Source of the DNA: a virus
Strand: one strand, 5' to 3'
Length of the DNA stretch: 26,792 nucleotides
Virus record (IMG/VR): IMGVR_UViG_3300025086_000190
Coordinates: 1-26,792 of that record
Made by a program: the position numbers and the translations under genes. Shown one piece after another: positions 1 to 26,792 of the stretch; positions within the stretch are counted from its first letter, which is position 1; the number at the start of each line of letters is the position of its first letter. The notes beneath the pieces were generated by a model. That model did not search any database, had not been told where the DNA came from, and saw only the letters and a program-made list of their open reading frames with translations.

Positions 1-97
1 CTGTAATTTCACTAACCTTATCTACAACGGCTTTAATGCCTGTAGCTTCTGTTATTTTAGAAATTGTATCACCTAAACCTTTACTCTTTTTTGTCAT
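1..97 (-). CDS. Small phage protein, N-terminal part only (cut by window edge)
   Basis: The first 32 codons of a leftward gene are visible; it runs off the left edge. It starts with ATG at 95-97 and overlaps the end of the preceding gene by 17 nt. The visible protein begins MTKKSKGLGDTISKITEATG and continues with a lysine/valine-rich helical stretch. From memory, small proteins starting with a similar K-S-K-G-L-G-D-x-I-x-K-I-T-x-A-T-G-I-K pattern recur in Bacteroidota phages and often continue into a short Cys-rich segment. The function is unknown and the continuation cannot be seen here. Confidence 0.6.
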   Translation of the reverse strand, partial: MTKKSKGLGDTISKITEATGIKAVVDKVSEIT

Positions 98-323
98 CTT
101 TTAATTTATTTAATAATTTATCTTTTACCTTGTCATCTTCTATTAAATCAAGTAATTTATGTATCGTGTAAGAAGATGCTTCATTTATACTTAATCTAAA
201 ACCTTCTTCAGTTCCTAATACATAAGTTTTGCCTTTCTCATCACTAAAAGAAACCATATCATATTTCTTTATTAGCTCTGTATTAGCTTTTTTTATTGCC
301 CTAATAATTCTGCTTTTTTTCAT
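81..323 (-). CDS. Hypothetical protein, 80 aa
   Basis: A highly charged, lysine/aspartate-rich 80-residue protein without a family I recognise. The N-terminus is basic (KKSRIIRAIKKAN), the middle looks like a small beta region (VSFSDEKGKTYVLGTEEGF), and the C-terminal third is a strongly charged amphipathic helix ending in DDKKE. Its ATG overlaps the TGA of the upstream one-helix micropeptide as ATGA (320-323), and its end overlaps the next gene by 17 nt, so it is part of the continuous translationally coupled leftward string. No signal peptide or membrane segment is present. No function can be assigned. Confidence 0.6.
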   Translation of the reverse strand: MKKSRIIRAIKKANTELIKKYDMVSFSDEKGKTYVLGTEEGFRLSINEASSYTIHKLLDLIEDDKVKDKLLNKLKDDKKE

Positions 324-409
324 ATTATCGCTAATAAAAATAATGAAATCATTATTATTGTTACTGTTGCTACTATAAAATTAGCTATTATATCTTCTCT
401 ATCTTTCAT
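320..409 (-). CDS. Single-helix membrane micropeptide, 29 aa
   Basis: A 29-codon frame starts with ATG at 407-409 and ends in TGA at 320-322. It encodes a short charged head (MKDREDII) followed by about 20 uninterrupted hydrophobic residues (FIVATVTIIMISLFLLAII), a clear transmembrane helix. Its start lies 9 nt inside the end of the upstream sigma-like gene and its stop overlaps the next ATG as ATGA, the same coupling as the surrounding genes, which argues that it is translated. It fills what would otherwise be a 75-nt gap. The function is unknown; small phage membrane peptides can act in lysis, exclusion or host takeover, but nothing here decides among these. Confidence 0.55.
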   Translation of the reverse strand: MKDREDIIANFIVATVTIIMISLFLLAII

Positions 410-905
410 TTTTTAAATAGTTTTTCACGTTATTAATTGCCTTGTAAATAGTTGCTCTTGATATTCTTGTTGCTTTAGATAAAGAATTTAAACTATGTGA
501 ATCACGATAATATATTCTAAATAATTCTGCATCAAACCAATATAAGTCTTTTAGTTTTTCCTCTATCCATTCTAACTTTTGTTCTACTAATTCTTTATCT
601 TCTGTATTCTTTTCTGTGTTGTCTGGCGATATTGCTTCGATAATTCCTGTAACGTGGTATTCATAGTATTTATTATAAGTGTAATAAAATCTGCTTGTTT
701 TAGAATGGTATTGATTAAGCATTACTCTAGCTATGTAGAATGTTAATTGTTTTTTTTCTATAATCTCATTAATCCTGTCTTGGTCGCATTTATATAGTTC
801 TTCAATAACAAAACTAAATAAATCATCTTTACCTTTTTTACCTGCGATATTATAAGCCATATCTTTTAGCTTGTTATAATTATCAATCAGGTATTGGTTC
901 AACAT
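399..905 (-). CDS. Sigma-factor-like / HTH regulatory protein, 168 aa
   Basis: The N-terminal half (about residues 15-70: Y-N-I-A-G-K-K-G-K-D-D-L-F then helical ELYKCDQDR and LTFYIARVMLNQY) resembles sigma region 2 helices. The C-terminal 50 residues (about 120-165) contain a region-4-like helix-turn-helix: SLNSLSKATRISRATIYKAI. Small proteins of this architecture are common in Bacteroidota phages and are usually annotated as sigma-70-like; whether they direct transcription is generally untested. It starts with ATG at 903-905, overlapping the upstream stop by 7 nt. A role in switching host polymerase to other phage promoters is inference. It could instead be a terminase-small-subunit-like or other DNA-binding HTH protein, since no small terminase is otherwise evident. 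Confidence 0.6.
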   Translation of the reverse strand: MLNQYLIDNYNKLKDMAYNIAGKKGKDDLFSFVIEELYKCDQDRINEIIEKKQLTFYIARVMLNQYHSKTSRFYYTYNKYYEYHVTGIIEAISPDNTEKNTEDKELVEQKLEWIEEKLKDLYWFDAELFRIYYRDSHSLNSLSKATRISRATIYKAINNVKNYLKNER

Positions 906-1180
906 ATTTTGATTACTGAGGGTATATTTTTCAGCTTCATTAAATTATATTCTACACTACTAATTTTAGATATATCTATTTCTATTATATTGCTAAAACG
1001 ATTGTGCAATTTCTTATAAATATAATTTTCTATATTATCGTTTTTTGTCAAATCTCGTAAAATAAAAGATAGTTCAGCACCGCTATCAAACAAAATTGTA
1101 AACAACCTATTGTTAGTATCTGTGTAATCCCAGAATAATCTTTCGTTCCTACTATTAAAAAATGTTCTCTTAGCTTTCAA
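899..1180 (-). CDS. Hypothetical protein, 93 aa, TTG start
   Basis: No recognised family. The 93-residue protein mixes aromatic and charged residues, with a predicted alpha/beta pattern (RLFWDYTDTNNRLFTILFDSG, then LSFILRDLTKND, then a helix around ENYIYKKLHNRF). The reading frame has no ATG until close to its C-terminus. The best start is TTG at 1178-1180, which overlaps the upstream TGA as TTGA, mimicking the ATGA overlaps of the neighbouring genes. Position between a sigma-like gene and a DNA methyltransferase suggests an early, host-interaction role, but this is only context. Confidence 0.5.
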   Translation of the reverse strand: MKAKRTFFNSRNERLFWDYTDTNNRLFTILFDSGAELSFILRDLTKNDNIENYIYKKLHNRFSNIIEIDISKISSVEYNLMKLKNIPSVIKIC

Positions 1181-1818
1181 AATAATTTTTCTTGTTTGTA
1201 TTTGTTTTTATTAATTTCTAAAACTGATTCTAATATAGTTTTACCAGCTTCGTAATCTACTAGGTTTCTTGCTATCTTATTAGCGATTTGTTTACCCTTA
1301 TATTTTCTAAAATCGTAATCGTGGAAATTAGACAATGCAGTTATTAAATTTTTTGTTCTTGCTAAGTCTGGGTTTTTTCTCGTGCTTAAAGTATTAGGTA
1401 ATTTGAAATTCACCCAATATAAATGTCTATTTCTTTTTTCTGCAGGAATTAAAGTATTATAAAAAGGTATTACATTCTCTATGCAATACTTCCCTTTATA
1501 ATAATGTTTTAAAAAAATAATTTCTTGATATAAAGCCATATCAGGGTATTTCATTTTTCTTTTATTTTTCATAGATACATTAAACCTACTATGCGTTGGA
1601 CAAGGTGGTGATGACCAAATAAAATCATATTCTTTATAATGATCTAACAAGTATTGGTGTGCATCTGCAATAATTACTTTATCATTAGGAAATCTTTCTT
1701 GATATAACCTAGCAAGTTCTTCATCCCATTCAACTGCAGTAACTTCTATATCTTTTTTAACTTCGTTCCACTTGTATCTGTTTCCACCAAGACAAGCGTA
1801 TAAATTTAGTATTTTCAT
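1177..1818 (-). CDS. DNA (cytosine-5-)methyltransferase-like protein, 213 aa
   Basis: Transfers a methyl group from S-adenosylmethionine to cytosine C5 in DNA, if active. The C5-MTase motifs appear in order: motif I LNLYACLGGN (residues about 4-13), acidic motif II in AVEWDEELA, motif III IIADAHQYL, motif IV with the catalytic Pro-Cys in WSSPPCPTHS (about 69-78), motif VI IENV, a motif VIII-like NRHLYW and a motif X-like C-terminus (KQIANKIARNLVDYEA). At 213 residues it is short for the family and the target-recognition region is small, as in many phage versions. It overlaps the upstream nuclease gene by 4 nt (ATGA). A second, divergent MTase lies just beyond that nuclease. Likely role: protecting phage DNA from host restriction. 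It could also modify a cytosine analogue or be inactive. Confidence 0.75.
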   Translation of the reverse strand: MKILNLYACLGGNRYKWNEVKKDIEVTAVEWDEELARLYQERFPNDKVIIADAHQYLLDHYKEYDFIWSSPPCPTHSRFNVSMKNKRKMKYPDMALYQEIIFLKHYYKGKYCIENVIPFYNTLIPAEKRNRHLYWVNFKLPNTLSTRKNPDLARTKNLITALSNFHDYDFRKYKGKQIANKIARNLVDYEAGKTILESVLEINKNKYKQEKLF

Positions 1819-2171
1819 ATTATTTTTCCTTTTAAATAACTATCTATAACTTCTAGTGCTTCATCTATTCCTGTGCAAATATGTGCCTTATATCCTCGTT
1901 CATTTAACTGACCACACCACCAATTTTGCTCATTAGTTGCTTTATTATATCCCACCTTTAATTCTATAGCAAGTCCACAATATATTTTTTTTCCTATTTT
2001 AGATATTTCATAAATAAACAAATCAGGAAAACCTTTCTTATACCCTGTCGCTTTTGCCTTGTTTCTTTGACTATGAAATTTCTGATACTGTCCGCCCATT
2101 GATCCACAGTATAAAACATTCTTTAAATCTAAGTATTTACATACTGCTTTTTGTAATTGATATTCTTTCAT
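1815..2171 (-). CDS. VRR-NUC domain nuclease, 118 aa
   Basis: A stand-alone VRR-NUC protein of the PD-(D/E)xK nuclease superfamily. Key residues are in place: D50 in KKGFPDLFIYE, E70 and K72 in LAIELKVGY, followed by the family's conserved Q-x-x-W-x-x-x-L-x-x-x-G-Y segment (TNEQNWWCGQLNERGYKA). The length matches other phage stand-alone versions. I chose ATG at 2169-2171 because it overlaps the upstream TGA as ATGA; two codons further upstream there is only a TTG. It sits between two cytosine-methyltransferase-like genes and follows replication genes, so processing of branched DNA during replication or recombination is likely. A restriction-like partnership with the methylases is possible but not shown. 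Confidence 0.8.
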   Translation of the reverse strand: MKEYQLQKAVCKYLDLKNVLYCGSMGGQYQKFHSQRNKAKATGYKKGFPDLFIYEISKIGKKIYCGLAIELKVGYNKATNEQNWWCGQLNERGYKAHICTGIDEALEVIDSYLKGKII

Positions 2172-2800
2172 ATACAACTTTCTAAAATTTCTTTACATAA
2201 TTCATAAGGCACTATTGATCTTAAATAGTTTCCTTTTAATCCTTGTGTTCCTGTTTGTGAACCTCGTGGAGCTGATTGGTGGTGACAATTCTTGTTTCCA
2301 TTAAAACACATTTCTCTTGGTTTCCAACCTTTTGGATTAAACCAATCTGCTAAATGATTATTCCATATGTCGGTGGGTTTCATTCTATCTTCTTTATATT
2401 TACAATAGCACACTGTTGCTCTAGGTATTTCTTTTACAACATCTAATTTTCTTAATTTACCTCTTGGGTTTTCTATAAAAAAATACTTAGGCTGACACAT
2501 ATCAATTATATCTAATGTTTTTTGCACAATCTTAACACCTAATTTTGCTTGTTCAGTTTTTGGTGTATGGTCTTTATTCCAATGGTGACCAATACTAGCA
2601 ACACTAAAATAGGTACAAGGTGGAGATGCCCAAATAATATCAGGTCTAAATGGTATTTTGTTTATATCAAAATCTAATATATCAACTACATAATCAATTT
2701 TATTAAATTCTTTATAATCTGTTGTAAATGTTTCCATTCCCATTTCTTGAGCTACCTTACTGAATGACCTTGATCCTGCAAATAATTCTAATACTTTCAT
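2168..2800 (-). CDS. DNA cytosine methyltransferase-like protein, 210 aa
   Basis: A second C5-MTase-fold protein, clearly different from the one at 1177-1818. Motif I is LELFAGSRSFSKVAQEMG (residues 4-21). It is followed by an acidic motif II (TTDYKEF), D in DILDFD, the catalytic motif IV WASPPCTYFSVAS (about 58-70) and motif VI as FIENPRGKL. A TDIWNN segment and a GSQTGTQGLKG segment occupy the target-recognition area, and the C-terminus resembles motif X (LRSIVPYELCKEI). This form with ENPRG is widespread in phages and often annotated as DNA cytosine methyltransferase; substrate specificity is unknown. ATGA overlaps on both sides tie it to the DUF4373 and VRR-NUC genes. Confidence 0.75.
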   Translation of the reverse strand: MKVLELFAGSRSFSKVAQEMGMETFTTDYKEFNKIDYVVDILDFDINKIPFRPDIIWASPPCTYFSVASIGHHWNKDHTPKTEQAKLGVKIVQKTLDIIDMCQPKYFFIENPRGKLRKLDVVKEIPRATVCYCKYKEDRMKPTDIWNNHLADWFNPKGWKPREMCFNGNKNCHHQSAPRGSQTGTQGLKGNYLRSIVPYELCKEILESCI

Positions 2801-3384
2801 TTCTTAACCCATTTAGCTTGACCATTGTAATTATTTATATCCTTAACATAACCTATAGATTCTAGGTGTTTATGATACTCTTTAGTCTTATTGACATCTT
2901 GTTCTATTCTTTTTGCATAATGAATATCATAATAATCAGGAAAAGAAATATCATTATAATAATTGCTTTTCTTTACTTTACTCTTATCTACTTTACTATA
3001 CTCTACTTTACTAGCATTGCCGTTGCTATGCGGTTGCATTGCCTTTGCATTATTCCATCTCTTTTTTGCATTCTCTTTAGCTATATTACTTTTATTATTT
3101 ATCTCATCAATTTGATTATTTAATCTTCTGGAATAAAAACAACCATCTTCTATAACAAATAAATCAAAATCTTCTATTACTTGCTTTAAGATTTTAGAAT
3201 CACATTGTAAGCCATAAGCCAATATATCATATTGACTCATACATATTTTATTTTCTTCTGTGAATAATAATTCTAGTAATGCCCAGAACACCCCATATCC
3301 TTCATATCCGAGTGTTGCCCTTAGCTTTATAATTCGGTAATCGTTTCTTGCTGTTGAGTCGTGGTTAAAGTAAGTTTTTTTCAT
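2797..3384 (-). CDS. DUF4373 (Lin1244/Lin1753-type) replication protein, 195 aa
   Basis: The N-terminal 100 residues match the Lin1244/Lin1753 (DUF4373) domain: TYFNHDSTARNDYRIIKL, then GYEGYGVFWALLELLF, then a winged-helix-like stretch and DGCFYSRRLNNQIDE. This domain is found at the N-terminus of phage replication-initiation (DnaD-like organiser) proteins. The C-terminal half is a charged, Lys/Ser-rich linker (SKVEYSKVDKSKVKKS) and a short helical tail, shorter than in full DnaD-like proteins. It follows the SSB-like and annealing-protein genes, consistent with a replication module. A 78-nt intergenic region upstream holds a strong inverted repeat. The function is inferred from family and context. 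Confidence 0.7.
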   Translation of the reverse strand: MKKTYFNHDSTARNDYRIIKLRATLGYEGYGVFWALLELLFTEENKICMSQYDILAYGLQCDSKILKQVIEDFDLFVIEDGCFYSRRLNNQIDEINNKSNIAKENAKKRWNNAKAMQPHSNGNASKVEYSKVDKSKVKKSNYYNDISFPDYYDIHYAKRIEQDVNKTKEYHKHLESIGYVKDINNYNGQAKWVKK

Positions 3385-3398
3385 AGTATAGTAGTTAA

Positions 3399-3455
3399 GA
3401 TAATGCCTGTGTCAATATAGAAAAAGAATAAAACAAGTAAAACACAGGCACTATC
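3399..3455. repeat. Long-loop inverted repeat between replication genes
   Basis: Arms TGCCTGTGT (3404-3412) and ACACAGGCA (3442-3450) are perfect reverse complements. With one mismatch they extend to GATA...TATC, giving a 13-bp stem at 3399-3412/3442-3455 around a 29-nt A/T-rich loop. The loop contains TAAAACAAGTA (3429-3439), an 11-mer also found in the tandem repeat at 4575-4608. Neither flank has a U tract, so this is not a normal intrinsic terminator. It could be an mRNA structure, a protein-binding site or part of a replication origin. Confidence 0.7.
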
Positions 3456-3463
3456 AGGATTAA

Positions 3464-3790
3464 TTAAAATGGTAAGTTCTCATTAGTGTCATTATCAATA
3501 ACAAGATTTTCTTCTAAATTAATATTTTTTACATTTAAAGTATTAAAAAACTTGCCCTTCCATTCATTTGATTTAATATAAAACTCTATTGTAGCATAAC
3601 TATCTAGCTTAACATATTGTTCGTGAACAGCAATTCTTTCTTTACCAAATATCTCAAACTGATATTTATTATCAAAATCTGTTCCTGCTTCTATTATTGT
3701 TATCAGCATTTTTTCATAAGGATCACCGCCCTTTTTATTCTCAATAGTTTCTATTTTTTTGTCTATTATTTTACCTCTTATTTTATACAT
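3464..3790 (-). CDS. DUF3127-like single-stranded DNA-binding (OB-fold) protein, 108 aa
   Basis: The protein has the layout of Bacteroidota DUF3127 / SSB-like proteins. It starts YKIRGKIIDKK, then KKGGDPYEKMLITIIEAG, a strand with YQFEIFGKERI, a central ASYATIEFYIKSNE-like strand and the family's hallmark WKGKFFNTLNVKNI (about residues 77-90). The last ten residues, DNDTNENLPF, form an acidic tail ending in P-F, the signature by which SSBs recruit other replication proteins. It likely binds single-stranded DNA during phage replication and recombination. It lies 12 nt downstream of a putative annealing protein, the usual SSAP-SSB pairing. Confidence 0.7.
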   Translation of the reverse strand: MYKIRGKIIDKKIETIENKKGGDPYEKMLITIIEAGTDFDNKYQFEIFGKERIAVHEQYVKLDSYATIEFYIKSNEWKGKFFNTLNVKNINLEENLVIDNDTNENLPF

Positions 3791-3802
3791 TTTATTTATT
3801 TT

Positions 3803-4198
3803 TTAATTATTATTTCTTTTAAATGATTCGCTTTCATCTTCAGCAAAAACACCAAGTTCGTAAAAACCTGCTAATTTTAAAACTGCTCGGCTCATTGCTC
3901 TTTTTTCTGCCATCTCCATTACATACCAACTATTAGTGTTTCCATCTTTAAATGTATTGCCTTTTAAAGCACTACCAAATGTTTCTATAAATTTTTTATT
4001 TGCTTCACCTATTGCTTTAACTACTGCAAAATTAGGCTCACATTTAATAACTTTATATTCAATAACAATTTCCATATTAGCCTGAATCTTGTCAATTCCT
4101 GCACGAGTTATAATTGTGTAATGTTGATGCTTAAACACATCTTCATCAGTTAAATTATTTTCTACAAATAATCTATTTAGTATTTCTTTTTTTGTCAT
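3803..4198 (-). CDS. Putative single-strand annealing protein (Rad52/Erf-like), 131 aa
   Basis: The diagnostic part is the C-terminal half: NSWYVMEMAEKRAMSRAVLKLAGFYELGVFAEDE (about residues 90-123). It resembles the helix that Erf/Sak/Rad52-like phage annealing proteins carry as A-E-T-R-A-x-x-R-A-L. The N-terminal half is beta-rich (HYTIITRAGID, MEIVIEYKVIKCEPNFAVVKAIG), as expected for the Rad52-like fold. At 131 residues it is a minimal version. The gene directly follows the HTH regulator and precedes the SSB-like gene, a classic annealing-protein/SSB arrangement. I infer the function from this pattern and context, so confidence is moderate; an uncharacterised DNA-binding protein is the alternative. 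Confidence 0.5.
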   Translation of the reverse strand: MTKKEILNRLFVENNLTDEDVFKHQHYTIITRAGIDKIQANMEIVIEYKVIKCEPNFAVVKAIGEANKKFIETFGSALKGNTFKDGNTNSWYVMEMAEKRAMSRAVLKLAGFYELGVFAEDESESFKRNNN

Positions 4199-4200
4199 AA

Positions 4201-4410
4201 CTAAAATGGTTTTATAAATTTAACAATATCCAAGTCAATAAGTTCACAAAGCCTTTCAGCATCATTTACACTTAGTTTGCTTGGGTTATTTATTTTCTTT
4301 AATGTTGTGGGATAAGACCAATTCAATGCTTTCGCAATATCCATCTTATTCATTTCCTTAATAGACATAGCAATCTTTATTACTTGCCTACGCATCTGTC
4401 TTGAATTCAT
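4201..4410 (-). CDS. Small HTH (XRE-like) regulator, 69 aa
   Basis: A compact helix-turn-helix protein: KMDIAKALNWSYPTTLKKIN (about residues 23-42) gives the HTH. It is followed by a Cro/C1-like SKLSVNDAERLCELIDLDIVKFI segment. The frame stays open further upstream, but the only other start is TTG at 4435-4437, which falls inside a likely promoter element. I therefore chose ATG at 4408-4410, preceded by an A-rich stretch. It is the first gene of the leftward arm, beside the divergent control region. Autoregulation or control of the rightward promoter is the obvious hypothesis; the repeats at 4575-4608 are candidate operators. Confidence 0.65.
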   Translation of the reverse strand: MNSRQMRRQVIKIAMSIKEMNKMDIAKALNWSYPTTLKKINNPSKLSVNDAERLCELIDLDIVKFIKPF

Positions 4411-4434
4411 ATATTTATTTTTATAGTTAAAGCA

Positions 4435-4464
4435 CAATAATAGTAAATATATTTAACAAAACAA
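4435..4464 (-). promoter_or_regulatory. Candidate leftward flavobacterial promoter
   Basis: On the minus strand, TTG (4462-4464) lies 19 nt before TATTATTG (4435-4442), one mismatch from the Bacteroidota TAnnTTTG box. Transcription would start near 4428, leaving a short leader before ATG at 4410. In such AT-rich DNA partial matches are common, so this is tentative. Confidence 0.4.
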
Positions 4465-4533
4465 AAAGATTATTTAATACTTATTAACAATCACAATGTT
4501 AATAACTTATAAACATTCTTTTCTATTTTATTG

Positions 4534-4563
4534 TTTGTATATAAAGTTTTTTTTATATATTTG
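4534..4563 (+). promoter_or_regulatory. Rightward flavobacterial-type promoter
   Basis: TTTG (4534-4537) is followed after 18 nt by TATATTTG (4556-4563), a full match to the TTTG/TAnnTTTG promoter of Bacteroidota. The expected start site, near 4570, lies just before the 17-bp tandem repeat and about 38 nt before the first rightward ATG (4608). The control region 4411-4607 contains no other gene. Confidence 0.75.
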
Positions 4564-4574
4564 TAGAACAAAAC

Positions 4575-4608
4575 AATTAAAACAAGTATTAAATTAAAAC
4601 AAGTATTA
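4575..4608 (+). repeat. Two perfect 17-bp tandem repeats in the leader of the rightward operon
   Basis: AATTAAAACAAGTATTA occurs at 4575-4591 and immediately again at 4592-4608; the last A is the A of the start codon ATG. A third partial copy (AACAAGTATTA) stands at 4827-4837. The repeats lie downstream of the promoter, so they would be in the transcript leader; operator or leader/translation element are both possible. Confidence 0.85.
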
Positions 4609-4754
4609 TGAATAATTCAACTAAATGGCAAGTATGGGTAAACAAGGACAGCCAACCTTTAATAATAAATTTACCTTTTAATAGTGTAAAAAATGCTCAC
4701 GAATTTATATGGGAACAAATAGGCATAAGACCTAGTAGCATTAGTAAACTATAA
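4608..4754 (+). CDS. Hypothetical protein, 48 aa, first gene of the rightward operon
   Basis: A 48-residue frame starts at ATG 4608, directly abutting the tandem repeat, and ends with TAA at 4752-4754. It begins MNNSTKWQVWVNKDSQPLI, then NLPFNSVKNAHEFIWEQIG, a small mixed alpha/beta pattern with two tryptophans early. I recognise no family. It is the promoter-proximal gene, and its stop codon lies only 4 nt before the pistol ribozyme, so ribozyme cleavage would leave this gene alone on a short 5' RNA. Confidence 0.6.
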   Translation: MNNSTKWQVWVNKDSQPLIINLPFNSVKNAHEFIWEQIGIRPSSISKL

Positions 4755-4758
4755 TTAA

Positions 4759-4826
4759 GGTCGTTTGAGCGACTAAAAATAGACATTAGGCTCAAAGCGT
4801 CCCCTACTAGCTAGGGGGGTTGTATA
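4759..4826 (+). ncRNA. Pistol-type self-cleaving ribozyme
   Basis: The segment matches the pistol fold element by element. P1 is GGTCG (4759-4763) with CGACT (4770-4774). Its 6-nt loop TTTGAG (4764-4769) pairs with CTCAAA (4791-4796), forming the pseudoknot. An 8-nt A-rich strand ending AAATAG (4775-4782) follows P1. P2 is ACA (4783-4785) with TGT (4821-4823). TTAGG (4786-4790) leads into the pseudoknot, and GCGT (4797-4800) follows it, as in the catalytic G-C-G-U of the known env25 pistol. P3 is CCCCTA/TAGGGG (4801-4806/4812-4817) with loop CTAGC, then GG/T. By homology, cleavage is expected between G4819 and T4820. Segment lengths (5-bp P1, 6-nt loop, 8 nt, 5 nt, GCGU, P3, GGU) equal those of env25 as I remember it; the position equivalent to A32 is G4789 here. 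P3 has no U tract after it, so it is not a terminator. Confidence 0.9.
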
Positions 4827-4837
4827 AACAAGTATTA
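4827..4837 (+). repeat. Third copy of the leader repeat core, just 3' of the ribozyme
   Basis: AACAAGTATTA repeats the last 11 nt of the 17-bp repeat at 4575-4608. It begins 7 nt after the predicted ribozyme cleavage site and lies 16 nt before the next ATG (4854), so the cleaved downstream RNA would carry it near its new 5' end. Confidence 0.7.
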
Positions 4838-4853
4838 TTAAAAATATAGAAAA

Positions 4854-5018
4854 ATGAAAAAAGAATTTAGAAAAATTTATAAAAAAGAAGAATTATTACT
4901 TTTAGATAAAGAATTTTTAATCAAGGCAATTATTTCACTAGAAAGAGATAGATATAATTTGGAAGAAGAATTATACGAAACCAAGAAATTTTTTTCAGAA
5001 ATAATGAAAAAGAAATAA
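4854..5018 (+). CDS. Hypothetical charged helical protein, 54 aa
   Basis: The frame runs from ATG 4854 to TAA 5016-5018. The protein is almost entirely predicted helix with a heptad-like spacing of Leu/Ile and Glu/Lys (KKEELLLLDKEFLIKAI, then RDRYNLEEELYETKKFF), suggesting a short coiled coil. It is the first gene after the ribozyme and is preceded by an A-rich leader, typical of Bacteroidota initiation. Its stop is 2 nt before the next ATG. No family recognised; small coiled-coil phage proteins of this kind often act by binding a host protein, but that is not shown. Confidence 0.55.
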   Translation: MKKEFRKIYKKEELLLLDKEFLIKAIISLERDRYNLEEELYETKKFFSEIMKKK

Positions 5019-5020
5019 TT

Positions 5021-5107
5021 ATGAGAAAGTTTAATTACGCAATATTATCAATTTGTTTAGCCTATATGATAGGCAGATTTTTAACCACATTAATTTTTGG
5101 GATATGA
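5021..5107 (+). CDS. Single-helix membrane micropeptide, 28 aa
   Basis: ATG at 5021 opens a 28-residue frame ending in TGA 5105-5107. After MRKFNY the sequence is hydrophobic (AILSICLAYMIG, R, FLTTLIFGI), consistent with one membrane-spanning helix with a single arginine in it. The start is 2 nt after the previous stop, and the stop overlaps the next start as ATGA (5104-5107), which supports translation. The function is unknown. It is the second such micropeptide in the window (compare 320-409). Confidence 0.5.
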   Translation: MRKFNYAILSICLAYMIGRFLTTLIFGI

Positions 5108-5343
5108 TAAAAGAATATATAATAACAGGCGAAGGATATTACAATACGCAAGTTGCAAGTCCAACATCTTTAAAGCCAATAGGAGATATTACTTGGCAAA
5201 GAGGAGCTATACACTTTAAAGGCACTCCAGAGCAATTAGACTCCTTTATAGATACATTAATACAAGATGAGACCTATTTTAAATATAGAGACCATTTTAC
5301 TAAAGATGAATTTAATAACCTAGAAAGAATACCTATATTATGA
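5104..5343 (+). CDS. Hypothetical protein, 79 aa
   Basis: Start ATG 5104 is chosen because it forms an ATGA overlap with the preceding stop; the frame extends upstream only to a TTG inside the membrane micropeptide. The protein has a beta-rich N-terminal part (EYIITGEGYYNTQVASP, ITWQRGAIHFKGT) and an acidic helical C-terminal part (PEQLDSFIDTLIQDETYF, KDEFNNLERI). I recognise no family. It is coupled to the downstream winged-helix gene by another ATGA (5340-5343). Confidence 0.6.
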   Translation: MIKEYIITGEGYYNTQVASPTSLKPIGDITWQRGAIHFKGTPEQLDSFIDTLIQDETYFKYRDHFTKDEFNNLERIPIL

Positions 5344-5576
5344 TAATAAAATTAAAATGGGGCACACATAAACAGATAGTTTATGATTACCTAATGAAAG
5401 GAAACAAAATAACTACTAGAACCGCTATGATTGATCTGGGGATTGGAGATTTACAGGGTACGATAAGAGATTTAAAGAAAGCAGGGGTTCTGATTAAAGA
5501 TAAGTATATCAGCGTTCCAACTAGATATGGTAAGAACGCAACAGTAAAAGAATACTGTTTAGCTAGTTTATTTTAG
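5340..5576 (+). CDS. Winged-helix HTH protein, 78 aa
   Basis: The protein resembles the small winged-helix HTH proteins of phages: THKQIVYDYLMKGNKITTRTA forms helix 1 and the start of helix 2. AMIDLGIGDLQGTIRDLKKAG gives the recognition helix, and VLIKDKYISVPTRYGKNATVKEYCL forms the beta wing. It probably binds DNA as a phage regulator. It is the last gene of the rightward operon and ends 9 nt inside the end of the opposing leftward gene (5568-5576), with no room for a terminator between the converging transcripts. Confidence 0.6.
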   Translation: MIIKLKWGTHKQIVYDYLMKGNKITTRTAMIDLGIGDLQGTIRDLKKAGVLIKDKYISVPTRYGKNATVKEYCLASLF

Positions 5577-5699
5577 ATTTTTGATAATCTCACTAAGTCG
5601 CTTTTTTATACCTTTGGTATCATAAACTTTATTCAAGTTTTTATCATAGGTATAATAAGCGTTTAGTTTGATTTCTTCGCTATATATATTGTTATCCAT
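5568..5699 (-). CDS. Hypothetical protein, 43 aa
   Basis: I chose ATG at 5697-5699 (MDNNIYSEEIKLNAYYTYDK), 2 nt after the stop of the metallophosphoesterase gene; an upstream extension would lie entirely inside that gene in another frame. The small protein is Tyr/Asn/Lys-rich with a C-terminal helix (KKRLSEIIKNLK). It is the last gene of the leftward late transcript and overlaps the rightward operon's last gene tail-to-tail by 9 nt. No function can be proposed. Confidence 0.45.
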   Translation of the reverse strand: MDNNIYSEEIKLNAYYTYDKNLNKVYDTKGIKKRLSEIIKNLK

Positions 5700-5701
5700 A
5701 A

Positions 5702-6448
5702 TTATAATTCCATTAGTAAAGATATGGGCAATTTTCCAGAATCCAAAACACAAGCACAACCAATTACTTGGCGTTTAAAATTCTTAGCGTAAGCTGCCGC
5801 ATAACTTTTATGGTTTATTCCTACACCTGTTTGACAGGCAAATACTCTAAATTTTTTTCCAACTAACCACCTAACATAACCCTCAGTATGTGTGTGTCCA
5901 CAAACACTTGACATCATATTGTTTTTTGCTTTTGTATATGCTTGACCACCTTCACCATGCTCATATAAAACATCATCATAAATAACGCTTTCTACCCAAT
6001 TCCAATCAGGTGTCTTTAATACTTCATTGTAACCTTTAATCCATGCTGAAGGGATTCCCCCTGTCATAGATTTTCTAGAAGCCATTCTATCGTGGTTGCC
6101 CACGCAAACATCTATTCCATTTGGGACAGTATCGTTGTTAAATGCTTTATACCACCTAGCTACTCTTTTAATTGCATATTTTAATTCATCTCCTGCACTT
6201 AATCCATCTGGGTCTGATTCGTGGTAGCTAAACCCGTGCGAATCTATAATATCACCAATAAAAATTACTTGGTTGCAATTCCATTTATAATACTGTTTTA
6301 CGCAATGGTCTAGGTATTCATCTAGGTCAAAAGGGCAATGTAGGTCACCCACAATAAGAATGTTGCGGATGTCATTAGACCGACTAGCTTTTATTAAGTC
6401 ATATTCTGACTCTGTTAGTCTAGGTCGGTATGGTCGTAAATTATCTAT
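5702..6448 (-). CDS. Calcineurin-like metallophosphoesterase, 248 aa, apparent AUA start
   Basis: All metal-binding motifs of the calcineurin-like phosphoesterase fold are present: GDLHCP (D35, H37), GDIIDSHG, GNHDR and GHTHTEG. It probably hydrolyses phosphoesters (nucleotide or nucleic-acid substrate unknown). The first possible ATG/GTG/TTG start is the GTG at 6350-6352, directly before GDLH, which would delete the first beta strand. The frame continues upstream with clearly protein-like and family-like sequence (LRPYRPRLTESEYDLIKASR, then NDIRNILIV). It is closed by a TAA at 6455-6457 without any ATG, GTG or TTG above. ATA at 6446-6448 overlaps the holin stop as ATAG, in the same geometry as the ATGA overlaps elsewhere, so I take it as the start. 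A sequencing error is the alternative. Confidence 0.8.
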   Translation of the reverse strand: MDNLRPYRPRLTESEYDLIKASRSNDIRNILIVGDLHCPFDLDEYLDHCVKQYYKWNCNQVIFIGDIIDSHGFSYHESDPDGLSAGDELKYAIKRVARWYKAFNNDTVPNGIDVCVGNHDRMASRKSMTGGIPSAWIKGYNEVLKTPDWNWVESVIYDDVLYEHGEGGQAYTKAKNNMMSSVCGHTHTEGYVRWLVGKKFRVFACQTGVGINHKSYAAAYAKNFKRQVIGCACVLDSGKLPISLLMEL

Positions 6449-6819
6449 TTCTTTTTAATTTTTTCAATCGTTCTTCCCGCAAAATATGATCCGTAAACTA
6501 CTAATAGCAATTGGGTGTAGATTGGACCATACATTGGGTTCATTGTGAATCTTCCTACGTTACCATCAAAAAATGATATTAAAACAAATATCATAGTTAA
6601 AAAAGCAAGTGTCATTGGTCTGATATTTGCAGGTAACCAACCCGCTTTAGCATCAGCTTCCCAACGCCTTGTTACTTGTTGTTGTGCATTAGCTTCAGCG
6701 TTAGCTAAGATTTCTTGCATCTTATTTTTTAAAGCTAGTTTTTCTTCTTTAGTTGTTACCACTTCATCAATGATTTCTGAAGCGTTTCCTATTATAGATT
6801 TAAAAATTCCCCCTAGCAT
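6445..6819 (-). CDS. Holin, 3-TM (gene-transfer-agent holin type), 124 aa
   Basis: Holin of the 3TM family. The N-terminal 50 residues are an amphipathic, coiled-coil-like Glu/Lys/Ala-rich helix (TTKEEKLALKNKMQEILANAE). They are followed by the family signature R-W-E-A-D-x-x-x-x-x-W-L-P-A-N-I-R-P, one hydrophobic helix (MTLAFLTMIFVLISFF) and a second one (IYTQLLLVVYGSYFAGRTIEKI). It would form lesions in the inner membrane that release the M15 endolysin encoded 1 nt upstream. A second, different holin-like protein lies at 7916-8152. Confidence 0.75.
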   Translation of the reverse strand: MLGGIFKSIIGNASEIIDEVVTTKEEKLALKNKMQEILANAEANAQQQVTRRWEADAKAGWLPANIRPMTLAFLTMIFVLISFFDGNVGRFTMNPMYGPIYTQLLLVVYGSYFAGRTIEKIKKK

Positions 6820-7322
6820 TATATTGAATTATATTTGATTAAAGGTCTATATTTAGTTTTGTTGTTTTTGTCTTTATAAGCAACTAAAGTTTGTCTTCTG
6901 TTATCGTTTATTTTCCAACTAAGATGAATCCAAGAAGGGTAATCTGTGTCTTTGTTTGCTGTTGGTGGTGGTGTTCCAAACTCTAAAATACATTGGTCAA
7001 AGTCTAAATCTAAATCTATAAGTGCTTTATATATTTTAAGGTTATCCATTTTACCACGCTTAACAAACTGACAATCAATTGCTTCTGCCTTCGTATGTTG
7101 GCTTGTAATTTTACTACCCAAGACTACACAGAGTTCAGGACTTCTATAACCACTCGTAATCCTAATAGAACCAACTGCATTCCTGAGTGGCTGTAAAAGG
7201 TGAGTGGCTAGAAGTCTTAATTTGATAATTTGTTCCTTGTCGGGGGTATTATCTATTCCACGCCTTAATGCCGTGTTGCTTTTAGTTAACTCGTGCAACG
7301 TAAAATTCTTTGTTAATCTCAT
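6819..7322 (-). CDS. Endolysin, peptidase M15 (zinc D,D-/L,D-peptidase), 167 aa
   Basis: A single-domain M15A-type peptidase that cuts the peptide stems of peptidoglycan. It opens with the typical LTKNFTLHELTKSNTA substrate-groove segment, then ITSGYRSPELC (55-65). The zinc ligands H76 and D83 are in SQHTKAEAID and H133 in WIHLSW, all in the family's order and spacing. There is no signal peptide, so it depends on a holin for access, and no cell-wall-binding domain, as expected for a Gram-negative host. It lies between the 3-TM holin and the thioredoxin-like gene (4-nt overlap at 7319-7322). Confidence 0.9.
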   Translation of the reverse strand: MRLTKNFTLHELTKSNTALRRGIDNTPDKEQIIKLRLLATHLLQPLRNAVGSIRITSGYRSPELCVVLGSKITSQHTKAEAIDCQFVKRGKMDNLKIYKALIDLDLDFDQCILEFGTPPPTANKDTDYPSWIHLSWKINDNRRQTLVAYKDKNNKTKYRPLIKYNSI

Positions 7323-7660
7323 TCAAATTTTGCTAAATAAACCTTGTCTATTGCATCTTGTAAATCATCAATAGATATTTCTAGTTCCATCATTATATTT
7401 GCTTCATACCTTGCAATCTCTACATTGTTATCAAATACAATTAAAGTAGGTACTGCAAGTATATTGTGCTTTTCTTGTTCTTCTGGATTGTGGCAAATAA
7501 CAACATTAGATTTATCACAATCTTTTAAAGCTGAAATACTATAATTATTATCAGCATTCCATTCACTATTATAATGAACTACTTTTACTTGAGCATAACA
7601 AGAACCAATACAAAAAAATAAAAGTCCTATTATTATATATGGTAAACTACTAATTGACAT
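7319..7660 (-). CDS. Exported thioredoxin-fold protein without CXXC, 113 aa
   Basis: An N-terminal signal sequence (SLPYIIIGLLFFCIGSCYAQ) is followed by a thioredoxin-like domain: VKVVHYNSEWNADN for strand 1 and the active-site turn, SNVVICHNP, and the cis-proline motif in VPTLIVFDNNVEIARYE. Where thioredoxins have WCxxC this protein has EWNADN, so it cannot act as a disulfide oxidoreductase. The signal ends in IGSC (lipobox-like) or could be cut after CYA, so it may be an outer-membrane lipoprotein or periplasmic. It is encoded between the endolysin and a membrane-anchored coiled-coil protein. An outer-membrane spanin-like or structural role is inference only. Confidence 0.65.
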   Translation of the reverse strand: MSISSLPYIIIGLLFFCIGSCYAQVKVVHYNSEWNADNNYSISALKDCDKSNVVICHNPEEQEKHNILAVPTLIVFDNNVEIARYEANIMMELEISIDDLQDAIDKVYLAKFE

Positions 7661-7919
7661 TATCCATTTTGTTTCTTAAATACTTCATATCTTCCTTAAT
7701 CTCTTTAACATCTTCTTGCGTAGATAGTATAGAAGCTCGTATTAATTTATCCTTCAGTTCAAACTCTTTCTCACTAATAGGCATTTCAGGTAATGTCTTT
7801 GCAATTTCAACTTCTGCCATTAAAGTAAAATAAGTAGCAGACAATGATATTACAAAACCTATTATTAAAGCTATTGTTTTTAAATCTAATGTGAATTCTG
7901 AATTTTCGTTTATTTTCAT
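7650..7919 (-). CDS. Membrane-anchored coiled-coil protein (possible inner-membrane spanin), 89 aa
   Basis: Residues about 14-34 form one transmembrane helix (TIALIIGFVISLSATYFTLM). A charged, coiled-coil-prone tail follows (EKEFELKDKLIRASILSTQE, then DVKEIKEDMKYLRNKM). With the N-terminus inside, the coiled coil would reach into the periplasm, which is the layout of an i-spanin. Position in the lysis region, overlapping the exported thioredoxin-fold gene by 11 nt, fits a two-component spanin idea. However, no family match confirms it, and similar small proteins in Bacteroidota phages are usually left as hypothetical. Confidence 0.6.
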   Translation of the reverse strand: MKINENSEFTLDLKTIALIIGFVISLSATYFTLMAEVEIAKTLPEMPISEKEFELKDKLIRASILSTQEDVKEIKEDMKYLRNKMDNVN

Positions 7920-8152
7920 TTGTTACAAGAGTTATTACATTTTTTACCTGAGAACTTTTCTACACCACTAATACCAAAACAACCTAACACAACCCACACA
8001 AAGCTGTCGTAGACAAATTCATTAATTACTAAATCTTTACCAATCCATCCTGTTACAAGGTCAGCAATCATTATTAAACACATAATTATAAAAGCAACAA
8101 ATCCAATTATTGCCTTTTCATTCCAATTGTTATTATCTTTAAATATATCCAT
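7916..8152 (-). CDS. Two-TM holin-like membrane protein, 78 aa
   Basis: Two hydrophobic segments (AIIGFVAFIIMCLIMIADLV, residues about 14-33, and FVWVVLGCFGISGV, about 51-64) are separated by TGWIGKDLVINEF. A short charged C-terminus with two cysteines (KKCNNSCNK) follows. From memory this layout, starting with a N-x-W-x-E-K motif, recurs near lysis genes of Bacteroidota phages. It may be a second holin or an antiholin partner of the 3-TM holin at 6445-6819. It overlaps the downstream gene by 4 nt and the upstream stop by 1 nt. Confidence 0.6.
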   Translation of the reverse strand: MDIFKDNNNWNEKAIIGFVAFIIMCLIMIADLVTGWIGKDLVINEFVYDSFVWVVLGCFGISGVEKFSGKKCNNSCNK

Positions 8153-8703
8153 TATAATTTATATTTTATTAAACCATTTTCTATGTAAATTCCTTCAGGT
8201 CTTATTATTGTTCTACCATTAAGGTCATATAATAATCCTGTATTTTTTGATTTATCTAACACTTCTTGCATACCACTATTACAAGGCAATCCTGTTGCAC
8301 AATCAACATATTCAGTAATAATGATTTCTTGAAATTGTACAATCGTGTCTGTTAGATATTCTGTTTCAATTATTGTTTCAACAATTGTGTCTATCTGTGT
8401 TATTATTTCAATGACAGGTATTTCTACAAATACTGTATCACAACTTTCAACATATAATCCACAATCAGCTAGTGTTGTTGGAACGGCATTTGCTTCATCT
8501 GCGCCATTGACACAATCGTCCCAGCCATCATTAAGATACTGTAAGCCACCAAGACCATTAGGAACGCAACCAAGAGGGCTATACTGAGTCCAATTAGATT
8601 CATCATCTCCACAATAGAAGCCACCTGTTTCCACACATAATTCACAATTTGTTTGACTAAAAGCATATCCATATATTAAAAAGAATAATAGTAATTTTTT
8701 CAT
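8152..8703 (-). CDS. Secreted protein with LDL-receptor-A-like segment and T9SS-like C-terminus, 183 aa
   Basis: The signal peptide is MKKLLLFFLIYGYAFSQ. Residues 18-82 are cysteine-rich and include GCVPNGLGGLQYLNDGWDDCVNGADE (in the 45-70 stretch), close to the calcium-binding half of LDL-receptor class A repeats (C, D-G-x-D-D-C, G-x-D-E). Residues 88-133 are a beta-prone Thr/Ile/Glu repeat-like region (ITQIDTIVETIIETEYLTDT). The last 26 residues (158-183: LYDLNGRTIIRPEGIYIENG then LIKYKL) look like the end of a type IX secretion sorting domain. That domain is normally about 80 residues, so this one is truncated or only similar. The protein is probably exported and perhaps cell-surface attached by the host T9SS. 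It is encoded between the beta-barrel protein and the lysis genes; a role in host surface alteration or adhesion is inference. Confidence 0.65.
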   Translation of the reverse strand: MKKLLLFFLIYGYAFSQTNCELCVETGGFYCGDDESNWTQYSPLGCVPNGLGGLQYLNDGWDDCVNGADEANAVPTTLADCGLYVESCDTVFVEIPVIEIITQIDTIVETIIETEYLTDTIVQFQEIIITEYVDCATGLPCNSGMQEVLDKSKNTGLLYDLNGRTIIRPEGIYIENGLIKYKL

Positions 8704-8705
8704 AA

Positions 8706-9725
8706 CTAAAAGATTAAATAATTAAACCCAAATTTGCACTCATAGACAGGCTTACCCCAATACCTTAAATGTGTTCCCTCTACAAATAATCCTAAGTGCT
8801 TTGTAACTCTAACGCCTAATATAGCTCCAGAATCCCAATCTAAGCCTTCTAAGCCACTTTCTCCATACTCATAAGAGAATTCATCTATTCCATAGTGTAA
8901 AGGCATTAGATTCGCCCAAATATGAATCCAATAATTTGGATTGTATTTATAGTACGCTAACCCTAGTACTAAACTAAGTTCATTTTGCATACCTAATTTT
9001 TCTAATTCTTGCTCATTATAATCAGCTATAGCTTGACCAAAATAGTGTTTGTAGAACTCATCATTAGATGTTGCAAGTAATTCATCATTCTTAAACCAAT
9101 GCCATCTGCCATTTACAAATTGATTAGAGTAACCAAATTCTTCTGCTAATTGTCTAAAGGATTGTTCTCCTGGAATCCAAAGGTCATCTATTGGTGTAAT
9201 TCCATAAGGATTGTGTTGTCTAAATACACCACCTAATGTAATATCAAACCCCCCTTTTGTTAATCTTAATCTAGCATCTAATGAATTGTATCTTAGGTCA
9301 ACACGTTGTCTATCTGTGTATTGTGCTTTTACAACAAATCTTTTGCCTAAGTATCGTAACCAATAATTCTGCTCATTAAGTGTATCACCACGACTGCGTA
9401 TATACGAATAATTAGCAAGATACTCAAAACCAACAGCATTGGAAATAGTAACATTTTCTGCAACATTGTATTCTGTTCCTGTGAACCAAGTTCGTTTTTT
9501 CTGTTCATACGCATAGCGGGCAATTTTACGGATTCCAAAACTTAAATTAAAGTCATAGGGGTTAATCTGTGTAACATCTTCGTAGCCTTTATCCACAGAA
9601 ATATAGTCTTGATTTTCTACCATACTTGTATTCATACTCATAGAAGTATAAATAGTAGAATACTTGAAAAAGTCAATCTGACTAAATGATAAAAACGGAA
9701 TTAATAGTAATAAATACTTTATCAT
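8706..9725 (-). CDS. Putative outer-membrane beta-barrel protein, 339 aa
   Basis: I start it at ATG 9723-9725 because MIKYLLLLIPFLSFSQ is then a clean signal peptide and the start overlaps the upstream TGA as ATGA; the 15 residues encoded further upstream are not convincing. The mature protein is rich in Tyr/Phe/Trp/Asn with alternating hydrophobic strands (FNLSFGIRKI, KRFVVKAQYTDRQRVDLRY, GFDITLGGVFRQH, LSLVLGLAYYKYNP, GAILGVRVTKHLGLFVEG). It ends in a terminal aromatic (CKFGFNYLIF), the outer-membrane barrel signature. Phages rarely encode such proteins. Possible roles are altering the host surface (superinfection exclusion) or metabolite uptake; neither is shown. It is coupled to virion genes upstream. 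Confidence 0.65.
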   Translation of the reverse strand: MIKYLLLLIPFLSFSQIDFFKYSTIYTSMSMNTSMVENQDYISVDKGYEDVTQINPYDFNLSFGIRKIARYAYEQKKRTWFTGTEYNVAENVTISNAVGFEYLANYSYIRSRGDTLNEQNYWLRYLGKRFVVKAQYTDRQRVDLRYNSLDARLRLTKGGFDITLGGVFRQHNPYGITPIDDLWIPGEQSFRQLAEEFGYSNQFVNGRWHWFKNDELLATSNDEFYKHYFGQAIADYNEQELEKLGMQNELSLVLGLAYYKYNPNYWIHIWANLMPLHYGIDEFSYEYGESGLEGLDWDSGAILGVRVTKHLGLFVEGTHLRYWGKPVYECKFGFNYLIF

Positions 9726-10252
9726 AATACTTTTGTATAACAATATGTTACATAAACATCCATTGACCAACCACCAACAAAAGCACCATTAGACCAAATA
9801 ATAAAAGGCTTGTTAAGAATAGAAGCATTAAGATTCCCAATAGTAGCAACATCACCACTAAAATTAAAACTAGTATCTGCACTAATTAAGTTCATCATTC
9901 GACTATGTTTGTCCCAATAAAAACTATCGCTACCATCATCATAGCCAAATAACAAATTTTTTGCAGAAATTTCTACACCTGCAGCATAAGTACACAAACA
10001 AGTTACATTAAATACTGTTATCATATACCCACTCAATGCTCCAACTAAAACTTTTTCATTATTGTGTAAGTCTTGAATTTCTGCATTAGATACAGATATT
10101 TTATCTGTTTGCATTAAGAATTTAGTGTCGTACTTTTTACTAGTGCCATCTGCTGAGCCTGTACTATCATTTGCATCTACTACCATAAATAAATCGCCTG
10201 TACCTAATTGCTCCTCAAGTGCTGTTTTATCGGTTAACCTTTGTCCTGCCAT
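9722..10252 (-). CDS. Putative virion fibre/decoration protein, 176 aa
   Basis: Begins MAGQRLTDKTALEEQLGTGD and FMVVDANDSTGSADGTSKKY, followed by TKFLMQTDKISVSNAEIQDLHNN. This opening (short D-x-T-x-L, D-x-x-x-V-V-D, then a beta-rich body) is common in Bacteroidota phage fibre or head-appendage proteins. The rest is beta-rich and ends hydrophobic/aromatic (VGGWSMDVYVTYCYTKVL). No catalytic motif or signal peptide is evident. It is the last gene of the virion set before the exported proteins. A fibre or decoration role is inferred from the N-terminal pattern and position. Confidence 0.45.
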   Translation of the reverse strand: MAGQRLTDKTALEEQLGTGDLFMVVDANDSTGSADGTSKKYDTKFLMQTDKISVSNAEIQDLHNNEKVLVGALSGYMITVFNVTCLCTYAAGVEISAKNLLFGYDDGSDSFYWDKHSRMMNLISADTSFNFSGDVATIGNLNASILNKPFIIWSNGAFVGGWSMDVYVTYCYTKVL

Positions 10253-10346
10253 TATTATTAGTTTTAGTTAATTTTTTAATATAATTTTTTAACTTCTTAA
10301 AATTCTCCAAACTACTTGGATATTTTCTGCGTTCTTTAACATCCAT
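10227..10346 (-). CDS. Possible small basic protein, 39 aa
   Basis: ATG at 10344-10346 opens a 39-codon frame ending in TAA 10227-10229. It fills the 83-nt gap between the connector gene and the fibre-like gene and overlaps both (11 and 26 nt). The protein is very basic (MDVKERRKYPSSLENFKKLK then NYIKKLTKTNNNG). Overlap with its neighbours fits the local style, but codon content in such AT-rich sequence proves little and no family is recognised. It could be spurious. Confidence 0.3.
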   Translation of the reverse strand: MDVKERRKYPSSLENFKKLKNYIKKLTKTNNNGRTKVNR

Positions 10347-10917
10347 AAATAGTAATATCTGCTCCTTGTAAAAAACTCTTTAATCTATTGCTTCTAGGTG
10401 TTGTAGGTTCAAGATTTATTCCCGCAAAATAATTGTTTACTGTAGGGTCTAAATCAGAACCACTATTGCTAGAATACTCAGGAAATGAAGATGTGTTATC
10501 CCTCAAGTAATCTATACATCTTTGGCGGTAAAACTCAGCTGCATCTGTAGCTGTATTCATTACAGGCTCTAAATCTTCATAACTAGCACTAGATGACTGT
10601 TCTGTTGCACCCATTACCACTACTGCATTATTGACAAATCTTAATCGTAAATAAGGCACGAGTGAAACGAAGCTAAATTGAACCAATGCAGGTTGTATAT
10701 AATCCTCTACTAAAGTTTTATAAGCACCTGTTAATGAACTACCTTGAATATCTGATTTTAATTTAGCATCTAAATCAGTTCCTAAAATTGGTAATATGTT
10801 CATATCTTGTGCTAATAAGATATAAGGCATAATTAAATCATCTTCAACTGATCCGCCAATCGCTGAATCTTTTTTTAATCGTGTTGCTGAAATATATAAT
10901 GTGTGCTGTATCGCCAT
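10336..10917 (-). CDS. Head-tail connector/adaptor protein (DUF6712-like), 193 aa
   Basis: The sequence follows the pattern of the Bacteroidota phage connector family: LYISATRLKKDSAIGGSVED (residues about 7-26), then DLIMPYILLAQDMNILPILGT, AYKTLVEDYIQPALVQFSFV and a long helix with AAEFYRQRCIDYLRDN. The helical layout resembles HK97 gp6-like adaptors that sit under the portal. It lies directly downstream of the portal gene (9-nt gap), the expected neighbour. Confidence is good that it is a head-tail joining protein; the exact ring position is inferred. Confidence 0.65.
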   Translation of the reverse strand: MAIQHTLYISATRLKKDSAIGGSVEDDLIMPYILLAQDMNILPILGTDLDAKLKSDIQGSSLTGAYKTLVEDYIQPALVQFSFVSLVPYLRLRFVNNAVVVMGATEQSSSASYEDLEPVMNTATDAAEFYRQRCIDYLRDNTSSFPEYSSNSGSDLDPTVNNYFAGINLEPTTPRSNRLKSFLQGADITIYGC

Positions 10918-10926
10918 ATTGTTATT

Positions 10927-13077
10927 TTATTTTACGCCTGGATAATGCCCTCTATTTGGCATATTCTCAGGTGCTATTACTGCATCTTTAATTCCTCTTG
11001 GTTTTGGTGTATACGTTTTAGGTATACTATCTGTTTTTTTGTAGTCATCCATACTTTCTGCATCTTTCAATTCTGTTCCCTCTTTTAATCTATATAGAAT
11101 CACCTTCCAGGCGTGGCGACAATAAACTCCCCCTTTAAAGCGAAACAAATCGTACGGTCTACCTTTATGTCCTAATTGTCTATTTACCCCCTCTCTACTA
11201 GCTTTGTCAATATCTTCAATTCTATATACAAATCCTGCTCTTGATAACTGCATCATATTCTTGCAAAATGTTCTAGTAGATTTGCTTGGCTTTCTACTTT
11301 TCTTTATGTATTTAAACCTCACCCTATAAAATGATTTATCTAAATAACTTTTTTTATCTTCTTTGCTAACTATTTCATCAGCAAAATTATCTTTCTTATG
11401 CTCTTTAATTAATCTTTCTGCCCAATCCTCGTAATCCTCTACATAATCTTGCTCATCTACAATTTCCCACTTTTCTTCATCAATCTTTTCTCCTTTTAAA
11501 TTATCTAATAATTCTTCAAATTGGTCATCTGACAAATCATCTCTGACATTCTCTATTTCTTTAACTTTTTTTTTTGCCCAACTTTGTCCTGCATCACCAC
11601 CCCACAATGCCCAAGCTATTCTACCTGCACTAGGAAAACCATCTTCACCTATCTCAAAACCTTCTGCTTTTTTATCTACTTCGTGTCTAGCAAAAAAACT
11701 GTTCATTCTTTTAATCGTGTCAAAAGATAGATTGTCACCATTCTTAATGTTCGTTGCTCTAGCTACTGCAACTTGTGTGCCACCTCTACCATATTCTCTA
11801 CGCCACTCTAAACCCTTTTTTGCTTCTTCTACCATTCCTTTTGTTGGTTTAGTATCTATGTCCTGTAAGTCTTTAAATTCTTGCTTTAAATCATCAGTAT
11901 CTATATCTTCTTTTGTAACACCTTCTTTTTCTTGGTCTTCTTCACTTTGAGTTTTAGTAACTTCTAAATCAATGAAATCAGCAGGTTTAAGCGATTTAAA
12001 GTACAAATCAAGGTTTATATCATTAACTCTAAATATCTTCTCTAAACCTTTTAAAAGTGTGTTCTGAAACGGAATTACAACTGTGTTATTAAATAAACTG
12101 TAAGCATCACGTAATTCATCAGCATTATTTCCTAAACCACCACCCTCTGAACGAATACCGAATAATATCGGTGATGTAACTCTATGACCTGCCAAAATCT
12201 GATTTACTGACTGCTTTGACATTTCCACCCAAGCATTTTGTGCATCATTCATTTGGATAGGTTCTATTGTGGGTGTAGTTTCCTTGCCATCGTTGAACGT
12301 GATTAAGATTTTACCTGCATTTCCTGTCCCTGCAAATTTTTGATTTAATTGTCTTTCAATGGTTCTTCTTTCCTCTTCTGTAGGTACACCATTAGAAAAT
12401 CCAACGTGCATTGATGGTGTCATACCACTTGTAATGTTAGCTAAATGAAACTGTGCTATTTCTAATTCCATTTGAATCCAATCAGTCGCTGCAACGTAAT
12501 CAGGAGCAAAACCATAAAACAAAGCAGGGTTTTTATCTCTAATCATTAAGATTTGACTAGCTTGTGTTCTGTCTTCTGTATTAAAAGCTGCATAAGGTCT
12601 AGGTTTGTATTCTCCCTTTTTAGCTTTAGACCAATCAGCAGAATAGTAATAATGTTGTATTTCACCATCTATCATTTTACCGCTTCTTATGTATTGAGCA
12701 GGTATATGGTGTATTTTAGCAATCTTGCTTCTATCTCTTGACCATATTACGTTTACATAACAACCACCAAATAGCTTTAAATCTAATGCTAGGTCTTTTA
12801 ATACATCATCATCAGAATTATGTAAAAGTTCTGTTAATCTTAAATATGATTCTTTAGTGTCTGTAGATTCATCAACATTAGTTGCTGCTAAACCTTCACC
12901 ATAGATCATTGCTCCTATTGACTTTACCAAAGCACCATTGATAGCACTTCCTAAGAATAGTTCAAGCAAGTAATTTGGGTAAAGGTTATCCTCACCAAAA
13001 GAAACCCAATCATTTCTAGAATCTTCTACTAAGTGAGGTATGTTGTAATGTGATAATTTTATTAAATCTAAATTCAT
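10927..13077 (-). CDS. Portal protein with two extra C-terminal domains, 716 aa
   Basis: Residues 1-380 form the portal core, the dodecameric DNA gate of the capsid: WVSFGEDNLYPNYLLEL, AINGALVKSIGAMIYGEG, DLALDLKLFGGCYVNVIW, then the stem helices and VTSPILFGIRSEGGGLGNNA. An acidic linker (375-412) leads to a second segment at about 415-505 with EWRREYGRGGTQVAVARATN and GFPSAGRIAWALWGGDAGQS. This motif set I recall from other phage head or portal-associated proteins, with unknown function. A third segment (about 580-665) holds SKSTRTFCKNMMQLSRAGFVYRIEDID and GHKGRPYDLFRFKGGVYCRHAW, usually found in phage structural or XkdF-like proteins. At 716 residues it is far longer than typical 400-500 residue portals. 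The protease encoded at 16303-17298 might process the tail, but this is inference. Confidence 0.8.
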   Translation of the reverse strand: MNLDLIKLSHYNIPHLVEDSRNDWVSFGEDNLYPNYLLELFLGSAINGALVKSIGAMIYGEGLAATNVDESTDTKESYLRLTELLHNSDDDVLKDLALDLKLFGGCYVNVIWSRDRSKIAKIHHIPAQYIRSGKMIDGEIQHYYYSADWSKAKKGEYKPRPYAAFNTEDRTQASQILMIRDKNPALFYGFAPDYVAATDWIQMELEIAQFHLANITSGMTPSMHVGFSNGVPTEEERRTIERQLNQKFAGTGNAGKILITFNDGKETTPTIEPIQMNDAQNAWVEMSKQSVNQILAGHRVTSPILFGIRSEGGGLGNNADELRDAYSLFNNTVVIPFQNTLLKGLEKIFRVNDINLDLYFKSLKPADFIDLEVTKTQSEEDQEKEGVTKEDIDTDDLKQEFKDLQDIDTKPTKGMVEEAKKGLEWRREYGRGGTQVAVARATNIKNGDNLSFDTIKRMNSFFARHEVDKKAEGFEIGEDGFPSAGRIAWALWGGDAGQSWAKKKVKEIENVRDDLSDDQFEELLDNLKGEKIDEEKWEIVDEQDYVEDYEDWAERLIKEHKKDNFADEIVSKEDKKSYLDKSFYRVRFKYIKKSRKPSKSTRTFCKNMMQLSRAGFVYRIEDIDKASREGVNRQLGHKGRPYDLFRFKGGVYCRHAWKVILYRLKEGTELKDAESMDDYKKTDSIPKTYTPKPRGIKDAVIAPENMPNRGHYPGVK

Positions 13078-13078
13078 A

Positions 13079-13546
13079 TTAGTCTATTGTTAAGTAAACA
13101 TTTTCATTGTTATATGTGCTAGGATTAGCTGTATATTCTGTGTATGTTACTGATGATGTCCCTGCTGCTCCTGTTAAATTTGCAACTCCATTATATAGTA
13201 TATTTAGCCCTTCAGGATTAGCATTAGTCGGACTGCTATTTTGATATAGTGTTACATCATAAAAACCTAAAGGATATTCAGGTGTAGCTACCTTTATAAT
13301 CCCTGCTAATTTAGAATCAATTGACCTTGATGTAAAAAGAAATAATCTAACAAACCTATTATTATAATTTGTGTCATCTATTGTTGCAACAGGCGTAAAA
13401 TATAAATCTCTACTTGTAAGCTGACTTTTTAAATTCATTAAAAAACCATTACTAGTATTAAAGTTAGAGGTTACATAATTTTTTAAATTTAAATAAAAAA
13501 AATTAGTTGTAGTAGTTTCGTCTTTATCATATATTAATTGTATCAT
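13079..13546 (-). CDS. Putative structural (neck/tail) protein, 155 aa
   Basis: A beta-rich protein without signal peptide or membrane segment: MIQLIYDKDETTTTNFFYLN, LYFTPVATIDDTNYNNRFVR, then VATPEYPLGFYDVTLYQNSS, with a Thr/Asn-rich C-terminus. It is compact, Asn/Thr/Tyr-rich and placed just before the portal gene, 1 nt apart, so a virion role is likely. I do not recognise a specific family. The start ATG at 13544-13546 overlaps the stop of the small MAWELKKE protein as ATGA. Confidence 0.5.
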   Translation of the reverse strand: MIQLIYDKDETTTTNFFYLNLKNYVTSNFNTSNGFLMNLKSQLTSRDLYFTPVATIDDTNYNNRFVRLFLFTSRSIDSKLAGIIKVATPEYPLGFYDVTLYQNSSPTNANPEGLNILYNGVANLTGAAGTSSVTYTEYTANPSTYNNENVYLTID

Positions 13547-13659
13547 ACTTCTTTGTATAATTCATAAAAAATTTCAGGATATTGTTTTCTTAACGATTCC
13601 TTTGCTTCTTCTATTAATGGTGGAACTAAAATTCCTTCTTTTTTAAGCTCCCAAGCCAT
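13543..13659 (-). CDS. Small protein of MAW-(K/E)-LKKE type, 38 aa (second copy)
   Basis: ATG at 13657-13659, stop TGA 13543-13545. It begins MAWELKKEGILVPPLIEEAK and continues as an amphipathic helix ending LYKEV. The opening is nearly identical to that of the adjacent gene (13643-13813, MAWKLKKEWEG), so the two are likely paralogues. It overlaps that gene by 17 nt, with its ATG inside GATGGC just after an A9 run. Function unknown; from memory, similar short MxWKLKKE proteins accompany head genes in other Bacteroidota phages. Confidence 0.55.
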   Translation of the reverse strand: MAWELKKEGILVPPLIEEAKESLRKQYPEIFYELYKEV

Positions 13660-13813
13660 CTTTTTTTTTCTTTTTAGGTTTGTCTTCTATAAATAAATTA
13701 TTTCTAACATCTTCTCTAAGTTTTGCAATTTGTGGTTGAGATAAATCATCTAATGGTATTCTAATAGAATCAATGCTTTTACCTTCCCACTCTTTTTTTA
13801 GTTTCCAAGCCAT
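13643..13813 (-). CDS. Small protein of MAW-(K/E)-LKKE type, 56 aa (first copy)
   Basis: ATG at 13811-13813, stop TAA 13643-13645. It begins MAWKLKKEWEGKSIDSIRIP, then LDDLSQPQIAKLREDVRNN, and ends in a lysine-rich stretch (KPKKKKKDGLGA) encoded by AAAAAG followed by nine A. It resembles the following 38-aa protein in its first eight residues. A terminator-like hairpin (13864-13890) separates it from the tail-tube-like gene, and a TATATTTATA motif lies 10 nt upstream of its start. Slippage on the A9 run could place ribosomes in the frame of the next gene. Confidence 0.6.
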   Translation of the reverse strand: MAWKLKKEWEGKSIDSIRIPLDDLSQPQIAKLREDVRNNLFIEDKPKKKKKDGLGA

Positions 13814-13823
13814 AGTAGTTTAC

Positions 13824-13835
13824 TATAAATATAAA
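13824..13835 (-). promoter_or_regulatory. Shared upstream motif TTTATATTTATA (copy 1)
   Basis: On the minus strand TTTATATTTATA lies 10 nt before the ATG at 13813. It resembles the TAnnTTTG -7 box apart from the last base, but no clear -33 element lies at fixed distance. A separate weak TTG-N20-TAACTTTT match (13861-13863 and 13833-13840) also exists here. Confidence 0.35.
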
Positions 13836-13863
13836 AGTTAAGTTATTGTTTTTTAGTGTACAA

Positions 13864-13890
13864 AAAAAGGGGCAATAAAACCCCCTTTTT
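13864..13890 (-). terminator. Intrinsic terminator after the tail-tube-like gene
   Basis: AAAAAGGGG (13864-13872) pairs with CCCCTTTTT (13882-13890) around a 9-nt loop. Read leftward, the stem is followed by a run of seven U (13868-13862). It lies 21 nt past the stop of the 13911-14510 gene and would end, or reduce, transcripts carrying the capsid and tube genes before the portal genes. The near-symmetrical A/T flanks would work in either direction. Confidence 0.8.
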
Positions 13891-13910
13891 CTTTGTTTAT
13901 AGAGTAACGA

Positions 13911-14510
13911 TTATAATGTTCCTTCTGTAATAGTTAAGTCAGCAAAATCAGACAACCCATCAAACGGCCAATTAGTTTCAGCAGGACCATCACTTTCTTT
14001 TATCTGAATTAAAGCGTTATCCTCCTGTGCAGCCCACTCAATAGTGTAACCACTCATATCACCTTTAGCAGCTCCTGTAACTACTGTTCCGCCTGTAACG
14101 TGGCAACCATTAACCATACCTAATAAGAATACATTATCCATAGAATCCTGTACAAATATCTGAGCCCTTGAATAAGCCATAAGTCTTAACTCATTAGTCA
14201 TATCGTGGTCAATCTTTTGTAAGGTAACAGACAATGTTTGCTCAAAAAATGCAGTTCCATTAGCATTGTCAGAATTTACATTAACAGTCATACTAGACAG
14301 ATTCTGCACTAGTGGGTACTTAAACACAATTGTTTTAGCTCCTTCCTGTGCTGACCAAACATCAAAACCTGCATCAGTCATTTCAGTAGCAGTAATAGCT
14401 GCTACCTGCTCAATGTTGTGATTATATGCTTTACATATATAAATAGCTTTCAAGCCACCAATACTGTCTTTACAGTCAATTAAACGTCCTCTTGTAATAT
14501 CACAAGCCAT
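13911..14510 (-). CDS. Putative major tail (tube) protein, 199 aa
   Basis: Begins MACDITRGRLIDCKDSIGGL and KAIYICKAYNHNIEQVAAIT, an opening I recall in proteins encoded next to the major capsid gene of many Bacteroidota phages. It is beta-rich: DVWSAQEGAKTIVFKYPLVQ, GTAFFEQTLSVTLQKIDHDM, RAQIFVQDSMDNVFLLGMVN, then a Gly/Thr strand region with GDMSGYTIEWAAQED. Size and beta pattern suit a tail-tube subunit, which must be made in high copy like the capsid protein. It lies between a hairpin (14540-14561) and a strong terminator (13864-13890), which fits separate tuning of expression. The tube assignment is inference. Confidence 0.55.
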   Translation of the reverse strand: MACDITRGRLIDCKDSIGGLKAIYICKAYNHNIEQVAAITATEMTDAGFDVWSAQEGAKTIVFKYPLVQNLSSMTVNVNSDNANGTAFFEQTLSVTLQKIDHDMTNELRLMAYSRAQIFVQDSMDNVFLLGMVNGCHVTGGTVVTGAAKGDMSGYTIEWAAQEDNALIQIKESDGPAETNWPFDGLSDFADLTITEGTL

Positions 14511-14539
14511 ATTATTTTATTATTTAAAAGTTAATAAAA

Positions 14540-14561
14540 GGGCGGTATATTGCAACCGCCC
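14540..14561 (-). terminator. GC-rich hairpin between capsid and tail-tube-like genes
   Basis: GGGCGGT (14540-14546) and ACCGCCC (14555-14561) form a perfect 7-bp stem with an 8-nt loop just downstream of the capsid gene. On the leftward transcript it is followed by a U-rich but interrupted tract, so it may be an attenuator or an mRNA-stabilising 3' structure for the abundant capsid message. Confidence 0.6.
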
Positions 14562-14574
14562 ATTTAAAGTTATT

Positions 14575-15579
14575 TTAGAAGTCGCAACCAACCACACCGT
14601 CAGTTTTAACCCCAACCTGTACACCAACTGCAAAATTCATAACAATTCTTACATTGTCAGAACCATCATATTGATATGTAGGTATAATTCGTGCTTCAGT
14701 CCAATCAGTAGCTAAATTAGTTCCAAATACTAAATTCTCTTTGTATGTTAAAACGATTGCATCATCTGGCATACCTGGACAAACATAGATAGGATAACCT
14801 AAATATGTAGCAGTTTCAAATGATTGGTCTGGTCCTAAATTATTAATACCTTGATGTGATGTAAATGCACCCATTCCCGCTAATTGCTGAATATAGAATC
14901 CATATGTTTTGTGATTACAGTAGAATCCAACACCTGGTTTAGATAATATGCCTGATACGTTAGCAACTGCTGAATCATAAACAATACCAAATGCTGCAAT
15001 AGCATTAGTTGCAGAAACACCTGCACCACCTGCAATTGTAGCTTGTGGAAAATCAGCAAGAGCAGAAGCATTTAAACCTGTTTGGTCAAATGTTCCATCA
15101 TCAGACAAAAACCCTGTTCCAAAAGGAGCAGCTCCTGTCCAAATAAATTCTTCTAATTGTTCGCCTGATTTAGCTGCAACAGTAGATAAAAGAAAGTCCT
15201 CAAAAGTTCCAGGCAAATTTCCATTTCTATCCATATTTTCACCAATCCAAGTAGGAAAAACTGTGCCACGACAGATTTCTTGATTTACTTTAAGGTCAGT
15301 TAAAGTAAGTACTTGTTCAGTCAATGCTAAATTTGCAGGAGCATCAGTTTCAGAAAAACCACAACCTGCAACTTGTATAGGGTCAGAAATTCCTAAATTA
15401 GAAATTACTGCTTTTCTATTTAAACCGTCTATTGTTCTAACATACCCTTTTGCAACGGTGTCTGGAGATTTAACTGCAGCACTCACAAAAGGCAATGCTA
15501 ATTTACCTGCATAGGTGTTATCAGTTACGGTTATATTAAACTGATAATCTTTACTTAAATTATATTGATTATTCGCCAT
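14575..15579 (-). CDS. Major capsid protein, HK97-fold type, 334 aa
   Basis: The shell protein of the head. It has the layout of Bacteroidota phage capsid proteins: an N-terminal arm (SKDYQFNITVTDNTYAGKLA), and a conserved LTDLKVNQEICRGTVFPTWI segment with ENMDRNGNLPGTFEDFLLST. Next come GEQLEEFIWTGA (spine-helix region) and a Gly/Ala-rich P-domain. The C-terminal A-domain part contains YLGYPIYVCPGMPDDAIVLT, NLVFGTNLATDW and VRIVMNFAVGVQVG. It follows the scaffold-like and XkdF-like protease genes, the usual capsid cassette. Six or so cysteines are unusual for a capsid and might cross-link. The start ATG 15577-15579 follows a short A/T-rich leader. Confidence 0.85.
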   Translation of the reverse strand: MANNQYNLSKDYQFNITVTDNTYAGKLALPFVSAAVKSPDTVAKGYVRTIDGLNRKAVISNLGISDPIQVAGCGFSETDAPANLALTEQVLTLTDLKVNQEICRGTVFPTWIGENMDRNGNLPGTFEDFLLSTVAAKSGEQLEEFIWTGAAPFGTGFLSDDGTFDQTGLNASALADFPQATIAGGAGVSATNAIAAFGIVYDSAVANVSGILSKPGVGFYCNHKTYGFYIQQLAGMGAFTSHQGINNLGPDQSFETATYLGYPIYVCPGMPDDAIVLTYKENLVFGTNLATDWTEARIIPTYQYDGSDNVRIVMNFAVGVQVGVKTDGVVGCDF

Positions 15580-15587
15580 TTTTAAAA

Positions 15588-16262
15588 TTATTTATTGTTA
15601 ATGTAATATGCTGCCCGTTGTTTTGTAGACAGTTTTCTTAAATCTATAGTTGAACTAAAGTTAGAGCCTTCAGGATTGTATGCAATACCTTCTGTTGCAG
15701 GTTCGCCACTTAATTCTGTGATTTTGCTTTTTAATTCTTCAACCTGTGTCATAAGTTCACTTATAACTTCAGATGACATTTCAGTCTTATCTTCTTCAGC
15801 TTCTTCAGAAACTTCTTCAGATAATTCAGCAGATGCTTCTACTTTATCTGCTTTTAAATCAGCTACGGCATCTTCTAAATTTTTTATTCTTTTTTCCATA
15901 CCTGCCCAATCAGCAACATCAGCTTCATCTCCTTCTGCTAATTCAGTTTCTTCTTCAGAAAGTTCTTCCTCAGATGCTTCAACATCTTCAGCTTCCTTTT
16001 CTTCTCCTAAGTCTAGGATTTCAGATGAATCACCGATTGTCATTTTGTTTCCGTTTTCCATTGTGTACGACCCTGCAGATAATGCTTCTGCTTCGCCATC
16101 ATCACCAACAGCAAACACTTTAGACCCGATCATAAATTGCTCATCTTCTGTAGCAATAATACGACCATCATCTAATTTCATTTCAGCGTAAAATTTTACG
16201 CTATAAGATTTTGGTTCATTTTTCATTTTCAAGATATTTAAAATTTTTTCTAGAGTTCCCAT
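15588..16262 (-). CDS. Acidic coiled-coil scaffold-like protein, 224 aa
   Basis: Residues 1-80 contain a small beta region (SVKFYAEMKLDDGRIIATED, GSKVFAVGDDGEAEALSAGS). Residues 85-190 are extremely acidic with heptad-spaced helices (SEEELSEEETELAEGDEADV, MEKRIKNLEDAVADLKADK, VISELMTQVEELKSKITELS), typical of capsid scaffolds. The C-terminus (STIDLRKLSTKQRAAYYINN) is a basic amphipathic helix that could bind capsid protein, as in other scaffolds. It lies between the protease and the capsid genes, 8 nt from the latter. The protein would guide procapsid assembly and then be cleaved. An in-frame ATG 12 codons downstream (MKNEPKSY) is an alternative start. Confidence 0.7.
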   Translation of the reverse strand: MGTLEKILNILKMKNEPKSYSVKFYAEMKLDDGRIIATEDEQFMIGSKVFAVGDDGEAEALSAGSYTMENGNKMTIGDSSEILDLGEEKEAEDVEASEEELSEEETELAEGDEADVADWAGMEKRIKNLEDAVADLKADKVEASAELSEEVSEEAEEDKTEMSSEVISELMTQVEELKSKITELSGEPATEGIAYNPEGSNFSSTIDLRKLSTKQRAAYYINNK

Positions 16263-16268
16263 AACATT

Positions 16269-16280
16269 AATAAATATAAA
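16269..16280 (-). promoter_or_regulatory. Shared upstream motif TTTATATTTATT (copy 2)
   Basis: On the minus strand TTTATATTTATT lies 6 nt before the scaffold start, in TTTATATTTATTAATGTTATGG. It is nearly identical to the sequence upstream of the protease gene (17305-17316). Confidence 0.4.
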
Positions 16281-16302
16281 AGGGTTAAAACTGTTTACTT
16301 CT

Positions 16303-17298
16303 TTATCGTTTTACTGTCTTGTTTTTAATAGCTGCACAGACTTTAGCAGCCGTTTCTTTATTGCCATATTCTTTCATTTGATCTCTCATACATTCATCCC
16401 AAGAATACTTTAACATTGCTTTTCTTTTAGCAAAAGCTACATATTCTAAAATTTTGTATTTTTTCTTTCTTTTCTTTTTTCCTGTTTCACCATATTCTTC
16501 TCTTGCTGTAGCAGATGAATGGTCTGCACAAGGCATAAAGAGTTTTACACCATCAACAGTATGAGGGTGTGAACCTGAACAACCTTTAAACATTTCTGCA
16601 TAGATTTCAGCTTCTTCTTTAGTTCTAAATAATGGCTCACCATCTAAAGCACCCACAGGGTTTAATTCATTGTCTAAGATTAGATTTTTGATTTTACCCA
16701 TCATTACTTCATCAGGGCATTCTTCACATACTTCATCTAATATATCTACTTGCTTAGATGCTTCAATTAGTTTATCTGTGAAATATCCTTCTATACTAAA
16801 CCCACGAACTTCTTTATTCTTAATAGATTCCCAGATTTCAGGATTGTTTTCTGCACTTACTTGCACAAACCAAGTTCCTATTGGTAGGTTCTTAAAACCA
16901 TACATCAAACTTTTGTCATATTTCTTATCTTCTTTAATCCAAGACTCTACGACAGTTAATCCTTGTATTGGCTCTTTGTGTTCAAAGGTATGATTATTGT
17001 TGTTTAAACTATTCATAAATAGCTTCTGTGCTTGTTTAATAGTTTCTTTAGTAAAGTAAACATCATATTCTTCATTTGTTTCTTTATCTAGTCTAGGTAT
17101 CTTCTTATCAGGAACAAGGATTGCTCCAACGAGTTGCTTTTTTTCTTCATCTACTTTTGCAAGTGATAAGAAATCATTATTGAAATAAACGAAATTTTCT
17201 TCTATCGCAGGGAACTTGACAATGCTTATCGCATCAACGCCAAACATATCTGCTGTTTCATCTATAATTAATTCTATAAGTTTTTTCTTTTTTCCCAT
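16303..17298 (-). CDS. XkdF-like prohead serine protease, 331 aa
   Basis: Residues about 1-180 match the phage XkdF-type protease: KLIELIIDETADMFGVDAIS, IVKFPAIEENFVYFNND, LVGAILVPDKKIPR, YDVYFTKETIKQA. The catalytic candidates are H103/H107 in NHTFEHKEP and S168 in VRGFSIEGYF, close to the His-Ser arrangement of prohead proteases. It would trim capsid and scaffold during head maturation. The C-terminal third carries two small motif sets often attached to phage head proteins: GCSGSHPHTVDGVKLFMPCA and YSWDECMRDQMKEYGNKETA with K-V-C-A-A-I. Their function is unknown. It directly precedes the scaffold and capsid genes in transcription order, the expected place. Confidence 0.75.
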   Translation of the reverse strand: MGKKKKLIELIIDETADMFGVDAISIVKFPAIEENFVYFNNDFLSLAKVDEEKKQLVGAILVPDKKIPRLDKETNEEYDVYFTKETIKQAQKLFMNSLNNNNHTFEHKEPIQGLTVVESWIKEDKKYDKSLMYGFKNLPIGTWFVQVSAENNPEIWESIKNKEVRGFSIEGYFTDKLIEASKQVDILDEVCEECPDEVMMGKIKNLILDNELNPVGALDGEPLFRTKEEAEIYAEMFKGCSGSHPHTVDGVKLFMPCADHSSATAREEYGETGKKKRKKKYKILEYVAFAKRKAMLKYSWDECMRDQMKEYGNKETAAKVCAAIKNKTVKR

Positions 17299-17304
17299 AA
17301 CATC

Positions 17305-17316
17305 TATAAATATAAA
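17305..17316 (-). promoter_or_regulatory. Shared upstream motif TTTATATTTATA (copy 3)
   Basis: On the minus strand TTTATATTTATA lies 6 nt before the protease start. Here a TTG (17334-17336 on the minus strand) lies 19 nt before TATATTTA, so this copy could be a genuine, leader-poor promoter for the head genes. Confidence 0.4.
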
Positions 17317-17330
17317 GTTCTTAATTTTGT

Positions 17331-18809
17331 TTACAACGTAGCTTGTGTTTCTAATTCTTCTTGCAATGCTTGTGAGCTAGAAATATCATTTTCTATTACA
17401 TAGGCTTGTATAGGTTCTGTTGCTGTAGTAATAGATTCTATATTAGGAATAAAAGCTCCTAATCCTGTTGGTCCTTCTTCAACATCATCAATAGGATCAT
17501 CTACAATAGGCGGAGGTTCAATTGAAGGCAAAGACCCCCCCCCACCATCACCACCATATTTAGATGGTAGTTTTGTCTTCATTATATCTCTTACACTTTT
17601 TAAACCTGTAGCTACTGCTATACCTGCTGCTAGTGGTCCTAGAATTGGTCCTGCTCCTACAGGTGGTGGTGCTAATGCTGCCGCTGCTGCACTATAGGTA
17701 CTAATTGTTGCTTGTGCTATTGCTAATGCTTTTCCAGCTGCACTATCTTTACCTATTAAATCAGATACTGCACCTAATGACCCTGCAACTATATTTACTT
17801 TTTGGTCATTAGTTAATTTAGCTATTTTAACTTCTGTGTCACCTGTTTTTTTACTTATGTCTACAGTTTTCTTTGCATTCTTTTTTGTTTCTGCTAATCT
17901 TTTGTTGTCTGCATCTATAGTAGCTTGAATTGCGTCAGCTTGTTCTTTTTCTAATGCATTTAGATTTGTTAATTGTTCAGAACGCTGTCCTGTAATCCTT
18001 TCATCTAAATCGGCAAGTTCTGTTTTGGCATTAATTAAAGCAACTTGTAAATCTATATTACCTTTATTTCTAGATAATTCTAATTCTGCTAATTCTACTT
18101 TCTTTTGTGCTAATGCTTCTTCTTCTGCAAATTGTTCATCTAGTATACGCCCTAATTCTTCATTTGCTGCAATTCTTTCTTCAAAAGTTAAACTAATATC
18201 ATCTCTTATTTGTCTTTGTATTTCTGCTTCTTTTTGAAATGTTAGTTGCAACTGTCTTTGTTGTGCTTCTGCTAATTTTACCTCGTTTCGTAAATTAATA
18301 AGGTCTTTGCCAAATTGCACAGATTCTTTTGCAGCTCCTTTTGCATTTTTTATAAAATCACTGAAACTTTCATTATTGCCTACAACTGCTTCTTTAACAC
18401 CATCAAATGATTCTTTAGCTATTTGTCCTGCTTCTTTAAATTCCCCTTTTAATACTTTGCCTACTGCTTTCCCTAATAAACCTAAACCTTTTACTACAGA
18501 AACAACTACTGTTCCTATTTGATTTAATATGTCACCAAATACAGCAGATGCTATATTTACCTTATCTAAAATTTCTTGATTAGCACTAAATTTATCTGCT
18601 AAGAATTGTAAAGCACTAATTACAGCACCAATACCAATAGCTTTCCAAGCAAGACCTATACCTCTAAACCCTGTTGCTAAAGCTGTAGTTCCTTTTTCTG
18701 TTTGTTTAGCAGTTTTATTTATGTCAGCTAATTCTTTTTCTACTGCATCTAATCTTTTTAACGCTTCTTTAGCATCTATTTTAAGTTCTACTGTTTTTTC
18801 TATCGCCAT
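17331..18809 (-). CDS. Tape measure protein, 492 aa
   Basis: The rod that sets tail length. The N-terminus is coiled-coil (ELKIDAKEALKRLDAVEKEL, ADINKTAKQTEKG). Hydrophobic stretches follow (FRGIGLAWKAIGIGAVISAL, GTVVVSVVKGLGLLGKAV), then a long Glu/Gln/Lys coiled coil at about 165-300. A second membrane-like Ala/Pro/Gly region spans about 340-400 (TISTYSAAAAALAPPPVGAG). The end, PIQAYVIENDISSSQALQEE, is the C-terminal signature I recall for Bacteroidota phage tape measures. At about 1.5 A per residue, 492 residues suggest a tail near 74 nm, so a short siphovirus-like tail. A G9 run encodes part of GGDGGGGSLPS (17535-17543 as C9 on the + strand); the frame stays open across it. Confidence 0.75.
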   Translation of the reverse strand: MAIEKTVELKIDAKEALKRLDAVEKELADINKTAKQTEKGTTALATGFRGIGLAWKAIGIGAVISALQFLADKFSANQEILDKVNIASAVFGDILNQIGTVVVSVVKGLGLLGKAVGKVLKGEFKEAGQIAKESFDGVKEAVVGNNESFSDFIKNAKGAAKESVQFGKDLINLRNEVKLAEAQQRQLQLTFQKEAEIQRQIRDDISLTFEERIAANEELGRILDEQFAEEEALAQKKVELAELELSRNKGNIDLQVALINAKTELADLDERITGQRSEQLTNLNALEKEQADAIQATIDADNKRLAETKKNAKKTVDISKKTGDTEVKIAKLTNDQKVNIVAGSLGAVSDLIGKDSAAGKALAIAQATISTYSAAAAALAPPPVGAGPILGPLAAGIAVATGLKSVRDIMKTKLPSKYGGDGGGGSLPSIEPPPIVDDPIDDVEEGPTGLGAFIPNIESITTATEPIQAYVIENDISSSQALQEELETQATL

Positions 18810-18973
18810 ATTATTCTAATTATTTCTTTTAACATTCTTTTAAAACTTGTGTGATATTCTTGCATACCATAAGCAAAGTCTAATTCTTTATCTTTGTATT
18901 CTACTAATTGCAAATGATCAATAGAAGGCATAATTATCTTTGTAGTATTTTCTATATATTTTTTTAATTCCAT
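18800..18973 (-). CDS. Hypothetical small protein upstream of the tape measure, 57 aa
   Basis: I start it at ATG 18971-18973 (MELKKYIENTTKIIMPSIDH); a TTG nine nt further upstream is less likely. It overlaps the stop of the large tail protein by 10 nt and the start of the tape measure by 10 nt. The protein is helical and charged, with a basic amphipathic C-terminus (SFKRMLKEIIRIIWR). No family recognised. Lying between the large tail protein and the tape measure, it may be a minor tail or assembly factor. Confidence 0.5.
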   Translation of the reverse strand: MELKKYIENTTKIIMPSIDHLQLVEYKDKELDFAYGMQEYHTSFKRMLKEIIRIIWR

Positions 18974-21900
18974 ATTAACCAATCATTATTTTGTAAATAT
19001 ATTCCATCTCCATCTTGATATAAAGCCATATTATCGCCATATCCTAAGCTCATATTTCCTAATGTTTGTACAGTTAAATCTACTGTCAAAGACCAAACTC
19101 TTTTAGTTTCAGTTTGTAAGTCATCTAAACCAAATGACAAATTAGAATCATTATTGCTTATATATAAAGATGTTCTAGAACCAACTTCTGCTATATTAAA
19201 TTGTTGAATGCCACCTGCTGTGCCTATTTGTGTGATAGTTCCCTCTATATTCTTAAATGCTGTATACCAAGAAAATGCTTCTAAATAACCTGTGGGATAA
19301 CTTGAGTCAGTCCCACCTACTACTACTGCCGTTCCATTTATTCTTATTATCATATTGGAATTGTTTGGAATAGATGGATTTTTACTTCCTGTCACACCTT
19401 GAGGGTAAGCATAACCCCTTGTATTTCCTGTTGTATATCCAATTAAAACCATTCTGTGTGCTTCGCCATTGACAGAAGGAATAGATAAATTTTCATTTTT
19501 GAATTTAATTACTAAATCATCACCATTGTAAGGAATTAGAGCAGTAGATGTTTTAGTATTATTAGTTCCTACTATAAATGGTTTGTTTAATTTTGCTAGT
19601 TTACCTTCAAAGATATTTTTTACTTGACTATTACTAAAAATTGCCCTTGCATTTCTTTCGTTTTGAACCCACGCAGGTAAGCTATTAGTATTAGCAAAAC
19701 AAGGTCGTAATGATAAATCAATACCTAATGAAGCAGGTGGTGGCACATCTATTATTGAACCACCTAGACAATCGCAACATTCTGGGTTAGCAAAAATACC
19801 TGTTTGAATACCATTAGTTATTGTTGGCGTACAATCAGGCGTTTCGCTAGGACACCAAGTGTAGAAACCGCCCCAATTATTATAATTTATTTCACTTACA
19901 ACATAATCACATTCAAAACAAGTGTTCTCATAATTTTCATTAATTTTCAATAAAGTAACTTTTGTAGAAACTTTTGCTCCTACTTGATAATTTTGGATTT
20001 TTAAAATTCGCCACCAAGAATCTTTAATAAAAATTTCATCATTAAATTTAAAGTTAAAAATATCTACTTCATTTAAATTCAAATAACATTCCATTATTCT
20101 TGCATCTGCATCATATATGCTATTTAAATAATTATTCCAATATAAATAGTACAAACTATTTTGAGGAATTACAGTGTTAGCATCAGAATTAAATACTGAT
20201 AAATCTCCGCTAATAGGCGGAGCAGGAGACCAATATAAAGATTTTGTAGTAGTTGTAATTGTTGATACACCTGATGATGGTGTTAAATTATAAGGACTAC
20301 ATAAGGGGTATGTTTGAAAGGAATAAGATGTAATTACAGAACTGTTTTTGTCTTGATGATGAAAATATATAGTTATAACATTGCCTGAGTCATCTTGAAT
20401 GTTAGTGGCAGAACCATTATAGAAAAACAACTTAGGTTTTGTTTCTGTTATAATGTTTTCATAACCGCCTTCTACTGCATTATAAGTAAATTCATATTGA
20501 ACTGCCATATTTGGCAAAGCTGTAGGAGATTGGGAATCTTCTGCACTTATAAATACTTTTTGATTTATATAAGGTGAAAATATAGGATTATTTTTTAATG
20601 TTCCTTTAGCAAAATCATTGTTGTTTTCTGTTCTAGAAAATTTGCCATATACATTTAAATCAGGTGCTTCTAATTTCATAGATTTATTAGCAATATCTAT
20701 ATCTTCTAAATCACTTAAAATTGTTTCTTTTTTTTGTAATTGAGTAGTATCTTTTACTATAACCTCTTTTGATGTGTCTAGTTTTTTTGTCCAATTTTTA
20801 ATGCTTCCGTTTGCTAAATAATCATTATAAGGCTCAATAAGTATATTGCTAGGATTGTTGGGGTCAGTAACCATAACAAGATTGAATCTTTCTATTATAT
20901 CTTTTAAAAAAGATTTTTGCGTTATAGAAGGGTCAATACAAGCAGGAATTGTTACTTGCCTGTCATATACATCAGGTGTAGGACCATTCCAACTAAATTG
21001 AATTATATTTTTACAGCCATAAAAATAATTTGGCGCTGTAGTAACATCAGCCGCATATTTCATAATGGCTGCAGATGAAGAACTATATCTTCTCCACCCC
21101 TCATAACTAACTATAAATTTTCCTGATTTTCCTACAGGCATAGCACTTAATGAAACTCCAACAGCTGTACTAAAAGTCTGCGTTCCTGTTGATGCCGATT
21201 GTAATATAAAATAAGAAGCCTCCCCTTCTCCATAAACTGTGCCATAATCTGTTTCTCCTGTTGTTGGATTAAAGTCTATTATTTTTATTCTAATTTTTGA
21301 TTCAGGTATATTAGGGTTTAGAAGGGTGTTATTTATATTTGTAGCTGTTGAGTGAAAGCGAAGAAGAACATCACCTGTTTGCGCTATACTATTTTTAGTA
21401 AAATAATTACCTGCAGTATTCCACATTCCACTAGGATCAGATGGTTGATTATAACCTAATCCAGCTAAAGGTGAGTTTGTATTAGCTTTAACTAAAGACC
21501 AATTATCATATTGGTAGTCACTATTATAAACTGTCCACGTTCCCCAATTTTCAGAATTTCCAACTTTTGTGCCACCTATAATTTGCCCTACAGGCTCTGT
21601 TTGTGGTCTAGGCAATGCAGTATGATTACAAGTGGTCATAAAAATTTTACCAAAATAATCGCCATCTATAAAGCTAGATGTATAACTAAATCCTGCTTTT
21701 GCTATTATTAATCTAAATAATTCTTTTATTTGAATTGCAGGTCTAAATTGCGTGATAGGTACTTGTAAATTAGATTCATCTCCTGTAAGTGATGAAGCGC
21801 TTAAATATGCTGAAGCATCAACTCCATAATAAGCATTGCCAATAGTAAAAGACATAGGGTACATAACCTTTTGAACATCTACATCAGTATCTCTTAATGA

Positions 21901-22422
21901 TGTTCCTGCTATATTTACAAAACCACTATCAGAACCATTCCAAGAAGCAGCTAAATTAGCAGCAGTAAATGTGTGGTCTAATTCTTCACTATAAGTTCCA
22001 TTATCATTTAAAAAAACATCTTGTAATTTATTGCTACCTATTACAGTAAATAAATCTGCAGTATTAGACAATAGGACTACTTGATAAAACTCTGCTTTTT
22101 GATATACTGCTTTTAATTGAATAATGCCTTCAAATTGACTAACACCATCAGCAAATAAAACAGCATCAAATGATTTCTTAGTATCAAAAACTAAAGTACT
22201 TGCATTAACATTATACCAATCTTGAAAAAATTTATTATTATTATTAGTGAATGGTAATTTAAAAGTTTGACTAAAATTTGCTTTTCTTTTCTCAGGTTCT
22301 TTAACATCAGAAAATTGAAAGTTAAGACTTATATTAGGTGATTCTTGTAAATCTAATTCATAAGATGAATCTAAAGTAGCACTTGTTGTAGCTTTTCTAT
22401 AAGCAACTAATCTAACTTTCAT
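18964..22422 (-). CDS. Large tail-tip/baseplate protein, 1152 aa
   Basis: The N-terminal 150 residues follow a pattern widespread in Bacteroidota phages: MKVRLVAYRKATTSATLDSS, NFSQTFKLPFTNNNNKFFQD, WYNVNASTLVFDTKKSFDAV, then strands ending in YQVVLLSNTADLFTVIGSNK. The middle (about 480-620) has conserved SFLKDIIERFNLVMVTDPNN and IEPYNDYLANGSIKNWTKKL motifs, a hub-like region. Around 860-915 it is cysteine-rich (CFECDYVV, PECCDCLGG), perhaps metal-binding or disulfide-linked. The last 250 residues are beta-rich and ligand-binding-like, ending GNMSLGYGDNMALYQDGDGI. It is probably the tail hub with a C-terminal receptor-binding part; the family link is from memory. It shares 1 nt with the preceding tail gene (TAATG). 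Confidence 0.65.
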   Translation of the reverse strand: MKVRLVAYRKATTSATLDSSYELDLQESPNISLNFQFSDVKEPEKRKANFSQTFKLPFTNNNNKFFQDWYNVNASTLVFDTKKSFDAVLFADGVSQFEGIIQLKAVYQKAEFYQVVLLSNTADLFTVIGSNKLQDVFLNDNGTYSEELDHTFTAANLAASWNGSDSGFVNIAGTSLRDTDVDVQKVMYPMSFTIGNAYYGVDASAYLSASSLTGDESNLQVPITQFRPAIQIKELFRLIIAKAGFSYTSSFIDGDYFGKIFMTTCNHTALPRPQTEPVGQIIGGTKVGNSENWGTWTVYNSDYQYDNWSLVKANTNSPLAGLGYNQPSDPSGMWNTAGNYFTKNSIAQTGDVLLRFHSTATNINNTLLNPNIPESKIRIKIIDFNPTTGETDYGTVYGEGEASYFILQSASTGTQTFSTAVGVSLSAMPVGKSGKFIVSYEGWRRYSSSSAAIMKYAADVTTAPNYFYGCKNIIQFSWNGPTPDVYDRQVTIPACIDPSITQKSFLKDIIERFNLVMVTDPNNPSNILIEPYNDYLANGSIKNWTKKLDTSKEVIVKDTTQLQKKETILSDLEDIDIANKSMKLEAPDLNVYGKFSRTENNNDFAKGTLKNNPIFSPYINQKVFISAEDSQSPTALPNMAVQYEFTYNAVEGGYENIITETKPKLFFYNGSATNIQDDSGNVITIYFHHQDKNSSVITSYSFQTYPLCSPYNLTPSSGVSTITTTTKSLYWSPAPPISGDLSVFNSDANTVIPQNSLYYLYWNNYLNSIYDADARIMECYLNLNEVDIFNFKFNDEIFIKDSWWRILKIQNYQVGAKVSTKVTLLKINENYENTCFECDYVVSEINYNNWGGFYTWCPSETPDCTPTITNGIQTGIFANPECCDCLGGSIIDVPPPASLGIDLSLRPCFANTNSLPAWVQNERNARAIFSNSQVKNIFEGKLAKLNKPFIVGTNNTKTSTALIPYNGDDLVIKFKNENLSIPSVNGEAHRMVLIGYTTGNTRGYAYPQGVTGSKNPSIPNNSNMIIRINGTAVVVGGTDSSYPTGYLEAFSWYTAFKNIEGTITQIGTAGGIQQFNIAEVGSRTSLYISNNDSNLSFGLDDLQTETKRVWSLTVDLTVQTLGNMSLGYGDNMALYQDGDGIYLQNNDWLIWN

Positions 22423-23867
22423 TAGCTATTGGTATTTAAAGGATTAGCATATTCTATATTAATAGTATATTGTATTTTAATTTTATTATTAGCAATTGTT
22501 TTTCTTACTATGCTTTTATTTGTAACTAACACAGGCACAGTATATGTAGTGTCTGCATTTTCTATTATAAATACATCTGTAGACATTACACATTTTTCTA
22601 GTAATTCAGCATCTTCTTCTGTAATAAAATCTGTGTTTAATGTTTCTTTTAATATAGCATCTGTTTTTCTTACCTTGCGTGTACTATCAAAATTATTATA
22701 TGAGTATTCTGTAGAATTATATTCCCCTAATACTTGTCCAAATGAATCTTTTTTTACATCTACACTTTGTTTAGATTTCATTTTAAAATTAAAATAATCC
22801 CAACAACCTAAACTATTTAGCCAACCCAATCTTCTTATCTTAAACCCTTTGCAACTAGCATCTTGTCTTATAAAATAATATGGTGCGGTTCTTCCTGACG
22901 CTCCCACAAGTCCTTGTATTGTGTAATATGCCCAATTAGAAAAATTAGATGGTCTTGCATCTGTAGTTACAGATTGTGCTTGTAAATTACCTGGACCACA
23001 ACCAAAATAAATTAACCTTTCAGCATTATTACTTACTTCACCACCACTAGTAGAAGGGATTGCTCCACCATTTGTATTATTATTAGTGAATGCTTTAAAT
23101 GTACCTATTTGTGAGCCATCAGAGTCAAAATATAAGATTACTATTTTTTCTATTGTGCTATCAAAATCAGCTTCACCATTTAAAAAGGCTACAGTATGAA
23201 AATCGCCTGTGTTTGTAGAATCATCCCATTGAACATAATTTCTGTATACTGAGGAACTAACAACATCTCCAGAGCTTTGTTGCACATCACTTAAAAATCT
23301 TCCGTTAGCATCTTTAGTTTGAAAAATTTGAAATGCTGTTCCTTGAAAATATGTTCCTGATGCTCTCGGTGTTTCTAAAGGCAGTGATGCTTTTATATAG
23401 TATTTTTGATTTGGTGCATTTACACTTGTATTTTCAGTAGGACTTATATTTGCTCCTGCTGAGTATTCTTGATATGCTTTGATATAAATATATCTAACCT
23501 GATTTTGATTTTGGCTAAATGGTTTTGCTGCTACATTAGAACCCAATGTATGAATTGACTTAGTTGTGTCATTTTGATCTGCATAAGTGTTTTCTAATTG
23601 TGTATTAATAATGTCACTAATATCATAAACAGCATAAACATTTGTAGTTCCTGTAGCATAACCATTTGGTCTTTGTTTTATTTTCCCTAGCAATTCTCCA
23701 GAAGCATCATCAATTCTAATTTCAAAAATAAATTTAAAATAGAATAAGTCTGTTATATCTGTTTGTTTAACTGTATAAGGAACTACAGGTGTCCAATTTG
23801 TAATTACAGGTACTTTAGCAGCCGTTTCTATAGGTCTTTGTGGTAATGATATACTTCCTATTGCCAT
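22422..23867 (-). CDS. Tail protein, distal-tail-like, 481 aa
   Basis: Begins MAIGSISLPQRPIETAAKVP, VITNWTPVVPYTVKQTDITD, LFYFKFIFEIRIDD. This is the opening of a protein that, from memory, is nearly always encoded beside the 1100-residue hub gene in these phages. Conserved later parts include YIQWDD-like RNYVQWDDSTNTGDFHTVAF, RLGWLNSLGCWDYFNFKMKS and KQSVDVKKDSFGQVLGEYNS. The C-terminus has paired strands (DVFIIENADTTYTVPVLVTN, IVRKTIANNKIKIQYTINIE) typical of Dit-like proteins. It probably connects the tail tube to the hub; no enzymatic motif is seen. Confidence 0.6.
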   Translation of the reverse strand: MAIGSISLPQRPIETAAKVPVITNWTPVVPYTVKQTDITDLFYFKFIFEIRIDDASGELLGKIKQRPNGYATGTTNVYAVYDISDIINTQLENTYADQNDTTKSIHTLGSNVAAKPFSQNQNQVRYIYIKAYQEYSAGANISPTENTSVNAPNQKYYIKASLPLETPRASGTYFQGTAFQIFQTKDANGRFLSDVQQSSGDVVSSSVYRNYVQWDDSTNTGDFHTVAFLNGEADFDSTIEKIVILYFDSDGSQIGTFKAFTNNNTNGGAIPSTSGGEVSNNAERLIYFGCGPGNLQAQSVTTDARPSNFSNWAYYTIQGLVGASGRTAPYYFIRQDASCKGFKIRRLGWLNSLGCWDYFNFKMKSKQSVDVKKDSFGQVLGEYNSTEYSYNNFDSTRKVRKTDAILKETLNTDFITEEDAELLEKCVMSTDVFIIENADTTYTVPVLVTNKSIVRKTIANNKIKIQYTINIEYANPLNTNS

Positions 23868-23868
23868 A

Positions 23869-24405
23869 TTATTTTATTATTGTTTCTAATTGTTTTTCTA
23901 AATCTTCACCAAATGCTTCTACTATTGCATCTGTTTGTTTTTTTAATTGTTGCGTAAATGGTCTGCTAAAGAATTGTGTTCTTGTTAAACCTCTTTGATA
24001 TATTGCTCTTTGTATTAAAAAAGCTAAACTTTTTCTTTTTATAAACTTCCCATCTTTTCTAGCTGCTTTTAATGGCTTACTTACTATCCATCTATCAATC
24101 ACCCCTCTAGGTGGCATCTTATTAGAAAACTTAAAAGGACTGCCTTGACCCCTCATTTTTCCTTTACCTTTATAACCACCTGCACCCCTTACACCTTCAT
24201 CTACAAATGCCCAATAATCCTCAGCACCACCAAATTCAAATTCTAATGTTACACTATTTTTAGATGCTGTAACTAAATAATCATAATCATTGTATAATGT
24301 GTTTTGGCTAGTTGTTTTCTTTTTCTTTTTTAATATACTCCTACCTTCTTTGACAACTTTGCTGCCAAGTTTCTGCATTGCTTGTATGGTGTTTATAAAT
24401 TGCAT
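23869..24405 (-). CDS. HK97 gp10-like tail completion/head-tail joining protein, 178 aa
   Basis: The HK97 gp10-like pattern is clear: VTLEFEFGGAEDYWAFVDEG, VRGAGGYKGKGKMRGQGSPF, PPRGVIDRWIVSKPLKAARK, LAFLIQRAIYQRGLTRTQFF, SRPFTQQLKKQTDAIVE. The N-terminal helix is basic (SKVVKEGRSILKKKKKTT). In other tailed phages this protein caps or completes the tail at the head-tail interface. It is followed after 1 nt by the distal-tail-like gene and overlaps the tail-terminator-like gene by 1 nt. Confidence 0.7.
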   Translation of the reverse strand: MQFINTIQAMQKLGSKVVKEGRSILKKKKKTTSQNTLYNDYDYLVTASKNSVTLEFEFGGAEDYWAFVDEGVRGAGGYKGKGKMRGQGSPFKFSNKMPPRGVIDRWIVSKPLKAARKDGKFIKRKSLAFLIQRAIYQRGLTRTQFFSRPFTQQLKKQTDAIVEAFGEDLEKQLETIIK

Positions 24406-24896
24406 TAGCTATTTGGTGATATTGGCACAATACAAAGATTGTTCTTGTTATTTACTTGCATACTTATAGATGCTGACCAACCTGTTAAAAGATTATCAAA
24501 ACGCGCTGTAAATGGTTCGCAAGATATTGGCAAGTCTAAAACAACTTCATCATCAACCCAACTTGTAGAATATAGGTTTTGATGAAACTCATTAATTACA
24601 TCTTGCAAGATTTGTAGGTTTTCACTTAGTGTATCTAATCTGCCTAATCTTTCATTATTAGGAGCATCACCTACTTCATCATTAATCATATCTAAAACAT
24701 ATATTGTAAAAGTATAAGTCATTACACCCTTATCTACTGTTGCAGTTCCTGGCTCTGCATATAGTATCACATAGTCTGTAGCACCAAGTTTATTAATGTC
24801 CACCTCATCCATAAAGCCACTATGAAAGCTATTGATCATATAGTGCTTATCAGCAATTGTTTCTAAAAATCCTACCGCGTTTCTAAAAGTTATCAT
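24405..24896 (-). CDS. Putative tail terminator protein, 163 aa
   Basis: The protein fits the tail-terminator pattern of an N-terminal helix followed by an alpha/beta core: MITFRNAVGFLETIADKHYM, INKLGATDYVILYAEPGTAT, VMTYTFTIYVLDMINDE, a helix LDTLSENLQILQDVINEFHQ and strands WVDDEVVLDLPISCEPFTAR, LLTGWSASISMQVNNKNNLC. It lies beside the gp10-like gene, where terminators are usually encoded. It would cap the tail tube and join it to the head. Family assignment is by pattern and context. Confidence 0.5.
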   Translation of the reverse strand: MITFRNAVGFLETIADKHYMINSFHSGFMDEVDINKLGATDYVILYAEPGTATVDKGVMTYTFTIYVLDMINDEVGDAPNNERLGRLDTLSENLQILQDVINEFHQNLYSTSWVDDEVVLDLPISCEPFTARFDNLLTGWSASISMQVNNKNNLCIVPISPNS

Positions 24897-25047
24897 AGTT
24901 GCTTCTTTGTTTATTATTATAATCTTGAGAATAAGCTAAATATGTTAGCACCTCTAAGATTGGTAATCTTGTTATTTTATTTATATGGAGTATATTGTTA
25001 TTAGAAAGCATATAGAGGGTGTTGTACCAACCCCATTTAGATTGCAT
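24883..25047 (-). CDS. Tail assembly chaperone, T-like extension (54 aa), likely reached by -1 frameshift
   Basis: This frame reads MQSKWGWYNTLYMLSNNNIL, then HINKITRLPILEVLTYLAYS. The W-Y-x-x-L-Y and P-I-L-E-V-L-x-Y-L-A-Y pattern is what I recall for the second product of the chaperone pair in related phages. It is in the -1 frame relative to the gene upstream and its frame is open across 118 nt of that gene, so a frameshift can fuse the two. Independent initiation at ATG 25045-25047, 2 nt past the upstream stop, is also possible. The short protein by itself would be unusually small. Confidence 0.6.
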   Translation of the reverse strand: MQSKWGWYNTLYMLSNNNILHINKITRLPILEVLTYLAYSQDYNNKQRSNYDNF

Positions 25048-25049
25048 AC

Positions 25050-25631
25050 TTACCCCTTTTGTGCTTTCACTTCCTGAGCTTGTAAATAACTGAGCGAAAT
25101 CCTTGCCAAGTTTTCCCCTAAAGTCAAAAAAAAACCTAGCGAACCTAATGCTATATCCATTGGACAATCTTTAAATAATTCCTCTTTAAATTCATCAGGG
25201 TTATATTCTTCTATGCTGTATCTTTCTCCCCTAGAAAAATTTATCTTTCTATAAAGTATTGACATAATAGTATGCAAGTTTTCTATTGGCTCTTTACAAT
25301 AGCTTTCTAAATCAATATATTCTCCTGTACTAATGTTACTAAGATTAGGACAGAATCCATATTCTTCATCTTTAAATTTAAATACCTTTCTAAATTGTTC
25401 TTTGTCTGGCTCAGTATCAATCATCTTTTTAATTATCCCCATTATGTCTAATAAGTCTTTGTAAGCCATTTTCTTTACTACAAATGGACTAGTGCCACAT
25501 AATAGAGCTAAACTCTTTACAATCTTGTTTTTCTCACTTCCTTTGCCTTCTTGTATTTTTACATACTTTTGATAAGTGTCTATTGTTATATCAGACCAAT
25601 TATCAGGTATTGTTAATTTAACTTCCTTCAT
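25050..25631 (-). CDS. Tail assembly chaperone-like protein (G-like), 193 aa
   Basis: A helical protein of a family common in Bacteroidota phages: LTIPDNWSDITIDTYQKYVK, SLALLCGTSPFVVKKMAY, FKFKDEEYGFCPNLSNISTG, EYIDLESYCKEPIENLHTIM, SILYRKINFSRGERYSIEEY, then a C-terminal helical region. I infer a tail-chaperone (G) role from position upstream of the tail genes and, above all, from the -1 frame downstream plus a slippery A-AAG-GGG just before its TAA stop. It would bind the tape measure protein during tail assembly. A membrane-like GFFLTLG stretch near the end is encoded by a T9 run. Confidence 0.55.
   Translation of the reverse strand: MKEVKLTIPDNWSDITIDTYQKYVKIQEGKGSEKNKIVKSLALLCGTSPFVVKKMAYKDLLDIMGIIKKMIDTEPDKEQFRKVFKFKDEEYGFCPNLSNISTGEYIDLESYCKEPIENLHTIMSILYRKINFSRGERYSIEEYNPDEFKEELFKDCPMDIALGSLGFFLTLGENLARISLSYLQAQEVKAQKG
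25053..25059 (-). other. Candidate -1 ribosomal frameshift site A AAG GGG
   Basis: On the minus strand the in-frame codons CAA AAG GGG TAA contain the heptamer A-AAG-GGG (X-XXY-YYZ form). After a -1 slip both tRNAs can re-pair (AAA and GGG), and reading continues as AAA GGG GTA AGT ATG into the 54-codon frame that follows. This matches the G/GT arrangement of siphovirus tail chaperones. A second run, nine U in GGT TTT TTT TTG (25126-25134), lies upstream in the same overlap but would cut the first protein short. Confidence 0.6.
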
Positions 25632-25635
25632 TACT

Positions 25636-25647
25636 AATAAATATAAA
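25636..25647 (-). promoter_or_regulatory. Shared upstream motif TTTATATTTATT (copy 4)
   Basis: On the minus strand TTTATATTTATT lies 4 nt before the start of the chaperone gene (ATG 25629-25631), in the short gap after TerL. It is the fourth copy of the motif found before the protease, scaffold and MAWKLKKE genes. Confidence 0.35.
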
Positions 25648-25666
25648 AATTCATAATTTGTTTTTT

Positions 25667-26792
25667 CTACAATATATAGTATTTCCCACTATGGTTAACA
25701 CTAAGTTTATTTAAACACAAATAACGTGTTGCATCAATTAAATGGTCATTGACTTTTACAGGTGTATTAAGCACATCACCATTTTTATCAGTAGCCCATT
25801 TATAACCTCTAAATTCTTTAATAGCATTTAAACTATCTTTAGTAATATGCAACTTATACCTTCTCATTATATCTATGCCTAAATGTATTCCTGCTCCCTT
25901 CTTAGCAGGTTTTATATTGAATCCCTGTCTGTATATTTCTTCAATAGATTTAGGTTCTGCTGAATCGCCTATTATTTCTGACTGTCTATCTATTCTAAAT
26001 TCCTTTAGCTTATTAGCAAGGTCAGTATTTGTCAATCTCTTTTCATATAACATTTCTTTAATGTATAAATTATCATCAGATTGATATACTGCTACTAATG
26101 CTGTTGGTGAATTTGTAAAACCAAAGTCTAATCCATAGCCAACCAATCTGCCTTGCACTTCATCTACTAATTGAAAGTTCCTGAATATCATTGTTTGTAT
26201 AGAACCTATTTCACCCATTCCATAAACACGCCAATAGTCAGGGTCTATGTCTTTAAGTCTTTCAATCTCTGCAATAGTATCTTTATCTAAGAATGGATTT
26301 GCTTTATATGTTGACTTAATAAATGTGCAATCATCTCTAGTCATAACTTTATCATATATCCAAGAATAAGGATCAGACGGGTTGTAGTCTAAATAGACTT
26401 TGCCTGTTGTTCTAAGTATAAGTTGCTGATAATCTTCATAAGTAAATTCATTAGCTTCGTTTAGCCATAAATAATCACGCTTACGACCACGAATCTTCTG
26501 TGGTTGGTCAACACTAATAAATTCAATTAGATTGCCGTTAAGACTGTAAGATAATTCTGACTTGTTGTGATTTTCTTCTAAGTATAATCCTAGTTCTTTT
26601 AGCAATTCCAACACATCACGATAAGCAGTTCCTTTAAGTGCAGGTAATGTTTTCCTACATATAGTAAATACTTTGCCTGTTTCTTTTAATGCTTTAACTA
26701 TAAATAATTGACAAAGCGAATAAGTCTTTGAAGAACGTGTCCCCCCCTGAAGACAAGTAATTCGTGTGCTAGACTTATACGCCTTGTGAAAT
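25667..26792 (-). CDS. terL: Terminase large subunit, N-terminus cut by window edge
   Basis: The packaging motor ATPase and nuclease; 374 residues are visible and the frame is open to the right edge. The Walker A loop lies near the edge: ITCLQGGTRSSKTYSLCQLF, with QGGTRSSKT binding ATP. Walker B follows as YLWLNEANEF (the N-E-A-N-E form usual in this terminase group). The RNase-H-like nuclease aspartates are in GYGLDFGFTN, IIGDSAEPKS and DHLIDATRYL. A methionine-like GTG at 26612-26614 is internal, since the Walker A lies upstream of it. Seven G in the loop codons (GGG GGG) stand out in this AT-rich DNA. Fewer than 50 residues are probably missing. No small-terminase gene is in view. Confidence 0.9.
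   Translation of the reverse strand, partial: FHKAYKSSTRITCLQGGTRSSKTYSLCQLFIVKALKETGKVFTICRKTLPALKGTAYRDVLELLKELGLYLEENHNKSELSYSLNGNLIEFISVDQPQKIRGRKRDYLWLNEANEFTYEDYQQLILRTTGKVYLDYNPSDPYSWIYDKVMTRDDCTFIKSTYKANPFLDKDTIAEIERLKDIDPDYWRVYGMGEIGSIQTMIFRNFQLVDEVQGRLVGYGLDFGFTNSPTALVAVYQSDDNLYIKEMLYEKRLTNTDLANKLKEFRIDRQSEIIGDSAEPKSIEEIYRQGFNIKPAKKGAGIHLGIDIMRRYKLHITKDSLNAIKEFRGYKWATDKNGDVLNTPVKVNDHLIDATRYLCLNKLSVNHSGKYYIL

Follow-up and report, generated by a model that had tools for sequence, protein, structure and literature searches.

A pistol ribozyme between the small genes of a phage operon

For most small self-cleaving ribozymes of bacteria and phages, the biological role is not settled. 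What might such an RNA be doing directly behind the stop codon of a small phage gene? We address this question at a pistol ribozyme on the + strand of a virus record of 26,792 bases (IMGVR_UViG_3300025086_000190), which was analyzed whole and is called the window below. Taken alone, the window adds one good pistol more. Related phages with and without the ribozyme (window, L006 and L008 versus L011; L and G numbers are our own handles) and a swap of ribozyme class in a further relative (G177) make a role in gene separation directly testable.

Identity and setting of the ribozyme

Comparison of the whole window with all 4227 Rfam families returned a single match, the pistol model RF02679, at 69.4 bits against a gathering threshold of 34.5 (E 5.8e-11) and over the full length of the model (1-68/68; Table 1). 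A duplicate search of the window record revealed no second pistol copy. The initial annotation had proposed a pistol at this place, and the covariance model, above its gathering threshold by a factor of two and matched end to end, upholds that identification. The proposed span of 4759-4826 is right at its start and overshoots the model end, 4824, by 2 nt. Each of the elements described initially (P1 hairpin, pairing of its loop with CTCAAA, GCGT, P3 and G/T junction) can be located in the sequence. P1 joins G4759-G4763 to C4770-U4774 through four Watson-Crick pairs and one G-U. P2 was correctly given as 3 bp followed by a mismatch, with 4783-4785 pairing to 4821-4823 and the mismatch at G4782/A4824. 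Together, the model score, P1 and a 6-bp pseudoknot with covariation, G40-C41-G42, a purine at position 32 and the G-U junction G4819-U4820 confirm the feature, as far as sequence and structural model can, as a genuine, textbook pistol ribozyme and a new member of a known family. By homology, G40 (4797) would act as general base; the roles of G40 and G42 are taken from PMC10946891.

A doubt raised initially over the G at position 32 (G4789) proved unfounded, as G32 is natural and active. The Rfam consensus at this position is g, and 98 parsed phage pistols divide into 53 with A and 45 with G. The A32G variant of env25 retains near wild-type activity (PMC6154101), and the crystallized Alistipes putredinis pistol has G32 (PMC11300833).

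When pseudoknots are ignored, the minimum free energy structure is a competing nested hairpin, in which 4762-4770 pairs with the pseudoknot strand and GCG; the z value of only -0.95 says little about the pistol, whose pseudoknot lies outside such a nested energy model. Within 4762-4799, the P1 5′ strand and loop may thus form one long hairpin in place of the active fold, an alternative that many pistols probably share.

Table 1. Features of the ribozyme and its operon in the window.
Feature	Position	Strand	Basis
Divergent small HTH protein	4201-4437	-	Weak Cro/C1-like matches, below Pfam cut-off
TATATTTG, likely promoter of rightward operon	4556-4563	+	Sequence reading; same element in relatives
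Promoter-proximal leader, ACAAGTATTA at 4582 and 4599	4570-4607	+	Exact repeat search
48-aa small gene, upstream of ribozyme	4608-4754	+	ORF list
Pistol ribozyme RF02679	4759-4824	+	Rfam covariance model; P1 starts 4 nt past stop codon
P1 hairpin	4759-4774	+	Sequence reading, Rfam; covariation
P1 loop UUUGAG, pseudoknot 5′ strand	4764-4769	+	Sequence reading, Rfam; covariation
Linker UUAG	4786-4789	+	Sequence reading
CUCAAA, pseudoknot 3′ strand	4791-4796	+	Pairs 6/6 with loop 4764-4769
GCGU (G40, C41, G42, U43)	4797-4800	+	Sequence reading and Rfam; G40 = 4797, G42 = 4799
P3 hairpin, 6 bp (4801-4806 with 4812-4817), 5-nt loop	4801-4817	+	Sequence reading
Predicted cleavage step G/U	4819-4820	+	Alignment to RF02679
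Second leader, ACAAGTATTA at 4828, directly 3′ of cut	4828-4853	+	Exact repeat search, alignment
54-aa ORF, first gene past cut	4854-5018	+	ORF list
28-aa ORF	5021-5107	+	ORF list
78-aa ORF, ATG 5107, conserved in L006, L008, L011, L012	5107-5343	+	Comparison
Winged helix-turn-helix protein, PF14090 HTH_39	5340-5576	+	Pfam

The sequence TATATTTG fits TAnnTTTG, the Bacteroidota -7 element; TTTG (4534-4537) and TTG (4531-4533) lie upstream of it, and from these letters it is likely the promoter of the rightward operon. Such an element, together with a neighboring metallophosphoesterase whose only relative in named genomes belongs to a Flavobacteriales MAG (63% identical), agrees with the initial description of the phage as flavobacterial-type. 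The small HTH protein encoded divergently is a possible regulator of the operon. Genes for an SSB-like protein, a replication initiator and a DNA methylase are also divergent from it, and it is from the HTH and replication genes that we infer an early operon. Portal, protease, tape measure and terminase genes occupy the remainder of the window.

The ribozyme lies 4 nt after the stop codon of the 48-aa gene and 29 nt before the start of the 54-aa ORF, so that a cut at 4819/4820 would, as initially predicted, divide the transcript between the 48-aa gene and the four downstream ORFs. All three window copies of ACAAGTATTA fall within the two leaders, and positions 4826-4861, just past the cut, match the promoter leader of the syntenic phage L006 at 94.6% identity. 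The 48-aa protein matches nothing in PHROG or Pfam and has four relatives in other phages among the viral contigs, at 64-71% identity; a search of viral contigs for relatives of the 54-aa ORF found none.

Pistols and their neighbors across phages

Applying Rfam to the records behind the fetched loci yielded 112 pistols in 72 phage records, 101 of them distinct, the window included. Across 98 distinct phage pistols, both P1 and the pseudoknot covary, with up to five pair types, and for pseudoknot pairs 2-5 the covariation is far above that of 1000 shuffles. In a seven-sequence alignment that includes the window, 98.7% of P1 and pseudoknot cells are paired, compared to 90.9% after shuffling and 16-40% after sliding. 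P3 contributes two compensatory differences between the window and G005/G007. The pairing of the P1 loop with CTCAAA, proposed initially from the window sequence, is thereby kept through compensatory changes in related phage contigs.

We scored a pistol as following a gene if a co-directional ORF of at least 40 aa ended -8 to +25 nt from P1. This was the case for 55% of 94 non-redundant pistols with flanks, when random places gave 10% on the same strand and the opposite strand gave 12%; a stop accompanied by a start 10-60 nt downstream was found for 41%, compared to 5% and 3%, respectively, all figures being approximate because gene calling was crude and missed genes shorter than 40 aa. The pistols that fail this simple test (about 45%) comprise short genes, fragments and other contexts such as GOLLD and tRNA arrays. 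The slot is also seen in tandem. Seven pistols lie within about 4.3 kb of G147 (L315, G147:24500-32000), with genes of 68, 94, 202, 120 and 123 aa filling the gaps between the first six, one per gap, and with the stop codon 1-2 nt ahead of P1 at several of them. Further arrays hold five pistols (G012) and six (G155).

Some pistols keep other company. In three large phage contigs (L267, L271 and L296, from G121, G117 and G174, respectively), the pistol lies shortly past a GOLLD RNA match on the same strand (117-123 bits, below the gathering threshold of 150) and is followed by a conserved stretch, tgcatgaagtttgtagggtatacgcc.... In L268 (G141) it comes directly after an array of about 12 tRNA genes, again on the same strand. 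The pistol of L275 (G118; 478-735 and 1501-1562) is preceded, at a distance of under 1 kb, by a Hatchet-like match that scores 48.5 bits against a gathering threshold of 51.

For relatives of the window itself, 80 phage loci were collected through relatives of the neighboring phosphoesterase gene. Rfam pistols occur in 0/39 and 3/41 phosphoesterase-locus records, and those three lie elsewhere in their contigs. A pattern scan identified L006 and L008 as combining the synteny of the window with a pistol at the same place. The window aligns to L006 over 3749-4620 (78.5%), 4757-4876 (77.5%) and 5104-5343 (83.8%), with no alignment across most of the 48-aa ORF or of the 54-aa and 28-aa ORFs. Because the alignment covers the ribozyme and not most of the flanking ORFs, the ribozyme appears as an island amid swapped genes. 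The first gene of the operon is different in each of the window, L006, L008 and L011. L011 matches the window at 86-88% identity on both flanks and lacks a pistol; at its junction the promoter leader (AACAATTAAAACAAGTATTAAATTAAAAAT) occurs a second time.

A 62-aa cassette gene (MENLELFKIETSLRDTLEATR...) is the first ORF after the promoter in both L011 and L012, whose operons are otherwise different. Its occurrence in this first slot of both reads as a sign of cassette exchange.

Hammerhead-type motifs in the same slot

G177 (L329/L332) is distantly related to the window phage (71% for the phosphoesterase, 31% for the portal and 32% for the terminase). Here the stop codon of the 48-aa homologue is followed by CTGATGAGTCC...GGACGAAACACCC TTCG GGGTGTC/AGTTAT (slash, predicted cut), a complete type I hammerhead motif. 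It is the third of three tandem type I motifs, at 6777, 7129 and 7391 of L332, with one per small gene; the other two follow the two genes ahead of it. Each has CUGANGA, GAA, three stems and an NUH cleavage triplet, and all three stems differ between copies with pairing intact. The leader AATTAATTTAAATAAAACTAAAATG comes after the promoter and again after the first two predicted cut sites. We call the G177 copies hammerhead-type motifs rather than filed members of a family, since their Rfam scores are below gathering (22.6 versus 34 bits for RF00163, 26.4 versus 56.3 for RAGATH-1-hammerhead).

A structural scan of the 2.4 Mb of fetched loci found type I motifs in 17 of them, a count that includes overlapping loci; after mononucleotide shuffling of this sequence it found none. 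At 12 type I sites (some loci overlap), the upstream ORF stops between -4 and +16 nt of the core, and the next ATG lies 63-89 nt after the core start. Hammerhead-type motifs share operons with pistols in G019, G023, G116 and G133. Scans for types II and III gave two matches elsewhere, one of them in phage Perkons. This cultured Psychrobacillus phage (MT325768; L164 9352 and L112 1501-1573) has an unannotated Rfam-positive pistol between small genes and an ArdA gene nearby; its hammerhead-type motif, of type II, comes about 6 kb after the pistol.

The structural scan recovered no type I motif in phosphoesterase relatives L011-L090. Rfam gave no match in 17 phosphoesterase-gene relatives, which is weak evidence for hammerhead absence because Rfam at E 0.05 also missed the G177 motifs in a 55-kb search. 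No ribozyme was recognized next to the 48-aa gene in its other three carriers. With L011 and three of the four other 48-aa carriers having no recognized ribozyme, the element is not essential. The presence of a hammerhead-type motif in place of a pistol after a homologous gene may be regarded as a natural experiment, and suggests that selection acts on the cut and not on the class of RNA.

Possible roles and relation to known systems

We consider it probable that co-transcriptional cutting makes separate mRNAs from an operon of exchangeable small genes. The RNA would fold as RNA polymerase passes and cut itself between G4819 and U4820. Of the two products, the upstream one would consist of the leader and the 48-aa gene, its 3′ end folded into P1, pseudoknot and P3 just past the stop codon and terminating in a 2′,3′-cyclic phosphate. 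The downstream product would open with a 5′ hydroxyl at UUGUAUAAACAAGUAUUA... and have a short leader of its own, similar to that at the promoter, before the four following genes. Decay and translation of each mRNA could then proceed without regard to the other, and small genes could be swapped in or out with their neighbors unaffected. Pistol cleavage is an internal phosphoester transfer that yields a 2′,3′-cyclic phosphate and a 5′ hydroxyl (PMC4604425). With this chemistry known for the class, we infer that the window copy cleaves itself, that it cuts in vivo and that the phage benefits. This separating role is favored by the model score, the covariation, the slot between stop and start, the persistence of the ribozyme amid changing flanks and the hammerhead-type motif in the same slot. 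We also lean, by a little, towards a broader proposal in which pistol and hammerhead classes are interchangeable punctuation, with one ribozyme per stop codon, a shared leader per cut and single-gene mRNAs from one promoter.

Stop codons of phage pistols cluster at -5 to +6 nt from P1, and those of hammerhead-type motifs fall in stem I, which is tighter than separation needs. Such spacing would suit a translation-coupled switch, in which the terminating ribosome covers P1 and cutting occurs only if the upstream gene is poorly translated, so that the ribozyme senses translation. We regard this as unlikely, however, as compact phage operons are usually packed tightly, and pistol cleavage, which for Lysinibacillus sphaericus exceeds 10 per min in simulated physiological conditions (PMC4604425), is so fast that it leaves only a short time for control.

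The ribozyme and leader could also be kept mainly as short homology islands for the exchange of small-gene cassettes, with cutting incidental. Near-identical ribozymes do occur in dissimilar flanks, both within and between contigs: three pairs are 96-100% identical with 350-nt flanks that have no similarity or at most 33 nt of it (G172 pair, G159/G172, G025/G011), and one is 94% identical with flanks matching over 32 nt only (G126_54325/G166_10075). Moreover, the window, L006 and L008 have promoter, ribozyme and distal gene in common and the genes between them not. But compensatory changes preserve the fold and not the sequence, and a hammerhead-type motif standing in that slot offers no homology to a pistol, which makes this explanation quite improbable. 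Sensing of translation and service in recombination are not mutually exclusive readings; inactivity is the exception.

The short, mismatched P2 might mark the window copy as a decayed, inactive relic. This is very improbable, as every core position is intact, P1, pseudoknot and P3 show compensatory changes, and the same P2, GACA/UGUA, recurs in G005 and G007; three of four P2 pairs are found in 30/98 phage pistols, and we accepted the window P2 on that footing against an expectation of about 4 bp. Finally, a transcription terminator or attenuator mistaken for a ribozyme is scarcely credible: a stable GC hairpin, P3, does lie between genes, but no U-tract follows it and the terminator scan has no match there, on which grounds an intrinsic terminator was rejected, and the pistol model scores 69.4 bits.

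Separation of small-gene mRNAs by cutting is thus the reading that we prefer, and a rule for annotation follows from these data: ribozymes should be searched for directly after stop codons in small-gene operons of phages. By 2015 it had been noted that pistols are frequent near phage genes and that ribozyme classes lie close to the genes of other ribozymes. The literature examined, which the 2015 discovery paper lies outside, holds no description of pistols abutting stop codons or of one-gene-per-pistol arrays, and within the same limit we found none of an exchange between pistol and hammerhead-type motif after a homologous gene; we claim no priority for any of these.

Compared to the RF02679 pistols described previously (Weinberg 2015; Harris 2015, PMC4604425), the window RNA shares all core nucleotides, P1, pseudoknot, P3, the 2-nt G-U junction and a phage neighborhood, and as an RNA it shows no difference. 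The pistol of Alistipes putredinis (PDB 6R47), a member of the Bacteroidota, has G32 as in the window and is active in vitro; the window copy, known from sequence, has a 3-bp P2 plus mismatch. The pseudoknot-containing hammerhead (PMC11300833) has a secondary structure nearly identical to that of the pistol, but its core loop is CUGAUGA where the window has the linker UUAG. We rejected this class for the window, in which a CUGANGA core loop is absent and no hammerhead match was found. Similar to the arrays considered here, tandem hammerheads flank ardA in Agrobacterium tumefaciens, placing several self-cleaving ribozymes between small phage-related genes on one polycistronic RNA, and these cut in vitro and in E. 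coli (Perreault 2011, PMC3088659). The ribozyme there is a hammerhead, whereas the window has a pistol, and that study left the purpose open. The theta (HDV-like) ribozymes of gut phages are likewise self-cleaving phage RNAs, for which processing of a longer transcript has been proposed, but they belong to another class and are tied to tRNA genes (PMC10879173).
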